A stretch of 64,000 nt of DNA from Methanosarcinales archaeon Met12 (lineage in GTDB: Archaea; Halobacteriota; UBA148; JAJOKI01). Position numbers and translations under genes: made by a program. Location: NCBI GenBank assembly GCA_002813105.2, contig CP017966.2, forward strand, positions 916,745 through 980,744. Reading direction: 5' to 3'. Numbering within the stretch: the first letter of the stretch is position 1; each line of letters begins with the position of its first letter. Below the pieces are notes generated by a model. The model did not search any database, was not told the DNA's origin, and worked only from the letters and a program-made list of their open reading frames with translations. Of this stretch, positions 1 through 64,000 are shown in pieces.

Positions 1-1
1 C

Positions 2-1636
2 GAGATGATGGCGCTTACATCGTATGTATTGGTCATACACACGGAGACGCCTGAGGCGATGAAGGCGGGCAGGAAGTTTCTGTTCCTGAGCGTTATCGGA
101 GGGCTGTTCCTGCTCATGGGAATCTTCCTGATATATCACTTTACTGGAACGTTGATGATTTCGCCGCTGATGCAGGAGATGGCAGGTCTTGGGTGGCTGA
201 AATATTTAATAGCAGCGCTCATGGTCATAGGCTTCGGCGTGAAGGCGGGCATAGTGCCTTTGCATGTATGGTTGCCAGAGGCGCACCCAGTAGCACCCTC
301 TCCAGCGAGCGCCCTGCTTTCAGGTGTGATGATTAAGGCGGGTGCATATGGCATACTCAGGACGGTTGGCATGATTTTCACACCAGCTAATGATGTCGTG
401 GCATATGCAACTGAGCATGCCCCGGTGCTCTGGAGCACCACTCAGGCCATTGGATATGGAGTTATATGGATCGGCATCATCACGATGTTCATCGGCGTGT
501 GCTTAGCGTTGATACAGGAGAACTCAAAGCGAATGCTGGCATATCTGTCAATCAGCAGTATGGGATTCATCGTGATGGGTATTGGGTGTGCGGCATATCT
601 CGGGTACGAGGGCGCAATGGGATTTGCTGGCGCCACATCTTACATACTAAGTCATGCACTGTTCAAGGCGTTGTTGTTCTTGGCAGTGGGAGCGGTCTAT
701 TTCAGGACGCATGAACTGAACATGTATAAGCTGGGCGGACTGTGGAGGAACATGCCTATCACCGCGATATGCTGTTTCATTGCGGTCATGGGCATATCGG
801 GCATACCAGGATTCAATGGATATGCAAGCAAGGTTTTGCTGTATTATTCGATAGTGGAGGCATATGAACTTCATGGCGACGGCTTGTTGTATCTTGCACC
901 AATCATATTCAAGGTGACGTCTGCAGGAGTTATCTGTGCAGCCATGAAAATGTTCATATTTACATTCCTTGGCAAGAGGTCAGAGAAATATAAAGACGTT
1001 AAGCCAGTTCCATTGTCAATGCAGGTCGCAATGCTCGCTATGGCGGCCATGATATTACTGATAGGCATAAGACCTGACCTGATGATGCAAATGTTTATAA
1101 CTCCGGCGATGGGCGTTTACACTTATTCTGCATACAATGTAGAATATATCGCGAAGTATGGATACGATGCAGCCAAGTTTTTCACGCTCACAAGCATACA
1201 GGGTGTGGGCGGCAAAATGCTGATGGCCGGCGTGATATTTATAGTAGGGATAAGGGCTGGCTGGTTCCATCTACAACCGCCGCTCTGGATTGGCCCTAAT
1301 TACTGGTATGAGAAAACAGCATCAAGCTTCGTATGGTTCTGCAAGAATCCCGTCTCAACATTTGCCACTTATGTGGATATGGCTTTTGCAAAGATAGTAA
1401 CTGGCTTGATTTGGGCATGTAAATGCACATATGCGATGGTGGTATATGGGATAGATAGGTTATCCATGGCAGCTGAAAAGGCGTCCAGGCGCGCCAAGGA
1501 GAGGGCGGAGAGGATAGAGCGCGGAGACACCACAGTGGACGTCAGAAGCATAGATTTCGCTATATTCCTCATAGCAGTGATGCTATCGATATTTCTCGTG
1601 TATATGGCACTGGTGCATCTTCTGGGAGTCTCTTGA
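2..1636 (+). CDS. NuoM/MrpD-like ion-pumping membrane subunit, 5'-partial
   Basis: This is a polytopic membrane protein of the NADH:quinone oxidoreductase / Mrp antiporter / hydrogenase-4 membrane-subunit superfamily (COG0651-like). The open frame reaches the window edge, and the first visible residues (EMMALTSYVLV) match the conserved glutamate helix that lies roughly 100-130 residues into intact members. The real N-terminus is therefore outside the window. The core motif GVKAGIVPLHVWLPEAHPVAPSPASALLSG, with its lysine and histidines, is intact. Helices continue to about residue 430, followed by a long charged C-terminal arm (residues about 490-515, rich in Arg/Lys/Glu) and a last membrane helix. 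It probably belongs to an F420H2 dehydrogenase, Mrp or hydrogenase-type complex encoded upstream. It converges on the ATP synthase operon. Confidence 0.85.
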   Translation, partial: EMMALTSYVLVIHTETPEAMKAGRKFLFLSVIGGLFLLMGIFLIYHFTGTLMISPLMQEMAGLGWLKYLIAALMVIGFGVKAGIVPLHVWLPEAHPVAPSPASALLSGVMIKAGAYGILRTVGMIFTPANDVVAYATEHAPVLWSTTQAIGYGVIWIGIITMFIGVCLALIQENSKRMLAYLSISSMGFIVMGIGCAAYLGYEGAMGFAGATSYILSHALFKALLFLAVGAVYFRTHELNMYKLGGLWRNMPITAICCFIAVMGISGIPGFNGYASKVLLYYSIVEAYELHGDGLLYLAPIIFKVTSAGVICAAMKMFIFTFLGKRSEKYKDVKPVPLSMQVAMLAMAAMILLIGIRPDLMMQMFITPAMGVYTYSAYNVEYIAKYGYDAAKFFTLTSIQGVGGKMLMAGVIFIVGIRAGWFHLQPPLWIGPNYWYEKTASSFVWFCKNPVSTFATYVDMAFAKIVTGLIWACKCTYAMVVYGIDRLSMAAEKASRRAKERAERIERGDTTVDVRSIDFAIFLIAVMLSIFLVYMALVHLLGVS

Positions 1637-1641
1637 AACGC

Positions 1642-1788
1642 CTATACCAGCACGAGGAGTAAAAATATTATCGTGCCGATTGCAATAGACAGTATCGCGC
1701 ATATTTGAGCAATCCATAAAAATAAATGGAGTTTAGCCCGAATATCTGGATTTTTCAGGAAATTCTCTAACCATTTATCGTTCAACAT
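1642..1788 (-). CDS. 48-aa membrane protein at the end of the ATP synthase operon (AhaG-like position)
   Basis: This short ORF begins with an ATG overlapping the atpD stop codon (the sequence GTATGTTGAAC holds both). Its product has a charged N-terminus ([20 protein letters not shown]) and one long hydrophobic helix to the C-terminus. The stop/start overlap implies translational coupling with atpD. Methanosarcina ATP synthase operons are known to carry a small gene (ahaG) after ahaD. I infer by position and character, not by alignment, that this is the equivalent. It could assist assembly of the rotor or membrane sector. No sequence family was recognised. Confidence 0.6.
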   Translation of the reverse strand: MLNDKWLENFLKNPDIRAKLHLFLWIAQICAILSIAIGTIIFLLLVLV

Positions 1789-2425
1789 ACCTCTAACAAT
1801 GCCTTGATTCTCTTTCTTCTGAAGAAATCCTCTCGTCCCAGCTCTTCGAGGTGCATCTCGATATAGTTTTGCGTCGACTGGAGACGTGGAATCAAAATAT
1901 TTTCAAGCGCATTAACCCTTCTCTTTGTTTTCTCTATCTCCTGCGCCAGTTTTCTTATCGAAGTCTCCTCCTCTGCCAGCCGTAGAATGTGTCTCAAAAC
2001 CCTCTCAAATCCGTCAGATGCCTCATCCAACTTGGCTGACGTGCTAACGTAGCCATATCCGCGTTCTCTGCTCCCTCTCCCCCTTAATAGAGGGGGCTCC
2101 ATAATTACTGGAACCCTCACGCCCATTATGTTCCGCACATTCATCTGGACGTCGACCATTTCGGTGACCGAATACGAACTCTCTTGGACGCCATTGCGCC
2201 CGATCACCATTTGTGCCTCGATCAACGTTTCAAATGCTTCTTTGATGTATTCTTCCAATTCGACTCTGTGCTTCCTATATTCCTCTATCATCTTGAAGAA
2301 TTCCATAATCAGGGCATCCCGCTTCTCTTCGAGTAAATCATGCCCTTTCTTGGCAAGCACTTTTCTCTTTCTTAGCTTTAGAAGCTCCATCCTCGTTGGC
2401 CTGACGCCACTGATGATGTCCCTGC

Positions 2426-2429
<4 letters not shown>
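1782..2429 (-). CDS. atpD: A-type ATP synthase subunit D (central stalk)
   Basis: Subunit D is the long helical hairpin of the central rotor stalk that transmits rotation between the membrane ring and the A3B3 catalytic head. The 215-aa product has the family N-terminus ([27 protein letters not shown]) and the C-terminal coiled-coil half ([25 protein letters not shown]). Length is normal for the family. Its start overlaps the atpB stop by 4 nt and its stop overlaps the following 48-aa ORF, so it lies inside a tightly coupled operon. A small insertion around residues 112-122 ([13 protein letters not shown]) is slightly unusual. Confidence 0.96.
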
Positions 2430-3838
<1,409 letters not shown>

Positions 3839-3845
3839 AATCGGT

Positions 3846-5606
3846 CTACTCTCCTATCTTTTTAAACTGAGACTCCATATTCTTTTCAATCTCCTCAAAA
3901 TGCTTCTGGTATTCTGCATCTGGGACCGTGCTCATTCTGGCCAACTGGTCTTTTATGGGCATCGCCTTGACCATCTCGGCTGGGATGCCATCTTTGACCT
4001 TCTTTAATGAAAGCTCATTGAATTTTAACATGATTCTCATCATCTCATATTGTTTTTTACCTGGACAATAAGTATCAACCTTATGGAATGCATTTTGCAC
4101 AAGGAAGGCTTCTCTGATGGTCTTTGCCCCCTCCAGAATAACCTGGTCACTTTCAGGTAGAGCATCCGGCCCTACCAATTGTACGATTTCCTCCAGTTCG
4201 CTTTCTTTCTGGAGCAGGTTCATCACCTCGTTCCTCATCTTTCCCCACTCTGTCCCTATTTGTTCGTGCCACCAATGTTTGACCTGGTCAGAGTAGAGCG
4301 AATACGACTGGAGCCAGTTGATTGCAGGGAAGTGACGTTTATTTGCCAGGTCTGCATCCAATGCCCAGAATACCTTCACGATTCGAAGGGTGTTCTGGGT
4401 AACCGGCTCTGAAAAGTCTCCGCCGGGCGGGCTTACCGCCCCGATTACTGAAATTGACCCTACCGCCTTCTCTTTGCCATTTACCACGACGCGCCCAGAC
4501 CGTTCATAGAAATCCGCCAGCCGTGAAGCCAGATATGCTGGGAATCCTTCCTCACCAGGCATTTCTTCGAGCCTCCCGGAGATTTCTCGCATTGCTTCTG
4601 CCCATCTGGACGTCGAATCCGCCATCAATGCGACATCGTATCCCATATCTCTGTAATATTCTGCCATCGTCATTCCAGTGTATACGCTCGCATCTCGCGC
4701 GGCTACGGGCATATTACTGGTGTTTGCGATGAGTATGGTCCTCTTCATCAAAGGCTCACCAGTTGTTGGGTCTACGAGTTCTGGAAATTCTCTTAGAACA
4801 TCTGCCATTTCATTTCCACGTTCACCGCACCCGATGTAGACGATTATATCTGCATTTACCCATTTTGCCAGTAATTGTTGCACCACGGTCTTACCAGAGC
4901 CAAATGGGCCAGGGATTGCGGCGGTCCCGCCTTTTGCAATAGGGAAAAGCGTATCGATGACTCTCTGGCCAGTGGTCAGCGGAATCATGGGGTTAAGCTT
5001 TTTAACGTAGGGTCGCGCAATTCTGACTGGCCATTTCTGCAACATCTGGATATCCTTAATGCCTTCATCGGTTTCTATCTTCGCTATCGTATCAGCGATC
5101 GTATATTTGCCCTTTGGGACTATCTCGATAAGTCCCCCCGCGGTCCCGGGCGGAACAAGTACCCGATGAGTGATAGTTTTCGTTTCTGGAACGGTTCCTA
5201 TCACGTCTCCGGGGTTTACTTTCTCTCCTTTTTTGACGGTCGGCACGAATTCCCACTTGACATCTCGCTCAATTGCCGGTACATCGCTGCCCCGTTCTAT
5301 ATAATCTCCTGTCTGTATTTTGATTAACTCTAACGGGCGCTGAATGCCGTCATAGATTTTTCCGAGAAGTCCAGGACCCAATTCGACTGATAATGGCATA
5401 CCAGTCCGTACAACAGGTTCGCCAGGCACAACGCCTACTGTTTCTTCGTATACTTGTATCGTCGCCACATCTTCTTCTAATTTGATTATCTCTCCGACTA
5501 ACTGCTCATTTCCGACTCTGACCAGTTCATACATCTTTGAGCCTTTCATCTTCTCAGCCAAAACGACCGGTCCTGTGATCTTGATGATAACGCCTTCTCT
5601 CATCAT
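3846..5606 (-). CDS. atpA: A-type ATP synthase subunit A (catalytic)
   Basis: This is the catalytic subunit of the archaeal ATP synthase, making ATP from ADP and phosphate at the A/B interfaces. The 586-aa product carries the long archaeal non-homologous insertion (around residues 100-190), the P-loop GPFGSGKTV near residue 233, GCGERGNEM, and the [22 protein letters not shown] signature. The family length is about 580. No intein is present. The start overlaps atpF by 4 nt. Confidence 0.98.
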
Positions 5607-5935
5607 GGTTGTATACCTCTGCTTTTTATGTCTATGCCCACTGCCCTTCGAATCAATTTGTTTATGGGGTCTTCTCTTTTAGTTGGGCCATCTTTCCCAG
5701 GCATTTCGATTATTATCGGGTAAACGGTTTTTCTCTCTTGAATATCGGTTACAAATGACCGAATCTCCTCTGCTAAACGGTCTAAAAGTATTATTATTCC
5801 GACCTCTGCATCTTCAATAAATTGTTTCAGCGCCTCCTCTGTTTCCATGGGCGTATCGACAATTTTTGTTTTTCTCACTCCTGTCAACGCAAAGCCCATC
5901 ACCATATTCATATCTCCTATCACAGCTACTTTCAT
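5603..5935 (-). CDS. atpF: A-type ATP synthase subunit F
   Basis: This small regulatory central-stalk subunit binds subunits D and B. The 110-aa product has the typical Rossmann-like beginning ([20 protein letters not shown]), [13 protein letters not shown] in the middle and [29 protein letters not shown] near the end. Length is normal. It overlaps atpC by 4 nt upstream and atpA by 4 nt downstream, consistent with coupled translation of stoichiometric subunits. Confidence 0.95.
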
Positions 5936-7119
5936 ATGCTTCCCTCACACACCACAATTTTTTTCATTTTTTCCAGCGGCACACCCTCGCTGATGCCGCG
6001 AATCACCGCTCTGATATTTCGAATCTCATATCGTTTGGCTACTATAAATTTGATGAGCGGTCCAGCACCAAGATGATATGCTGTAGCGAGGAATGATGCA
6101 GAGCTCAATAAGAATCTATCGAGGGCGGCCTCAAATGGATAGATGCTCTTAGTCTCCTCATATTCTGGAATGGCTTTTTCTATTGAGGACATATATGCCG
6201 TCCCTTCAAGTTGAGTGACGATTTCCATCACATTTTTATATTCAGAAATTTGTTTAAGACTCGCTTCTGAAAGCTCCCGCCCCCCTGATAATATATATTT
6301 CTGCATCGTCTCGGCTTCAATTTCATCCTTTTTAGCCCTCAATGTCATCTTTATATTGGCCACGTCTGCATACACCCCAATGAATTTGTTTATCGGTTCG
6401 ACCATGCCCACATCTACGTGCTGTTTTGAATTGTGAAGCTGTTGAAACACGAATTTATCCAGTGCCAGTTCAAGGGGCAGCACTGACCTCATCTCGGCAT
6501 AGTCAGGAAGGACGTCTGAGAGCGGCTTTCCATATGGGGTGTTCTGTAACATCAGGACAGCGTCTTCAACACCATCCGCGTCTGCCATACTCCTTATCAA
6601 TGCAGGAGTTATAATGCCTGTCGGAATTAGTTTCTTTTCAATTTCTTCCGGCGGCAACCCCATCTTCTTGGCCCTTATGGCAATTTTCAATTGCTCTGTT
6701 TCCAGCAGCATTAGATATGCTTTGAAAAATGGTTTTACACCTTCTGGCGCCGTATGTACGATATTCTCGCATTCCTTGAGGTGTGTGGCATTCAATGCTC
6801 TCTCGATTTTGTCAACATCGCCACTTACATCGATTTTATACCCCAACTCCATAATTTTATCCATAACTTCAGACGCACTTTTTGACTCCAAAAGTTCACG
6901 TACCCTATCAGACCGAATATATGGGTTTCCTACCGCCTTAACCCTGGCAGTTGGATAGGCAAAATACGCAATGTCCAATATCATTTTAAAATAACCCTGG
7001 GCTGTCGCTATTCCGATAGCGACCAGAAATATTATCGCCATTGCATAGGCTATAAACTCAATCGACGTTATGCCAAACATCCTATTGAATTGCTCGGTCA
7101 GTTCGAATAGTTCCTGCAA
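5932..7119 (-). CDS. atpC: A-type ATP synthase subunit C
   Basis: This subunit (V-type subunit d homologue) sits as a socket between the central stalk and the membrane c-ring. The 395-aa product begins with a hydrophobic stretch (EFIAYAMAIIFLVAIGIATAQGYF), followed by the repeated helical socket fold (YPTARVKAVGNPYIRSDRVREL; ANIKMTLRAKKDEI; KRYEIRNIRAVIRGISEGVP). The N-terminal membrane segment makes it somewhat longer than the bare socket domain, as in other euryarchaea. It lies 3 nt after atpE. Confidence 0.93.
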   Translation of the reverse strand: MQELFELTEQFNRMFGITSIEFIAYAMAIIFLVAIGIATAQGYFKMILDIAYFAYPTARVKAVGNPYIRSDRVRELLESKSASEVMDKIMELGYKIDVSGDVDKIERALNATHLKECENIVHTAPEGVKPFFKAYLMLLETEQLKIAIRAKKMGLPPEEIEKKLIPTGIITPALIRSMADADGVEDAVLMLQNTPYGKPLSDVLPDYAEMRSVLPLELALDKFVFQQLHNSKQHVDVGMVEPINKFIGVYADVANIKMTLRAKKDEIEAETMQKYILSGGRELSEASLKQISEYKNVMEIVTQLEGTAYMSSIEKAIPEYEETKSIYPFEAALDRFLLSSASFLATAYHLGAGPLIKFIVAKRYEIRNIRAVIRGISEGVPLEKMKKIVVCEGSI

Positions 7120-7122
7120 ACT

Positions 7123-7710
7123 TTAGGTCACCTCATATAATATCTTGGATACTCCATATCTGAGGTCGTTTTTTTGCCGCTCTAATATGGCCTCAAAGGT
7201 GTTGTTCACGGTCACATCTCCAGAGCTTGATTTGATGATGACTCCTCCGATGGCATCTATGCTTTCTTTCCCCATCACCACTTTGTCCGACATACTGGAA
7301 ACGACCTTCTTGACGATAGCATGGTCTCTCTCAGCTGACATGATGATAACTTCATCGAGACCTATCACTTCAATGCCATCCACTACCAGTCTTTTCAGCA
7401 CCGTTTCATATTTTTTGGTCTTGTCGCAATTCAAGCTCTTTACAGCCTCTGTGAAGCACTGAGAAATGCCCTGGCCCCTTGCCTCCATAGTAATTCGACG
7501 AGCACCCATTCTAGCCCCTGATTTTATTCGGTTACCGATGGCTTCGATATCTCTCTTACCTCTCTCGACGATGTTGGCATACTCCTGTTTTCCTTTTTTA
7601 TCGGCTTCTGCCAGGATTTTATCCACTTCCTGCTTTGCTTCCACCTCGATACGTTGCACCTCTGCATTTGCATCGCTTTTAATCTTTGCTATGATTTTAT
7701 CAATACCCAT
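7123..7710 (-). CDS. atpE: A-type ATP synthase subunit E (peripheral stalk)
   Basis: Subunit E pairs with subunit H to form the peripheral stalks that hold the A3B3 head. The 195-aa product has a long N-terminal charged coiled coil (IDKIIAKIKSDANAEVQRIEVEAKQEVDKILAEADKKGKQE) and a globular C-terminal half containing IGGVIIKSSSGDVTVNNTFEAILERQ. Length is normal. It lies 20 nt after the stop of atpK and 3 nt before atpC. Confidence 0.94.
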   Translation of the reverse strand: MGIDKIIAKIKSDANAEVQRIEVEAKQEVDKILAEADKKGKQEYANIVERGKRDIEAIGNRIKSGARMGARRITMEARGQGISQCFTEAVKSLNCDKTKKYETVLKRLVVDGIEVIGLDEVIIMSAERDHAIVKKVVSSMSDKVVMGKESIDAIGGVIIKSSSGDVTVNNTFEAILERQKNDLRYGVSKILYEVT

Positions 7711-7730
7711 GTGTCATCAACGTCCTAAAA

Positions 7731-8705
7731 TTATGCGCCGAGCAGTCCTATGCCGAACATGATTAAGATGGCGACCAGTAGCCCAAAGATGGCGAACGTC
7801 TCTGACATTACGGTCAATATCAGGCCCCGCCCCATCGCATCTGGGTTTCGTGATGTGGCGCCAATCGCACCAGCCGCGGTTATACCTTGGCCTATGGCAG
7901 ACAAACCAGCGAGACCAATTGCCAGGCCACAACCGATTGTTGCGAGACCCACTGTAACCGTTGCATTGAAGTCTCCCACGAACATTCCGGTAAATGCCAT
8001 CAACAATATCGCTATGAGCAGACCATATATCGCCTGCGTCTCCGGAAGCACCGAGAACACAATTCCCTTGCCAAACATCTCTTCCTTCTCTGCAGTTGCG
8101 CCAATACCGGCCGATGCAGCAATCCCTTGGCCTATACCAGACAAACCAGCGAGACCAATTGCCAGACCGCAACCGATTGCAGTCAATCCAACTGAAATGG
8201 GAACATCGACAGCTATGCCGCCGAACATTCCAGTAAATGCCATCAACAATATCGCTATGAGCAGACCATATATCGCCTGCGTCTCCGGAAGCACCGAGAA
8301 CACGATACTTCTTCCCATTGCTTCGCTTTTCTCTGCAGTTGCGCCAATACCGGCCGATGCAGCGATCCCTTGACCTATGGCAGAGAAACCAGCGATGCCA
8401 ACTGCCAGGCCAACACCTATTGCAGTCAATCCAACTGAAACAGGAATATCGACCGCTATGCCGCCGAGCAATCCCGTTGCCATTAAAATTAATATTGCTA
8501 CCAATAGGCCGTATATCCCCTGTGTCTGCGGTAGCGCCTGAAATACGATTGCCATCCCAAACCTATCCGGCTTTTCTGCGATGACTCCTGCTCCTGCAGC
8601 TCCTGCAATTCCCACTCCAATACCTGAACCTATCGCTGTCAATCCAACAGCCAATCCAGCTCCGATCGCTGCGAGCGCAGCTCCAACTCCTATTTCAATC
8701 ATCAA
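7731..8705 (-). CDS. atpK: A-type ATP synthase rotor subunit K, quadruplicated (four fused hairpins)
   Basis: Subunit K (c) forms the ion-carrying rotor ring. Usual members are about 70-100 aa with one or two hairpins. This one is 324 aa, four units of 81 aa, giving eight predicted helices. Each unit has a G-rich first helix (IGxGLAxGLAG...IGQGI) and a second helix carrying the ion-binding position: LPQTQGIYGLL in unit 1, LPETQAIYGLL in units 2 and 3, SETFAIFGLL in unit 4. The binding glutamate is therefore replaced by glutamine in unit 1 and kept in units 2-4. Units 2 and 3 are nearly identical in DNA over about 80 nt (7981 and 8224 regions), showing recent duplication or conversion. Multi-hairpin c subunits are known from Methanocaldococcus (three) and Methanopyrus (many). 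Confidence 0.95.
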   Translation of the reverse strand: MMIEIGVGAALAAIGAGLAVGLTAIGSGIGVGIAGAAGAGVIAEKPDRFGMAIVFQALPQTQGIYGLLVAILILMATGLLGGIAVDIPVSVGLTAIGVGLAVGIAGFSAIGQGIAASAGIGATAEKSEAMGRSIVFSVLPETQAIYGLLIAILLMAFTGMFGGIAVDVPISVGLTAIGCGLAIGLAGLSGIGQGIAASAGIGATAEKEEMFGKGIVFSVLPETQAIYGLLIAILLMAFTGMFVGDFNATVTVGLATIGCGLAIGLAGLSAIGQGITAAGAIGATSRNPDAMGRGLILTVMSETFAIFGLLVAILIMFGIGLLGA

Positions 8706-10689
8706 GATTTCTTCCTTTCTCGTCTATTAATTCAGTATATCTTCTCATAACTCCAAATGGGATAAACTCTTTGCCACCACCAACATAGAACTTCCCAAAA
8801 AATTCTACATACTGCAAACGCAGTGAATGAATAAACGCTCCAAGGGATTGCAAGGCAAAGTTAAACGTTTGCCCAACCACGAAGACCAGGGCTGCCATGA
8901 TTATCATCACCGGGTGTATATCTGCGACCATCTTGGTTAAAATGTTCACGGTCATCGCTATGCCGAATGTAGCCAGTGCCAGTGCCAGAATCCTGGCATA
9001 TGACAACCAGTCGCCCAGAAATCCAGTGAAGCCGAATAACCCAAGCGGGCCCTGTTTTATGAGAATCAAAGCCATTCCGATTATACTTCCGACGCCAGCA
9101 GCCGTTATTAGCTGCGATTCTATCGCTGCCCATCCAAAGAAACTGAAAATCAAGATGGCAGCACATGGCTGGATAATGAACCATGCAATTTGGCCATGCA
9201 ATATATCTCGGTAGTTTTTCCTTCGTATATTCTGGTAAGCCGCTATAAGCAGGCCCAGATTGATATGGATTATGCCTATTACCAGGGCAATCTGAAGAAC
9301 TGCTACTGGGTTCTTCAATGGATCTAACAATACGAATGGAGGGTTTATGCCTAAGAAGAACGGGAGAAAGTCCCCAAAATATCCTCCCTGCCAGACTCCA
9401 AACACGGCTGCCGATGCGCCAATCGTCATCAAGACGATGCTCATATCGTGCATCGAATTGCTGACCTTTCCCACACCTTGATACAGCATGTATCCGATTG
9501 CGATGATCAACAGTCCGTAGGCCACGTCGCCAAGCATAAATCCAAAAAACAATACTAATATGGGGGCAATAAAAATGGTGGGGTCGATTTCATCATACTT
9601 TGGACGGCCAAACATCGTCGTCAGAAACTCAAATGGCTTTAACCATCGTGGGTTATCATATTTAATTGGAATCTCAGTCGGCGTTGCAGATGCTGCTTTT
9701 AATTCACAAAAAACATGCCCATCCGTCGTCCTGTCACAAAGACCTTTCAGTTCGTCGACGTCTTTGGAGGCAACCCACCCCTCGATAACGATGGCATCTC
9801 TGGTCCTGCCGAACTTTGATGGACACGCCATTCGCTCTTTTTCGATTTCCAATTCCTCTTGCAGGGTCAAGAGTTTCCGACCCCACTTTTCGTCCATTTT
9901 TTTAAGTTTTTTGAGCAATTCATCCTTATGGGCTTTGAGTTGTTTCAGCTCTTCATTTATCCCTTCGATGACCTCGAGAGGCTTGCCCTCAAAATGCCCA
10001 ATTTTGACCTCGTCGAAGATATGCCCTCTCAAGGCATCGTCCAGCTTCTCCTTGTTTTCGGAAAGCGTTGCGATGATTGTTATATAACGCTCATCATCAA
10101 TCTTCTCCTTGAGCAATAAAGTATCGATGCCCACCTTATCGATATTTTCTATAAACCTGTCATAGTTCTTCAGTTCAACCGTCCCTGCGACGATATACAG
10201 GTATTTTGATTCACCCATATAGCTGAGGTCAAAATCAAACGGCTTTAACAGCTCGATGGAATTCCGCTGCATCATAAACGAATCGATGCCCTCCTCTATA
10301 GTGGACAGCTCGCTCTTAATGCTGATGGCATCCTCCACTTCCTCAAAAATACTCTCAGTTTCATCGAGCAGCCGATCGACATTTCTCCTCTTTACGGGGG
10401 TTTTAATGATGGGCGTGGGGCGGAACAATTCCCTCAATATGCTCGTTTTGTCCTCTCGAACTTCCTCTAATGCACCAAGAATACGGTCGACCCTCAGTTT
10501 ATATTCTGTGCACTTTCCCATTTTGGGATGCGTCTCCTCCTGCTCTAAAATGTCGCCGACACCGCTCTTCGAATCCCGTATACTTGTAATTTCCATGATT
10601 CCTGCTTCATGAAGGGCAAAAATGAGCTCTTCTTGATACGCCCGATGCATGATCATCGTTGCGCTCTTCATCTCAGCAGGAAAAAGCAC
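8695..10689 (-). CDS. atpI: A-type ATP synthase subunit I (a subunit)
   Basis: This is the membrane stator subunit that forms the ion path against the c ring. The 664-aa product has a cytosolic N-terminal half with coiled coil (about residues 1-350) and a membrane half of about seven to eight helices. The segment LGDWLSYARILALALATFGIA holds the arginine equivalent to the essential one of yeast Vph1, and LQSLGAFIHSLRLQYVEFFGKFYVGGG is the usual C-terminal signature. The start overlaps atpH by one base and the end overlaps atpK by 11 nt. Length is typical. Confidence 0.96.
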   Translation of the reverse strand: MLFPAEMKSATMIMHRAYQEELIFALHEAGIMEITSIRDSKSGVGDILEQEETHPKMGKCTEYKLRVDRILGALEEVREDKTSILRELFRPTPIIKTPVKRRNVDRLLDETESIFEEVEDAISIKSELSTIEEGIDSFMMQRNSIELLKPFDFDLSYMGESKYLYIVAGTVELKNYDRFIENIDKVGIDTLLLKEKIDDERYITIIATLSENKEKLDDALRGHIFDEVKIGHFEGKPLEVIEGINEELKQLKAHKDELLKKLKKMDEKWGRKLLTLQEELEIEKERMACPSKFGRTRDAIVIEGWVASKDVDELKGLCDRTTDGHVFCELKAASATPTEIPIKYDNPRWLKPFEFLTTMFGRPKYDEIDPTIFIAPILVLFFGFMLGDVAYGLLIIAIGYMLYQGVGKVSNSMHDMSIVLMTIGASAAVFGVWQGGYFGDFLPFFLGINPPFVLLDPLKNPVAVLQIALVIGIIHINLGLLIAAYQNIRRKNYRDILHGQIAWFIIQPCAAILIFSFFGWAAIESQLITAAGVGSIIGMALILIKQGPLGLFGFTGFLGDWLSYARILALALATFGIAMTVNILTKMVADIHPVMIIMAALVFVVGQTFNFALQSLGAFIHSLRLQYVEFFGKFYVGGGKEFIPFGVMRRYTELIDEKGRNLDD

Positions 10690-11006
10690 TATATCCCTCC
10701 TGTCACTTTTTCGACGATATATCTAACGGCTTCTGCGACCTTGCGCTCTGCCTGTCTTTTAATTCTTTCCGCCTCTTTTTCTCCCTGTCGTCTGATTTTC
10801 TCCGCCTCCTTTGTCGCTGTTTTCTCTGCCTTTTCTTTGGCATCCTGAACAGCGTCTATCGCTTCTTTTCTCTTCTGGAGGACGAGCTCTTCGGCATCTT
10901 TTTGCGCCTTTTTAATCCTCTCCTCGGCATTGGACCTGGCACTCCCCACCATCTTCAGTGCATCGGATTCTGCCTTTTTGAGCATCTCAATCTCGCTTTG
11001 CGCCAC
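10689..11006 (-). CDS. atpH: A-type ATP synthase subunit H (peripheral stalk)
   Basis: This is a fully helical, right-handed coiled-coil peripheral stalk partner of subunit E. The 105-aa product is almost entirely Lys/Glu/Ala-rich heptads (KKAESDALKMVGSARSNAEE). The start is GTG, chosen because GAGG lies 7 nt upstream (11014-11017 on the minus strand) and no ATG is available. It is the first gene of the atpHIKECFABD operon. A TATA-like TTTAAA at 11054-11059, about 50 nt upstream of the start, is the best promoter candidate. Confidence 0.9.
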   Translation of the reverse strand: MAQSEIEMLKKAESDALKMVGSARSNAEERIKKAQKDAEELVLQKRKEAIDAVQDAKEKAEKTATKEAEKIRRQGEKEAERIKRQAERKVAEAVRYIVEKVTGGI

Positions 11007-11052
11007 AGGTAATCCTCGAAATTGTTGAATAAATAAGAACGGTTGATTTCAC

Positions 11053-11060
11053 ATTTAAAG
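11053..11060 (-). promoter_or_regulatory. Putative TATA box of the ATP synthase operon
   Basis: On the minus strand the sequence CTTTAAATG lies about 48 nt upstream of the atpH GTG start, leaving a leader of roughly 20-25 nt with a GAGG Shine-Dalgarno. The remaining intergenic sequence (11060-11172) contains an 8-bp inverted repeat (TCCTCATC/GATGAGGA, 21-nt loop) that may terminate the upstream pilin transcript. Confidence 0.4.
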
Positions 11061-11172
11061 TTTATCTTTTTTGAGCCTTGGTTATTCCGAGTCACAGGTG
11101 TGATTCCTCATCGCCTATCAACGACCACAGCAGATGAGGATGTGATTATCGCGATGATTAGCTTCATGCGAC

Positions 11173-11835
11173 TTATTTCACGACTTGTCTCACCACAACC
11201 TCAGACCTAGCGATGATTAGACCAGAAGGGATATCCATAACCGTGATTGTGATTTTTGAGTTTCCTTTGAATCTCCAATTGTCGCTCGTGACACTTACAT
11301 CAGCAATTGATACCGTGACAGTCGATGCTGGACGAGTCACTTCCTTACTATCGTGACCATTTAGTATCAGCACTTCTCCAGCAGACCAGATTCCATCATT
11401 GAGCGCTATATTGCGGTCTTTGTATGCCTTGTATTTGCCGTCGTATTCTAAATTCTCATAGACGACGACGATATCGCCTCCCGCCCTGGTTCCTGGAGCG
11501 CCTCCCGTAATATTTTGTGCCTCCCCATATCCTGTGATAATTATTTTCGTCCAGGATATGTTGAGTGAATCTCCGCCCCTGTGTATGAACGTGATCCAAT
11601 TATCACCGAATTTTACTTCTGGTGATTGACTGTGTAGTAGTCCTCCCGTTGCATTCTCTACCACGATACTCGCCAGTGGAACCCTCTCTGGCGTTCCAAT
11701 GCCAAATGCAAGGGCTCCTATGATAGCCGCAAGCAGAACGGTCAGGGCGACCATCAGTATTACGCCGATGATGGGGGATACCGCATTTTCATCGATGCCG
11801 CGATCGGTAAACGAACCTTTTGGTAGTCTGTTCAT
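11173..11835 (-). CDS. Archaeal type IV pilin-like protein
   Basis: This is a secreted pilin-type subunit. The 220-aa product has a short charged leader ending before AVSPIIGVILMVALTVLLAAIIGALAFGIG, the archaeal pilin N-terminal domain (DUF1628-like class III signal, cleaved before the hydrophobic helix by a PibD/EppA-type peptidase). The rest is a beta-rich, Thr/Ser/Gly-containing ectodomain with no recognised enzyme motif. The nearby MinD, secretion ATPase and TadC-like genes suggest that it is exported and assembled by that machine. A second, smaller pilin lies at 19898-20338. Confidence 0.85.
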   Translation of the reverse strand: MNRLPKGSFTDRGIDENAVSPIIGVILMVALTVLLAAIIGALAFGIGTPERVPLASIVVENATGGLLHSQSPEVKFGDNWITFIHRGGDSLNISWTKIIITGYGEAQNITGGAPGTRAGGDIVVVYENLEYDGKYKAYKDRNIALNDGIWSAGEVLILNGHDSKEVTRPASTVTVSIADVSVTSDNWRFKGNSKITITVMDIPSGLIIARSEVVVRQVVK

Positions 11836-11899
11836 GTTTTCCTATGGTGTTTCTATCAAGGCTCATGCTAATAAAATTATGGTCAATCGAAAAATAACA

Positions 11900-12333
11900 T
11901 CATTCTGGCACGATTATCTCTAAAAAGTCAACCCTTTTAAAATCTGAGTCAAAGGTTGCTATCTTTTTAATTCCATAATGTTTGCACGTTGCAGCGATGA
12001 GTGCATCGTTTGGGAGTAGTCCATATTGCTGAACAATCCATCTTGCTTCTTCTTCTATAACATTGCTTATGGGCAAATTCTCTGCGATATTAATCAAAGC
12101 TTCTACTTTTTCCAATTCTTGAGCCTTTGATTTTATAACTTCTGGCTCTTTCTTAAGTTCAAAACTACTTTTTCCAGTAACGAGCTTTAAAAAGACATAG
12201 ACGACCTCACTATAAACTATGGAATTCCTAAAGACCTTCTCATCCTTACACAGTTCTAAAAACTTATTTCTTATCTCTAAATTTCCCTCTAAGATTTTTA
12301 GAAATATGTTAAATCAACAAAAGCCCCATTCAT
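11900..12333 (-). pseudogene. PIN-domain (VapC-type) toxin with a one-base frameshift near its start
   Basis: The coding frame runs without a stop from just after the antitoxin stop codon to 11900 and reads NIFLKILEGNLEIRNKFLEL, then IVYSEVVYVFLK, GLLPNDALIAATCKHYG and IATFDSDFKRVDFLEI. This is a clear PIN RNase with its acidic residues. The expected start ATG (12331-12333, overlapping the antitoxin end) reads MNGAFVD in another frame, so one base is missing between FVD and NIFLK. A remnant copy at 19258-19320 keeps the intact join FVDSNVFLK, which supports a deletion here. Either the toxin is dead or it is made by frameshifting or by reinitiation at an internal codon. Confidence 0.75.
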
Positions 12334-12511
12334 CCTCTAACTCCTTGAGTGTTTTGAGCGTATCTTTGCCCTTCAGCAGTCCAAAGGAAGTGTCTACAAT
12401 ATTACTTAAGCTATCTATCTCTACCCGCAATCTCTCCCCCTCTCTTATCTCCACCTTCTCCAGAGGCTTGAACACTCCCTTCTCATAGACGACCTCTATT
12501 GTTTTTGTCAT
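12314..12511 (-). CDS. AF2212-like (DUF104) antitoxin
   Basis: This 65-aa protein begins MTKTIEVVYEKGVFKPLEKV and continues EIREGERLRVEI, the hallmark of the AF2212-like antitoxin family that pairs with PIN-domain RNases. The start is the ATG at 12509-12511. GGAGGG lies 11 nt upstream on the minus strand. Its 3' end overlaps the proposed start of the adjacent PIN gene, the usual operon arrangement. The C-terminal segment (FGLLKGKDTLKTLKELEDEWG) is the probable toxin-binding tail. Confidence 0.8.
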   Translation of the reverse strand: MTKTIEVVYEKGVFKPLEKVEIREGERLRVEIDSLSNIVDTSFGLLKGKDTLKTLKELEDEWGFC

Positions 12512-12548
12512 CTTGCGACATTCCCTCCTGTTATTTATCCTATTATAG

Positions 12549-12614
12549 AGCCATTCATATAAAAAGATGACACTGCCAACTGAAAAATAAAGAAAATAAA
12601 TTAAAAAATAAAAA
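12549..12614. repeat. 66-nt exact direct repeat, copy 1
   Basis: An AT-rich segment starting AGCCATTCATATAAAAAGAT is identical, base for base, to 19791-19856. In both places it lies upstream of an antitoxin-toxin gene pair on the minus strand and is joined to a GC-rich hairpin terminator. Such long exact identity between intergenic regions implies recent duplication or recombination. Confidence 0.9.
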
Positions 12615-12638
12615 GGGGGAGCGGTTCGCACCACTCCC
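12609..12638 (-). terminator. Hairpin plus T-run terminator (orphan copy)
   Basis: Read on the minus strand, GGGAG-t-GGT-gcga-ACC-g-CTCCC forms a strong hairpin (12617-12638) followed by a T-rich tract. The same module follows the pilin gene at 19856-19880. No intact gene lies immediately upstream of this copy on the minus strand, so it looks like a displaced duplicate. The remaining sequence to 12742 shows only a likely TATA element (GATTAATAAAAC) for the next gene. Confidence 0.6.
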
Positions 12639-12742
12639 TGCAATATAAGAAAGTCATAAAGGAAGTTATCGTGGTGACCCGACGAGGCAGAATCGCACAA
12701 AGATTAATAAAACACTAACACATACAATTCGCTGGTGAAAAA

Positions 12743-12943
12743 ATGCAGACAGAAGTCGAAACCCAAATATATGAAAAACTGGGCAGGATCGAGGGCGAAA
12801 TCGAAGACCTTAGGACTCTCCTTCTTCAGGGACAGCAGATTCCCAAGCGGGTTGTTTCACTGGGCGGTTTGTTTAAAGGGGTAGGGGTAACCGAAGAAGA
12901 TATAAAAGAGGCGAAGAGTTCATTATTTAAAGTTGGTATTTAG
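12743..12943 (+). CDS. Small antitoxin-like protein paired with a PIN toxin
   Basis: This 66-aa protein has an N-terminal helical half (VETQIYEKLGRIEGEIEDLRTLLLQ) and a C-terminal tail (LGGLFKGVGVTEEDIKEAKSSLFKVG) typical of VapB-type antitoxins, whose tails carry a 'GxFKGxxVTEEDIxEAKxSLF' pattern. The PIN-toxin ATG begins 1 nt after its stop. Because that toxin is degraded, this antitoxin may now be an orphan. Confidence 0.7.
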   Translation: MQTEVETQIYEKLGRIEGEIEDLRTLLLQGQQIPKRVVSLGGLFKGVGVTEEDIKEAKSSLFKVGI

Positions 12944-12944
12944 C

Positions 12945-13230
12945 ATGTTCGTCGTGGATACGCATGCACTGCTATGGCATCTAACTGAAGATACCAAACT
13001 GGGCAGAAAAGCAAAAGAAGTGCTCGATAAAGCAGATAGAGGGGAGACAACTGCTGTCATCCCGGCAATTATATTGGCAGAGGCTTTATTTATTTTAGAA
13101 AAGAAAAGAGCCGATTTGAAGTTCAAAGATGGTTTAAGGAAAATTGAAAGGAGCCTGAACTATGTAGTTTAAAGTTTTGACAAAGGATAGTAAGATTATC
13201 GAATTTGGCGATGTTGAGGTTTTGTGGTAA
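12945..13230 (+). pseudogene. VapC/PIN toxin with internal deletion
   Basis: The reading frame from the ATG at 12945 gives a normal PIN beginning (MFVVDTHALLWHLTEDTKLGRKAKEVLDKA; VIPAIILAEALFILEKKRADL) but stops after 75 aa, against about 130 in intact members. Immediately downstream another frame reads AKVLTKDSKIIEFGDVEVLW then a stop (13166-13230), the typical PIN C-terminus. The middle of the protein, including the third acidic motif region, is therefore deleted with a frame change. It is almost certainly inactive. Confidence 0.75.
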
Positions 13231-13264
13231 AAACCAAAAAGAAAAAATAAAAAAGAGGTTAGAC

Positions 13265-14053
13265 ATGGCGGCTAAAGTATATGCCATTGCATCGGGCAAG
13301 GGTGGCACAGGAAAGACGACGATTACGGTCAACCTTGGCACTGCCCTTGCGATGTGCCCTGATTACAGCGAAAAAAAAGTTGTTATAATAGATGCAGATA
13401 TCGGCATGGCTAATCTGGGATTTATTCTTGGGCTGGAAAAGAGCCCGACGACATTGCACGAAGTGTTGGCTGGCAAGGCTGATGTCGAAGATGCAATGTA
13501 CAAGGGAATAGGCGGGGTCACGGTCATCCCCAGTGGCATTTCTTTACAGGGCTTCCAGAATTCCAAGCCCGAAAAACTCAAGGAGGTGATAGATACACTT
13601 CGTGAAACAGCTGACATCATATTGATCGATACGCCCTCTGGAATCAGCAAAGAGAGCATGGTGCCCTTGACAATCGCTGCTGAAATTTTATTAGTAGTAA
13701 ATCCGGAACTCACGTCTATAGTGGATGCCTTAAAAACCAAAGTACTGGCAGAGGGGTTTGGCGTCGAAGTGGGCGGAGTCATCATTAACCGGGCGGATGA
13801 GGGCAGGAACGAATTATCAAGTAAAAAGGTGGGAGAACTGTTGGGGACACGGGTCCTCCAAGTGATTCCGGAGGATATGAAGATTAAAAAAGCCGCGTTG
13901 TTCAGGACTCCAGTAGTAGTTGCAACTCCAAATTCACCGGCTGCCAAAGGCTTCAAGAGACTGGCCATAACTTTACTTGAAGAGAATTATGGTAAACTTG
14001 AAAAGAAGGGTTTTGTCGAGAGATTGAAGGACTTATTTAGATTTAAGTCGTGA
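13265..14053 (+). CDS. minD: MinD/ParA-family ATPase
   Basis: This 262-aa protein has the deviant Walker A GKGGTGKTT, the switch I/II motifs DADIGMANLG and DTPSGIS, and the C-terminal family region ending VERLKDLFRFK, which may act as a membrane-contacting helix. The start is ATG at 13265 with AGAGGT upstream. A longer in-frame TTG start at 13205 would run into the decayed PIN gene and is rejected. MinD-like ATPases position cell-surface machines, and its place just before a pilus/Tad secretion ATPase suggests a role in placing or tethering that apparatus rather than division. Confidence 0.9.
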   Translation: MAAKVYAIASGKGGTGKTTITVNLGTALAMCPDYSEKKVVIIDADIGMANLGFILGLEKSPTTLHEVLAGKADVEDAMYKGIGGVTVIPSGISLQGFQNSKPEKLKEVIDTLRETADIILIDTPSGISKESMVPLTIAAEILLVVNPELTSIVDALKTKVLAEGFGVEVGGVIINRADEGRNELSSKKVGELLGTRVLQVIPEDMKIKKAALFRTPVVVATPNSPAAKGFKRLAITLLEENYGKLEKKGFVERLKDLFRFKS

Positions 14054-14110
14054 TGTTTTCACGCATAAATATTATTTTGTGTTCTCTGAGCCAGTAGCTA
14101 TATGTATAAT

Positions 14111-14399
14111 ATGTTCCCCATATCTTCTCAGGTGGTAAAATAGTATCTACTAGAATTGAGGAATACAAAAGATACCACGACGGAGAGATATGTACAAGAG
14201 CAAGATTATACTGGCGTGAGGACGGAAAGCAGAGGCGTAAAACACTCATATCGTTCCCCAAGCCAAAATCGAATTTGACAGACGCCGAGCTCAGGGAAAT
14301 AGAAAATGCGCTGCGCATTTCGAAGATGTCGAAATCCCAAAGGGATTACGACTCCGTCAGATGTTCCATCTGGCGGCGACAAAACATAGCACCAACTAA
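14111..14399 (+). pseudogene. Degraded small ORF with two apparent frameshifts
   Basis: Three short frames join into a plausible coding sequence: MFPISSQVVK from the ATG at 14111, then IVSTRIEEYKRYHDGEICTR and following residues (RLYWREDGKQRRKTLISFPKPKSNLTDAELREIENALRI), then FEDVEIPKGLRLRQMFHLAA up to a stop at 14397-14399. The second frame is continuous with the downstream secretion ATPase frame but has no ATG, GTG or TTG before 14275. I read this as a broken gene of about 95 codons rather than an N-terminal extension of the ATPase. Its family was not recognised; the Lys/Arg content suggests nucleic acid binding. Confidence 0.35.
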
Positions 14400-14409
14400 G
14401 AAGCGGATT

Positions 14410-16158
14410 ATGCCAAAAAAAGCAGCAGAGATATCAAAAGAAACACTGGACGAATTGGTCTCTCCCAAACCAGTCGATAAAAACCAGTTAAAAGCGAGAA
14501 TCGTCCGTCCAAAAATTTCTAAACAGGTCGAGATAGCCGAGGAGACCGAGGCAGTATGGCAGAGAACGGCAAGAGATGTCACGGTTAAGCCAACATGGTT
14601 CGAGCGCATGTTTGGGGGGGCAGAGGAAGTGGATAGATATGATCTGCAAAAGCACGGGCCATTGGTCGACCTCAGCGTGCCACCAGGTATGGAGATACTT
14701 GAGACCTGCTCAGTTAATGAGCCATATGCATATACCAGAGTTATGTATGAACCGGCCACGCACGAACATCACTACCATGTTCTTGAGCCAAAGTTGAGCG
14801 AAGGTGAACAAAAGCTCCTTAGTGAGATTCAAGATCGATTGATTGAGACATTAGACATGAACTTGAAGGACGTTGATAGACAAGGTGCATTGCAGTTTAT
14901 GACTAATCGCATCAACGAATTTTTACGAAGTCATCACATTGATATCACCCCTGCCTCAAAGGAGAGGGTCATGTATTATACGACACGCAATTTTTTGGGG
15001 TATGAAAAGATTGACCCGATAATGCGTGATCCCAATATAGAGGATATTTCTTGCGATGGTCCCAATATCCCCATCTTCATATATCATAAAAAGTTTGGGT
15101 CAGTTAGGTCCAACGTTACCTTTGAGGATGTGAATAAATTATACTCATTTATCATTAAACTCGCTCAGATCTGTGGACGGCATATATCCATCGCAAACCC
15201 ATTACTTGATGGTTCGTTACCAGACGGTTCAAGGGTTCAGTTGACATTGGGTAAGGAGGTCACCACGCGTGGCAGTACATTCACTATCAGGAAGTTCAGA
15301 GAAAGTCCATTTACTCCACCCGAGCTCATCGAATCCAACACGTTCTCAGTAGAGGCAATTGCATATCTTTGGTTAGCTGTAGAGAATGCTAAAAGCATTA
15401 TCTTTGTCGGCGGCACAGCCTCTGGAAAGACGACGACTCTCAACGCCATCTCACTGTTCATTCCACCAGAAGCGAAGATCGTCTCAATTGAGGATACTCG
15501 CGAGCTGAATCTACCGCACCAAAACTGGATTCCAGGGGTCGTACGTGAGACATTTAGTAAAGAGGGAAACATCGATATGTATGACTTGCTTCGTTCCGCA
15601 CTCAGGCAACGTCCTGAATTTCTGATCGTGGGCGAGATTAGAGGTGAAGAGGCTTATGTGATGTTTCAGGCGATGGCTACTGGGCACACGACGTTCTCGA
15701 CCATGCATGCAGATTCAGTAATTTCGGTTGTTCATCGGTTAGAGAACCCGCCAATCAGCATTCCACGAATATTGCTTAAATCACTGGACATCGTCTGCAT
15801 AAACGTCCAGACATATGTCAATAAGCAACGAGTTCGACGGATGAAGGCAGTTGTAGAGGTCGTAGGTATGGATCCACATACAAACGAGCTACTGACCAAT
15901 GAAGTTTTCCGCTGGAACTTCTCTGATGACAAATTCAAATATTCCGGTTCATCATATGTTTTGAAGAGGATAATGGAAGAGCGTGCCTGGAATGATAAAG
16001 AAATGGGAGACGAACTCAAGAGACGGCAAGATATATTGAAATGGATGGTATCAAAGGGGATTAAATATTACGAAGATGTTGCAAAAATCGTGGTCATGTA
16101 CTATCAGGAACCGGAAGAGTTGATGAAAATAGTTAGGCAGGAGTTGTATGGCAGTTAG
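14410..16158 (+). CDS. Type II/IV secretion (TadA/PilB/FlaI-like) ATPase
   Basis: This hexameric ATPase powers assembly of type IV pilus-like fibres. The 582-aa product has an N-terminal domain of about 280 residues and a C-terminal motor with Walker A GGTASGKTT, Asp-box SIEDTRELNLPHQNW, Walker B FLIVGEIRGEEA and the His-box ATGHTTFSTMHADS. The start is ATG at 14410; a TTG in frame at 14275 would add sequence that looks like a separate broken gene. It overlaps the downstream TadC-like gene by 11 nt. Together with two pilins and two membrane platform proteins it forms an archaeal pilus operon. Confidence 0.92.
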   Translation: MPKKAAEISKETLDELVSPKPVDKNQLKARIVRPKISKQVEIAEETEAVWQRTARDVTVKPTWFERMFGGAEEVDRYDLQKHGPLVDLSVPPGMEILETCSVNEPYAYTRVMYEPATHEHHYHVLEPKLSEGEQKLLSEIQDRLIETLDMNLKDVDRQGALQFMTNRINEFLRSHHIDITPASKERVMYYTTRNFLGYEKIDPIMRDPNIEDISCDGPNIPIFIYHKKFGSVRSNVTFEDVNKLYSFIIKLAQICGRHISIANPLLDGSLPDGSRVQLTLGKEVTTRGSTFTIRKFRESPFTPPELIESNTFSVEAIAYLWLAVENAKSIIFVGGTASGKTTTLNAISLFIPPEAKIVSIEDTRELNLPHQNWIPGVVRETFSKEGNIDMYDLLRSALRQRPEFLIVGEIRGEEAYVMFQAMATGHTTFSTMHADSVISVVHRLENPPISIPRILLKSLDIVCINVQTYVNKQRVRRMKAVVEVVGMDPHTNELLTNEVFRWNFSDDKFKYSGSSYVLKRIMEERAWNDKEMGDELKRRQDILKWMVSKGIKYYEDVAKIVVMYYQEPEELMKIVRQELYGS

Positions 16159-17008
16159 TGCGTTTCAGAGGCTCGCATACAATATTTTTGGAGACCGCTT
16201 CAGGTCAAAAGCGAGGAAATATTATGATCTTCGGCAAGATCTCCAAGGAGCACGGATGGATGTTACGTTTGAAATGTACCTTTCCACTGCCACGCTCTAT
16301 GCGACGATAATTGGGTTCGTCAGCATCGTCATTGCTCTTATGGTCGTACATGTGTTTTGGGTCTTTGATATTATAACCGTAGCTCTTTCCATGCTCACTG
16401 GTTTCGGACTCGGTGTTTTGACATATCTCGGGTTTCTGGTCTTGCCTGTCATGCGAATGGCCCAGCGAAAACGGGACATCGACGCCACATTGCCGCATGC
16501 CATCAACTACATAGCTGCGATGGCAGGGGCAGGTGTGACGCCACTAAAGATATTCCATTCATTGGCTAAATCTGAGGTATATGGCGAACTGGCGAAAGAA
16601 GCGCGATACGTAATCAGGGACGTTGATTTGTTTGGACGTGACCTAAATACAGCCATAAAAAACGTAGCTGCGACAACCCCATCCCAGAAATTACAGGAGT
16701 TCTTACAAGGCGTCATCACGACAAGCACGGCGGGTGGCGAACTCGAGCCATATTTCAAGCTCAAAGCTGGTGCATATATGACTGAAAAACGAATGGTCCA
16801 GAAGGAGTTCATCGAGAAATTGGGGATTATCGCCGAGACGTATGTGACGGCATTCGTCGCTGGACCATTATTTCTCATCGTAATATTATCAATCATGTCG
16901 ATGATGGGTGCTGAAATTGTGTTGTTGTATCTGGTCATCTATGTTATGATACCTATGGGGAGTGGGATAATCTTGCTCATGGTAGATATGGCCACTCCAA
17001 GGGCGTGA
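16148..17008 (+). CDS. TadC/FlaJ-like pilus platform protein 1
   Basis: This polytopic inner platform protein of the T2SS-F family has 286 aa, with helices near residues 50-80 and 80-105 and a C-terminal pair near 235-280. The cytosolic part contains the T2SSF signature region (HAINYIAAMAGAGVTPLKIFHSLAKSEVYGELAKEARYVIRDVDLFG). It starts inside the ATPase gene, suggesting coupled synthesis, and is followed 4 nt later by a second member. Archaeal Tad-like systems typically have two such half-platforms, which together supply the full FlaJ equivalent. Confidence 0.88.
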   Translation: MAVSAFQRLAYNIFGDRFRSKARKYYDLRQDLQGARMDVTFEMYLSTATLYATIIGFVSIVIALMVVHVFWVFDIITVALSMLTGFGLGVLTYLGFLVLPVMRMAQRKRDIDATLPHAINYIAAMAGAGVTPLKIFHSLAKSEVYGELAKEARYVIRDVDLFGRDLNTAIKNVAATTPSQKLQEFLQGVITTSTAGGELEPYFKLKAGAYMTEKRMVQKEFIEKLGIIAETYVTAFVAGPLFLIVILSIMSMMGAEIVLLYLVIYVMIPMGSGIILLMVDMATPRA

Positions 17009-17012
17009 TTAA

Positions 17013-17927
17013 ATGAAAGACGAAGTGTTAACGAGGCCGAAGCCAAGATGGTGGGCGAAGCTCATGTGGTTCATAGAACAGGCTATCGAAGCGCCAGAAG
17101 ACATGCTACTCAGAAATCCGGCTTTTGCAATGATATTTAGCATACCTGCCGCACTTATCTTCTTGATATTTGGCATGCGGATTGTTTGGGGCACTCCCAT
17201 GGTTGACGATGTCATCATATTTACGGTGTTGATTGCGATTGTCCCTCCCGGAGTCTTTCAATATAGTAGGTACAAGGATATCACTAAGATTGAAGAGCGC
17301 TTTCCGGACTTTATGCTGGAAATGGCTGACCTCAATCGAGCGGGGATGACGCTTCCGCATGCCTTGAGCGTTGTGGCAAAGGGCGAATATGATGCAATGG
17401 CACCGGAAATCAAGAGGATGGATGCAATGGTATCATGGGGCATCCCGTTTGAGCAAGTGTTGCAAAACTTTGCCCGACGGAAAAAAACTCTGATGATTCA
17501 GCGGTCTGTCTCGCTGATCAATCAAGCAGAGCGTGCCGGGGCCAACATTCCTGATATATTAGAGTCAACGGCAAAAGATGCCCGAGGGTCAAAGGTTATT
17601 GAGGATGAACGACGAGGGAGTATGTTCCTGTATGTTGTGATAAGTTATATGGCGTTCTTCGTATTTCTTTTAATCGTTTGGATTCTATCGACGGTCTTTA
17701 TGCCTGTTATGGCCGAGGCTGGTGCCCTTGCGGGCCCAGGGGTGGGTTTTTTGGCTGAATTTGACCCAGCTGTATATACACGGTTATTCTTCCATGCCGC
17801 AATAATCCAAGCATTCACATCCGGATTGATTGCAGGAAAGATAGGAGGTGGGAACATCACCGCCGGACTAAAACACTCTGTAATCCTCATGGTCTTTGCA
17901 TATACAGTGTTTGCTTTTATCAGGTAG
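17013..17927 (+). CDS. TadC/FlaJ-like pilus platform protein 2
   Basis: This is the second T2SS-F platform protein, 304 aa. It shows helices around residues 35-80, the cytosolic T2SSF domain (FPDFMLEMADLNRAGMTLPHALSVVAKGEYDAMAPEIKRM; AERAGANIPDILESTAKDA) and a C-terminal helix bundle from about 205. It lies 4 nt after the first platform gene. Sequence similarity between the two is only at the level of the fold, so they are probably the long-separated halves of a heterodimeric platform. Confidence 0.88.
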   Translation: MKDEVLTRPKPRWWAKLMWFIEQAIEAPEDMLLRNPAFAMIFSIPAALIFLIFGMRIVWGTPMVDDVIIFTVLIAIVPPGVFQYSRYKDITKIEERFPDFMLEMADLNRAGMTLPHALSVVAKGEYDAMAPEIKRMDAMVSWGIPFEQVLQNFARRKKTLMIQRSVSLINQAERAGANIPDILESTAKDARGSKVIEDERRGSMFLYVVISYMAFFVFLLIVWILSTVFMPVMAEAGALAGPGVGFLAEFDPAVYTRLFFHAAIIQAFTSGLIAGKIGGGNITAGLKHSVILMVFAYTVFAFIR

Positions 17928-17966
17928 TGGTGAGAATTTCCCGATAACATCTGAACACGATAAATC

Positions 17967-18218
17967 TCATTGTTTTGTAAATCGTGATGACCGAAAAGAG
18001 ATGTATATGACAAAACAATAAAGGGCCGTAGACCATATCACCATCGATTTTAGCAAAATATTGGGGTCAAGATAGATTGGCATGGGGACAAATCCGAGAA
18101 GCACTGCCCCACTATACATAACTGCCACATAGGTAAATGAGGCAAAAATGAGGGCCAGCTCCCTCCACCCAAAGTACCACTTGCTTTTTATCCCTTTTCT
18201 TACCTGCTCACTTTCCAT
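17967..18218 (-). CDS. Small two-helix membrane protein, unknown
   Basis: This 83-aa protein begins MESEQVRKGIKSKWYFGWRE and has two hydrophobic segments (ELALIFASFTYVAVMYSGAVLLGFV and ILLKSMVIWSTALYCFVIYISF). No family was recognised. It is encoded opposite to the pilus operon and before (in minus-strand order, after) the RAD55-like gene, from which it is separated by about 70 nt. It may be a membrane accessory of the pilus region, but nothing beyond position supports this. Confidence 0.55.
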   Translation of the reverse strand: MESEQVRKGIKSKWYFGWRELALIFASFTYVAVMYSGAVLLGFVPMPIYLDPNILLKSMVIWSTALYCFVIYISFRSSRFTKQ

Positions 18219-18288
18219 GAATATCGTGATTTATAACTCACTGTTAATAAAATTATTGGTCAATGTCACAACACCCGATTCGGGACGT

Positions 18289-19032
18289 CTACAAGACCCT
18301 GGTTGTAGTATCCAATTCGATGCCCGTATGCTCAATATTATATGGAAAGATTCTGGTGGGCGTTGGCATGCCACGCAGTTTACGAATAATGATCGAGCGT
18401 TCCAGTCTGTCGCCCTTCTCCCTTGTGAATAGCTCGAAAACCCCGCCTGCCACATGCTTCATGATATTTTCAGCAATCGTATCATGTATGCCCCTGGTCA
18501 TCAAAAGCAAGTGCAATCCACCAGATAGCCGTCCAATGGATGACATGACTTCGACAATATCTGTAACCATTTCCAGTTCATAGTTTCTAAGGAAGAATGA
18601 AATCGAGTCGATGACACCCCTATATTTTTTCCCATGATCTCTTTCTATCACTGATTTCAATGTGCTAAGTTGATCAACGCCAATGCTTTTTCCTATGATG
18701 TTCTGCACTGATGTCCCTTTGGTTAATGTACTGGGAAGTGCTTCTGCGAATCGCGGCAAATAGGCATCGATAAAATCGATTTTCTTTTCATACTTCTGAA
18801 CATCGAATCCCAATCTTGCCATATTATCTTTGATGCCCTCTATATGTTTCTCGGTCGAAAAGTAGAAAGCGTTTTCACCGTTCTCTAAGCCACCAAAGAC
18901 GAACTGGTCTGCGAACACCTCGGCACCGACTCCGGACTCTCCCAGCAACAATATCGTCGTTCCGGGTAGTACTCCCCCGCCTAGTACTGCGTCCAGGCTT
19001 TTTATACCGGTCGTAACCAATTTCATGTTCAC
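18289..19032 (-). CDS. RAD55/KaiC/FlaH-like protein with degenerate Walker A
   Basis: This 247-aa protein has the RecA-superfamily layout of archaeal KaiC-like or FlaH-like ATPases: TGIKSLDAVLGGGVLPGTTILL at the start, a Walker B-like GVIDSISFFLRN and a C-terminal ELFTREKGDRLERSIIIRKLRGM. The P-loop reads GESGVGAEVF, with alanine where the catalytic lysine should be, so normal ATP hydrolysis is unlikely. FlaH-type proteins regulate the archaellum motor, and this homologue beside a pilus ATPase may play a similar nucleotide-sensing or scaffold role. The start is GTG at 19032 or ATG six bases later. Confidence 0.8.
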   Translation of the reverse strand: MNMKLVTTGIKSLDAVLGGGVLPGTTILLLGESGVGAEVFADQFVFGGLENGENAFYFSTEKHIEGIKDNMARLGFDVQKYEKKIDFIDAYLPRFAEALPSTLTKGTSVQNIIGKSIGVDQLSTLKSVIERDHGKKYRGVIDSISFFLRNYELEMVTDIVEVMSSIGRLSGGLHLLLMTRGIHDTIAENIMKHVAGGVFELFTREKGDRLERSIIIRKLRGMPTPTRIFPYNIEHTGIELDTTTRVL

Positions 19033-19165
19033 TATTGAGACTCCCCTGTTAGTATCTATATACTGGCTGCCAGTATTAAACTTTCCAGATTCGCATGATT
19101 TAATCTCATTTAATCAACAGCATATCCCAAAAGTAGCATTCCATAAATACAAGGAAAATAAAAAA

Positions 19166-19251
19166 GGGGAGCAGTACCGACTAAATCAACAGATTTAGGC
19201 GGACTCGCACCGTTCCTAAGAGTCGTTCAGGGTTGATGCTACGCTCTGGCT
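19166..19251 (-). pseudogene. Remnant of a pilin 3' end with its terminator, interrupted by an inserted hairpin
   Basis: Positions 19223-19251 match the 3' end of the intact pilin gene (19882-19910) in 27 of 29 bases. The adjoining 19166-19216 matches that gene's terminator, except that a palindrome (CTAAATC-aaca-GATTTAG, with CCG/CGG flanks) is inserted in the terminator loop. The sequence between 19033 and 19165 holds only the promoter-side region of the RAD55-like gene. This looks like a decayed duplicate of the pilin plus toxin-antitoxin segment. Confidence 0.6.
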
Positions 19252-19257
19252 ATATCA

Positions 19258-19320
19258 TAGGATTCCTAAAGACCTTCCCATATTTTTAGAAATACATTAG
19301 AATCAACAAAAACCTCATTG
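19258..19320 (-). pseudogene. Remnant of a PIN toxin N-terminus
   Basis: On the minus strand the frame reads NEVFVDSNVFLKIWEGL then a stop. It is homologous at DNA level to the PIN gene at 11900-12333: both share the start region and a GGTCTTTAGGAAT segment, with about 50 bases deleted between them here. It confirms that the other copy has lost one base after FVD. It overlaps the end of hicA by a few bases. Confidence 0.65.
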
Positions 19321-19536
19321 GTCTCTCAGCTCCTCCTTACTTATCCCTGCTTGTTTTAAAATTTCAAGCAATGTTCCCTTCGGCAAATCTCTTTTATGAA
19401 GGGGGACAACAACTCTTCTTTTCGTTTCCGTGTGGTAGTAAATATGGTGGCTTCCTTTAATCCTATCCAGCACGAATCCCCTCCTTTCAAGTACCTTGAT
19501 AACTTTCTGGGGAGTAAGAGAAGGAAGTTTAGGCAT
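19315..19536 (-). CDS. hicA: HicA-type mRNA interferase toxin
   Basis: This 73-aa small double-stranded-RNA-binding-fold RNase cleaves mRNA. The product shows the HicA pattern TPQKVIKVLERRGFVLDRIKGSHHIYYH with the catalytic histidine in GSHH, and VVVPLHKRDLPKGTLLEILKQAGIS. The length is normal and the gene is intact. Its start overlaps the end of hicB by 8 nt, so both are translated from one message with the antitoxin first. Confidence 0.92.
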   Translation of the reverse strand: MPKLPSLTPQKVIKVLERRGFVLDRIKGSHHIYYHTETKRRVVVPLHKRDLPKGTLLEILKQAGISKEELRDQ

Positions 19537-19762
19537 GAGCCTCTACCGTTAGATTGTATTCCAAAGTTCCTTTTTCTGTTGGTATATCTTCGCCATGCCT
19601 TTTTAAGCTCTCTATGTATAATTCGATAGCTTCCTTCGCCATCTCTATCGCTTCGTCTATCGTGCTCCCGTATGTAACACAGCCTGGAAGAGATGGAACT
19701 ATCACTGTATAACCGCCCTCTGGCTCTTTTCTGAGCATGATTTTATAGCTTAATATTTTCAT
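19529..19762 (-). CDS. hicB: HicB-type antitoxin
   Basis: This 77-aa partial RNase H-fold antitoxin reads EGGYTVIVPSLPGCVTYGSTIDEAIEMAKEAIELYIESL, the standard HicB signature. It lacks a C-terminal DNA-binding domain, so the pair may not repress itself strongly. It precedes and overlaps hicA. The 66-nt repeat (19791-19856) lies immediately upstream and may carry its promoter (ATTCATATAAAAAG). Confidence 0.92.
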   Translation of the reverse strand: MKILSYKIMLRKEPEGGYTVIVPSLPGCVTYGSTIDEAIEMAKEAIELYIESLKRHGEDIPTEKGTLEYNLTVEAHA

Positions 19763-19790
19763 ATATCTCCTCCTATCATCATTCCATTAC

Positions 19791-19856
19791 AGCCATTCAT
19801 ATAAAAAGATGACACTGCCAACTGAAAAATAAAGAAAATAAATTAAAAAATAAAAA
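19791..19856. repeat. 66-nt exact direct repeat, copy 2
   Basis: This segment is identical to 12549-12614. It lies between the pilin terminator and the hicBA start and would serve as the hicB leader or promoter. The other copy stands upstream of a DUF104/PIN pair. The repeat thus links the two toxin-antitoxin loci, a likely product of ectopic recombination or duplication. Confidence 0.9.
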
Positions 19857-19877
19857 AGGAGCAGTCCGCACCGCTCC
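19852..19877 (-). terminator. Terminator of the second pilin gene
   Basis: On the minus strand GGAGC and GCTCC (19858-19877) form a hairpin with a 10-nt loop, followed by T6 and further T-rich sequence. It begins 21 nt after the pilin stop codon. Related copies lie at 12609-12638 and 19166-19216. Confidence 0.65.
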
Positions 19878-19897
19878 CAATTCGTTCAGGGTTGATA

Positions 19898-20338
19898 CTA
19901 CGCTCCGGCTGTCACGGGAACGTCCAACATCAGATGCCCTGTCGGCAGATGTGTTATTATCACGCGGACTGACGCTCCAAGCCCGAAAGGGGCAAGGGCA
20001 CTGGCGTTGATCGTAACCGTCCTCCCAACCATTATATCAGTCGGGGTGACTCTGCCAGAGGGAATATGTACATCATTGACCACCACTACCAAATCCGTAA
20101 CATTCATCGGCATCGCAGTGCCAATAGGCGTCATGGTTATATTATCTGTTGTATGATTTGCTGCTACGCCCACGAACCGCAGGTCTGGTGCTGGCTCTGG
20201 CGGAGCTATTCCGAATACGAATGCTCCGATGACTGCTGCCAAGACGACCGTAATCGCCACCATCAGAATGACGCCGATGACGGCCGATACTGCCTCTTCA
20301 TCTTCCCCAAATTTCCCATTTGCTTTCATTTTCTTCAT
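19898..20338 (-). CDS. Archaeal type IV pilin-like protein, small
   Basis: This 146-aa protein has the archaeal pilin N-terminal domain: a charged leader (KKMKANGKFGEDEE) and then AVSAVIGVILMVAITVVLAAVIGAFVFGIAPPEPAPD. The short ectodomain is rich in Thr, Val and Pro. It is shorter than the pilin at 11173-11835 and could be the major or a minor subunit of the same fibre. Its terminator is described separately. A shortened duplicate of its 3' end lies at 19223-19251. Confidence 0.85.
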   Translation of the reverse strand: MKKMKANGKFGEDEEAVSAVIGVILMVAITVVLAAVIGAFVFGIAPPEPAPDLRFVGVAANHTTDNITMTPIGTAMPMNVTDLVVVVNDVHIPSGRVTPTDIMVGRTVTINASALAPFGLGASVRVIITHLPTGHLMLDVPVTAGA

Positions 20339-20388
20339 ATTTTTTCACTCCTCTTATGTTCTTTTGCACAGAGTGTCTGAAAAGGTGG

Positions 20389-20580
20389 CTATTGCTTTAT
20401 TTTTACTAGATGCTTTAATCGCCTTTGCCACATATCACTCACTTCTGTGCTGTCGCATTCGAGGTAATGTTGAACTGCTGTTGCGAGTGCTTCCTTTGTC
20501 GAACCTTCGCCGGTCTTCTTCTTCAACCGGTTTAAGTCTTCATCGGTGAGCACGGTTTGCGCATGTAATATTCTAACCAT
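20389..20580 (-). CDS. Small antitoxin-like protein (DUF5371-like)
   Basis: This 63-aa protein reads VRILHAQTVLTDEDLNRLKKKTGEGSTKEALATAVQHYLEC. The pattern, a short beta strand followed by helix-turn-helix pairs and the phrase 'STKEALxxAVxHYLxC', is that of ribbon-helix-helix-like archaeal antitoxins (DUF5371-like). No toxin is encoded next to it: the ORFs on either side are the pilin and a membrane protein. It may be an orphan regulator. Confidence 0.6.
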   Translation of the reverse strand: MVRILHAQTVLTDEDLNRLKKKTGEGSTKEALATAVQHYLECDSTEVSDMWQRRLKHLVKIKQ

Positions 20581-20650
20581 TACATCACCTCATGATAATA
20601 ATGATGATGAGGTAATATATAAAACTTTGGGTACCGACAGTTACAGATTA

Positions 20651-20658
20651 TCTTTATA
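20651..20658 (+). promoter_or_regulatory. TATA box for a leaderless DUF1614 transcript
   Basis: CTTTATAAG is centred about 27 nt before the ATG at 20682, the spacing expected for a leaderless archaeal message starting at that ATG. It supports 20682 rather than 20723 or 20744 as the true start of the downstream gene, if the poly-C tract is one base longer than shown. Confidence 0.5.
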
Positions 20659-20722
20659 AGATGGTGCGTCCTGTTCATATCATGCTTGAGCCCGACCCCC
20701 CCCCTTTCTCGAGATTTTTGCA

Positions 20723-21379
20723 TTGTTTTTCATCATCTTGATTATGTCAAAGTTGCTGGCGCTGTATTTTTATCAGGTGGGATTTAGATTCTCAGAGCTG
20801 GTCCTGCTAATGGCTATCCCATTGTTCTTCTATATTTTGCCCATGGAGAATAACTTGATGAACATACCTGTTATAGAGGTGGGCAACAAGCTCATTGGGT
20901 TCAACGTCATCGGGCTGCTGATACCCCTCATCGTTTCAGCCAAGATACTCATGCAGAAACGCTTGCCGCTCAGGGAGGTTGCGCTGATAACTACAATCGT
21001 TGCCACTGTCACATATTTATATACTAATTTTGATCCAGACGTCGGAATCATCATATACTTTTTCGCGATACCGCCAATGCTCGCTGCAGCCATTGCATTC
21101 ATACTAAAAAAAGACCCCAGAGTTAATGACTATAACACTGCGCTGATGACATATGTGTGCGCCACCCTTGGCATATTAATAGGGGCTGATGTGCTTTACC
21201 TATATCACATATTGCAATGGTGGAGGCCAGATGGAGCAGTGTTCATCATCATCGGCGGAGCAGGTGTCACCGATGGCATTTTTCTGGCAGGTATTATCGC
21301 TGTTTTGTTTGATCTGATATTTACATGTCAAGAGCACAACGTGGTCAAGGATTTCGTCAGGATGTTAAAACAGGACTAA
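20723..21379 (+). CDS. DUF1614-family membrane protein, N-terminus out of frame at a C-run
   Basis: This polytopic protein of about 218 aa has NLMNIPVIEVGNKLIGFNVIGLLIPLIVSAKIL, DPDVGIIIYFFAIPPMLAAAIAFIL and GGAGVTDGIFLAGIIAVLFDLIF. The 'NIPV', 'GGAG' and 'DGIFLxG' patterns are those of the DUF1614 family, whose function is unknown. In this frame the first start is TTG at 20723, which cuts into helix 1. The better start, ATG 20682 behind a TATA box, is in another frame because a run of nine C (20696-20704) intervenes. Ten would give one continuous protein beginning MLEPDPPP. It is followed 4 nt later by a CBS-ParB gene. Confidence 0.75.
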   Translation: MFFIILIMSKLLALYFYQVGFRFSELVLLMAIPLFFYILPMENNLMNIPVIEVGNKLIGFNVIGLLIPLIVSAKILMQKRLPLREVALITTIVATVTYLYTNFDPDVGIIIYFFAIPPMLAAAIAFILKKDPRVNDYNTALMTYVCATLGILIGADVLYLYHILQWWRPDGAVFIIIGGAGVTDGIFLAGIIAVLFDLIFTCQEHNVVKDFVRMLKQD

Positions 21380-21383
21380 TATT

Positions 21384-22229
21384 ATGACATTATTAGATAT
21401 TATAAATACTCTGCCGACCAAACTACTTGAGATGCCCATGACAGACAAACTGAAAGTTGGGGATTATATGACCTATGATGTCGACATCGTCTCGCCTGAC
21501 AGCACGGTGGCAGACGTCATAGGACTCATCGAGAGGACAGGGCACGAGAGTTTCCCGGTCGTAAGGAACGGCAAGGTAGATGGCTATGTCACCTCTACGG
21601 ACTTGCTGTTATGCGGTCAGAATGACAAGATATCCAAAGTCATGTCCACCGACCTCGTGCTTGCGCACCAGGAGATGGACCTGGCCGATGCGGCAAGGGT
21701 GATGTTCAGAACAGGCATGTCCAAATTGCCAGTGGTCGATAAGCACGGGAAGCTCATCGGTCTTCTCAGCAACGCAGACGTCATACGCTCGCAGATCGAG
21801 CGGGCGGACCCGAAAAAGGTCTGGAAGTTAAAGAGGACGCTGGAAACCATTCACGACGTAAAGATAAGCGTGGCAAATGATAAAGTGGCGATAAACCAGC
21901 TCGTTCCGACGCAATCAAAAATTTACGCAGACGAGCTCGAGGGCAGGACATATGAATTGAAAAAAGGCATGGTCGAACCGATAGTCGTCATACGAAAACC
22001 CGGCAAACTGCTCCTGGTAGACGGGCATCACAGGGTTATCGCGGCGAGAAAACTTGGCATCGACACGATGGATGCATACATACTCATATTGGAAAAAGAT
22101 ATATCGCTTGGAATGGAAAAAACTGCCAGAAATATTGGGCTTCATTCGCTGAACGATATAAAAATACTGGACTATCCCCCGCACCCATTAGTCGAGTTCA
22201 CCAGAAGGGGATGGAGGAGATTGAAATGA
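21384..22229 (+). CDS. CBS-domain pair plus ParB-like nuclease-fold protein
   Basis: This 281-aa protein has two CBS motifs at about residues 20-140 (VGDYMTYDVDIVSPDSTVADVIGLIERTGHESFPVVRNGKVDGYVTSTDLL and a second ending GKLIGLLSNADVI), then a ParB-type domain from about 175 with IVVIRKPGKLLLVDGHHRVIAARKLGI. CBS pairs bind adenine nucleotides; the DGHHR motif is the CTPase/nuclease-fold signature of ParB/SbnI-like proteins. This domain order is known from archaeal genomes but its role is uncharacterised. The start ATG at 21384 is used; 21438 is an alternative. It overlaps hisE by 4 nt. Confidence 0.85.
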   Translation: MTLLDIINTLPTKLLEMPMTDKLKVGDYMTYDVDIVSPDSTVADVIGLIERTGHESFPVVRNGKVDGYVTSTDLLLCGQNDKISKVMSTDLVLAHQEMDLADAARVMFRTGMSKLPVVDKHGKLIGLLSNADVIRSQIERADPKKVWKLKRTLETIHDVKISVANDKVAINQLVPTQSKIYADELEGRTYELKKGMVEPIVVIRKPGKLLLVDGHHRVIAARKLGIDTMDAYILILEKDISLGMEKTARNIGLHSLNDIKILDYPPHPLVEFTRRGWRRLK

Positions 22230-22537
22230 GGACAGATGTTTCCATCATACGGGAAGTTTACGATGTGATAGAGGACCGAAAGAAGAATCCCAAAAAAGGG
22301 TCTTATGTATGTTCACTGTTGAGCGATGCCAATGGCCGAATCCTGAAAAAAATCGAAGAAGAATCAGGCGAATTGATAATGGCGGCAAAAAGCGGAGACC
22401 GTAAAGACATCATCCACGAATCCGCGGATTTGATATTTCACACTCTGGTGGTATTGGCTGCCAATGACATTCCCCTTGAAGATGTATTAAATGAGTTGAA
22501 ATCTCGAAGAGATTACAACTGTCGCAGGAAAGAGTAA
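22226..22537 (+). CDS. hisE: Phosphoribosyl-ATP pyrophosphohydrolase
   Basis: This enzyme hydrolyses phosphoribosyl-ATP to PR-AMP in the second step of histidine synthesis. The 103-aa product contains LLSDANGRILKKIEEESGELIMAAKSGDRKDIIHESADLIFHTLVVLAA, the HisE/MazG fold with the metal-binding EExxE and ExxD acidic residues. The start is ATG at 22226, in an ATGA overlap with the previous gene and with GGAGG 9 nt upstream. No other his genes are in the window. Confidence 0.93.
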   Translation: MRTDVSIIREVYDVIEDRKKNPKKGSYVCSLLSDANGRILKKIEEESGELIMAAKSGDRKDIIHESADLIFHTLVVLAANDIPLEDVLNELKSRRDYNCRRKE

Positions 22538-22549
22538 CATTGGTACGCT

Positions 22550-23437
22550 TCAGTACACAGCCAGCCCACTCAGGACATCCGTCCTTGTGATGATTCCCAT
22601 CATTTTTCCTTTCTCGGTTACTATCAGTCGCCCTATTTTATGCTCGTTCATTGCCTTGATGGCCTCGTTGAGCGGCCTCTCGCCGTCTATCGTTATCACG
22701 TCCTTGCTCATTATATCCTCAACCAGTGCGTTGGGTTCCCCCCTCGATATCGCCCGTCCAATGTCAGTAAACGACACGATTCCGAGTATCTCATCGTTTT
22801 CCATCACCGGGGCACCGTGGATATTGTGCTTGATTAAAACACGCGCCGCCTCCTGTATGGTCGAGTCAAGGGTGAGGGACACCATCTTCTTGGGTACATA
22901 TTCTTTGACCAATCTCTTCGGCAGGGATATCATTTCTACAATGGAGCACAGTATGACATTATCTACATCGTTGCGGCCATAGACCTCCCCCCTTATCATC
23001 AGTTTGTTCACTGGCGTGGGGCCGATCGTGATTTTATCTCCTGTATTAATCGAGCGTATATTCCCAATGACTTTTATGGATGCGTAGCATAAATAGGGAT
23101 GTCTGATGGTCGTGAAACTTATCTCCGAAACCGTAGCTCCCTCTATTTCGGAGCCGTCGCGGTGGATGCGAACCATCGCCTCCTCATCTATCTTCTCGAT
23201 GCCGATGACCTCGTATGCCTTTCCAGTTGGTATATATCCTCCCTTTGGCCCTGGAATGCCCTCCACCAGCTGGAGCACCTTCAACGTCTGCATCTGATTC
23301 CGAACTGTGCCGGGGTTTCGGTTGATAATCCTGGCTATCTCTTCCCCCCTCACAGCCTCATTTTTCTGACGGACCATGTTTATGAGGGCGGCAAGAATCT
23401 CCCTTTGAATCGGCGGCAGCTCCATGATGTTCTCCAT
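22550..23437 (-). CDS. HTH transcriptional regulator with CBS pair
   Basis: This 295-aa regulator has an N-terminal winged helix (QREILAALINMVRQKNEAVRGEEIARIINRNPGTVRNQMQTLKVLQLVEGIPGPKGGYIPT), a middle beta domain (about 85-165) and a C-terminal CBS pair (LDSTIQEAARVLIKHNIHGAPVMENDEILGIVSFTDI; ITIDGERPLNEAIKAMNEHKIGRLIVTEKGKMMGIITRTDVL). This architecture is common in euryarchaea. The ligand, probably an adenine nucleotide, is unknown. It is convergent with hisE (12 nt apart) and divergent from the NOG1-type gene. Confidence 0.9.
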   Translation of the reverse strand: MENIMELPPIQREILAALINMVRQKNEAVRGEEIARIINRNPGTVRNQMQTLKVLQLVEGIPGPKGGYIPTGKAYEVIGIEKIDEEAMVRIHRDGSEIEGATVSEISFTTIRHPYLCYASIKVIGNIRSINTGDKITIGPTPVNKLMIRGEVYGRNDVDNVILCSIVEMISLPKRLVKEYVPKKMVSLTLDSTIQEAARVLIKHNIHGAPVMENDEILGIVSFTDIGRAISRGEPNALVEDIMSKDVITIDGERPLNEAIKAMNEHKIGRLIVTEKGKMMGIITRTDVLSGLAVY

Positions 23438-23496
23438 TATAATGATTAATAAATAGTTTTTAGTCTCTTAGATGTTAAATATGTTTCGAGATGCAC

Positions 23497-23612
23497 CATG
23501 TACCACTTCAAAGAAGTGGTGGACCTGCAACTCCCATGGAGTTTCAGGTGATGGAACATGTCGCAGTTCGGAGAACTGCGAGGGTTGTATTTCCTTCGGA
23601 AATTCAACAGTG
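23497..23612. repeat. Palindrome-chain element E1 (four consecutive hairpins)
   Basis: The divergent intergenic region contains four hairpins in a row. They are ACCACTTC/GAAGTGGT with an AAA loop (23502-23520), ACCTG...CAGGT enclosing AACTCC/GGAGTT (23523-23549), CGCAGTTC/GAACTGCG with a GGA loop (23562-23580), and GTTGTATTTCC/GGAAATTCAAC (23584-23608). GATGGAACA (23550-23558) lies between hairpins 2 and 3. The same order of motifs occurs at 49083-49220. It is probably a structured RNA or a mobile palindromic element. Flanks carry the promoters of both neighbouring genes. Confidence 0.7.
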
Positions 23613-23657
23613 GCTAATTATACATCAATGTACCTTATATAATGGTATGAAGAGGTC

Positions 23658-24608
23658 ATGATATTCGAGAAATTACCGACAGTGCTTACAGCAGAAGAGC
23701 TGATTGACAAGGCGTTCAAAAAGGCATCCCGTACAGGAGGAGGAAAGGCGGTGCGGGTTAAAGCGACAGAGTCGATGATTCTGACGGCATCGAACATCAT
23801 CTCAGATAATCTCTTGAACAACGTCAGGCGATTTCCTAACTTCGATGACATACCGCAGTTTTACAGGGAGCTAACTGACATCCTCGTTGGCATAGACCAA
23901 CTCAAAATGTCGTTGTCCTCTCTGCACTGGGCGAGCACCAAAGTCAAGACACTTTCGAGGAGTTATATTGGAAACTTGCGGAAGGGCCAGAATCCTGCGG
24001 CAATTCGAAAACAAGCCTTTGGACGAATTGCCTCGGTTGTTCGGGAAATAGATTCGGATCTGAAATTTTTAAATGAGGCAAGGGGTAAATTGCGGAAGTT
24101 GCCGGCGGTGGCTGATATTCCTACGATTATAGTTGCTGGTTACCCAAACGTGGGCAAATCGAGCTTTGTCGCATGGATTAGCAGTGCAAAACCGCAGATA
24201 TCCACATATCCCTTCACGACGAAGGGCGTTTTAGTAGGACACTTCACTCATGATGGGATTGGGTACCAGGTTATCGATACTCCAGGGTTACTGGACCGTC
24301 CCCTTTCGGAGCGCAATCGCATTGAGTTACAGGCGATATCTGCGCTCAAACACCTGGGAGATGTGGTTTTGTTCATACTGGACCCAAGTGAGACATGTGG
24401 ATATTTACTTGATGCCCAGAAGCGCCTGTTAGTCGATATCGAGAAAGAACTGAAAATCCCGATAGTGGTGGTTACGAATAAAGGCGATTTGAGGGGAGTA
24501 GACGCTGACATGTCCACGAAGACAGGTGAGGGCGTAGCAGAAATAAAGGCGCAGTTAATCGAAATACTCAAGCGACCAAGGGCACGGGCATCCAGTCATA
24601 CATCTTAA
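23658..24608 (+). CDS. NOG1-type GTPase
   Basis: This 316-aa GTPase of the OBG/NOG1 family functions in large ribosomal subunit maturation. It has a helical N-terminal domain of about 150 residues (FEKLPTVLTAEELIDKAFKKAS) and a G domain with G1 GYPNVGKSSF, G2 YPFTTKG, G3 DTPGLLD and G4 NKGD. Length fits archaeal NOG1 homologues, which lack the eukaryotic C-terminal extension. The start is the ATG just after the GAGGTC sequence. Confidence 0.93.
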   Translation: MIFEKLPTVLTAEELIDKAFKKASRTGGGKAVRVKATESMILTASNIISDNLLNNVRRFPNFDDIPQFYRELTDILVGIDQLKMSLSSLHWASTKVKTLSRSYIGNLRKGQNPAAIRKQAFGRIASVVREIDSDLKFLNEARGKLRKLPAVADIPTIIVAGYPNVGKSSFVAWISSAKPQISTYPFTTKGVLVGHFTHDGIGYQVIDTPGLLDRPLSERNRIELQAISALKHLGDVVLFILDPSETCGYLLDAQKRLLVDIEKELKIPIVVVTNKGDLRGVDADMSTKTGEGVAEIKAQLIEILKRPRARASSHTS

Positions 24609-24692
24609 ATTGGCAATTGGCGAAAGTTTATAATATATGGAGATAGTATCACATAACAGACGATTAAAGTTCGTCGATATGAGGTGAAATAG

Positions 24693-25004
24693 ATGGAGAT
24701 GAGAAACATATTATTTTCAGCCATACTGGTGGCTTCGGCTTTTGTACTCACAACTTTCTGGCCAGTGGTTAGGGGAGACCCAGTGATAGTCATAGCTGCG
24801 ATGATATTTGCAGGAGCATTAGCCGCACTGTTTGAGAGCATGGATACGCGGTTGAGCGTTCTGGAAAACAAGCTCGATGCCAAGGAGCGCTCACTAAGGG
24901 TGAACATCCAGGGAGTCGAGGAAAACGTGGAACGAAAGCTAACTGCTACCGTCAAAAGAATCAATGAGGCAGTAGAATCGCTTACAAAACGCGAATATCG
25001 ATAA
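24693..25004 (+). CDS. Membrane-anchored coiled-coil protein, unknown
   Basis: This 103-aa protein has two hydrophobic helices (LFSAILVASAFVLTTFWPVV and VIVIAAMIFAGALAALF) followed by a 50-residue charged coiled coil (ESMDTRLSVLENKLDAKERSLRVNIQGVEENVERKLTATVKRINEAVESL). No family was recognised. It starts 84 nt after the NOG1-type gene with GAGGTG 9 nt before the ATG, and ends 9 nt before tatD. The topology suggests a membrane-tethered oligomer. Confidence 0.7.
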   Translation: MEMRNILFSAILVASAFVLTTFWPVVRGDPVIVIAAMIFAGALAALFESMDTRLSVLENKLDAKERSLRVNIQGVEENVERKLTATVKRINEAVESLTKREYR

Positions 25005-25013
25005 TCGATTAAG

Positions 25014-25802
25014 ATGTCACTACGCCTGGTAGACGTCCATTGCCATTTGCAGCACGAAAAATACGATGGTCGCCTGGATGAAATAATAGAGCAGGCAAAA
25101 CGTAAAATGGATTTTTTAATCGTTTCTGGCGCCAATATACCATGGAACAGGAGGGCAATCGAATTATCTACCAGGCATCCCGATTTTATTTATGCCACGG
25201 CAGGAATCCATCCATGCCAAAATATAAGCGACTCGGAGTTTTTAAGCGAAATTAGATACATAGAGGAGAATGCGGATAAAATAGTGGCAATTGGAGAAAC
25301 TGGACTCGACCATTTCTGGGATACCGATGAGAATATACTACAGGCGCAAAGGCGAAGATTTGAAGAGCTGATAGGATTATCCAGGTCATTAAGCCTCCCA
25401 TTGGTTGTGCACTCGAGAAAAGCAGAGGACGCAGTAGTAAGCGTTTTAGAAAGCGTTTTAGAAAAAAACGATACAAAAAACGATATGAACAACGTCATTA
25501 TGCATTGCTTTTCAGGAAGCAAAAAAATAATGGAGCGATGCATCGGACTTGGCCATTATATCTCATTTTCGACCATGATACTGGCGTCTAAATTGCATAA
25601 AAAACTCGCAAAATCCTGTCCTGTTGAAAATATCCTGCTTGAAACGGATGCGCCCTATCTCGCACCTTCTGGAACGACAAATTTTCCCTGGAATGTCGAA
25701 CTCTCGATTAAAAAAATCTCAGAAATAAAAAATATGGACGCAACGGAGCTCTTAAACCAGGTGTATGAGAACTCATTAAGCGCGTTTAATATTGGGAGAT
25801 AA
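25014..25802 (+). CDS. tatD: TatD-family metal-dependent hydrolase / DNase
   Basis: This 262-aa TIM-barrel hydrolase has the family metal ligands in order: DVHCHLQHEKYD, IGETGLDHFW, VHSRKAEDAV, MHCFSG and ETDAPYLAPSG. TatD proteins are 3'-5' exonucleases acting on DNA or D-aminoacyl substrates. Length is normal. It follows the coiled-coil gene by 9 nt and its 3' end overlaps the convergent 108-aa gene by 27 nt. Confidence 0.92.
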   Translation: MSLRLVDVHCHLQHEKYDGRLDEIIEQAKRKMDFLIVSGANIPWNRRAIELSTRHPDFIYATAGIHPCQNISDSEFLSEIRYIEENADKIVAIGETGLDHFWDTDENILQAQRRRFEELIGLSRSLSLPLVVHSRKAEDAVVSVLESVLEKNDTKNDMNNVIMHCFSGSKKIMERCIGLGHYISFSTMILASKLHKKLAKSCPVENILLETDAPYLAPSGTTNFPWNVELSIKKISEIKNMDATELLNQVYENSLSAFNIGR

Positions 25803-26102
25803 CTCGCCAGACCAATCATACGCCGTGGCTACTAATCTTTCGGTCTTTTCCATGATGGCTTCGGCGTCGGCTACATTCTTTACCGACCTTATGTCTATTC
25901 GTCCGTTCCTGTAAATCATGACCGTCTTGCCATCGATCTCGAACTTGGCCACGCCAAGGTCTTCGGCGCATTTCAGGTTGGCGACGCGCTTTTTTAACAA
26001 CTGGCAGAGTTTTTTCATGAAAAAGGGTCTGCTGAAACTACTTTCCGCTATATACTTATCCGGGTCATCGGTACAGTGTCTTGCCAGCGAGATCTTGTAC
26101 AT
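25776..26102 (-). CDS. Conserved-looking archaeal protein, unknown
   Basis: This 108-aa protein starts at the ATG giving MYKISLARHCTDDPDKYIAE. The longer frame back to 26147 is not preferred because MYKI has the better-conserved look. A central segment AKFEIDGKTVMIYRNGRIDIRSVKNVADAEAIMEKTERLV suggests a small alpha/beta protein with a DNA- or nucleotide-binding-like ferredoxin fold, but no family was recognised. It overlaps tatD tail to tail and is divergent from fen, whose ATG is 88 nt away. Confidence 0.7.
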   Translation of the reverse strand: MYKISLARHCTDDPDKYIAESSFSRPFFMKKLCQLLKKRVANLKCAEDLGVAKFEIDGKTVMIYRNGRIDIRSVKNVADAEAIMEKTERLVATAYDWSGELSPNIKRA

Positions 26103-26189
26103 GATTACTTCATTGTGCCTTAAGGTATATTTAGTTTTAAGGGGCACAAAGTATAATAAAGTACAATTGAAAACCTATTCGGAGCGGCC

Positions 26190-27203
26190 ATGGGAGTAGA
26201 TTTTGGAGATATGGTTGAAAGGCAGGAAATCAGCCTGAAGGACCTATTCGGGAAGGCTATAGCTATCGACGCATATAATGCCATCTATCAATTTCTCAGC
26301 ATCATTCGTCAGCCCGATGGCACGCCATTGATGAACTCCAGGGGAGAGATAACATCGCACCTCTCTGGACTGCTATATCGGAATACCAACTTGATAGAGG
26401 GCGGACTCAAGCCCATCTTCGTATTTGATGGAGAGCCATCGAAACTCAAGACCAGGACCATTCAAGAGCGCAACGAGGTTCGAATCGCGGCTGAGAGATT
26501 ATGGGCGGAGGCAAAAAAAGCTGGAAGTGCAGAAGCCATCAAATTCGCTCAGGCATCCTCCAAGATCGATACGCAGATAGTCGATGGTGCAAAAACGCTT
26601 TTGAGGCACATGGGAATTCCATGTATCCAGGCACCGTCCGAAGGAGAAGCTCAAGCGGCATTCATGGCGATAAACGGCGACGCATATGCAGTAGGCTCAC
26701 AAGATTACGATGCCATTCTCGTTGGTGCTCCCATATTGATCAGGAACCTGGCCATCACAGGCAGGCGCAAATTGCCTGGAAAGAACGTCTATATTGACGT
26801 GAACCCAGAGAACGTCGAATTGGACTCAATTCTAAGCACCCTGGAAATTACGCGCGAACAGTTGGTCGACATTGCAATTCTGATTGGCACGGATTATGAC
26901 CCCGGCGTCAAGGGAGTTGGACCAAAAACGGCATTGAAACTGATCAAAAAGCATGGCGCAATCGAGGGCGCGCTGGCCGAGTTGGGTGCAGACATCGAGA
27001 ATTTCGATGCGATTAGGGACGTTTTCTTACATCCCGATGTCGCCTCGGATTACGAGGTAAAATGGCGCGAACCCGACGAGAATGAGGTCGAGAGTTTTCT
27101 TTGCGGTCGGCACGATTTTTCAGAAGACAGAGTTCGTAAAGCGCTGGAGCGGTTGGTCGATGCCTCTGACAGGAGACAGAGGACGCTGGACCAGTGGTTT
27201 TGA
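26190..27203 (+). CDS. fen: Flap endonuclease 1
   Basis: This structure-specific 5' nuclease removes Okazaki flaps. The 337-aa product has the acidic active-site motifs AIDAYNAIYQFL, PSEGEAQAAFMA, SQDYDAIL and IGTDYDPGVKGVGPKTALKLIKKHG (helix-hairpin-helix), and a C-terminal PCNA-binding box QRTLDQWF. Length is typical (about 340). The ATG at 26190 gives MGVDFGDMV, the usual start. Confidence 0.97.
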   Translation: MGVDFGDMVERQEISLKDLFGKAIAIDAYNAIYQFLSIIRQPDGTPLMNSRGEITSHLSGLLYRNTNLIEGGLKPIFVFDGEPSKLKTRTIQERNEVRIAAERLWAEAKKAGSAEAIKFAQASSKIDTQIVDGAKTLLRHMGIPCIQAPSEGEAQAAFMAINGDAYAVGSQDYDAILVGAPILIRNLAITGRRKLPGKNVYIDVNPENVELDSILSTLEITREQLVDIAILIGTDYDPGVKGVGPKTALKLIKKHGAIEGALAELGADIENFDAIRDVFLHPDVASDYEVKWREPDENEVESFLCGRHDFSEDRVRKALERLVDASDRRQRTLDQWF

Positions 27204-27257
27204 AGTATGGCATTCCATGGAACCCGATAAATTTAAATATAGTAAATTACTAAGTTT

Positions 27258-27629
27258 ATGGTGGTTATGACTGGTATAAAAAGAGACGTAATTTCAAAAC
27301 ATGCCATAATAAAGATAAACAAAAGCATCGGTGAAAGTGGAGTATTTAGAGATGAAGGAATACTGGATTATGTACTGTATAACGTGATGAGGTCAAGAGG
27401 AGTGAACAGAAAATCCGCTATCCTGATGGTCGGCATAGCTAAAAACCACCCATTTGTGGATGGCAATAAAAGGACAGCCTACGAATCAACTAAAGTTTTT
27501 CTTTCACTACATGGCAAAAAACTAAAGGTGAAAAACGAACGAACCAAACTTGACGCTCTCTTTAGAATTGCAAACGGAACATATAATATAAATGACGTAA
27601 CTATATGGATAGCAAACCACACAAAATAA
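27258..27629 (+). CDS. doc: Doc-type (Fic fold) toxin
   Basis: This 123-aa protein contains NHPFVDGNKRTAYES, the HxFx(D/N)GNKR motif of Doc kinases, which phosphorylate EF-Tu. Family length is about 125. The start is ATG 27258 or 27267. A TATA-like AAATTTAAATATAG lies about 25 nt upstream. The usual Phd antitoxin does not precede it; instead a 42-aa ORF follows 15 nt downstream. Confidence 0.88.
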   Translation: MVVMTGIKRDVISKHAIIKINKSIGESGVFRDEGILDYVLYNVMRSRGVNRKSAILMVGIAKNHPFVDGNKRTAYESTKVFLSLHGKKLKVKNERTKLDALFRIANGTYNINDVTIWIANHTK

Positions 27630-27644
27630 TTAGAAGTGACCATA

Positions 27645-27773
27645 ATGGAAGTTATATACCATCCAGAAATGAAACGACCAGTAAGGGTAGCTACATGGGA
27701 CGATATCGAACACATCGTCAAAAAAGACCTCCAGGAGGAAAAAGAATTCTACAAAAAGCTGTCACGAATGTAG
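27645..27773 (+). CDS. 42-aa ORF downstream of doc, possible antitoxin
   Basis: This short frame begins MEVIYHPEMKRPVRVATWDD and continues IEHIVKKDLQEEKEFYKKLSRM before a stop. The charged composition and compact helix-rich ending resemble small antitoxin tails. Its distance from the doc stop (15 nt) and codon use like its neighbours argue that it is real. No known family was recognised. If it neutralises Doc, the order (toxin first) is reversed relative to phd-doc. Confidence 0.5.
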   Translation: MEVIYHPEMKRPVRVATWDDIEHIVKKDLQEEKEFYKKLSRM

Positions 27774-27796
27774 AAAGTCAAAAATCTCAGATGGCA

Positions 27797-28432
27797 TCAC
27801 TCACGAAATCCATATCTCCCCATCAGTGGAACGAACATCACACCGCCACTCCTCTTTTTTATGACGTCATCCTTCTTCTCGACGAGATATAGTTCCTGAG
27901 AATAACGCCCGATGGGTATCACCATCTTTCCACCGTATTTGAGCTGTTCGAGCAGGGGCGGTGGGATGTCTGGTGCGGCGCATGCTACGCTGATTCTATC
28001 ATATGGCGCATGTTCGGGCAATCCCAGCGTGCCGTCTCCGATGATGACCGTTACATTTGAATAACCTGCAAGTTCGATGTTCTCTCGCGCCGCATTTGCC
28101 AAGGATTCCAGGCGTTCGACCGTGTAAATATGACCATCTTCAACCAACTCAGCCATGATTGCTGCATGGTATCCGTACCCAGCACCAATCTCCAGAATTT
28201 GCATGCCTTTTTTGATGTCCAGCAGGTCACACATCATCGCGACCATATGTGGTGCCGAGATGGTTTGATTCTCTCCGATTGGGAGGGGACGATCGACGTA
28301 GGCGTACTTTCTAAATTCTTCAGGGATAAACAGGTGGCGCGGGACCGCTCTCATCGCTTTTAGCACATGCTCGCCAATGCCATATGATTTTAATCCCTCG
28401 ATGAGTTCGTCCCTTTTGGTCTTGTATTCCAT
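27797..28432 (-). CDS. pcm: Protein-L-isoaspartate O-methyltransferase
   Basis: This 211-aa SAM-dependent methyltransferase repairs isoaspartyl residues. It has the pre-motif [36 protein letters not shown], motif [13 protein letters not shown], and [23 protein letters not shown]. The start is ATG at 28430-28432, with GTG at 28444 an alternative. The longer open frame further upstream lies inside the tRNA-Asn gene and is not used. Confidence 0.95.
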
Positions 28433-28443
28433 ATCTTGCTTCA

Positions 28444-28531
28444 CGCCGCCAACAGGACTCGAACCTGTGACTATCTGGTCTCTATGTGAAAACTTAACAG
28501 CCAGACACTCTACCAACTGAGTTATGGCGGC
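28444..28531 (-). tRNA. tRNA-Asn (GTT) with 15-nt intron
   Basis: On the minus strand the sequence folds as GCCGCCA acceptor, D arm ACTC/GAGT, anticodon stem TCTGG/CCAGA, T arm ACAGG-TTCGAGT-CCTGT and TGGCGGC with a G discriminator. The anticodon loop CTGTTAA gives GTT. A 15-nt intron at 28480-28494 sits after position 37, the canonical archaeal place. The mature length is 73 nt and CCA is not encoded. The 3' end is 12 nt from the pcm start. Confidence 0.95.
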
Positions 28532-28629
28532 ACTGCCATGTGGTATTGGTCGTTGACATCAAACTGCTTATACTTGATTTAAATTTTTCGATAGAGGATT
28601 TTGATTTATTTGTGACATAGGCCATTTAC

Positions 28630-28947
28630 TTAAAGTCCTCGATAAATCTGATTTAATTTTTTATCGAGCCGCTCGATATCTGACTTTAAGCATACGATAC
28701 TTTTTTTTGCCTTATTGGTTGTTATAGCACCGCGAAGCGATGGCTCGATCAATCCCTCCTGCTCCAGCACTCGTAGGGAATATCTGACCTTGTGTTTTGG
28801 AAATTCCGTCTCTTCAGCAAGTTTTAATATTCCGATTGGCTCTCCACGCATAACTGTCTTTAGAACTAATATATGTCGCTCGAGCATATTTAGTTCATGC
28901 ACCAATTTTTTGGTCAGCATACAATTACCATGTTTATATATCTTCAT
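28630..28947 (-). CDS. Winged-helix transcriptional regulator
   Basis: This 105-aa regulator has a single HTH (ERHILVLKTVMRGEPIGILKLAEETEFPKHKVRYSLRVLEQEGLIEPSLRGAITT) followed by a helical tail that may form the dimer. It resembles small archaeal MarR/ArsR-like regulators. It is divergent from aroA with only 21 nt between ATGs, and the aroA TATA box (28932-28940) is inside its first codons. It could therefore be repressed by, or repress, aroA transcription. Confidence 0.8.
   Translation of the reverse strand: MKIYKHGNCMLTKKLVHELNMLERHILVLKTVMRGEPIGILKLAEETEFPKHKVRYSLRVLEQEGLIEPSLRGAITTNKAKKSIVCLKSDIERLDKKLNQIYRGL
28932..28940 (+). promoter_or_regulatory. TATA box of aroA, within the divergent regulator gene
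   Basis: TTTATATAT ends 28 nt before the aroA ATG at 28969, compatible with a leaderless or nearly leaderless aroA message. It is inside codons 3-6 of the divergent HTH gene, so binding of that protein near its own start would directly block aroA. Confidence 0.5.
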
Positions 28948-28968
28948 TCATAATATTATTTGTTTACT

Positions 28969-30249
28969 ATGGATGTTAGTATTCAGCCGTCAACGGTAAA
29001 AGGTACTACATATGCTCCTCCGTCAAAGAGCTATACACACAGAGCAGTGGCAATCGCCAGCCTTGGCAAGGAGTCCGAGGTATCGTATCCTCTCCTTTCA
29101 AAAGACACGTTGGCCACTGTTCATGCATGCGAGGCATTTGGAGCAACTATACGCATCATCGAAGGAAAAGAAGATGTTTTAAGAATCAGCGGCGTGGATG
29201 GACAGCCCACAACGCCAGAAAATGTAATAGACGCCGCCAATTCAGGGACAACGCTTAGATTTATGATTGCCATTGCTGGTTTGATAGACGGCGCAGCAGT
29301 TTTAACGGGTGACGCATCCTTGCGCAAGCGTCCAAATATCCCCTTGTTGAAGGCGATGAATGAACTGGGAGCGGTCGCGTTTTCCACCAAAGGAGATGGG
29401 ACTGCGCCGATAGTTGTGAGGGGCAGACTTAAAGGGGGCAAAACGACGGTTGACGGGTCTATCAGCTCACAATTTATTTCAGGTTTGTTGCTTGCATGCC
29501 CATTTGTTGAAAAGGATACTACAATACGTGTAGACGGTGAGCTGAAATCCAGGCCATATGTAGAAATAACTATAGATATGCTAAAAAACGCTGGCGTGAA
29601 ATTATTTACAGATTCCACCCAATTTACAATTCCATGCATGCAGTCCATTGATGTTGGGCCATATATGATTCCTGGCGACTTCTCATCTGCCTCGTATCTG
29701 CTCGCTGCAGGGGCGATTACCAATTCAAAGGTGGTAGTTAAGAATCTATTTCCATCTAAACAGGGAGATGTTGCCATCATAACCATCCTCCAGCAAATGG
29801 GTGCGAACGTGGAGTGGAACCAGAAGAAAGGTGTGGTGACCGTTGATGGGGCTGATTTGAAGGGCATTAGGATTGATGCGGGGGCCCACCCTGACCTGGT
29901 TCCGACCATTGCCATATTGGGGGCTTGTGCCAAAGGCGTTACGCAAATCACCAACGCTGCCCATCTGCGCTACAAGGAAACGGACAGGTTGACGGCGATG
30001 TCTACCGAATTGGCGAAGATGGGGGCAAAGGTGAAGCAACTGTCAGATGGTCTGATAATCGAAGAATCGCACCTGCACGGCGCAAGGTTATGCGGATATA
30101 ACGACCATAGGATTGTGATGGCACTCACGATAGCTGGACTGGTAGCGGAAGGAGAGACGACCATCGATAGCGCAGAATCCGTGGGGGTATCGTATCCGGA
30201 CTTTTTCGATGACCTTTTTAGTATGGACGCAAATATAAGAGTGGAATGA
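28969..30249 (+). CDS. aroA: 3-phosphoshikimate 1-carboxyvinyltransferase (EPSP synthase)
   Basis: This enzyme transfers enolpyruvyl from PEP to shikimate 3-phosphate. The 426-aa product has the substrate loops [20 protein letters not shown] and [20 protein letters not shown] and an N-terminal KSYTHRA equivalent to the KS.R motif. The start is ATG at 28969 (a TTG at 28960 is less likely). It overlaps aroC by 4 nt. It is the first gene of the plus-strand aromatic cluster. Confidence 0.97.
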
Positions 30250-31337
30250 TGAGCGGAAATTCATTCGGTCGGGCATTTAGACTCACAACATGGGGCGAGA
30301 GTCATGGCAGGGCTGTTGGTGCTGTTGTGGATGGTTGCCCAGCCGGACTGCCCTTAAGCGAGGAGGATATTCAAAAGGAGCTGGATAGAAGGCGCCCAGG
30401 TCAGAGTGAGATTACCACTCCGCGTGAAGAGGCGGATGTCGTGGAAATACTATCTGGCGTATTCGAGGGCAAGACGACCGGAACGCCCGTTTCGATGCTA
30501 ATCTGGAATAAAGATGTCGATTCCAGCGTGTACGAACAACTGAGATATATGCCACGACCCGGGCATGCCGATTTCACGTATGAGGCTAAATACGGTTTTA
30601 GGGATTATAGGGGCGGAGGGCGCGCCTCTGCACGGGAGACGGTGGGCAGGGTTGCAGGAGGGGCGATGGCAAAAAAACTGCTCGGGACGAAGGGCGTTGA
30701 GATACTGGGACACGTCGTTGAAGTGGGGGGCATTTCTGTCGGCGACGTCAATTTGGGCCAAATACGAAAAAACGTGGAAAAGAACGTGGTCAGGTGCGCC
30801 GACGTCAGGATAGCGGAAAAGATGTGCAAGTGCATAGAGGAGGCAAAATCAGAAGGAGATAGCATTGGCGGCATCGTTGAAATCATTGCATTAAACGTGC
30901 CCCCAGGCGTGGGCGAGCCCGTATTTGATAAATTAGATGCGGATTTGGCGAAAGCGCTGATGTCAATTGGGAGTGTAAAGGGCGTTGAGATGGGCGTTGG
31001 ATTTGGATGTGCAACGATGCGAGGAAGCGAGATGAACGACCCGTTTGTGCTCAACAAAGGCGTCGTGATGACCAAATCAAACAATGCTGGCGGCATCCTC
31101 GGTGGAATATCCAATGGCATGCCCATAGTGTGCAGAATTGCGGTCAAGCCAACTTCCTCTATTTCCAAAGTGCAGAAGACCGTTGATTTGTCGAAGAGGG
31201 TTAACGCCGAAATACGAATCAAAGGGCGCCATGACCCATGCATCTGTCCAAGAATCGTTCCTGTGGCAGAGGCGATGGTCGCTCTTGTGCTGGCGGATCA
31301 CATGATAGTTGGAGGATTTATCCACCCAATCAGGTGA
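30246..31337 (+). CDS. aroC: Chorismate synthase
   Basis: This FMN-dependent enzyme converts EPSP to chorismate. The 363-aa product has the signatures [42 protein letters not shown] and [17 protein letters not shown]. Length is typical. It overlaps aroA by 4 nt. The archaeal protein would need a reduced flavin from an unlinked source. Confidence 0.97.
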
Positions 31338-31380
31338 GATTCCCAGCACAAGAATATTGATGGACTCGCATCCAAAGTCG

Positions 31381-32052
31381 CTATGATTTGATGCCATCAG
31401 AATCATTTGTGGTATTTGTAGATTTGCTCAGAGTAGGGAATATTATGTCACTTATACAACAGGGAATCACCACACTAAGGAATATGATGAGAAACGTTTC
31501 TGCTATACGGGGAATCCATTCTGTGAATCCAAATGCCATGAGGTACAGCATTGTTGTTATTGTGCTTATGAAAACGTGTGAGCTATGGGAAACTATCGTG
31601 GAGCCTCTGCCATTGATTACATCGGCGGACACCACTCCAAGGAGCACGCCGAAGATTGCAAAGGGTACGACGGCTGTCGGATGCTTAATCAAACACCAAT
31701 GGACCTCCATCCCAATGCCAACGAGCTCCCCTCCAAGGACTGGAAAAAATACGTCGCTAAGAGCACAAATCACAAGAGCGCCGATCAGTCCAATGATTAC
31801 CGCTTTGAGCAACCTCCTCTCATGTCTCCAAAACATCGCCGTCGTGGCCGTAGCAGAGAACAAAATATGCACAGGGTGAAATACGTGGAACAATTCACAC
31901 CAGTACCCAGACATTTGCGCTTTGCTCAGCGGGAAAGCCATCGTCAAGATTCCCAATAAAATAAGTGCGACACAAGCGCTAAACGCCGTGAATGGAGCGT
32001 GGTGTCTCAATTCATCCAAGACGTGTCCTAAAGTGGAGTCATCGCTTTTCAA
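31381..32052 (-). CDS. Polytopic His-rich membrane protein, possibly metal-related
   Basis: This 223-aa protein has about five or six hydrophobic helices with histidines in or near them (CELFHVFHPVHILFSATATTAMFWRHE; GMEVHWCLIKHPTAVVPF; VSHSSHVFISTITTMLYL). No transporter family was recognised with certainty. It lies downstream of the DtxR regulator on the same strand (98 nt gap), and metal-handling is suggested by that neighbour and by the His pairs only. It converges on aroC. Confidence 0.55.
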   Translation of the reverse strand: MKSDDSTLGHVLDELRHHAPFTAFSACVALILLGILTMAFPLSKAQMSGYWCELFHVFHPVHILFSATATTAMFWRHERRLLKAVIIGLIGALVICALSDVFFPVLGGELVGIGMEVHWCLIKHPTAVVPFAIFGVLLGVVSADVINGRGSTIVSHSSHVFISTITTMLYLMAFGFTEWIPRIAETFLIIFLSVVIPCCISDIIFPTLSKSTNTTNDSDGIKS

Positions 32053-32150
32053 ATTATCCTCCTATGATGCCATGCGTCTTTGGAATTCTCGCCCGCCTTC
32101 TACCTGTTTTATCACTGCTGCCCTTTTGGTGTCCAGCTCAGATAACGGAA

Positions 32151-32582
32151 TCATGGAGAGGCATCCTCTTTAAAGCAGCATGACGCATGTGCAATTGGAT
32201 TTCCATCAGGGCATTTTTTAGGATGCCCCATCAGCGAGCAAAATCGATGCTCCATGTCATCAGATAGCGCATGCTCCAGCTTGCAAGCTTCACCGTGTGC
32301 GTTATCTTTCTCCATCCCCAGAAAATTAACCAGAAATCGTTCCATTAGTCTGTGCCTTCGTTTGACTTTCCGAGCAATATCCAGCCCTTTTTTGGTCAGG
32401 GATACCCCATAGTACAACTGATATTCCACATATCCTCCCTCAGCCAGCTTCTGCAACATCTCAGTAACGCTTGGAGGTGAAACGCTGAGCTCTTTGGCTA
32501 TCTCAGATGTCTTTGCTATCCCAAATCTTTCGGTCAAGTACAGAATAGTTTCAAGGTATTCCTCTAATCGTTCTTCACTCAT
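32151..32582 (-). CDS. DtxR/MntR-family metal-dependent repressor
   Basis: This 143-aa regulator has a winged helix (SEERLEEYLETILYLTERFGIAKTSEIAKELSVSPPSVTEMLQKLAEGGYVEYQLYYGVSLTKKG) and a dimer/metal domain with HGEACKLEHALSDDMEHRF. The C-terminus is Cys/His-rich (KKCPDGNPIAHASCCFKE). The start is ATG at 32580-32582. A longer frame back to 32642 covers the operator and is not preferred. A palindrome overlaps its promoter. Confidence 0.9.
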   Translation of the reverse strand: MSEERLEEYLETILYLTERFGIAKTSEIAKELSVSPPSVTEMLQKLAEGGYVEYQLYYGVSLTKKGLDIARKVKRRHRLMERFLVNFLGMEKDNAHGEACKLEHALSDDMEHRFCSLMGHPKKCPDGNPIAHASCCFKEDASP

Positions 32583-32597
32583 GTAACCAAGTTTAGG

Positions 32598-32627
32598 GTT
32601 ACCAAAATATATAAAGATTTTGGTCAC
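32598..32627. promoter_or_regulatory. Candidate DtxR operator in a divergent promoter
   Basis: The 30-nt inverted repeat has arms GTTACCAAAAT and ATTTTGGTCAC (mirror positions differ at two sites) around the centre ATATAAAG, which holds TATA elements for both strands. It lies 16 nt upstream of the dtxR ATG and just before the shikimate kinase gene. This is the position expected for autoregulation by the adjacent metalloregulator and would also affect shikimate kinase expression. Confidence 0.55.
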
Positions 32628-32649
32628 TTTGATATACTCCAAATTACAA

Positions 32650-33543
32650 ATGTGCGTAGTGCGTATGATGAGTAAGGCAAGTCAGGTAGTAAAAGGACGA
32701 GCATCAGCCTGCGGTGCAGGCACGATTATAAACGCGATTGCGATGTGGAAAGGCTCGGCGTTTGCCGTTGACCTATGGACAACAGCAGAAGTTGAGCTAA
32801 GTGAGGAAATGGATGGCATCCATGGCGAGATCACGGGTGGCGGCGATACAACACTGATTGAGCGTTGTGTGGAGCTCGTGCTGGACAGATTTGATTATGT
32901 TGGTGGCGCTTACGTCAAAACGAGCAGTGAAATCCCCATTGCGAGAGGGCTGAAAAGCAGCAGTGCTGCGGCAAATGCCGCCGTTCTGGCTACGCTGGAC
33001 GCGCTGGGTGAAAAGATGGAACCGTTGGAAACTATACGCCTTGGTGTTAAAGCCGCCGTTGATGTAGGAGTGACGATAACAGGTGCTTTTGATGATGCCA
33101 CTGCATCCTTCTTGGGCGGCATCGTGGTGACCGATAACAAGACTCGGCAACTCATAAAGCGGGTAGAGATGGAGTCAGATGTATTGATTTTTGTGCCAGA
33201 GGAGATGGCATTTACCTCGGACACAAGTGTAGAAAGGTCAAGGCTCATCGCTCCTGCAGTGGATATCGCATACAACCTGGCCCTTGTGGGTGAGTTCGAA
33301 AAGGCGATGACGTTAAATGGCATCCTCTATTGTGCTGCCCTTGGTTTTGATCCAGAGATAATATTGCGTGGACTGGAAGCCGGGGCAAGCGGGGTAAGTC
33401 TTGCAGGGACAGGGACGGCATTCACGGCATTGGTGAAAAAGGACAGAGTCAATGCGGTAATTAGGGCATGGGGCGATTTTAACGGAAAAATCATAAAGAC
33501 TAAAATCAATAATGAAGGTGCGAGAGTAGAAAAATGTCGTTGA
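32650..33543 (+). CDS. aroK: Shikimate kinase, archaeal GHMP type
   Basis: This enzyme phosphorylates shikimate with ATP. The product (about 297 aa) is a GHMP-fold kinase, unrelated to bacterial AroK, with the phosphate-binding motif ARGLKSSSAAANAAVLATLDAL and FDDATASFLGG, typical of archaeal shikimate kinase (COG1685). ATG 32650 is used; ATGs at 32665 and 32668 are also possible starts and are closer to the family N-terminus (ASACGAGTIINA). Its 3' end overlaps chorismate mutase by 10 nt. Confidence 0.93.
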   Translation: MCVVRMMSKASQVVKGRASACGAGTIINAIAMWKGSAFAVDLWTTAEVELSEEMDGIHGEITGGGDTTLIERCVELVLDRFDYVGGAYVKTSSEIPIARGLKSSSAAANAAVLATLDALGEKMEPLETIRLGVKAAVDVGVTITGAFDDATASFLGGIVVTDNKTRQLIKRVEMESDVLIFVPEEMAFTSDTSVERSRLIAPAVDIAYNLALVGEFEKAMTLNGILYCAALGFDPEIILRGLEAGASGVSLAGTGTAFTALVKKDRVNAVIRAWGDFNGKIIKTKINNEGARVEKCR

Positions 33544-33869
33544 AGAGCGTTCGGGAGAAAATCCAGAAAATTGACGACCAGATTATAAGACTCATAGCTC
33601 AGCGAACCGATCTGGCGGAAGATGTGCTGGTGGCAAAGAAAAAAGAGGGCACGGGCATCAACGATGAGGGACAGAGGGAGGTCGTGCTAAAAAGGATGGC
33701 GGAAGCGGCAACGGAATGTAACTTGGATGCTGGCGCAGTAAAACAGCTCTATGAAATACTCATAGGAATGAACATCGAACGGCAGCGCGAATTGAGCGGA
33801 AGGGGAAAGTTACAGCAAGCCAAAGACCCTCAACAAAATTCAAAAGAGTTTCAAAGATCTGTTAATTAA
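33534..33869 (+). CDS. aroQ: Chorismate mutase (AroQ type)
   Basis: This enzyme converts chorismate to prephenate, the branch to Phe and Tyr. The 111-aa helical protein has the pattern REKIQKIDDQIIRLIAQRTDLAEDVLVAKKKEG and a central TGINDEGQREVVLKRM. It is a stand-alone enzyme, unlike the fused forms in many bacteria. It overlaps the end of the shikimate kinase gene and converges with the PIN gene, sharing 4 nt. Confidence 0.9.
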   Translation: MSLKSVREKIQKIDDQIIRLIAQRTDLAEDVLVAKKKEGTGINDEGQREVVLKRMAEAATECNLDAGAVKQLYEILIGMNIERQRELSGRGKLQQAKDPQQNSKEFQRSVN

Positions 33870-34297
33870 AATAAGCAAAGTAAAACGATATCAACCTCAT
33901 TGACTTTCCGCAATCTGGCATCATTTGTCACAAATGCTTGCGCGTCATTTGCTAGGCAAACCGCGATTTGGATAACATCCGGAACCCGCAAGCCATATTT
34001 TGCACGCAAAGATGCCGCCTGTTCGGCTATTTCAAAGGTTATCGGCACTATTTCGAGATTTGGAAAGTTCTGCAAAACGTATTTGTAGTCTCTGACTGCA
34101 TCTTCATTACCGTCTTTCATGGGCTTGGTTAAGATTTCTGCAACCGTTATAGTGCTCGTTACTGCCTTTATTTCTCCCTTCTCTATTTTGTCAAATATGT
34201 CATTCACAATTTCGCCATACTCTGGATGCGCTTCGAACTGATAGATGAACACCATCGTGTCCAGTCCAACTTTCTCATAATCGAGCTTTATTCCCAA
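33866..34297 (-). CDS. vapC: PIN-domain (VapC) RNase toxin
   Basis: This 143-aa RNase shows the PIN pattern GLDTMVFIYQFEAHPEY, a central TSTITVAEILTKPM and the C-terminal acidic region YGLRVPDVIQIAVCLANDAQAFVTNDARLRKV. All four expected acidic residues are visible, so it is probably active. It is translationally overlapped (10 nt) by the AbrB-type antitoxin gene. Confidence 0.92.
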   Translation of the reverse strand: MGIKLDYEKVGLDTMVFIYQFEAHPEYGEIVNDIFDKIEKGEIKAVTSTITVAEILTKPMKDGNEDAVRDYKYVLQNFPNLEIVPITFEIAEQAASLRAKYGLRVPDVIQIAVCLANDAQAFVTNDARLRKVNEVDIVLLCLF

Positions 34298-34533
34298 GAT
34301 TCTCGCTCCTTATCGATGTATTCCCCTACAATGACGTCTTTCCAGACTTCCTTGTGTAGCCCTTTCATCATATCAACAAGGCGAGTTGGTGCTTTTTTCA
34401 TCACAATCTTTTCACCCTCGATGTCAACGATCATCTCCTCCCCCTCCTCGACGTCAAATCGTTCCCTGATATCTTTGGGAATTACCACTTGATATTTACT
34501 GCTGACCTTCACCTTCACGGCCATGATAATCAT
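34288..34533 (-). CDS. vapB: AbrB-type (VapB) antitoxin
   Basis: This 81-aa protein has an N-terminal swapped-hairpin DNA-binding domain (VKVSSKYQVVIPKDIRERFDVEEGEEMIVDIEGEKIVMKKA) and a toxin-binding tail (VDMMKGLHKEVWKDVIVGEYIDKERESWE). The start is the ATG giving MIIMAVKV or MAVKV (34524). It forms an operon with vapC. Confidence 0.9.
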   Translation of the reverse strand: MIIMAVKVKVSSKYQVVIPKDIRERFDVEEGEEMIVDIEGEKIVMKKAPTRLVDMMKGLHKEVWKDVIVGEYIDKERESWE

Positions 34534-34541
34534 ACTCTATT

Positions 34542-34568
34542 GTAAGACGTATTACATATATATCTTAC
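34542..34568. promoter_or_regulatory. Candidate VapB operator over its own TATA box
   Basis: GTAAGA and TCTTAC (34542-34547, 34563-34568) form an inverted repeat separated by 15 nt containing the AT-rich promoter core TATATATG on the minus strand, directly upstream of the antitoxin start. The position suits autorepression by the VapBC complex. Confidence 0.4.
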
Positions 34569-34609
34569 GATTAAGAGCGAGTGTAGTTGATGGGCGATAG
34601 AAAGAAAGA

Positions 34610-34822
34610 TTGAGATCAGGTGAAGTTGAAGAGGCTATAGCAAACGGCGAGATAATGGAAGAATATCTTGGCGACAAGCCGTTGCCAAGTTATCTGATAT
34701 ATGGGAAAACGCCAAAGGACCGGCCGATTCACGTTGTAGTCGGTGTCGATGAAGATGCAATCGCAATAATAATAGTATATGAACCAGAGCCCGAAAAATG
34801 GATTGGTTACAAGAGGAGATGA
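34610..34822 (+). CDS. DUF4258-like protein, N-terminally shortened
   Basis: This 70-aa product reads EVEEAIANGEIMEEYLGDKPLPSYLIYGKTPKDRPIHVVVGVDEDAIAIIIVYEPEPEKW, the C-terminal two thirds of DUF4258 (RelE-like fold, a probable toxin family). The start TTG falls where the usual 'HAxERMxxRGI' segment would end. A GCGATAGAAAGAAAG motif just upstream, in another frame, looks like its N-terminus, so the gene may be frameshifted. A short ORF overlaps its stop. Confidence 0.6.
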   Translation: MRSGEVEEAIANGEIMEEYLGDKPLPSYLIYGKTPKDRPIHVVVGVDEDAIAIIIVYEPEPEKWIGYKRR

Positions 34823-34905
34823 GAAATGCCTATGTTGATAAGGTGGTTGCAAAGAAGATCAAGCCACATCGAGAATTGGTCTATCGAGCTGTGGTCAGTG
34901 CATAA
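34819..34905 (+). CDS. 28-aa ORF coupled to the DUF4258 gene
   Basis: An ATGA overlap joins it to the DUF4258 gene. The product (MRNAYVDKVVAKKIKPHREL and a few residues more) is basic and lacks the zinc-finger antitoxin seen beside DUF4258 in many genomes. It may be a residual antitoxin fragment. The sequence from 34906 to 35038 shows no gene, only AT-rich stretches. Confidence 0.35.
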   Translation: MRNAYVDKVVAKKIKPHRELVYRAVVSA

Positions 34906-35038
34906 TACAGTAACTCACCGAAAAGCCAAGCCACCTTTTTTACATGCAAAGGCTCTTCCCGTAATCGTTTGACTTTCTTGTTCTAAAATCACAAATAGTC
35001 CTACTTAAACGAATTGTTATAAAAATCAAAAATTAGGG

Positions 35039-35062
35039 AAGAAGGGATTTTTCATCCCTTCT
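35039..35062 (-). terminator. Terminator of the PGF-CTERM surface protein gene
   Basis: AGAAGGGAT/ATCCCTTCT with a TTTTC loop is a perfect 9-bp hairpin about 15 nt after the surface protein stop codon, followed on the minus strand by a T-rich tract (TTTTTGATTTTTAT). It is a convincing stem-loop terminator. Confidence 0.7.
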
Positions 35063-35076
35063 TGATTTTGTGTGTT

Positions 35077-36309
35077 TTACTCTTCTCTTCGCCTGAGCAG
35101 GTATGCTACCGCAAGCAGTCCGAGGATTGCGAATATCGCTCCAAAGCCTGGAATCCGCGGCTCTTCTACTACTGGTGTCGGCGTAGGTGTTGGTACCGGT
35201 GTAGGTGTCGGCGTTACTACTGGCGTCGGAGTTGGCGTAGGCGTTGGCACTGGTGTAGGTGTCGGCGTGGGAGTAGGTACAGGCACTACTGGCGGCACAG
35301 GTGCAACACCAGCCAACAATCTCTTTACCGTGATCGAGTGCGTCACAACATTCCCGGCTACATCGGTTGCCACGACCGTGAACGTGTTGTATCCAATCGA
35401 GAGTGATACTTCCCTGCTGTAAGGACCGAATGCTGGTGTTATTAGTACTCCACCAACCGTGAGGTTATGAGGATTCGCTTCCGTTACAACCCCAGATATC
35501 ACCGTCGAAGTTGCAAACGTGGATGTGCCCTGTGAACTTGAGATGGTTACCGCTGGCAGGGTGTTATCAATCATGACCCCTAATTGTGTAGTATTGATCA
35601 TGTTAGTCGCATTATCGCGTGCAGTCACATTGAGAAGGTAGGTTCCAGTAGCTATTCCAGGTCCAACCACCACAGAGGTGATCCAGTTGCCCGTGGTATC
35701 ATTTACTAAAGCAATAGCAGGGCCAAGACCTATTAGAGTAGCGTTCACCGTGGCATTGAAGACGCCGGAGCCAACGTCAGTTATCATGGCACGCAAAGTG
35801 ATACTATCCCCTGACTTAGCTTGTGTCTGATTAACTGGATACATTGTTGGCAGAGCGGTTACCGCTGGAGGCGTACCATCAAAAATAAATCTAGTAAGAG
35901 TTGCATTCTCGGTTGAGTTATTTGCGTGTCTTACCCCGACATTAAATACTGCATCAGCTGTGCCGTTTATCCTGAAAGTGGTATTCCAACTGGTCATTGA
36001 TGCATTCAGAGGGTGTCCGGCTACGACAGTGACATTAGGGGGTGCATGAGTTATGTTAACACCTGAGCCGCTAACAAGCGTGATGTTTATAAACCAAGTA
36101 GTGTTTGCTCTATCAGTTACGTTGGTCGTATTGAACATAATCGTGAAGTTGAGAGTACTTGGCAGACGTGCCCACATACCAAACGTCTCATTGATGGTGA
36201 CGTTTGGACCTGTTGCTGTTGTCGCTGTCGCACTCACCGGCATCACGAATGCACACAAAACTGACAGCATTAGAATTGCTGTTATTAGTAATATCCTCTT
36301 AGTCCGCAT
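35077..36309 (-). CDS. PGF-CTERM cell-surface protein
   Basis: This 410-aa surface protein has an N-terminal signal peptide (MRTKRILLITAILMLSVLCAFVMPVSA), then Thr- and Asn-rich beta domains with many N-glycosylation sequons (NMTN-like, INTTQ, NTTGN). A Thr-Pro-rich linker (about residues 342-380, alternating PT repeats and VPVPT) follows, and then PGFGAIFAILGLLAVAYLLRRRE. The PGF motif plus hydrophobic helix plus basic tail is the archaeosortase A recognition signal. Such proteins are lipid-anchored at the cell surface, often as part of the S-layer. The promoter TATATATT lies at about 36346-36360. Confidence 0.9.
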   Translation of the reverse strand: MRTKRILLITAILMLSVLCAFVMPVSATATTATGPNVTINETFGMWARLPSTLNFTIMFNTTNVTDRANTTWFINITLVSGSGVNITHAPPNVTVVAGHPLNASMTSWNTTFRINGTADAVFNVGVRHANNSTENATLTRFIFDGTPPAVTALPTMYPVNQTQAKSGDSITLRAMITDVGSGVFNATVNATLIGLGPAIALVNDTTGNWITSVVVGPGIATGTYLLNVTARDNATNMINTTQLGVMIDNTLPAVTISSSQGTSTFATSTVISGVVTEANPHNLTVGGVLITPAFGPYSREVSLSIGYNTFTVVATDVAGNVVTHSITVKRLLAGVAPVPPVVPVPTPTPTPTPVPTPTPTPTPVVTPTPTPVPTPTPTPVVEEPRIPGFGAIFAILGLLAVAYLLRRREE

Positions 36310-36496
36310 CTTTTTACATCCCTCTCAAAGTTAATAACATGTTTCCTTTTTTAATATATAACTCTTCTCCCAATATTTTCTTGGACAGAGAATGGACATT
36401 TTAAACAAAAAATACACCGTAGACGTTTTGGTGACAGGGAAATGGAAACATTTTTTGGAATGCTCTAACAAGCATCTGAACAAGAAGATATGATGA

Positions 36497-37807
36497 TTAT
36501 CGTATCTCCCCGCCAATTCCTTTCAATAGCTCTTCAACTGCGCCCTGCACTTCTTTTGGTTTTTTGTCCCCCAAAATAACAATTCTGAACGTGATGCTGG
36601 AGCATCCTTTTTTGATTTTATATGTATCTATTTCCTCGGCCGAGACCACCCCATCTATGCCGCTGATGATTCTAACGATGACATCTGGTTGGACTTTTTC
36701 TGGCAGTGCTACTGATATGTCTCGTCTATGGTGGCGGAGGTTATCGATTTTCCATTGCAGGAGTTCATCTGTGCTGAGCAGCTGTATATTCTCAATTTTA
36801 AGTTTGGTTCTACGTCCCCTCATCTTCAATATGATGTGGCTGGGCGTTACTTGTTCGACGATTCCAACGTGTACGGCGCCTGAGTATAGATGGCGGAGCC
36901 CCCGCTCAATTCCGACGGATTGCGCCAGCTCATCGAGTTCAGCGATATTTACGTTGATCAGTTTGTCCGACCGCTTCAGAGCGGCTTCGGTGTCGCCAAA
37001 ATGGGCGGCGGCACTTCTCATCGATCTTACAAACCTCTCCACGTCTCCCTTTTCTATATCCTTTGCCAGGTCTTTACACTGGGCAATAAATGCGTTGTGC
37101 ACATTCTTTACCTCTGGGTTCATCTGGATCATGGCGTAGAGGTGTGGATTCTGTGCCAAGATTCTGCCCATGAAATCGACCATTATCTCGTATACTGGGC
37201 TCATAAACCGTCTCGATTCTCGCACTTCGAAGTTCAATGTATTTAGCGTGACTCCGATCGCTATGTATGCAAAGTGGGTCAATCCCTGAACGATTGCCAT
37301 TATTTGGTCATGTTCCTCTGCTGTGAGGATTTCTACATGCGCTCCATTTTCCTCAAAAAGCTCCCTTATGTTCGGCAACCAATGCTCGCTGCGCCCCTGC
37401 ACGGGCACAAGAATTACGGTCTGTCTTCTGAGGTCTGGCGCCATGGGGCCGAACATGGGATGAGTTCCGATCAACTCGATACCTTTCGGCGCTTTTTTCA
37501 TCGCCTCCATCGGTCCCTTTTTAATGGACGTTATGTCCATGAGCAGACTGCCGGCACGCATCTGTGGTGCGATGCTGCGTATCACTTCTTCCGTGACATC
37601 GATAGGCACCGAGACCAATACGATGTCAAAGTCAACTGCTGTCTCGCTTGCGTCTTCGACAAAACCAGCTCCCAGTTTTTTAGCCACTTCCTTAGCAGTG
37701 GGGTCGATGTCTGTTATGCTGACTGCATAGTTCTGCCTCATGAGAAAACGTGCAAACCACTGCCCCATCTCGCCGGCGCCGCCGACGATTAACACTTTAG
37801 TGCACAT
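36497..37807 (-). CDS. tyrA: Prephenate dehydrogenase with C-terminal domain
   Basis: This enzyme oxidatively decarboxylates prephenate to 4-hydroxyphenylpyruvate (tyrosine branch). The 436-aa protein has an NAD-binding start VLIVGGAGEMGQWFARFL, catalytic region IGTHPMFGPMAPDLRRQ and the helical domain to about residue 285. The extra C-terminal part ends in DTYKIKKGCSSITFRIVILG and a KEVQGAVEELLKGIGGEIR tail, which resembles a ferredoxin-fold anticodon-binding-like domain more than the ACT domain. The start is ATG at 37805-37807, inside the end of aroE. It is the last gene of the minus-strand aromatic operon. Confidence 0.92.
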   Translation of the reverse strand: MCTKVLIVGGAGEMGQWFARFLMRQNYAVSITDIDPTAKEVAKKLGAGFVEDASETAVDFDIVLVSVPIDVTEEVIRSIAPQMRAGSLLMDITSIKKGPMEAMKKAPKGIELIGTHPMFGPMAPDLRRQTVILVPVQGRSEHWLPNIRELFEENGAHVEILTAEEHDQIMAIVQGLTHFAYIAIGVTLNTLNFEVRESRRFMSPVYEIMVDFMGRILAQNPHLYAMIQMNPEVKNVHNAFIAQCKDLAKDIEKGDVERFVRSMRSAAAHFGDTEAALKRSDKLINVNIAELDELAQSVGIERGLRHLYSGAVHVGIVEQVTPSHIILKMRGRRTKLKIENIQLLSTDELLQWKIDNLRHHRRDISVALPEKVQPDVIVRIISGIDGVVSAEEIDTYKIKKGCSSITFRIVILGDKKPKEVQGAVEELLKGIGGEIR

Positions 37808-38610
37808 CTCACAGCATCCTCCATTATATCGATAGGCGCTTCTACGCCAGTCCATATCCTGAACGACTCCGCACCCTGATGAACGAGCATGTCTACTCCG
37901 TCTATGGCCAAAGCGCCAGCCTTTTTGACTTCTTTCAGTAATTGCGTCTCGACAGGATTGTACACGATGTCAAAGACGACCAGCTCAGGTCGCATCTGGT
38001 CCGCGGTTACCAGCGTCTTATTGATATCAGGATGCATTCCTGTCGAAGTCGAGTTGATCAGGATTTCGGCTTTATCCACTAACTTCGACAAATCTTTCAA
38101 TCCTGTGCCTATGACATTGCCTACACTTCGCACATCCTGCGCGAGTTTGATAGCTCTGGAAGCAGTTCTATTGGCGATGATGATATCCGCACCTTCATGT
38201 GCGAGTTGAAATGCTATCGCTCGTGCAGCACCACCAGCACCCAAGAGCAAGACTCGTTTATCCTTCACGCCGATATTGTGCTTTTCCAGCGCCTGCTTCG
38301 CGCCAATGCCATCCGTATTATGCCCGGTGACCCCGCTCTTGAAATCAATTGTATTGACTGCGCCAATCTCCTTTGCGATTGGGTCCGCGTCCACGAGCTC
38401 CAGGACTTTTTCTTTGAGGGGGACGGTGACGTTTAAGCCGCCGAATCCCAGCGATTTTGCGCCCAGCACTGCCCCACGTACATCTTGAGGGGCGACGCGA
38501 AAGGCATGGTACACGCAATCCATGTTTAATTTACGGAAGGCGCTGTTGTGCATGCTCGGAGATAAGCTGTGCTCAACAGGATTTCCGATTACTCCAAATA
38601 TCGTTTTCAT
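37789..38610 (-). CDS. aroE: Shikimate dehydrogenase
   Basis: This enzyme reduces 3-dehydroshikimate to shikimate with NADPH. The 273-aa protein has FGVIGNPVEHSLSPSMHN, the catalytic Lys and Asp in LNVTVPLKEKV and GHNTDGIGA, and the nucleotide motif LLLGAGGAARAIAF. The start is ATG with GGGGAG 4 nt upstream, which places it 38 nt inside the end of aroD. It overlaps tyrA. Confidence 0.96.
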   Translation of the reverse strand: MKTIFGVIGNPVEHSLSPSMHNSAFRKLNMDCVYHAFRVAPQDVRGAVLGAKSLGFGGLNVTVPLKEKVLELVDADPIAKEIGAVNTIDFKSGVTGHNTDGIGAKQALEKHNIGVKDKRVLLLGAGGAARAIAFQLAHEGADIIIANRTASRAIKLAQDVRSVGNVIGTGLKDLSKLVDKAEILINSTSTGMHPDINKTLVTADQMRPELVVFDIVYNPVETQLLKEVKKAGALAIDGVDMLVHQGAESFRIWTGVEAPIDIMEDAVRCALKC

Positions 38611-39322
38611 TTCTACTCCCCTGGCATATGTCCAGTGCAGCCTTCAACTCGCTCACGGACAGCTGTCCAGGCGCCTTTGCCCCGTCAACGTGACCATAGG
38701 TCAGCGCAGAGCCGTATAACGGCGCAATCACTCTGGAATGTTTTCCAAGCTCACCCATGGCAATGGTGCACAGGGGCTTTGATGCCTCGATAGTGAGCCT
38801 CAGCAGTCTCAGCACATCGCCGAGCGAATTGGCCATGACGGCTATCTTGGGTATCACTTTTTCAACACCCCCAATATTACGCGCATCATTCAATATTTTC
38901 ATTATTTCCTCATCTGGAGGAGTTCTATTGAACTCATGATATGATACAATCAGTGGAATTTTTTGCTCTTTTGCCCTCTGTATCACGACATTCATAGTTG
39001 TGGCTGTTGATAACTCGACATCAACAGCATCAGCGTGGCCCATAGCTGTGTATAGCATCGATATCCGTTCATTCTCGGAGCCCTTAAATGCGCCACCCTC
39101 TACCTCTGGTCGATTTGTCACGATGGTCGGCAGGGACGACGCTTCACGGACATCATCCAAAAATCCCGTCACCTCGATACCTCTATCAAGAAGGTCTATT
39201 CTAACCTCGAGCAGGTCTGCACCTGCCTTTTCTGCGCCAATCGCCGCATCAATACTGTCGACCACTCCCACTATTCTTGGGGAATCCAGTACGACCCCCC
39301 CAATCTCGATCATAATGTGCAC
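38573..39322 (-). CDS. aroD: 3-dehydroquinate dehydratase, type I
   Basis: This Schiff-base enzyme dehydrates 3-dehydroquinate. The 249-aa protein has the class I residues: DLLEVRIDLL, IVSYHEFN (catalytic His) and VIPKIAVMANSLGD (Schiff-base Lys). It starts 1 nt after the DHQ synthase II stop, and its end overlaps aroE by 38 nt. Confidence 0.95.
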   Translation of the reverse strand: MHIMIEIGGVVLDSPRIVGVVDSIDAAIGAEKAGADLLEVRIDLLDRGIEVTGFLDDVREASSLPTIVTNRPEVEGGAFKGSENERISMLYTAMGHADAVDVELSTATTMNVVIQRAKEQKIPLIVSYHEFNRTPPDEEIMKILNDARNIGGVEKVIPKIAVMANSLGDVLRLLRLTIEASKPLCTIAMGELGKHSRVIAPLYGSALTYGHVDGAKAPGQLSVSELKAALDICQGSRNENDIWSNRKSC

Positions 39323-40462
39323 CTATTTCTCAACGATCGTCTCATCGATCTTCATGCCAAAGTGTCTGCCGCCACCCTCGTAATATGCGAGGACCTCGTC
39401 GCCTTTTTTCAGCGTCGTCACCGCTTTTGGCATTCCATCTTTGGTCACGAGTTTGATGGTTTCCGCATTCTGAAGAATCGTCGTTATTTTAGCCCCCTCT
39501 ACCTCGGCTTCGATGAGCATTAATGGCCTGCGCTCTATTTTCACCCGCCCTATTATCGCCTTTTTTGTTGCGCCTCTGGAGTTCACGATTAAGACTTCGT
39601 CGCCTGCTTCGAGTTCGGAGAGATATTTGGTTTTGTCTCCCGTATGCACATAGGCATGGACCGCACCTGCATTGACCCTGAACGGTCGTGATGCCACGTA
39701 TGGGCTTTCCTCTGATTCGGCATGCACCATGAACAGCCCATTGGACTGCGAACCAACCAGCATTCCTTCTCCACTCGACAAGAGCGAGCAGGTATCCACG
39801 CAGACCCTGTCTCCCATCCCTACTGTTTTTACTCGTGTGACCTTCGCCGTGGTCAGACGAATGGGTTTCACCCCGACGTCTTCAACGATGTTTGCGGCCC
39901 GTTTGATTTCCGAAGGATCGTCTGTGTCCAAGAGAACGCCGTCTGCGCCGTGTTCAAGCGTTTCCAGGGCTACCTTTGCCTCTGTTGCATTTTTCACACC
40001 AGCAATGATGTTGACATCCTGCTCTCGCAATGCTGCGATTAGGTTCTCCAACGGAATGATTTTCCAGTCGGTTCCCACGACTATCAAATGCTCACATATT
40101 TTTCCCAGCGCAACCGCAAACTCTTCGTACCTTTTTCCTTTGATTACAACGTATGCTGCAGTTTTCTTCCCTTTTTCGGTAAGCAGTTTGATTCGATTTA
40201 AATCTCTGGAGTTGGAGAAATCCTTGGGCAGCGGATTCGTGCCATCGCCTTCACTATTTTTTCCGATTACGATAACATCTGCATCACTTTCACCATGAGA
40301 GAATGACGCCAACCGAATGTTACCCAACTCTCGTACACTCTCTATGTCCTCTTCATCCACGAGTATGAAGTCGGCGCCGGACTCTAATCCCATGGTAATC
40401 TTCGCGAGTTTGTCCTCCCACGACCCACTGTCTGCTTTAATCCACAGGCTTTTTCCTTTCAT
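39323..40462 (-). CDS. 3-dehydroquinate synthase II (archaeal)
   Basis: This NAD-dependent enzyme cyclises 2-amino-3,7-dideoxy-D-threo-hept-6-ulosonate to 3-dehydroquinate, the archaeal replacement of AroB. The 379-aa protein has the family regions [76 protein letters not shown] and [14 protein letters not shown]. It overlaps the ADTH synthase gene by 4 nt. Confidence 0.95.
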
Positions 40463-41256
40463 ATCAGCTCCTTCAGGGCAGCCTCGACTGATGCGTTCTC
40501 ATGGACGATTTGGCTTATAGCCCTGGTCATTTTTATCGGATTTGCATGCTGGAATGTATTCCGTCCGATGGCTACGCCCCTGGCACCGGCATCTATCGCT
40601 TCTTTTATCATCTCAAGTACGTCTCTATTGGTTTCGACCTTCGGACCGCCAGCTATCACGACCGGGACCGGACAGCCTTTTACGACGTCTTTGAATGAAT
40701 CTACATCTCCCGTGTAATTGGTTTTGATGATATCTGCTCCCAGCTCAGCACCTGCGCGTGCTACGTGTGCGACCACCACTGGGTCAAACGCATCCTTGAT
40801 ATTTTTGCCCCTGGGATACATCATCGCAAGCAATGGCATCCCCCATATATCGCACTTCTCGGCGACACTTCCCAATTTCTGCAATTGTTCTGCTTCTGTC
40901 TCCGAGCCAATATTGATGTGGACGCTTACCGAGTCCGCTCCCATTTTGATGGCTTCCTCCACAGTGCAGACCTGGACCTTGTTATCTGGATCAGGACCTA
41001 TTGATGTGGATGCGCTCATGTGGATGATCAATCCGATATCCCTGCCGTATCCTCGGTGGCCATGGGCGACCATTCCTTTTTGCATCAGAACTGCATTTGC
41101 ACCGCCTTCTGCTACCTTATTTACCGTCTCAGCGAGATCTACAAGTCCTTTCACAGGACCGATCGAGACGCCGTGGTCAAGGGGGATTATCAGCGATTTC
41201 CCGCTCTTCCGATCGATTATTCTTTCTATTCGTACCCTCTTTCCAATCTTAGACAT
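40459..41256 (-). CDS. 2-amino-3,7-dideoxy-D-threo-hept-6-ulosonate synthase
   Basis: This Schiff-base aldolase of the FBA class I family makes the first archaeal shikimate-pathway intermediate from aspartate semialdehyde and a sugar precursor. The 265-aa protein has [41 protein letters not shown] (Schiff-base Lys) and [12 protein letters not shown]. Its own promoter (TTTAAG near 41305, AGGTGA before the ATG) in the 65-nt gap after trpA suggests a second start of transcription inside the aromatic cluster. Confidence 0.92.
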
Positions 41257-41321
41257 ATTTTCACCTACTGTGTTACTATGTCACATACTAGCACGCTATT
41301 GACTTAAAGATATCGAAAAAT

Positions 41322-42107
41322 TCATTTCGTGGCGCCTTTGAGCGTTGCTGCCAACTCCTCCAACTCTTCCAGCATATCTGCCCCGTCCTTTGCGATGACG
41401 TCCATAAAAGCAGAGCCGACGATTACACCATCTGCGCCAGCATCGATTAAACTCCTCACATGCTCTGGTTTGGAGATTCCAAATCCAATGGCTGTTGGAA
41501 CAGAGAGGGATTTTTTGTTAACGAGCTTCAATATTTCATTCGCCTGGTCCGCGATATTCTCTCGTGCACCGGTTACGCCCAATCGCGACACCACATAAAT
41601 AAATCCCGACGTCCTCTTCAGGATGCGTTCAATTCTTTTCTCCGTCGTGATAGGCGTGACCATGAAAATCAAATCGATGTCATATTTCCTGCAACCCTGA
41701 TATAGCTCATCGGACTCCTCAACGGGTAAATCTGGAACGATTATGCCGGAAATGCCAGTGGATTGACACTCAGAAATAAATCGCTCTACTCCTCTCTTGA
41801 GGATTATATTATAATAGGTCATTACGACTAACGGGACATCCACTTTTATGGACCGAATGAGTTGAAAGAATCTATCGGGGTTCATGCCGGCTGTGAGTGC
41901 CCTGTCCATCGCCGCCTGAATTGTCGCTCCATCCGCTATTGGGTCTGAAAACGGCAGGCCCAGTTCGATGATATCTACGCCTCCATTGACCAATGCGTTT
42001 ACTATCTCAACGGTCTTCTGGGAATTTGGGTCGCCAGCACAAATGTATGCAATCAACGCACCCTCTTTTTTTCTGCGGAGCGCCTCAAATGCGTCTTTGA
42101 TGTTCAT
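41322..42107 (-). CDS. trpA: Tryptophan synthase alpha subunit
   Basis: This enzyme cleaves indole-3-glycerol phosphate to indole. The 261-aa TIM barrel has [19 protein letters not shown] (both catalytic acids), [15 protein letters not shown] and VGSAFMDVI. It overlaps trpB by 4 nt and is the last trp gene on the strand. The following 65 nt hold the ADTH synthase promoter. Confidence 0.97.
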
Positions 42108-43264
42108 CTTATCCTCATCACCGTCTCAACATCTTTGTCCCCTCTTCCTGACAAATTAATGATGGTCAGGCCACCTATATCATCTGCTTTTTTAGCATAG
42201 GCAATTGCATGGGCAGATTCCAGTGCCGGAATTATCCCTTCCAGTCGACTGAGCATATGAAATGCATCAAGAGCACCAGCATCACTGATATTTCTGACCT
42301 TGACGCGTCCGACCTCTGCGAGATATGCCAGTTCCGGACCTACTCCTGAATAATCAAGTCCAGGGGCAATGGAGTGCGACTCCAGTATCTGCCCATATTT
42401 ATCCTGGAGCACTTTCGTGCGTGCACCATGAAGCACGCCGTCTTCGCCCATGCACAGTGAAGCGCTTCCGAGAGTGGTTTTAAGGTCCTCTCCGCCAGCC
42501 TCTATGGCAAACAGGTCAACATCGTCATCGATGAATTGATAAAATATGCCCATCGCGTTACTCCCGCCCCCGGCGCATGCTATAATCGAATCAGGCAATC
42601 CCTCTTCTTTTTCGAGAATTTGTTTACGCGTCTCACGACCGATGACACTCTGGAGGTCTCTGACGATGGTCGGATATGGATGTGGCCCCACTATAGAGCC
42701 TATCAGATAATAGGTATCTTTCACGTTGGTCACCCAGTCTCTCAATGCCTCGTTGATGGCATCTTTCAGCGTCTGGGAGCCGGATTTTACCGGTATGACC
42801 TCTGCGCCGAGTAGCTGCATCCGGTATACGTTCATTTTTTGACGTTCGATATCTTTCGCGCCCATGTAGATTATGGTTTCAAGTCCCAGTACTGCACCAG
42901 CCATCGCCGTCGCAGTCCCGTGCTGTCCCGCGCCAGTTTCAGCGATGATGCGCCCCTTTCCCATGTATTTCGCCAGCAACGCCTGGCCGATCGTGTTGTT
43001 CAGCTTATGGGCGCCTCCGTGTACGAGGTCCTCACGCTTTAGGTATATTTTCGTGCCAACTGCCTCGCTCAACCGCTTTGCATGGTACAGTGGCGTGGGG
43101 CGCCCGCCAAAGTCCTTTAAATATCGATTTAATTCTTGCGTGAATTTATGGTCATCTCTATACTGTTCATAGCCCCTCTCAAGCTCTTCCAGCGCGGGCA
43201 TCAGCGCTTCCGGGACGAATTGCCCCCCGTATCCATTAAATTTCTTCTTCATAATTTCATCCAT
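42104..43264 (-). CDS. trpB: Tryptophan synthase beta subunit
   Basis: This is the PLP enzyme that joins indole and serine. The 386-aa protein has the PLP lysine in [33 protein letters not shown] and the phosphate loop [10 protein letters not shown]. It is of the TrpB1 type, expected to pair with the adjacent TrpA. It begins directly after trpC and overlaps trpA. Confidence 0.97.
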
Positions 43265-44020
43265 CTATACTCTCAACGCATTGACTAATTCTTTAACCTT
43301 GCTGATATCCTGCATTATTGCCGTACCGACCAGGACGACATCCGCACCTGCCGTGATGACCTTTTCAACGTCTGCTGCATTTTCGATGCCGCTTTCACTG
43401 ATTATCATGCATTGCGGACCCTTATCCCTTATTATTGGCGCCAGTTCTTCCGTGACCGACAGGTCTACTTTTAGCGTATCCAGGTCTCTATTATTAATTC
43501 CAATTATCCTCGCAGGAGTTCTCATCGCCATCTTAATTTCATCTTTGGTATGAACTTCTACAACGGGCTCAAACCCGTAGAACATTGCCCTATTTACGAA
43601 GTAATTGAGGTCATCTCCAAGAACTCGTGTGATGAGCAATATCATATCGGACTCGACTTCTTGCAGCTGTCGACTATCTATGATGAAATCCTTGCGAAGC
43701 ACAGGCACATCCACACTTTCCCGCACCGCCCTTAGGTTCTCGATGCTTCCACCAAAGAACTTCGGCTCGGTTAATACTGATATTGCAATAACATCATCTT
43801 GCAGATATTTTGCAATTCGCACCGCTTCTTTTGCATCTATCATTCGAATCCTGCCCTCCGAGGGCGAAGACGGTTTAATCTCCGCTATCAAAGGAACTTT
43901 TTTCTCCTCCTGTTTCGCCCCTATCCTCCTGATTACGTCCCTATTCTGGACTCTGAATGATTTTGTTTTTATATGCTCAACTCTTTTTTTGGCATCTGAG
44001 AGAATATCATCGATCAGCAT
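43265..44020 (-). CDS. trpC: Indole-3-glycerol-phosphate synthase
   Basis: This enzyme closes the indole ring from CdRP. The 251-aa TIM barrel has PLIAEIKPSSPSEGRIR, VLRKDFIIDSRQLQEV, GINNRDLDTLKVDLSVTEEL and ISESGIENAADVE. It overlaps trpG by 14 nt and ends next to trpB. Confidence 0.96.
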   Translation of the reverse strand: MLIDDILSDAKKRVEHIKTKSFRVQNRDVIRRIGAKQEEKKVPLIAEIKPSSPSEGRIRMIDAKEAVRIAKYLQDDVIAISVLTEPKFFGGSIENLRAVRESVDVPVLRKDFIIDSRQLQEVESDMILLITRVLGDDLNYFVNRAMFYGFEPVVEVHTKDEIKMAMRTPARIIGINNRDLDTLKVDLSVTEELAPIIRDKGPQCMIISESGIENAADVEKVITAGADVVLVGTAIMQDISKVKELVNALRV

Positions 44021-44591
44021 GGCGCACCATCTCTAGAAAATTTTGGACCATTTTTCTTCCACATGGTGTCAATATGCTTTCCGGGTGGAACTGCACACCT
44101 TCGATGAGGTGTTTCGTGTGGCGCATTCCCATGACCACGCCATCATCGCTTAGGGCAGTAATCTCGAGTTCATCTGGCACGTCGACTGCTGCTAACGAAT
44201 GGTATCGCCCACCCATTAATGGGTTCGGCAGTCCACGAAATATCGTCTTGCCGTCATGTCTGATATTCGATGTTTTGCCATGTACTGGACCGGATGTCGA
44301 ATGGGCGATAGTGCCGCCAAATGCGACACATATCGCTTGGCACCCGAGACATACGCCGAGTATGGGTGTGCCTTTAAACTCACGGATTGTCTCCAGGCAT
44401 GAGCCGATATCAGCTGGGTGGTGTGGGTTTCCTGGTCCTGGCGATATTACAATGGCATCTGGATCGATTTTTTTAGCCTCCTTGATGGACGTCGTGTTGG
44501 GCACGATAATGGTCTCGGGTTCGTCCACTCCCACGTAATCTACCAAGTTGTATACAAACGAGTCCCTGTTATTGATAAATAGTATCCTCAT
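44007..44591 (-). CDS. trpG: Anthranilate synthase glutamine amidotransferase subunit
   Basis: This class I amidotransferase supplies ammonia to TrpE. The 194-aa protein has the nucleophile in ILGVCLGCQAICVAFGG and the catalytic His-Glu region LIEGVQFHPESILT. It overlaps trpE by 4 nt upstream and trpC by 14 nt downstream. Confidence 0.95.
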   Translation of the reverse strand: MRILFINNRDSFVYNLVDYVGVDEPETIIVPNTTSIKEAKKIDPDAIVISPGPGNPHHPADIGSCLETIREFKGTPILGVCLGCQAICVAFGGTIAHSTSGPVHGKTSNIRHDGKTIFRGLPNPLMGGRYHSLAAVDVPDELEITALSDDGVVMGMRHTKHLIEGVQFHPESILTPCGRKMVQNFLEMVRHADR

Positions 44592-46102
44592 CTACCCGCC
44601 TCCAGCATTGCAACAGCTTTCATCATTGCCTCCATCTTTTTTTCGGTCTCGTAATATTCGTATTCTGGGACCGAGTCTGCCACGATTCCGGCACCTGCCT
44701 GGATATGGAGTTGCGTTCCATCCTTCACGATCGTTCTGATGATGATCGCGAAGTCAGCATCCTGATTGAATGAAAAGTAGCCGATGCCCCCTGCATAGAT
44801 GCCCCTCGCTTCAGTCTCCAGTTCATCGATGATTTCCATTGCCCTGATTTTTGGAGCGCCAGAAACAGTTCCAGCTGGAAAGACTGCCCGCACAGCATCG
44901 AACATATCGCAATCATCTTTGAGCTCCCCGGTCACCGTGCTTTCAAGATGCTGGACATGAGAATATTTCAGGACCGACATATAGTCTTCGACTTTGACCG
45001 TCCCTGGTTTGGATACAATACTTACATCGTTCCTCCCCAGGTCCACCAGCATAACATGCTCCGCTACCTCTTTTTCATCGCACTTCATTTGCTGGGCAAG
45101 TCTCTCATCCTCTTCGTTGGTCATCCCTCTTTTCCGAGTGCCGGCAATCGGATTTGTGATGATTCTTTTACCATGAACGGATACCAGCGTCTCGGGACTT
45201 GCGCCGACGATCGCTCTATCCCCAAACTGCATACAATACATATATGGCGATGGGTTGATCTCTCGCAGTTTTTTGTAAATTTGCAATGAGTCGCAATCGG
45301 CTTCGATTTCATATCGCCTGGAGAGGACTACCTGAAAAATGTCCCCATCGTAGATGTACTTCTTCGCCTTTTTGGCCATCTGCTCGTACAGGTCCTTGTT
45401 CGTATTGGGCTCGAGGTCTCCGATGGAAATTGTTTCAGGTCGATATGATGGCTTGGCGGCTATGCGTTTCCCGATATCCTCTATGCTTTCCGCACTCTCA
45501 CCATAGACTTTTTGCAGCTCTGAATCGGGAGTTATCAAGGCATTCGAGATTATGTATGTATCTTCTTTCAAATGGTCGAATAGTATCGTCGACATGGAAA
45601 GCATAAACAGTATGTTCTCTGACCTCAACTTTTGATGTCGGCTTTTTATATCGATGTGCGTGTCAAATACGGTGTCATAGGCGATATAACCGAGTAGACC
45701 GCCAATAAAGACGTGCCTGTCAAAACAGAGGTCTGTGTCGTAATTGATGCGACCGTTCCAGATGGATGCGAGCAGGTCGAATTGGTCTCCATCTTTTTTG
45801 GTCTGTCCCATCAAGGAATGGAACCGTTTACCGATGTCATCCAGTGCCTTAAATTTTAGTGTACCGCCATCGATTGATATAATTGCATTTGGGCTGGCGC
45901 CAACAAATGAGAAGCGTGCATGCCTTTTCTCTCCTTTTTCTACCGACTCCAGGATATATGAATGTCCGTCCGCACTATACAATGCCTCATAACAATATAT
46001 GGGGGATTTTTGGAATGATGATTTTTGATACAGGGGAATTATGCACGGCTTTTTCTGCGCCTCCGCCATGTCCAGAAACTCATCGCGATTGAGATTGAGC
46101 AT
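44588..46102 (-). CDS. trpE: Anthranilate synthase component I
   Basis: This enzyme converts chorismate to anthranilate with ammonia from TrpG. The 504-aa protein has the allosteric region SYILESVEKG, the catalytic core ETLVSVHGKRIITNPIAGTRKRG and FPAGTVSGAPKIRAMEIIDELE. The start is ATG at 46100-46102 with GAGGTG upstream, inside the end of trpF. The retained LES-type motif suggests Trp feedback inhibition. Confidence 0.95.
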   Translation of the reverse strand: MLNLNRDEFLDMAEAQKKPCIIPLYQKSSFQKSPIYCYEALYSADGHSYILESVEKGEKRHARFSFVGASPNAIISIDGGTLKFKALDDIGKRFHSLMGQTKKDGDQFDLLASIWNGRINYDTDLCFDRHVFIGGLLGYIAYDTVFDTHIDIKSRHQKLRSENILFMLSMSTILFDHLKEDTYIISNALITPDSELQKVYGESAESIEDIGKRIAAKPSYRPETISIGDLEPNTNKDLYEQMAKKAKKYIYDGDIFQVVLSRRYEIEADCDSLQIYKKLREINPSPYMYCMQFGDRAIVGASPETLVSVHGKRIITNPIAGTRKRGMTNEEDERLAQQMKCDEKEVAEHVMLVDLGRNDVSIVSKPGTVKVEDYMSVLKYSHVQHLESTVTGELKDDCDMFDAVRAVFPAGTVSGAPKIRAMEIIDELETEARGIYAGGIGYFSFNQDADFAIIIRTIVKDGTQLHIQAGAGIVADSVPEYEYYETEKKMEAMMKAVAMLEAGR

Positions 46103-46745
46103 GAACCACCTCGCTGATAAATGCGCGAACTTTGCGCCCGACTTTCTTGCCGTTGACCTCAACGCCAGAAGCCACATCCACTGCATATGGCTTGACGATG
46201 GAAATCGCCCTGCTGACATTTTCAGAAGTCAATCCGCCTGCCAGAACTACCGGGAGTGGGCAGTCGTCCACGATCTTGGCGCTGACCTCCCAGTTGTGCA
46301 CCACTCCAGTTCCTCCTGGCTTGTACTCAATCGTATCGAGCAATATCGCATCAACGGCACTGGCCACTTCGTTCACCCGTGATATGGTGCCATTGAAGTC
46401 AGATACCCCAATCGTCTTGATGATGGAAATATCGATGCGATCCCTCAACTGCTGGAGTTCTTGAAGCGATAAATCGCTATGAATCTGTACGGTATGCGGA
46501 CAGACATCTTCGACCATGGCTATTGCTTCGCTGGCACTTTCTGGCATGATTACCAGGACGGAATTGATGAAAATTGGCACTTTTTTTACTAAGGAACGCG
46601 CTGTGTCAGTACTGATTTTACGTGGCGTGTCAACTGGGACATCTGTGATGAAGCCCACCGCATCTGCGCCGCACTCTACCGCCATATCCAAGTCTGCAAG
46701 CGTCTTGATTCCGCATATCTTGACCCTCACGTTTCCATACTTCAT
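46080..46745 (-). CDS. trpF: Phosphoribosylanthranilate isomerase
   Basis: This enzyme isomerises PRA to CdRP. The 221-aa TIM barrel has VKICGIKTLADLDMAVECGADAVGFI, ILLDTIEYKPGGTGVVHNWE, PVVLAGGLTSENV and VDVASGVEVNGKKVGRKV. It overlaps trpD by 4 nt and trpE by 23 nt. Confidence 0.96.
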   Translation of the reverse strand: MKYGNVRVKICGIKTLADLDMAVECGADAVGFITDVPVDTPRKISTDTARSLVKKVPIFINSVLVIMPESASEAIAMVEDVCPHTVQIHSDLSLQELQQLRDRIDISIIKTIGVSDFNGTISRVNEVASAVDAILLDTIEYKPGGTGVVHNWEVSAKIVDDCPLPVVLAGGLTSENVSRAISIVKPYAVDVASGVEVNGKKVGRKVRAFISEVVHAQSQSR

Positions 46746-47776
46746 AAAAATCTCTCCAGCCGACTTATTTCACCAGTTCTTTCAACCATCTCCCTTAGTT
46801 TTGCCAAAGCGGCACCATCATCTATTGCTCTCTCGGCCTTCTGCACGCCTTCTTTCAGGTCGCTTACGCCACCGCCGACGAAGATACCTGCAGCAGAGTT
46901 CATCACTATGATATCGCGCTTTGGACCATGTGCGCCCTTTAAAACCCTGATTAGGTCCCTGGCGTTCTCTTCTGGCATTCCGCCTGCAATGTCCTTCGGG
47001 CTCACTTGCTGAATTCCCAAATCTTCCGGCATAATGGAATATGTTCTGACCTGTCCATTCTTTAGTTCGGCTATTGTCGTCTTTCCTATATTCGATATCT
47101 CATCTAGGCCCTCTCCGGCAACCACCAATGCCCTTTGAGAACCAAGAATCTTTAGAACATTGGCGAGTTTCTGGCATAACGTCCTGTCATAAACACCGAT
47201 TACCTGGGCATCTGCATTTGCCGGGTTGGTAAGAGGTCCCAAAATATTGAACACGGTTCGCACGCCGATGTCTCTTCTCGGTTGTATCACTCGTTTCATG
47301 GCAGGATGGAATATCGGCGCAAGCATAAACCCGATTCCAATGTCCTCGATCAAACGTTTCACTTCTTGCGGTTGGAGGTCTATCTTCACACCCAGCTCTC
47401 GCAACACATCAGCGCTGCCGCATTTAGATGTAATCGAATAATTGCCATGTTTTGCTACGGATATCCCAGCAGAAGCCGTCACGATGGCAGCCGCTGTGCT
47501 TATATTAATCGTATTATACTTGTCGCCGCCAGTACCGCACGTATCTATCAACGGACTTATGTTCACAGATATGGTATGCGCTGCTTTTTTCATACCCATT
47601 GCCAGTCCAGCTATCTCTTCAAACGTCTCCCCTTTCATCCTCAAGGCGATTAGAAAGGCACCAATCTGTGCATCCGTTGCAGATGTCAGAATCTTTTCCA
47701 TTGCGCTCTCCGATTCTTCTATCAAGAGGCCCCTTCTTTCGCTTAATTTGGCTATAATCTCCTTCATTTTAATCAC
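46742..47776 (-). CDS. trpD: Anthranilate phosphoribosyltransferase
   Basis: This enzyme attaches phosphoribosyl to anthranilate. The 344-aa protein has the PRPP-binding motifs LIDTCGTGGDKYNTINISTA, SAGISVAKHGNYSITSKCGSADVL and FNILGPLTNPANADAQVIGV. The start is GTG at 47776, or ATG at 47767. It is the first gene of the operon trpDFEGCBA, divergent from pheA. Confidence 0.95.
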   Translation of the reverse strand: MIKMKEIIAKLSERRGLLIEESESAMEKILTSATDAQIGAFLIALRMKGETFEEIAGLAMGMKKAAHTISVNISPLIDTCGTGGDKYNTINISTAAAIVTASAGISVAKHGNYSITSKCGSADVLRELGVKIDLQPQEVKRLIEDIGIGFMLAPIFHPAMKRVIQPRRDIGVRTVFNILGPLTNPANADAQVIGVYDRTLCQKLANVLKILGSQRALVVAGEGLDEISNIGKTTIAELKNGQVRTYSIMPEDLGIQQVSPKDIAGGMPEENARDLIRVLKGAHGPKRDIIVMNSAAGIFVGGGVSDLKEGVQKAERAIDDGAALAKLREMVERTGEISRLERFL

Positions 47777-47822
47777 TGTATAGATATGTACTCTAATGTA
47801 TGATATTGTTCATTACATTTAA

Positions 47823-47852
47823 AGGTTGTGTTTATTTATATTCTCACAACCT
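47823..47852. promoter_or_regulatory. Inverted repeat over the pheA TATA box in the trp/pheA divergent promoter
   Basis: AGGTTGTG and CACAACCT (47823-47830, 47845-47852) are a perfect 8-bp inverted repeat enclosing TTTATTTATATTCT, the pheA TATA region. The trpD operon promoter (TTTAAATG on minus, about 47820) is adjacent. It is a candidate operator, by a regulator not identified here, acting on both transcription units. Confidence 0.45.
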
Positions 47853-47866
47853 AACTATGCATAGCT

Positions 47867-48682
47867 ATGATGATTGGGCTATTGGGGCCAGAGGGGACAT
47901 TCTCGGAAAAGGCCACAAAAAAATGGAACGACAGGGCGGAACTCTCATATTATGATGACATTTTCGATGTGGCAAAAGCAGTGGCCGCTAGAGAGGTGGA
48001 CTGCGGAATAATTCCCATCGAGAACTCGTTGGAGGGTTCGGTTGGCATGACGCTCGACGCCCTTCTACGTTTCATATCAGACGAAACCAAAATAATCGGA
48101 GAAATCGTCATCCCCATTAAACACTGTTTGCTGATGAAGGGCGACATCACGGACATCAAGGTGATTCTTTCACACCCTCAGGCACTAGCACAGTGCCAGC
48201 AGTTTATAAAGAATCATTTCGGAGACATTGACATCCAGATGACAGCAAGTACTGCTCATGCCGCACAGCTAACATCAAAGTCAAAGGAAATGGCAGCCAT
48301 CGCCTCAGAGGAATCTGCGGACAAATACGGCCTCAAGGTAGTTCTGCGTGATGTCCAGGGTCAGAAGGAGAATTATACGCGCTTCATCGTGCTCGGAGGG
48401 CCAACTCCAGAGCCAACAGGAAAAGACAAAACTTCCATCATCGTATATCTGCGGAAAGACAGACCGGGGGCGCTCTATGAAATATTGGGCGAATTCGCCT
48501 CCAAAAATATCAATTTGACTAAGATAGAATCCAGACCAACCAAAAAGGCTTTAGGGGATTATCTATTTTATATAGATTTGGAGGGACATATCGCGGACAA
48601 AAAAGTCCAGGAAGCCCTGAATATGGTTGAAAAAAAGGCAGGTGTGCTAAAAGTGCTCGGGTCATATCCGAGAGCGGTATAA
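47867..48682 (+). CDS. pheA: Prephenate dehydratase
   Basis: This enzyme converts prephenate to phenylpyruvate (phenylalanine branch). The 271-aa protein has the catalytic domain start GLLGPEGTFSEKATKKW, TASTAHAAQL, NYTRFIVLGG, and a C-terminal ACT domain (SIIVYLRKDRPGALYEILGEFASKNINLTKIESRPTK) for Phe feedback. Chorismate mutase is separate at 33534-33869. It is divergent from the trp operon. Confidence 0.96.
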   Translation: MMIGLLGPEGTFSEKATKKWNDRAELSYYDDIFDVAKAVAAREVDCGIIPIENSLEGSVGMTLDALLRFISDETKIIGEIVIPIKHCLLMKGDITDIKVILSHPQALAQCQQFIKNHFGDIDIQMTASTAHAAQLTSKSKEMAAIASEESADKYGLKVVLRDVQGQKENYTRFIVLGGPTPEPTGKDKTSIIVYLRKDRPGALYEILGEFASKNINLTKIESRPTKKALGDYLFYIDLEGHIADKKVQEALNMVEKKAGVLKVLGSYPRAV

Positions 48683-48937
48683 GTGATTCCCATGAAATGG
48701 AATACTATGAAACAGAATACTATGAAACAGAAAATTATTGCCATTCTTATCATCGTCTTTATGCTCACTTCCACGTTCGCATTCTTAATAGGCGGTGGAG
48801 ATGGTGACAGGCAGGAGGACGGATTGCAGCAGGACAACAATTCGGCTGCTAACGAAACGGCCCTGGCAAACGAGTCGTATGTGTCAGAATGGGATTTGCA
48901 ACGTGTGTGGTGTCCGGATTGTGGCGTATGGAAATAG
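48683..48937 (+). CDS. Short secreted or membrane-anchored protein, unknown
   Basis: This is an open frame of up to 84 codons; the likely start is the ATG at 48725 (MKQKIIAILIIVFMLTSTFAFLIGG), a signal-anchor helix followed by an acidic, Asn-rich part (NNSAANETALANES) and CPDCG near the end. It lies directly after pheA. The abrupt end with a CxxC pair, and the antiporter-like remnant just downstream, suggest a truncated gene. Confidence 0.4.
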   Translation: MIPMKWNTMKQNTMKQKIIAILIIVFMLTSTFAFLIGGGDGDRQEDGLQQDNNSAANETALANESYVSEWDLQRVWCPDCGVWK

Positions 48938-48944
48938 GATAAAA

Positions 48945-49043
48945 ATATTCATACTATTCTGGACTGGATTGAAACTCACGCGTCTCGAAGGTCTGATGTT
49001 ACTCGGCGTGTACTGCGCTTATATGGCCTATTTATTCGCCTAA
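48945..49043 (+). pseudogene. C-terminal remnant of a cation/Ca2+ antiporter
   Basis: The frame reads KIFILFWTGLKLTRLEGLMLLGVYCAYMAYLFA then a stop. 'LTRxEGxxLLxxYxAYMxYLF' is the typical last helix of CaCA-family sodium/calcium exchangers. Nothing else of such a protein is present, so about 300 codons are missing. It lies in a different frame just after the short secreted ORF. Confidence 0.5.
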
Positions 49044-49082
49044 ACCCAGTTCATCATTTCTCTCTAAAACTATCCTTTTTTA

Positions 49083-49220
49083 TTACAAATTTATTTGTAA
49101 TTCCTACGGGATTTCAACATATCGCAGATGGAACACCGACTAACTCGGAAGAGTTAGACGGACTCACAGATCTTCGATCTGTGACCTCTGCGAGAGTTGT
49201 AATCCTTATGGGATTTCAAC
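49083..49220. repeat. Palindrome-chain element E2
   Basis: In order this contains TTACAAA/TTTGTAA (49083-49100); a 25-nt imperfect palindrome ending GGGATTTCAAC (49094-49118); and CGCAG...CTGCG enclosing GATGGAACA, the hairpin CTAACTC-ggaa-GAGTTAG (49140-49157) and CACAGATC-ttc-GATCTGTG (49165-49183). It ends with GTTGTAATCC...GGATTTCAAC (49196-49220), which runs into the SUI1 stop region. The order matches E1 at 23497-23612; the two 25-mers differ at four positions. Sequence 49044-49082 shows nothing else. Confidence 0.7.
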
Positions 49221-49511
49221 ATCGATAAATCCCTTCTTCATGAGTATTTTTTTTACCCTGTCTTTATGATTTCCTTGCAACTCTATCCGTTCATCTTTGG
49301 TTGTTCCACCGCACGCCAGTCGTGATTTCAAGTAACTGGAGAGTTCACCAATATCGATCTCATGTGGGTCAAGCCCCTCGACAATTGTGACCTCTTTTCC
49401 ATATCTACGCCTGTTCACTTTGATTACTATTCTTTGTTGCTCTTTTGCAACTTCCTCGCAAACGCAGAGTTCGCGGGGTAAGCCACAAATGGAGCACATT
49501 TCTGAACTCAT
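49206..49511 (-). CDS. SUI1/eIF1-family translation initiation factor
   Basis: This aIF1 homologue helps start-codon selection. The 101-aa protein has a Cys-rich N-terminus ([21 protein letters not shown], a zinc-binding element typical of archaeal forms) and the SUI1 domain ([33 protein letters not shown]). The start is ATG at 49509-49511. GGAGGG at 49523-49528 and TATAAAT at about 49535-49541 lie upstream on the minus strand. The last codons overlap the R2 palindrome of E2. Confidence 0.93.
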
Positions 49512-49619
49512 TTTTTCTAAAGCCCTCCAAGATAATTTATATCTCTCATAACATATAGATGAAATGGTTCTTGGGATAATCTTATGGTATGTAGGGGCGT
49601 TAGTGTGTTGTGACAATAT

Positions 49620-49721
49620 GGGCCCGTGGTCTAGTTGGTTATGACATCGCCTTTACACAACCCTCTTCAGCTGAACGGGTGTAGATGGCGGAGATCACCG
49701 GTTCGAATCCGGTCGGGCCCA
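49620..49721 (+). tRNA. tRNA-Val (TAC) with 28-nt intron
   Basis: Acceptor GGGCCCG/CGGGCCC, T arm CCGG-TTCGAAT-CCGG and A discriminator are perfect. The anticodon stem TCGCC/GGCGG with loop TTTACAx gives anticodon TAC. A 28-nt intron (about 49657-49684, starting around AACCCTCTTC) lies at the canonical site after position 37. The mature form is about 74 nt and CCA is not encoded. Confidence 0.93.
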
Positions 49722-49741
49722 TAATATCATACATCTGTGTA

Positions 49742-50013
49742 AGTCCCGTAGGGTAGCGGTCAATCCTGTAGGCCTTTGGAGCAACCTTTTCCAAAAGGTT
49801 GAACTAAAAACAGAAAGTACTGCTCGAAGGAGCATAAAATGATCAACCTGCTCACTGCTCCGTGTGGCAGATGGAACATCTGCCACTCCGTCTAAATCTC
49901 CGGATTTAGTCGGCAGTGAGAGGGTCTCTACGAAGTAGAGACTCCTGTTTGCAGGTTGGTTTGCAGGTTGCTGAAGATAGCCTGCGACGGCGGTTCGAAT
50001 CCGCCCGGGACTA
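49742..50013 (+). tRNA. tRNA-Gln (TTG) with an exceptional 199-nt intron
   Basis: The exons fold as AGTCCCG/CGGGACT, D arm with GGTAGCGGT, anticodon stem TAGGC/GCCTG, loop CTTTGGA (anticodon TTG) and T arm GGCGG-TTCGAAT-CCGCC. This is a normal archaeal tRNA-Gln (mature about 73 nt). The intron 49780-49978 follows position 37 and is 199 nt. Typical archaeal tRNA introns are about 15-130 nt. It is filled by hairpins described in the next entry. Confidence 0.9.
49780..49978 (+). other. Hairpin-chain intron of tRNA-Gln (palindrome-chain element E3)
   Basis: Within the intron are AACCTTTT-cc-AAAAGGTT (49783-49800) and TGCTC-gaag-GAGCA (49821-49834). An outer stem CTCACTGC/GCAGTGAG (49851-49858, 49913-49920) encloses GTGGCAGATG-gaa-CATCTGCCAC (49864-49886) and CTAAATC-tccg-GATTTAG (49892-49909). 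Then follows GTCTCTAC-gaa-GTAGAGAC (49924-49942). The GATGGAACA motif and the CTAAATC hairpin are shared with E1, E2 and the 19.2-kb remnant. Whether splicing still works depends on the bulge-helix-bulge at the ends. Confidence 0.75.
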
Positions 50014-50099
50014 CTCTAGCCAACTGAAACAAAGTGGAATGTTGGCTTTACCGTGCCAGCTTTAGGTTTAAGCTGGTTCTGAATCCGCCCGGGACTACT
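50014..50099 (+). repeat. Two hairpins plus a 19-nt duplication of the tRNA-Gln 3' end
   Basis: The hairpins are AGCCAAC/GTTGGCT (50018-50024, 50041-50047) and CCAGCTT/AAGCTGG (50056-50062, 50070-50076). The 19 nt GAATCCGCCCGGGACTACT at 50081-50099 repeats exactly the tRNA-Gln end at 49997-50015. A repeated tRNA 3' end is the classic footprint of an integration event; here the inserted segment would be only the 65 bp between them. Confidence 0.6.
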
Positions 50100-50103
50100 T
50101 TGT

Positions 50104-50177
50104 GGGGCTGTGGCCTAGTCTGGAAGGGCAGCTGGCTCCAGACCAGCCGATCGTGGGTTCAAATCCTACCGGCCCCA
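50104..50177 (+). tRNA. tRNA-Trp (CCA), no intron
   Basis: The 74-nt sequence folds as GGGGCTG/CGGCCCC (with one G-U pair), anticodon arm GCTGG-CTCCAGA-CCAGC (anticodon CCA), T loop TTCAAAT and A discriminator. Many archaeal tRNA-Trp genes carry a box C/D-containing intron; this one has none. It is the last of three clustered tRNAs. Confidence 0.92.
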
Positions 50178-50214
50178 TTTTACTTCGTCTAATGCCGATG
50201 CTTAATTCGTTAAA

Positions 50215-50220
50215 TTTATA
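50215..50220 (+). promoter_or_regulatory. TATA box of the mevalonate-entry operon
   Basis: TTTATA at 50215-50220 lies 27 nt before the ATG at 50248, a spacing consistent with a leaderless message. It is the only promoter seen before the six-gene operon running to 55654. Confidence 0.5.
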
Positions 50221-50247
50221 ACCAATCTTGACCATCTATTACTTCTA

Positions 50248-50961
50248 ATGGACGAAAACGAACTCATTGATGTTCGTAAAAGATTGGCCGAAAAGATGGC
50301 TGGGGAAATAACCATCTCTGACAATCCAGGTGAAACTCTCAAGAAATGGAGAAAGAATTTCGAGATAGCCCAAATCGACCTTTCAAATTTTTTGAATGTA
50401 ACACCTTCGGTTATCAGCGATTATGAAAATGGGCGCCGCAAGTCTCCAGGGACGCTTATCATAAACAAGATCATAAATGCATTGTTGACAATAGACTTAC
50501 AAAGTGGCGGCAATAAGATTAGAATTTATCAAAATATCTTGGACCGCGGATTCGACATCAACGTAGTCTATGATATCCATGAATATTCGATACCGCTCAA
50601 ACTCGATGACTTTGCCAAGATGATCGATGCAGAAAAAATTACAGGGAATTTCGCCAAAATGATTAACGGGCATACGATAATCGACAGTTTGAGAGCAATC
50701 GTGGAACTATCTTCCAATGAGTTCTTCAGATTATATGGGTGGAGTACTGAAAGGGCATTGATTTTTACGAGGGTATCCACTGGCAGGTCGCCACTGGTAG
50801 CGATTCGAGTTACCAATTTCAAGCCAGGCGCCGTAGTTTTTCATGGGTTAAATGTATCGAAAGTAGACCCCATCGCGAAGAAGATCGCAGAAATAGAACA
50901 GGTGCCGTTGATGACGACCAATCTACCCATAAACGAGTTGATCAAGGCATTGAGGAGTTGA
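50248..50961 (+). CDS. XRE-family transcriptional regulator
   Basis: This 237-aa protein has an N-terminal helix-turn-helix (ETLKKWRKNFEIAQIDLSNFLNVTPSVISDYENGRRKSPGTLIINKIINALL, XRE/Cro type) and a longer C-terminal domain (about residues 95-237) with TERALIFTRVSTGRSPLVAIRVTNFKPGAVVFHGLNVSKVDPIAKKIAEIEQVPLMTT. It belongs to a group of archaeal XRE regulators, often encoded with HMG-CoA synthase. It leads the operon by 9 nt, suggesting that it controls isoprenoid-precursor synthesis, perhaps by binding a CoA thioester or mevalonate-related ligand. Confidence 0.9.
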   Translation: MDENELIDVRKRLAEKMAGEITISDNPGETLKKWRKNFEIAQIDLSNFLNVTPSVISDYENGRRKSPGTLIINKIINALLTIDLQSGGNKIRIYQNILDRGFDINVVYDIHEYSIPLKLDDFAKMIDAEKITGNFAKMINGHTIIDSLRAIVELSSNEFFRLYGWSTERALIFTRVSTGRSPLVAIRVTNFKPGAVVFHGLNVSKVDPIAKKIAEIEQVPLMTTNLPINELIKALRS

Positions 50962-50970
50962 AATAGTCGT

Positions 50971-52011
50971 ATGAGCATTGGAATCACAAGTTATGGCGCA
51001 TATATCCCACGGTATCGGATCAAGATTGAAGAGATTGCAAGGGTATGGGGCGACAATCCAGACCAGATTAAAAAAGGATTGCTTGTATATGAAAAATCCG
51101 TGCCGGACATTGATGAAGATGCGGCGACCATTGCGGTAGAGGCTGCAAGAAATGCGGTTCGCAGGAGCGATATCGATCCCATGGAGATCGAAGCGATTTA
51201 TGTTGGTTCAGAGAGTCACCCCTATGCAGTCAAACCTACGGCTACGATAGTTGCAGAGGCGATCCAGGCAACGCCTGACTTGACTGCTGCAGATTTTGAG
51301 TTCGCCTGTAAAGCAGGCACGGTAGCCATTCAAACCTGCATGGGGATGGTAGCCGCCGGAATGGTCAATTACGGCATGGCCATTGGCTCGGACGTTTCAC
51401 AGGGTGCACCTGGTGATGCGTTGGAGTACACAACAGCCGCTGGCGGAGCTGCTTACATCATTGGAAAAAGGAATCTTATCGCCAAAATAGAGGACACCAC
51501 ATCATTTACTACGGATACTCCTGACTTTTGGAGGCGAGAGGGAATGAATTATCCGATGCATGAGGGGAGGTTTACTGGCGAGCCTGCATACTTCAAACAT
51601 ATCGTCTCCGCGACAAAGAACCTGATGATGAAAAACGATACGAAACCCAGGGATTATGACTATGTGGTATTCCACCAGCCCAATGGCAAATTTCCATTAA
51701 AGGTGGCCAAAATGCTGGGATTCTCGGAAGAGCAGGTTAGACCAGGGTTGGTTGTATCTATGTTGGGCAATACCTACTCTGGCTCATCATTGATAGGTCT
51801 GGCATCAATCCTCGACCAGGCAAAAGCGGGGTCCAGGATACTGATGACATCGTTCGGCTCGGGTGCCGGCAGCGATTCATTTTGTATTACCGTGACCGAT
51901 GGCATCGAGGATGTGCGAGGCAGGGCACCAACCGTTCAGGAGCTTCTGAAAAACCCCAAGTACATAGATTATGCAGTATATGCAAAACACAAAGGAAAAA
52001 TAGTGATGTGA
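50971..52011 (+). CDS. mvaS: Hydroxymethylglutaryl-CoA synthase
   Basis: This enzyme condenses acetyl-CoA with acetoacetyl-CoA to HMG-CoA for archaeal lipids. The 346-aa archaeal-type protein has the nucleophile in [19 protein letters not shown], the catalytic His in [20 protein letters not shown] and [17 protein letters not shown]. It is followed 4 nt later by the thiolase gene. In archaea these two form a complex with the DUF35 protein that passes intermediates. Confidence 0.96.
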
Positions 52012-52015
52012 TTAT

Positions 52016-53188
52016 ATGCGGGACGTTGCAATAATTGGGATAGGCTGTACGCATTTCGGCGAAATGTGGGAGAGGTCGTTTAGAGATATGTTCGTCGAGG
52101 CCGGTTCTAACGCTTTAGCCGATGTGGCCATTCATGGCGAAGAGATCGATGCACTATACGTTGGAAATATGAGCGCTGGCAGGTTCATCGATCAAGAGCA
52201 TATCGGCGCCTTGATAGTCGATTACGCAGGGCTGGCAGGCTCATTGCATATCCCCAGTACGCGGGTAGAGGCCGCATGTGCATCCGGTGGACTTGCTCTG
52301 CGGCAGGCATTTCTTGCAGTTGCCTCGGGCCACCATGATATCGTGGTGGCGGCTGGTGTTGAAAAGATGACCGATGTTGGAACTGAGACGACGATCGACA
52401 CGCTCGCTTCTGCCGCTGATAGGGAGTGGGAGGTTTTCATGGGTGCTACGTTTCCTGGATTATATGCCATGATTGCACGCTTACATATGCATAAATATGG
52501 TACCACTCGGGAGCAACTGGCACAGGTAGCGGTTAAAAATCATCACAATGCAACGATGAATCCCAAGGCACAGTACAAAAACGAGATATCGATATCAGCC
52601 GTTTTGAACTCCGCAATGATAGCGGATCCACTTAGGGTATATGATTGTTCGCCGATCACCGATGGTGCTGCCGCCATAGTACTTGCGCCAGCGGAGGTCG
52701 CACGTCAGTTCACTGACACTCCTGTGTACGTAAGTGCTTCGGCGCAGGCAAGCGATACCATCGCACTCCATGATAGGCGAGATATCACCACCCTTGATGC
52801 GACCGTACATGCCACTAAATGGGCGTATAAGAAAGCAGGCATAGGGCCAGAAGATATCCACCTGGCAGAAGTTCACGACTGTTTTACTATCGCTGAGGTC
52901 TGTGCAATCGAAGATCTTGGTTTCGTCAAAAAGGGCGAGGGTGGTCCTGCCACCGAAGAAGGTATGACTGCACTGGATGGCAAGATACCGATAAACCCAA
53001 GTGGCGGCTTAAAAGCCTGTGGACATCCAGTTGGTGCAACGGGCATAAAACAAGCAGTGGAAATCGTCTCACAGCTTCGGGGAGAGGCAGGAAAACGACA
53101 AGTGGCTAAAGCAGAGATAGGTTTGACCCATAATGTCGGAGGGACAGGTGGAACGACAATAGTCCATATACTGAGCATTAATAGGTGA
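52016..53188 (+). CDS. Acetyl-CoA acetyltransferase (thiolase)
   Basis: This enzyme makes acetoacetyl-CoA from two acetyl-CoA. The 390-aa protein has the active-site Cys in [17 protein letters not shown], the catalytic region [18 protein letters not shown] and the C-terminal [17 protein letters not shown]. It is of the archaeal SCP-x-like thiolase type. It sits 4 nt from mvaS and 4 nt from the DUF35 gene, the typical three-gene unit. Confidence 0.95.
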
Positions 53189-53192
53189 TAAC

Positions 53193-53591
53193 ATGACAGT
53201 GCCAAGATTCTGGAGACACATATCGGCGAGATATAATTTAATTGGAACGCGGTGTAACAGTTGTGGGGAATGTTATTTCCCTCCGAGGACCACCTGTCCA
53301 GTATGCAGAAGAGATGGGAAAATCACAGAATACAGGTTCAAAGGAACTGGAGAAGTAGTCACATATACGGTGATATATTCGGCATCTGACAGTTTCAACA
53401 AGCAAACACCATACGTGCTTGCCATAATCAAATTGGAGGAGGGGCCACGATTGACAGGGCAGGTAATATGTGGCCCCGAAGAAATCCAGATTGGCATGAA
53501 AGTACGGTCTGTTTTCCGGAAGTTGGGGGAAGACGGTCCCGAAGGCATCATATATTATGGCACCAAATTCATACCAGCGGGCGTGTCTTAG
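53193..53591 (+). CDS. DUF35 OB-fold acyl-CoA carrier protein
   Basis: This 132-aa protein has a rubredoxin-like zinc ribbon (CNSCGECYFPPRTTCPVCRRDG) and an OB fold (YRFKGTGEVVTYTVIYSASDSF). In the archaeal thiolase/HMG-CoA synthase complex the DUF35 subunit bridges the two enzymes and forms the shared CoA pocket. It lies between thiolase and HMG-CoA reductase. Confidence 0.92.
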   Translation: MTVPRFWRHISARYNLIGTRCNSCGECYFPPRTTCPVCRRDGKITEYRFKGTGEVVTYTVIYSASDSFNKQTPYVLAIIKLEEGPRLTGQVICGPEEIQIGMKVRSVFRKLGEDGPEGIIYYGTKFIPAGVS

Positions 53592-53592
53592 A

Positions 53593-54870
53593 ATGAATAA
53601 AACCTCGAGGATTCCTGGTTTCTATAAGCTAAACTCTAAAAAAAGGAGAGAGAAGGTCAAAGAGTTTGCTGCCCTGGATGATATATCTCTAAAAAGCATC
53701 AGCAAAACCGGGGCACTGGAATTGGATAAAGTGGACAATATGATCGAGAATGCAATCGGCGTAATGGAAGTGCCTCTTGGAGTTGCTACGAACTTCTTGA
53801 TCAATGACAGGGACTATTTGATACCGATGGCAACCGAGGAGCCTTCTGTCATCGCAGCCGCCAGCAATGCCGCTAAAATAGCAAGACATAACGGGGGCTT
53901 CACAGCAAGTACAACAGAGCCGATAATGATAGGGCAGATTCAAATGATGTGCGAAGACCCATGCGCCGCAAGGCAGGCTATTCTAAGTGCAAAAGGAGAT
54001 ATCCTAACGCTGGCAAACGAGCAGAATCCGACATTGGTAAAATTTGGCGGCGGGGCTAAAGATGTAGAAGTACGAATCATCGAAACTTCAATGGGTCCGA
54101 TGGTGATTGCTCATTTACTTGTCGATTGTCGTGATGCAATGGGGGCAAATGCGGTCAATACGATGGCAGAGGCAGTGACACCCCTGATTGAAGAGGTTAC
54201 TTCTGGCAAGGCATATCTCAGGATTATTTCCAACCTGGCAGTTAAGAGGATGGCTAAAGCGCAGGCGACCTTCTCCAAGGATGCACTGGGTGGAAAAGAT
54301 GTCGTCGATGGAATAATTGTGGCGCAGAAATTCGCAGAATCCGATGCATACAGAGCTGCGACGCATAACAAGGGCGTAATGAATGGAATTTCTGCTGTGG
54401 CTTTAGCCACTGGCAATGATACGAGAGCCGTCGAATCGGGTGCGCACGCATATGCGGCAATATCGGGGAGATATAAGCCCCTGACGAACTATGAGAAGGA
54501 CGGGAATGGGGATTTAGTAGGGACAGTCGAGCTGCCAATTGCGGTCGGCACGGTCGGTGGTGCCACCAGAGTTCATCCGACGGCAATGGCTAACCTAAAG
54601 ATTTTGGGGGTGAAAACCGCATCGGAACTGGCGCAGGTGATGGCATCGGTTGGCCTGGCACAAAACCTCGCTGCGCTTCGCGCTTTGGCGACGGAGGGAA
54701 TACAGAAAGGGCACATGTCCCTGCATGCAAAAAACATTGCAATTATGGCAGGTGCGACTGGCGACATGGTGGATAAGATTGCAGATGCTCTGGTCGAAGA
54801 GGGAAGAATACGATTGGACCGAGCCAAAGAGCTTCTGGAAAACTGCGAGGGGGAATATGAGAAGGGATAA
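53593..54870 (+). CDS. hmgA: Hydroxymethylglutaryl-CoA reductase (NADPH)
   Basis: This class I enzyme reduces HMG-CoA to mevalonate. The 425-aa protein has IENAIGVMEVPLGVA, the substrate loop DCRDAMGANAVNTM and the nucleotide/catalytic region GTVGGATRVHPTAMANLKI. The start is ATG at 53593, 1 nt after the previous stop. The longer in-frame start at 53557 lies inside the DUF35 gene and is not used. It is overlapped by panB (14 nt). Confidence 0.95.
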   Translation: MNKTSRIPGFYKLNSKKRREKVKEFAALDDISLKSISKTGALELDKVDNMIENAIGVMEVPLGVATNFLINDRDYLIPMATEEPSVIAAASNAAKIARHNGGFTASTTEPIMIGQIQMMCEDPCAARQAILSAKGDILTLANEQNPTLVKFGGGAKDVEVRIIETSMGPMVIAHLLVDCRDAMGANAVNTMAEAVTPLIEEVTSGKAYLRIISNLAVKRMAKAQATFSKDALGGKDVVDGIIVAQKFAESDAYRAATHNKGVMNGISAVALATGNDTRAVESGAHAYAAISGRYKPLTNYEKDGNGDLVGTVELPIAVGTVGGATRVHPTAMANLKILGVKTASELAQVMASVGLAQNLAALRALATEGIQKGHMSLHAKNIAIMAGATGDMVDKIADALVEEGRIRLDRAKELLENCEGEYEKG

Positions 54871-55654
54871 GGTCACCGTGCCAAAATTGATGGAAATGAA
54901 GAAATCCGGAAAGAAGATTACCATGCTCACCGCCTATGATTATTCTTTTGCAGAAATATTGGATGAAGCAGGCATCGATGTCTTGTTGGTAGGGGATTCC
55001 TTGGGAAATGTGGTCTTGGGCTATAAGAATACCCTTCCTGTGACGATGGAAGATGTTATCCATCACACGAAAGCGGTTTCCAGGGGCGTAAAGAACGCTT
55101 TAGTAGTCAGCGATATGCCCTTCATGTCATACTTTAGCAGAGAAGAGGCACTGAGAAATGCTGGCAGGTTGATTCGGGCAGGAGCGGAAGCCGTCAAACT
55201 AGAGGGTGGTTTGGCGTTTGAGGATAAAATCAGAGCGTTGACCGAAGTTGGCATCCCGGTCATGGGGCATGTTGGCTTGATGCCACAATCCATACACCAG
55301 ATGGGGGGCTATAAGGTTCAGGGCAAAACTCCAGAGGGGATGAAAAAGATATTGGATGATGCGAAAGCTGTTGAGGGTGCGGGAGCCTTCTCGATAGTAT
55401 TGGAGGGAATACCATCAGACATGGCAAAAAAAATCACCGAAGAACTAAAGATTTTGACAATCGGTATCGGCGCAGGAGCTCATTGCGATGGGCAGGTTCT
55501 CGTGACCCACGACCTCCTGGGATTCTATGATTCCACTTCAAAATTCGTGAAGAGGTATGCAAATCTGAGGAAGGTCATATTGGAGGCATCCAGAAAATAT
55601 AAAGAAGACGTGGAGGAAGGAGCGTTTCCCACCGATCGATATGGCTATTCATGA
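54857..55654 (+). CDS. panB: Ketopantoate hydroxymethyltransferase
   Basis: This enzyme makes ketopantoate for pantothenate/coenzyme A. The 265-aa TIM barrel has TMLTAYDYSFAEILDEAGIDVLLVGDSLGNVVLGY, the metal-ligand segment DMPFMSY, VMGHVGLMPQSIHQMGGYKVQG and GIGAGAHCDGQVLVTHD. The start ATG at 54857 has GAGGGGG upstream and overlaps hmgA. Its place at the end of the HMG-CoA operon couples CoA synthesis to isoprenoid formation. Confidence 0.95.
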   Translation: MRRDKVTVPKLMEMKKSGKKITMLTAYDYSFAEILDEAGIDVLLVGDSLGNVVLGYKNTLPVTMEDVIHHTKAVSRGVKNALVVSDMPFMSYFSREEALRNAGRLIRAGAEAVKLEGGLAFEDKIRALTEVGIPVMGHVGLMPQSIHQMGGYKVQGKTPEGMKKILDDAKAVEGAGAFSIVLEGIPSDMAKKITEELKILTIGIGAGAHCDGQVLVTHDLLGFYDSTSKFVKRYANLRKVILEASRKYKEDVEEGAFPTDRYGYS

Positions 55655-55749
55655 CGCGGTCACATATCTTAAATAATCTTTCTTAATCGTTATCTGTCAC
55701 CAAGCAAAATTTGGGCGAAGCGTTGCGAAGCACCGTAACCAGATACGCT

Positions 55750-55769
55750 CTGTTAGGCGAAGTGCGATT
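55750..55769. repeat. Left inverted repeat around the TIR gene
   Basis: This 20-nt arm, CTGTTAGGCGAAGTGCGATT, matches in reverse complement 56271-56290 in 18 of 20 bases. The arms delimit 541 bp containing only the TIR gene. The sequence 55655-55749 has GCGAAGC-type short repeats and no gene. Confidence 0.65.
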
Positions 55770-55777
55770 TCCTGTTC

Positions 55778-56251
55778 TCACTCTTTCCTTCCAAGCAGCC
55801 AAGCTAGAAAGATAAGTCCTACTATCCCCATAAGGACTGCTTGCTCATTTTCCTTCACTTTTTTAAGTTGTTGTAGATATCTAAGAAGCGTTGACAAGGC
55901 CTTCTCCGGGTTGTAAAAGTCAAAGGGGATATATTCTCTACCCTCTAACATAGCAAGACTCTGTTCTTGTATACCTGGTTGAACAAGAGGAATAATTCGC
56001 TTTCCACTAGCTTCTGCAAAGCCTATTTCTTGTTGAACATAAGAAGAAAATTGACTGTTATGGGTAAGCAAAACCACTAGAGTATCAGAGTCTCGGATAG
56101 CTCGTTTTAACTTATCAGCGATGAGCGTTCCCGGTTGATGATCATGTTCGTAAAGATAAACATCGATGCCAATATTTTTTGCATTGACAGTTATCCACTC
56201 AACCCAATCCCTATCTACGCTACTATGACTCAGGAAAATTTTATAAACCAT
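55778..56251 (-). CDS. TIR-domain protein with C-terminal membrane helix
   Basis: This 157-aa protein has the TIR fold: YKIFLSHSSVDRDWVEWI (strand A and BB-loop region), IDVYLYEHDHQPGT, DTLVVLLTHNSQFSSYVQQEIGFAEASGKRIIPLV with the catalytic glutamate in QQEIGFA, and a C-terminal helix (VLMGIVGLIFLAWLLG). TIR domains with this glutamate usually cleave NAD+ or make signalling nucleotides in anti-phage immunity. No sensor or effector partner lies beside it. It sits alone between inverted repeats, suggesting a laterally acquired module. Confidence 0.8.
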   Translation of the reverse strand: MVYKIFLSHSSVDRDWVEWITVNAKNIGIDVYLYEHDHQPGTLIADKLKRAIRDSDTLVVLLTHNSQFSSYVQQEIGFAEASGKRIIPLVQPGIQEQSLAMLEGREYIPFDFYNPEKALSTLLRYLQQLKKVKENEQAVLMGIVGLIFLAWLLGRKE

Positions 56252-56270
56252 TTACATTCCCCCTATTGCT

Positions 56271-56385
56271 ATTCGCATTTCGCCTAACAGGTTGTTTACG
56301 AACAAATAGTTCATTTGTAGTTGACGAGTAAAAGCCTTTCGCTTTGCTACTTCTGAGCGACTCAGGCGTGCGTTATGTTATATAG
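56271..56385. repeat. Right inverted repeat and adjoining hairpin chain (E4)
   Basis: The right arm 56271-56290 is followed by the hairpins ACAAAT-agttc-ATTTGT (56302-56318), AAAGC-ctttc-GCTTT (56331-56345) and CTGAG-cga-CTCAG (56353-56365), then GGCGTGCGTTATGT. The hairpins have the same small-loop build as E1-E3. The GCCTAAC/GTTAGGC arms resemble integron recombination-site boxes only superficially. Confidence 0.6.
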
Positions 56386-56405
56386 TCCCTGTAGCGATAT
56401 GACAA

Positions 56406-57200
56406 ATGGTAAGAGAGATGGACCACCCCTGTTTCGATGAAGACGCACATTTTCGCGTGGGCAGGATACATTTACCTGTCGCGCCACTGTGCAATATAAA
56501 ATGTCGATTCTGCGTACATGGCGTTTGTACGTCCAAGTGTGTTAGACCAGGCGCAACCTCTAAGATAATGACTCCGCAAGAGTCAATCATCGCTGTAGAA
56601 GAGGCGATTGTGGAAGACCCACAAATCAAGGTGGTTGGAATTGCCGGACCCGGGGATCCGCTGGTCAATGCACAAACGTTTGAAACGCTGGAGATTATCA
56701 AGGATCGTTTTTCACAGTTAATTACGTGTTTAAGCACCAATGGTCTATTGTTGCCCAACAAGATACGACAACTACATCAATTAGGTGTCGATTACGTGAC
56801 CGTGACGGTCAACGCATTCACGCCTCAGACGGCGGATAAGATATATGAGTGGTTATATCTCGATGGCAAAAAAACCAAGGACACGTCCATATTGCTGAGA
56901 GCTCAGCAGCTGGGCGTTCAACTTGCGCACGAGCTGGACATACCAATCAAAATAAACACGGTGCTGATACCGGGCGTGAATGAGCACGAGGTTGAAGAGA
57001 TAGCTCGATGGGGGTCCAAATATGCACTCGGTATGAACGTCATGCCGCTGATACCACGGGGTGAATTTGGATGGATGAAGAGGCCAACCTGCACTCAGAT
57101 GAATCGCGCCAGATTATCAGTCAGTAAACATATGCGGCTTTTCAAACACTGCAAACAGTGCAGGACTGATGCGGTAGGCGTGCCTGGTGAGATGTTATAA
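56406..57200 (+). CDS. NifB-like radical SAM protein
   Basis: This 264-aa protein begins MVREMDHPCFDEDAHFRVGR and has the radical SAM cluster motif CNIKCRFC, VVGIAGPGDPLVNAQTFETLEIIKDRF and the C-terminal cluster ligands FKHCKQCRTDAVG. These, and the HPCFxExAH start, are hallmarks of NifB, which builds the NifB-co core of the nitrogenase cofactor. The C-terminal NifX domain is absent, as usual in archaea. The usual 'DCxNESRPG' segment reads CTSKCVRPGA here. No nif genes are adjacent. It converges on pyrI (6-nt overlap). Confidence 0.75.
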   Translation: MVREMDHPCFDEDAHFRVGRIHLPVAPLCNIKCRFCVHGVCTSKCVRPGATSKIMTPQESIIAVEEAIVEDPQIKVVGIAGPGDPLVNAQTFETLEIIKDRFSQLITCLSTNGLLLPNKIRQLHQLGVDYVTVTVNAFTPQTADKIYEWLYLDGKKTKDTSILLRAQQLGVQLAHELDIPIKINTVLIPGVNEHEVEEIARWGSKYALGMNVMPLIPRGEFGWMKRPTCTQMNRARLSVSKHMRLFKHCKQCRTDAVGVPGEML

Positions 57201-57662
57201 AAGATGCTCCACGATATTCTCGGAGATTATGCGCTCACAGTAAATACAGCGCAGCTGTATGCCTGTCTTCTGTTTTTCGGTGGTGAATCTGGATACCACC
57301 GGCTCTATTGTATTTGAAATGCAATTTGGGTTGGCGCACCTCACAACACCCTCTATCTCGTCAGGGATGTCTACCTTATGCTTCCCTGCCACATTGTACT
57401 TGCGGATGATGTTGATAGAAGCAGACGGTGCAATCAATGCAATCTTGTCCACTTCACTGGGTTTTAATTCTCGTCCTTCGATCTTGACGATGTCTTTTGT
57501 GCCGATCGCCTTACTCGTGACGTTCATGACCACACTGACCACTTCCTCCGTCGTCCTGTTGATACCGAGAATTCGTAGCACGCTGAGCGCCTGCCCTGCC
57601 GTGATATGGTCTATGACCGTTCCATTTTGAATCGGGCGCACGTAAAGTCCATTCTTTTTCAT
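57195..57662 (-). CDS. pyrI: Aspartate carbamoyltransferase regulatory subunit
   Basis: This 155-aa allosteric subunit binds ATP/CTP and zinc. It has VRPIQNGTVIDHITAGQALSVLRIL, IALIAPSASINIIRKYNVAGKH and the zinc site CANPNCISN...CIYCERII. It overlaps pyrB by 4 nt. The normal order pyrB-pyrI is kept. Confidence 0.96.
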   Translation of the reverse strand: MKKNGLYVRPIQNGTVIDHITAGQALSVLRILGINRTTEEVVSVVMNVTSKAIGTKDIVKIEGRELKPSEVDKIALIAPSASINIIRKYNVAGKHKVDIPDEIEGVVRCANPNCISNTIEPVVSRFTTEKQKTGIQLRCIYCERIISENIVEHLL

Positions 57663-58588
57663 TGCGCATCACCCAGTACGAGGCGTAGTATCGCCATTCT
57701 CACCGGAATGCCATAGAACGCCTGTTTGAAATATCTGGCATGTTTAGTGTAATCTACGTCCTTGTCGATTTCATCCGCCTTCGGAAGCGGATGCATGATT
57801 ATCATATCTTCTTTGGCATTCCGCAACGTCTCGGTTGAAATGCGATATGTCCCCACCACTTCATGATATTCGCTGGGATCTGGAAAGCGCTCCTTTTGGA
57901 TTCTGGTGACATAGAGAACATCCATGTCGGAAATCACATCGGACAATTTTGCAGTTTCGACCACGTTTGCCCCTCGTTTCTTTAAATCATTCTTGATATC
58001 GAGCGGTATTCGAAGTTGTTCAGGGGAAACTAAATTTATCTCTGCGCCATACAGCGATAGCGCATATGCCAGCGAATGTACGGTTCTGCCGTATTTCAGG
58101 TCTCCTATAAGTGCAATACTCAGGTCTTCAAGATGTCCTTCTCGTCTGATGGTGTACAGGTCCAGCAGGGTCTGCGTAGGATGGTGTCCTGCACCATCTC
58201 CTGCGTTTATAATCGGAATATCGGATATCTCCGCTGCCATACGTGCGGCACCCTCTCTGGAATGCCTTAGCACAATGGCATCCGCATATCCTCCAATTAC
58301 CCGGAGCGTATCGGTAAGCGTCTCGCCTTTTGCTGCTGAACTGGCTTCTGTGGATACTATACTGATGACATCTCCGCCCAATCGCTTCATAGCGGTCTCA
58401 AAAGACAGTCTGGTTCTTGTGCTTGGCTCATAGAACAACGTCGCTAAAATCTTGCCTGCTAATAAGTCGGACCCCTTACCTTTACCGCGCGCAAACGGTT
58501 CGAGCGCCTCGGCTTTTTTTAATATGTAATCGATCTCCTCACGTGAGAAATCCTTCATTGAGATGATATGTCGCCCGGCAAATTTCAT
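57659..58588 (-). CDS. pyrB: Aspartate carbamoyltransferase catalytic subunit
   Basis: This enzyme makes carbamoyl-aspartate in pyrimidine synthesis. The 309-aa protein has the carbamoyl phosphate motif FYEPSTRTRLSFETAMKRLGG, GDGAGHHPTQTLLDLYTI and HPLPKADEIDKDVD. The start is ATG at 58586-58588 (MKFAGRH). The longer open frame upstream is hydrophobic and not family-like. An AT-rich TATATTATATT lies about 25 nt upstream, suggesting a leaderless message. Confidence 0.96.
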   Translation of the reverse strand: MKFAGRHIISMKDFSREEIDYILKKAEALEPFARGKGKGSDLLAGKILATLFYEPSTRTRLSFETAMKRLGGDVISIVSTEASSAAKGETLTDTLRVIGGYADAIVLRHSREGAARMAAEISDIPIINAGDGAGHHPTQTLLDLYTIRREGHLEDLSIALIGDLKYGRTVHSLAYALSLYGAEINLVSPEQLRIPLDIKNDLKKRGANVVETAKLSDVISDMDVLYVTRIQKERFPDPSEYHEVVGTYRISTETLRNAKEDMIIMHPLPKADEIDKDVDYTKHARYFKQAFYGIPVRMAILRLVLGDAQ

Positions 58589-58687
58589 CGAATTTAATAT
58601 AATATAAATCAGGCTTAAAATTATTGATAGGAGCAAATTTATATCATACCGTAATATCATATGCTATGCGTTTGAGGTAACATCGTC

Positions 58688-59995
58688 ATGAAAATATGGA
58701 CTTTGTCAATCATTTTGATGCTACTCCTGACATCGGGAATCGGTGGCGCCAGGTCATCAGAGAACATAGTATACGTCATCGAGATTGAAGGAATGATAAC
58801 CGCTGGCACGGCGCTTCACGTGGAGAACGGAATAGAAGATGCAGTGGACATGGGTGCGTCAGCGGTGCTGCTCCAGATAGACACTCCAGGTGGGCTTGTG
58901 GGCGCCACGATAGATATTATAAAAGCTATCGATAATTCGCCAATTCCCGTGATAACATACATACCGAGGGGGGGCATCGCCGCATCTGCCGGGACGTACA
59001 TCCTGCTTGCGGGCCATGTGGCAGCCATGTCGCCAGGAACCACGACGGGTGCTAGCATGCCAGTCATGGCAGACCCAGCAGGTGCGCCGGGACCAGCCGA
59101 CAACAAGACGATATCATACATGGCGGGGTTTATGAGAGGTATCGCCGAGAGAAGGGAAAGGCCGGTTGATGTCGCAGAGCGCTTTGTCACCGAGAATTTA
59201 GTACTAACCGCAAGCGAAGCGCTGGAGGCGGATGTTATCGATGTAATTGCAGATGATGTTCGCGGTCTGCTTGAGAAAGTCGACGGCATGACGACCATGG
59301 TGATGGGGGCGGAAACCCATCTGCAGACGGCAGATGCAGAGATATATGTGAGGGAGGAGAAGATTAGGGACCAGATCATCGATATACTCAGCAATCCGCA
59401 GGTAGTGTTTATACTGCTGTTAGTAGGCATATATGGAATAATATTTGGATTCAGTTCGCCTGGAACATATGTGCCAGAGGTGATAGGTGCGATATGCTTA
59501 ATCCTGGCGTTGTATGGTCTTGGAACATTTGACGTTAATATGTTTGGCATAATTCTGATAATAGCGGCGGTGATATTGTTTATCGCAGAAGTGCTCACGC
59601 CCACCCATGGTATTCTAACGGTGGGCGGCGTCGTTTGTCTCATACTCGGGGCATTCATGTTGCCACAAGAGCCTTTACTCGCGGAAGAATGGTTCAGAAC
59701 GTTCCAATTAATTGTGCTTGGAATGGCTGGCACCTCTGTAGCATTTTTCATATTCGGAGTTGGTGCCGTGATGAAAACGAGAAGGAAGAAACCAACGACA
59801 GGTATTGATGAATTGATCGAAAAGACAGCCAGAGCCGAGACGGACATCGACAAGGAGGGCAAGGTCAAGGTCAGGGGAGAGATATGGAATGCGAGGGCAG
59901 AAAACGGGGCGATAAAACAGGGAGAAACCGTAAAGATTATACGTGTGGAGGGGCTAACTCTTTTTGTTAGAAAAATAAATAAGGAGCGCGAATAA
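58688..59995 (+). CDS. NfeD-family membrane serine protease (ClpP class)
   Basis: This 435-aa protein has a signal peptide (MKIWTLSIILMLLLTSGIGGARSS), a ClpP-fold protease domain (IDTPGGLVGATIDIIKAI; IPRGGIAASAGTYILLAGHVAAMSPGTTTGA, nucleophile Ser in AASAGT), three or four membrane helices (about residues 235-360) and a C-terminal OB-fold NfeD domain (GKVKVRGEIWNARAENGAIKQGETVKIIRVEGLTLFV). In Pyrococcus the homologue cleaves the C-terminus of the stomatin encoded next to it; the same pairing is present here, with no gap between the genes. Confidence 0.93.
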   Translation: MKIWTLSIILMLLLTSGIGGARSSENIVYVIEIEGMITAGTALHVENGIEDAVDMGASAVLLQIDTPGGLVGATIDIIKAIDNSPIPVITYIPRGGIAASAGTYILLAGHVAAMSPGTTTGASMPVMADPAGAPGPADNKTISYMAGFMRGIAERRERPVDVAERFVTENLVLTASEALEADVIDVIADDVRGLLEKVDGMTTMVMGAETHLQTADAEIYVREEKIRDQIIDILSNPQVVFILLLVGIYGIIFGFSSPGTYVPEVIGAICLILALYGLGTFDVNMFGIILIIAAVILFIAEVLTPTHGILTVGGVVCLILGAFMLPQEPLLAEEWFRTFQLIVLGMAGTSVAFFIFGVGAVMKTRRKKPTTGIDELIEKTARAETDIDKEGKVKVRGEIWNARAENGAIKQGETVKIIRVEGLTLFVRKINKERE

Positions 59996-60751
59996 ATGGA
60001 ACTATTGATACTCGGAATGATTATAGTGGTGTTTATGATTTTATCGTCCGCGGTAAGAATTGTAAACGAATATGAACGTGGCGTGATATTTAGATTGGGA
60101 CGACTTGTCGGTGCCAGAGGACCTGGACTCTTTTTCATCATACCCATAATTGAGGAAATGAGGAGGGTGGACCTGAGAACGGTCGCCTTTGACGTGCCGC
60201 CGCAAGAGGTCATCACCAAGGATAATGTCACCACAAGGGTAAATGCCGTCGTGTATTACAGGGTGATGGACCCTGAGAAGGCAATCACCCAGGTAGAACA
60301 CTATCCTCTCGCAACGTCTCAAATGGCTCTAACGACGTTGAGGGGCGTGATAGGCCAGGCTGAATTAGATGAACTGCTATCAGAGAGAGTTAAATTGAAC
60401 AAGAAGATACAAGAAATCGTCGACGAAGCGACAGACCCATGGGGAATCAAAGTTTCCGCAGTCGAGATAAAAGACGTGGAGCTGCCAAAGGAGATGCAGA
60501 GGGCGATGGCATCCCAGGCAGAGGCGGAAAGGAATAGGCGAGCGCGAATCATTCACGCCGAGGGTGAGAAACAAGCCTCTCAAAAAATAGCAGAAGCAGC
60601 AGACATCCTGAGCAAACAAGAAGGCGGAATGTTCATACGTACCCTCCAAACGATAGCAGAGGCCACGACCGAAAAGGCGACCACGGTCGTGATTCCCTTG
60701 CCGATCGAACTTCTACAAGCTCTCGGATACTCCAAGAACAAGAAAAAGTGA
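59996..60751 (+). CDS. Stomatin-like SPFH protein
   Basis: This 251-aa membrane-anchored protein has an N-terminal helix, then the SPFH domain ([72 protein letters not shown]) and a coiled coil ([30 protein letters not shown]). It starts immediately after the nfeD stop. The hydrophobic C-terminal segment [16 protein letters not shown] is the expected cleavage target of the NfeD protease. Confidence 0.94.
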
Positions 60752-60763
60752 AAAGGGGAAGTT

Positions 60764-61504
60764 TTATAACCGTGCTATTGTGATAAATCCAGTGTGCCCC
60801 ACTCGCGTGGAGGGGCGCGTCCCACGCCTCTCAAATTTAATTTCGCGTTCCATGCATTCTATGGTCCGCACGCTTGAGAATTTTCCATGATCAATTGCGG
60901 TGCGTATCTTTTTCGTCTGCTCAAAAAATGGAGAATATGTCACCAAATATCCGCCTGGATTGAGCACAGCTCTCACATGCGGTACTACTTGGTCTGCATC
61001 CATCATGTCAAGGGTTATCACATCGAATTTCTCGTTTAGGTTTGCCATCTCAGGGATTATGTCGCCGTGCATCACTTCGACGTTCTTCATGCCCGCAGTT
61101 TCGATGTTCTTGCGTGCCACCCTGACAAATTCTTCGTTTTTTTCATATGTGATCACTCTCTTAGCGACATTGCCGAGATAGATTGCCAGAATCCCGGAAC
61201 CCGTTCCCGCATCGAGCACAGAGTCCCCGCCGCCCAACCCCGTGTATGCAAGGATGATTCCGATGTCCTTTGGCATCAAAGGAACACCTGTCCTTTTGCA
61301 GTGTTTGAAAAAATCCGGTGCCCTTGGCCTTTGAATGATGTATTCGTGATTCAGGTGCGTAGAAATCGTGTCACCGAATTCCTTTTCGCGTAATTTGCAT
61401 AATTTGATCGTTCCATAACCCGTATGAAATTCGTCATCTGAAACTGCGACTAAATGCTCACATTTTTTGTCCGTGAGCAGTACAGGGGTATCATCGGCTA
61501 TCAT
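60764..61504 (-). CDS. trmI: tRNA (adenine-N1)-methyltransferase
   Basis: This enzyme makes m1A in the T loop (and in archaea also position 57). The 246-aa protein has the N-terminal beta domain and SAM motifs: SVLDAGTGSGILAIYLGNVAKRVITYEKNEEF, KFDVITLDMMDADQVVPHV and LNPGGYLVTYSPF. It lies 11 nt after NAC on the same strand. Confidence 0.94.
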   Translation of the reverse strand: MIADDTPVLLTDKKCEHLVAVSDDEFHTGYGTIKLCKLREKEFGDTISTHLNHEYIIQRPRAPDFFKHCKRTGVPLMPKDIGIILAYTGLGGGDSVLDAGTGSGILAIYLGNVAKRVITYEKNEEFVRVARKNIETAGMKNVEVMHGDIIPEMANLNEKFDVITLDMMDADQVVPHVRAVLNPGGYLVTYSPFFEQTKKIRTAIDHGKFSSVRTIECMEREIKFERRGTRPSTRVGHTGFITIARL

Positions 61505-61515
61505 GCTTTCATCTT

Positions 61516-61857
61516 TTATTTCAGTTTCAGTATCGCTTCTGCCAGATCGCCTTCCGTTTCCTTCAGCGCCTTTCTTGCCTCAGACTCGGATGCCCCGCTC
61601 TGCTCTACCACGAGCTGCACATCTGCCTCGGTCGCCTCCAATTCGCGCTGGCGCTCTTCTGGGGTGCCGACAACCTGATACGTTTTTGCACCCCTGACAT
61701 TCATTATCGTGACCTGGGCGTCATTAAAAACGATGTCCCTGTTCGATGTTCTGATGATGACTTCCTTCACGTCCTCGACATCTTCAACGTCGATGCCCAT
61801 CTGTTTCATCATCTGTTGCATTTTTCTTGGGTTCATGCCCCTCATTCCAGGAATCAT
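61516..61857 (-). CDS. Nascent polypeptide-associated complex protein
   Basis: This ribosome-bound chaperone homodimer has 113 aa, with the NAC beta-barrel region (EVIIRTSNRDIVFNDAQVTIMNVRGAKTYQVVG) and the C-terminal UBA domain (DVQLVVEQSGASESEARKALKETEGDLAEAILKLK). The N-terminal Met-rich helix GMRGMNPRKMQQMMKQMGI is typical. The start is ATG at 61855-61857. The longer start MPIHRDD at 61881 is possible. Confidence 0.95.
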   Translation of the reverse strand: MIPGMRGMNPRKMQQMMKQMGIDVEDVEDVKEVIIRTSNRDIVFNDAQVTIMNVRGAKTYQVVGTPEERQRELEATEADVQLVVEQSGASESEARKALKETEGDLAEAILKLK

Positions 61858-61927
61858 AATATCATCTCGATGTATAGGCACTATACCAGCATAAATCTTA
61901 TACTATTGGACTATGTAAACCATACTT

Positions 61928-63379
61928 ATGTCCGAAATCATCACGTCAAAGCAGATGCGAGTGATAGACGTCAACTCAGAATATTTCGGCGTTCCACGCA
62001 TGGAGCTGATGGAGAATGCTGGCAAGGCTGTTGCAGATGCAGTTCGAAAACGACACGCCAGTGGCAAGATCACACTCATAGCAGGGCGCGGCAATAACGG
62101 AGGGGATGCGTTCGTAGCCGCCCGTTATCTAAAGGGATTCGATATCCACGTCATGTTGCTATGCACTCCTGAAAATATACGGACAAAAGAGGCAAAGGTT
62201 AATTGGGATAGGTTAAAAGATACTGATGCGACCTTAACAGAAGTGCATGATACGGAAGATATCGACCGTGATGGGGTCATAAATTCGGACATCATCATCG
62301 ATGCGATATTTGGAACGGGCATTCGTGGCCCGATCAGGGAACCAGAAGCAAGCGCAATCGACCTGATTAATGAGTCAAACGCGTTCGTGATATCTGTGGA
62401 CGTCCCAAGTGGGATGGACCCGGATACAGGCAAGGGCATAAAAATGGTTCACCCAGATTTGACCATTACCTTTCATAAAATGAAAAAGGGATTGGCGACC
62501 ATGCCAAACGTTGAAGTTATGGGCATAGGCGTGCCAGAAGAAGCGGAATTATTTGTAGGGCCTGGAGACGTTCACTCATTAGTATATAGAGATTCGGATA
62601 GCCATAAAGGAGATAATGGGCGCATACTGATTATTGGAGGAGGTGCGTACGTCGGCGCACCCGCACTTGCTGCATTGGCGGCACTTAGGACTGGCGCAGA
62701 TATAGCAACCATCGCTGCACCAGCCAGCGTCTCGGACATCATCGCATCGTTCTCACCGAACTTGATCGTGTCCTCGTTAACGTCTGATATACTCACGCTC
62801 GACGACCTGCCGATCATAACAGAACTGGTGCAGGAGCACGATGTCGTGGTTATCGGCATGGGGCTGGGCAGGGACGAATTGACGCTGAGGGCGGTTAAAG
62901 CAATCATCCCCATCTGTAAGAAGGTCGTGATCGATGCCGACGCATTATCTGCACTGGACCTGCCGCTGGATGGCAATGCCATAATAACTCCACATGCAGG
63001 CGAATTTAAACGATTGACTGGGCGTGACATCCCGAAAAACTGGAAGAAGAGAATGGAGGTGCTCAAGGAATTTGCAAGAGAGAATGGATGTGTTGTATTA
63101 TTAAAAGGCAAAATAGATATAATATCTAATGGCCATACGGCAAAGGCAAATCAGACCGGGAATGCTGGCATGACCGTTGGAGGAACTGGAGATGTGCTTG
63201 CTGGTGTTGTCGGAGCATTCTATGCAAAGAACGATGCTTTTGAGTCGGCTGCTGCTGGAGCTTTTATAAATGGGCTTGCCGGGGATATCGCATTTGGGGA
63301 ATATGGATTTGGACTGCTGGCGACAGATGTGATAGATGCCATTCCAAAAGCCATCAAAAAGACAAAAGATGAAGTTTAG
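61928..63379 (+). CDS. nnr: Bifunctional NAD(P)H-hydrate repair enzyme
   Basis: This enzyme repairs hydrated NAD(P)H. The 483-aa protein has an N-terminal YjeF epimerase domain (about 1-215; MRVIDVNSEYFGVPRMELMENAG, ITLIAGRGNNGGDAFVAARYL) and a C-terminal dehydratase domain of the ribokinase-like fold (GAYVGAPALAALAALRTGADIATIAAP; NAGMTVGGTGDVLAGVVGAF). Length is usual for the fused form. It is divergent from NAC (70 nt). Confidence 0.96.
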   Translation: MSEIITSKQMRVIDVNSEYFGVPRMELMENAGKAVADAVRKRHASGKITLIAGRGNNGGDAFVAARYLKGFDIHVMLLCTPENIRTKEAKVNWDRLKDTDATLTEVHDTEDIDRDGVINSDIIIDAIFGTGIRGPIREPEASAIDLINESNAFVISVDVPSGMDPDTGKGIKMVHPDLTITFHKMKKGLATMPNVEVMGIGVPEEAELFVGPGDVHSLVYRDSDSHKGDNGRILIIGGGAYVGAPALAALAALRTGADIATIAAPASVSDIIASFSPNLIVSSLTSDILTLDDLPIITELVQEHDVVVIGMGLGRDELTLRAVKAIIPICKKVVIDADALSALDLPLDGNAIITPHAGEFKRLTGRDIPKNWKKRMEVLKEFARENGCVVLLKGKIDIISNGHTAKANQTGNAGMTVGGTGDVLAGVVGAFYAKNDAFESAAAGAFINGLAGDIAFGEYGFGLLATDVIDAIPKAIKKTKDEV

Positions 63380-63570
63380 GATTTGTTCATAAGAATCTGC
63401 CAACTTAAGGAAAAGATTGAGAAGCAAATTTATACACTTCTCTATCAATATGAAGGTTAACAAGTTCGTATATCCTTCTAGATTGGGGCAAAATGCGAAT
63501 TTCGTATATATTAAGTTATACGCCATGCCTGTGAATAATCTTAATATCCATAAGGGAAATTTAATAGAAT
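63380..63570. other. Intergenic region, no gene supported
   Basis: This 191-nt AT-rich gap holds a short frame reading KEKIEKQIYTLLYQYEG before a stop at about 63457, which may be a gene fragment, and likely promoter AT-tracts (TATATATTAAG, 63505-63516) for the next gene. No RNA gene or hairpin of note was seen. Confidence 0.5.
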
Positions 63571-63882
63571 ATGGACATAGTAAGGTCTAAAAACGGTGTC
63601 CCAATAAGATTGACAGAGGAGAGATGGATTCATATTACAGAAGAGCATCCAGAGATGGCAGGCTATTATTTTGAAGTTCTCGAAGTGGTGGAGGGGGCAG
63701 AAGCAATTTATGAAGGTAAGACTGGGGAGCGTATAGCAGTAAGGCAAATAGAGAAGGATAAATATATTGTAGCAATATATAGGGAATTGAGTAAAGAAGA
63801 TGGATTTGTGATTACCGCCTTTTTAACGAGGTGGAGAAAAAAGCTTGAAAGGAGGCGAAAGATATGGCAGTGGGAGAAGTAA
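63571..63882 (+). CDS. Probable toxin of the barnase/RelE-like (BECR fold) type
   Basis: This 103-aa protein starts MDIVRSKNGVPIRLTEERWI and continues HITEEHPEMAGYYFEVLEVVEGAEAIYEG, then a strand-rich half (IAVRQIEKDKYIVAIYREL). The 'I.LTEERW.HI...HPE' pattern is that of phage-type BECR-fold RNases. It overlaps by 19 nt a DUF2283 gene, the usual antitoxin-like partner. The family assignment is by pattern only. Confidence 0.65.
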   Translation: MDIVRSKNGVPIRLTEERWIHITEEHPEMAGYYFEVLEVVEGAEAIYEGKTGERIAVRQIEKDKYIVAIYRELSKEDGFVITAFLTRWRKKLERRRKIWQWEK

Positions 63883-64000
63883 AGAGGATAATGAATCTCG
63901 TACCTGACTTGTTGGAGGTGCCGTATTCAAGGATTTGGACATCTTACGATAAAGAAGCCGATGTTTTATACATTAACTTCAAGAGGCCAAGCCACGCGGA
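63864..64000 (+). CDS. DUF2283 protein, cut by the window end
   Basis: The frame from the ATG at 63864 (with GGAGGCGAAAGAT upstream) reads MAVGEVKRIMNLVPDLLEVP and then SYDKEADVLYINFKRPSHA to the window end. 'YDxEADVLYIxF' is the DUF2283 signature, a small protein usually next to a BECR or DUF4258 toxin. About 40 residues are visible; the end is missing. Confidence 0.75.
   Translation, partial: MAVGEVKRIMNLVPDLLEVPYSRIWTSYDKEADVLYINFKRPSHA

Follow-up and report, generated by a model that had tools for sequence, protein, structure and literature searches.

Among the tRNA genes of this archaeon, tRNA-Gln(UUG) raises the question of how an intron at the ordinary position has come to be 199 nt long and filled with hairpins. 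The gene lies in the window, that is, the whole 64,000-nt stretch of DNA that was analysed (positions 916745-980744 of an archaeal genome of 1.07 Mb in a single contig), and consists of the following parts.

49742..49779, + strand: 5' exon of tRNA-Gln(UUG), positions 1-37, in cloverleaf pairing with the 3' exon; the 5' exons of relatives are 95-98% identical
49780..49978, + strand: intron of 199 nt at the canonical site 37/38, a chain and nest of hairpins
49979..50013, + strand: 3' exon, positions 38-73, in cloverleaf with the 5' exon

The best explanation, with a probability of about 0.85 as judged from sequence comparison, is that an ordinary archaeal tRNA intron at the canonical site has grown through the repeated insertion of small mobile palindromic elements.

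The tRNA-Gln(UUG) Gene and Its Intron

The original prediction identified the exons as tRNA-Gln(UUG) interrupted after position 37, and the cloverleaf formed by the exons (49742-50013) bears this out. The break separates position 37 from position 38, as in canonical archaeal introns, and the tRNA is otherwise intact. A second intact tRNA-Gln(TTG) gene had been named in advance as evidence against this reading; a genome-wide DNA search with the whole gene as query found no other copy of a tRNA-Gln(UUG) exon. Both ARAGORN and Rfam missed the gene, and introns as large as this one slip past standard tRNA finders. The tRNA-Phe(GAA) called by ARAGORN at 49941-50014 is an artefact made of an intron repeat and the tRNA-Gln 3' exon; a plausible tRNA-Phe(GAA) is found at genome positions 897363-897436. 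Directly upstream of tRNA-Gln lies tRNA-Val(UAC), at 49620-49721, with a 28-nt intron.

The intron and the sequence immediately downstream of the gene can be divided as follows.

49781..49802, + strand: terminal intron hairpin GCAACCTTTTCCAAAAGGTTG, the ancestral-type part, common to the short introns of relatives (the introns of G003, G009 and G005 begin CACAACC)
49844..49850, + strand: 5' arm CAACCTG of the class I host hairpin, pairing with 49952-49958; elsewhere the family reads TCAACCTGTTTGCAGGTTG
49851..49862, + strand: 5' part of the host palindrome, CTCACTGCTCCG, whose loop holds the 51-bp unit; copies without the unit read CTCACTGCTCCGCAGTGAG
49863..49913, + strand: alpha double-hairpin unit of 51 bp (TGTGGCAGATGGAACATCTGCCAC + TCCGTCTAAATCTCCGGATTTAGTCGG), matched by covariance model R2 at 71.8 bits (E 2e-16) and itself one of the nine model sequences of R2
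49914..49947, + strand: remainder of the host unit, the CAGTGAG arm and adjoining hairpin GTCTCTACGAAGTAGAGAC
49948..49971, + strand: tandem 12-nt repeat TTTGCAGGTTGG, comprising the 3' arm of the class I hairpin and the distal intron helix
50016..50080, + strand: 65-nt double hairpin flanked by two copies of the tRNA-Gln 3' end (read directly; relatives are without the duplication)
50081..50099, + strand: duplicated tRNA-Gln 3' end GAATCCGCCCGGGACTACT, 19 nt, the first copy being 49997-50015 (read directly)

Read from its 5' end, the intron has a short terminal hairpin and then a larger nest, in which CAACCTG...CAGGTTG surrounds the palindrome CTCACTGCTCCG-CAGTGAG; the 51-nt two-hairpin unit sits in the loop of this palindrome, with hairpin GTCTCTACGAAGTAGAGAC alongside. 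The predicted fold of the pre-tRNA reaches -125.7 kcal/mol, compared with -82.9 for shuffled sequences (z = -8.8). Four of the intron stems are perfect, 7-10 bp long and closed by short loops (shuffle mean 0.36), and to these are added a stem of 5 bp and two helices of longer range that surround other stems. The earlier count of at least six perfect hairpins was therefore slightly generous. The host palindrome without its unit, CTCACTGCTCCGCAGTGAG, occurs in the Arg(UCU) intron and downstream of tRNA-Thr, and a near-identical copy lies in a Met intron. The best-defined element is a unit of about 51 bp with two hairpins side by side, and units sit in one another's loops.

The 19-nt duplication of the tRNA-Gln 3' end around the 65-nt double hairpin has an att-like appearance. 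A similar duplication of a tRNA-Thr 3' end is present near genome position 702 kb.

Predicted Splicing of the Precursor

The splicing endonuclease of this genome is a single open frame of 385 residues with two PF01974 domains, a fused arrangement that probably corresponds to the alpha-prime-2 architecture. Endonucleases of the alpha-prime-2 type require a strict bulge-helix-bulge, defined here as 3-nt bulges and a 4-bp helix. Five other introns (Gly-TCC, His, Cys, Thr and Lys-CTT) pass this definition, as do 0.12% of shuffled introns. At the Gln junction, the 4-bp central helix (C-G, U-A, U-A, U-G) is present. The size of the 5' bulge depends on A(i1)-U(i-7), being 2 nt with this pair formed and 3 nt only with it open. 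The fold that contains both the correct tRNA and the splice helix has -119.2 kcal/mol, which is 6.5 above the minimum. Given that the gene is single-copy, the tRNA-Gln(UUG) precursor is likely to be spliced. The pre-tRNA would be cut by the fused two-domain endonuclease and ligated, and the hairpin intron discarded; elements in tRNA introns are presumably tolerated since splicing removes them.

Intron Growth in Relatives and in Other tRNA Genes

Comparison of the locus in sister genomes, as the original prediction proposed, uncovers a graded series. The relatives are metagenome-assembled "Methanocellales" and "Methanosarcinales" archaea, one of which, G001, is a congener. Their Gln introns measure about 27-29 nt in five genomes (G002, G004, G005, G006 and G007), 77 nt in G003 and 128 nt in G009, in comparison with 199 nt here, and the shorter ones stop at earlier points of the nest. 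Introns of 27-29, 77 and 128 nt would thus represent earlier stages in its assembly. The Gln intron of G008 is also long, but its building block is a different, unrelated double hairpin (about 50 nt), which is present just downstream of the G008 Gln gene as well. Independent hairpin families have therefore made use of the same refuge, the Gln intron.

Long introns are not confined to tRNA-Gln. Of the 33 tRNA genes delimited in stretches that had been picked for tRNA matches or copies of the elements, 18 carry an intron of 25 nt or more, and in 12 the intron measures 96-366 nt. The long introns are mostly assembled from recurring hairpin blocks, but they are not always hairpin chains: the 96-nt intron of Lys(UUU) has no perfect hairpin of at least 6 bp, and the introns of Thr(UGU) and Ala(UGC) each contain a single one. 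The Gln composite, in which the host hairpin carries the 51-bp unit, recurs in the Gly(UCC) and His(GUG) introns at 97-98% identity, the three introns having in common a block of 120-133 nt that is 97-98% identical. Tandem duplications of 12 nt and arrays with a period of 63/75 nt are also encountered in introns. Composites common to several introns could owe part of their distribution to gene conversion from intron to intron rather than to new insertions.

These observations strongly support the earlier proposal that mobile palindromic DNA had inserted into a small intron, since relatives have the 27-29, 77 and 128-nt stages and copies of the inserted piece, together with empty sites, are found elsewhere. 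The proposal was too narrow in two respects. It spoke of a single element, whereas at least two hairpin classes are present and nested in each other; and it was framed for tRNA-Gln, whereas long introns occur in twelve tRNA genes and the elements have also entered protein genes.

Hairpin Families across the Genome

The same hairpin families occur in tRNA introns, between genes and in frame in protein genes, including essential ones. The original prediction that the Gln intron has motifs in common with intergenic elements holds for the 51-nt unit, which recurs on the opposite strand at 49136-49186. The copies in the window outside the tRNA-Gln locus are listed below.

49136..49186, - strand: second 51-bp alpha unit, in an intergenic composite downstream of a SUI1 gene (Pfam SUI1); R2 78.5 bits, an R2 model sequence
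49094..49118, - strand: b hairpin (GTTGAAATCCC...ATTACAA) of the same composite; R1 35.6 bits
49196..49220, - strand: b hairpin of the same composite, overlapping the 3' end of SUI1; R1 39.4 bits
23500..23609, - strand: intergenic composite of b and other hairpins
14328..14378, + strand: double hairpin (b plus d), in frame within the gene for a PilB3-like T2SSE ATPase, in its N-terminal region
22495..22519, + strand: b hairpin, in frame at the C-terminus of the phosphoribosyl-ATP pyrophosphohydrolase (HisE) gene
19177..19211, - strand: truncated alpha unit, intergenic; R2 37.5 bits

Two further sets of repeats lie in the window. A 72-bp repeat at 12546-12617 and 19788-19859 is 97% identical and has 29-bp repeats nearby at 19223 and 19882, with no link to the hairpin families seen. 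At 7846-8549 there are three direct repeats about 243 bp apart, probably a multi-domain coding repeat.

Copy numbers rest on searches together with targeted stretches of the genome. A pattern search for the b hairpin, GTTGAARTYCCnnnGGRATTnCAAC, yields 52 matches over both strands with no more than 3 mismatches, corresponding to about 30 sites in this genome; the reversed control pattern gives none, and relatives have fewer b matches than this genome. The covariance model R2, describing the 51-nt alpha unit, gives 22 matches here; several of these are among its nine training sequences, whose match is built in, and others are opposite-strand matches to the same site. R2 matches are present in 7 of the 11 genomes of the class that were searched. 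Module matches in G002, G004 and G010 were discarded, being one ordinary coding gene.

The palindromes have changed in sequence and kept their pairing. Across 44 b copies, standard pairs make up 95.5% of the pair cells, and compensatory changes on both sides are seen in 33, against a shuffle mean of 8.4 (0/500); the nine alpha units have 98.2% standard pair cells and 10 two-sided compensatory cells, against 3.2 in shuffles (0/500), all counted on the same alignments from which the b and alpha structures were read. Such covariation shows that palindromy has been maintained through change, which is no demonstration of function. DNA mechanisms could also keep palindromes. Comparisons of filled and empty sites give inserts near 25-26, 51, 76 and 102 nt, along with class I blocks of 46, 63 and 75 nt, a clustering read by eye from a list with many overlapping comparisons.

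Insertions into Protein Genes

That insertion is precise can be seen from empty sites in relatives. The clearest case is the ribosomal protein gene uL10. The congener G001 has exactly one 51-bp unit (VTDETSVSPSKSVDLVG) between GCTTGATGA and ATCTGAT, with no base duplicated, and the empty site in this genome has flanks almost identical to those of the filled site, the comparison being between two species of one genus. The uL10 matches of eight other relatives are also without the unit, as judged by alignment or length. A second 51-bp insertion in G001 lies downstream of tRNA-Thr, with a duplication of 0-1 bp. The two exact alpha sites have the flank TGATGA^ATC in common and differ in the orientation of the unit, which is opposite in one and the other; two sites are too few to define a target.

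Empty orthologous sites were also compared for TiaS and IMP dehydrogenase. In TiaS, 33-34 additional residues fall exactly at the junction of two stretches whose alignment to solved TiaS structures is unbroken; this insert is absent from all ten relatives, and in DNA, compared with the congener, it amounts to 102 bp. The IMP dehydrogenase gene has an 81-bp insertion in its CBS region, absent from 9 of 9 relatives with an orthologous match. A different insertion, of 48 nt and accompanied by a 10-bp duplication (CGGGAGTTCC), is found in the TiaS gene of G001, so insertion without duplication is not a universal rule here.

By element sequence, hairpin copies also lie in frame in the genes for thymidylate kinase, an asparagine-synthase-domain protein, endonuclease dU, a ThiS-family protein, family-B DNA polymerase, leucyl-tRNA synthetase and replication factor C, besides the PilB3-like ATPase and HisE; this list, from thymidylate kinase to HisE, records presence of the element only. 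For leucyl-tRNA synthetase, phmmer gives no single clean gap, and the case rests on the element sequence. Among relatives, the Elp3 gene of G009 has a b-containing unit in frame, and in G003 a double-hairpin unit brings an in-frame TGA into a PIN-domain gene, which means that some insertions do damage. Since only two of the six alpha frames are open (three for the beta unit tested), selection on the reading frame is to be expected. An AlphaFold model of uL10 with its insert, built from six sequences, has a pLDDT of 38, too low for the model to be used in judging whether inserts form exposed loops.

How the Elements Might Spread

The elements would be non-autonomous, each whole unit being added in either orientation with no target duplication or a duplication of one base. 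Copies would survive in tRNA introns, where they are removed from the RNA, or between genes, where they do little harm. They might also survive in genes if a unit chances to leave the reading frame open and the protein can accommodate a short added segment. Whole-unit insertion, followed by intron-to-intron conversion that spreads the composites, is the favoured course of events.

It is unlikely that tRNA introns grow mainly by recombination, through gene conversion between introns and slippage as in the transposed introns of Thermoproteales, with no insertion of defined units. The block common to three introns, the 12-nt tandem duplications and the 63/75-nt arrays are what such a process would leave, but units also lie in unrelated sites (uL10, TiaS and IMPDH) with sharp ends and in one size class; the two processes can coexist. 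Single-stranded DNA transposition of the hairpins by an IS200/IS605-like (REP/RAYT) Y1 transposase supplied in trans is improbable. Hairpin units without target duplication would suit Y1 chemistry, and Y1 transposases are present in 3 of the 11 genomes searched. However, a profile search with PF01797 (IS200/IS605-type Y1 transposase) found none in this genome or its congener, none of these hairpin units flanks the Y1 loci of relatives, and fixed-polarity insertion would not place the alpha unit in both orientations at TGATGA^ATC (n = 2). Viral, phage or plasmid carriers of the units gave no matches. A route through RNA, in which the hairpins, as transcripts and perhaps in the form of excised tRNA introns, would be copied back to DNA before insertion (a route proposed for mitochondrial double-hairpin elements), is doubtful to a like degree: it is favoured by the enrichment in tRNA introns and by the lack of flanking duplication, an argument used for Allomyces elements (PMC2800124), but alpha units occur antisense too, and no intermediate was seen.

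Two further readings were weighed. That the intron encodes a conserved functional RNA, such as a box C/D or H/ACA guide, is very improbable: the strong fold and stem covariation would be expected of one, yet no Rfam family matches at either threshold, the insert is absent from the introns of relatives, and the same units lie in protein reading frames elsewhere. A candidate box C/D guide, suggested by an AUGAUCA...CUGA pair, was dropped, having no family match and no conservation in relatives. An assembly artefact or chimera can hardly be entertained; repeats do break assemblies, and the Gln gene of the congener stops at a contig edge, but the units are present in several independent assemblies, at different sites and with intact frames.

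Whole-unit insertion may be extended, tentatively and with less than even odds, to a broader proposal: that these are self-nesting archaeal double-hairpin elements, spreading as whole 51-bp units by a transposase-independent and possibly RNA-based process, for which tRNA introns serve as a spliced-out refuge and which add short peptides to essential proteins.

Relation to Known Elements

The in-frame invasion of conserved proteins by palindromes is best documented in Rickettsia. Rickettsia palindromic elements are short palindromic repeats of several families, found in frame in unrelated protein genes (PMC10969869). The hairpins described here likewise form a dispersed palindromic repeat family and, at uL10, TiaS and IMPDH, have inserted in frame opposite empty orthologous sites. 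The likeness is one of behaviour at the protein level. The Rickettsia elements are bacterial and about 150 bp long, whereas the archaeal units are 25 and 51 bp, nested and concentrated in tRNA introns. Fungal mitochondrial double-hairpin elements (Allomyces, Schizosaccharomyces octosporus) vary between close species and lie between genes and in an rRNA gene (PMC2800124, PMC10085805); those of Allomyces have no reported flanking duplication (PMC2800124). Two adjacent hairpins acting as one mobile unit, variable presence and no flanking duplication are features of the present elements too. They differ in lying on an archaeal chromosome instead of mitochondrial DNA, in comprising several unrelated sequence families, and in their in-frame protein insertions and occupation of tRNA introns; the likeness is of architecture and of the lack of duplication. 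The best reading, by analogy, is that they may be an archaeal counterpart of both groups, with membership of neither claimed.

Other systems resemble these elements less closely. REP/REPIN sequences with RAYT are also small dispersed palindromes in high copy, but this genome has no Y1 transposase associated with the repeats, and its units lie inside genes and tRNA introns. The terminal inverted repeats of an autonomous element and the target duplication that define MITEs are not seen, as uL10 has no duplication and no parent element was found. Transposed tRNA introns of Thermoproteales are similar introns in different tRNA genes of one genome (PMC4033280), a likeness that extends to the present introns, except that here the moving pieces are hairpin units, also found outside tRNAs, and introns reach 366 nt. 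Canonical archaeal tRNA introns have the same position, 37/38, and central 4-bp helix. The Haloferax tRNA-Gln intron is 31 nt in a genome with a range of 31-103 nt (PMC7714728), against 199 nt for tRNA-Gln and a maximum of 366 nt here. A search of the openly licensed literature found no archaeal precedent for such elements.

The graded Gln introns provide a stepwise and concrete record of how a tRNA intron grows. In-frame invasion and double hairpins occur together in one small archaeal genome, with base-precise empty sites in a congener, and the mechanism, the choice of target and the protein-level effect of insertion thereby become testable in this system.
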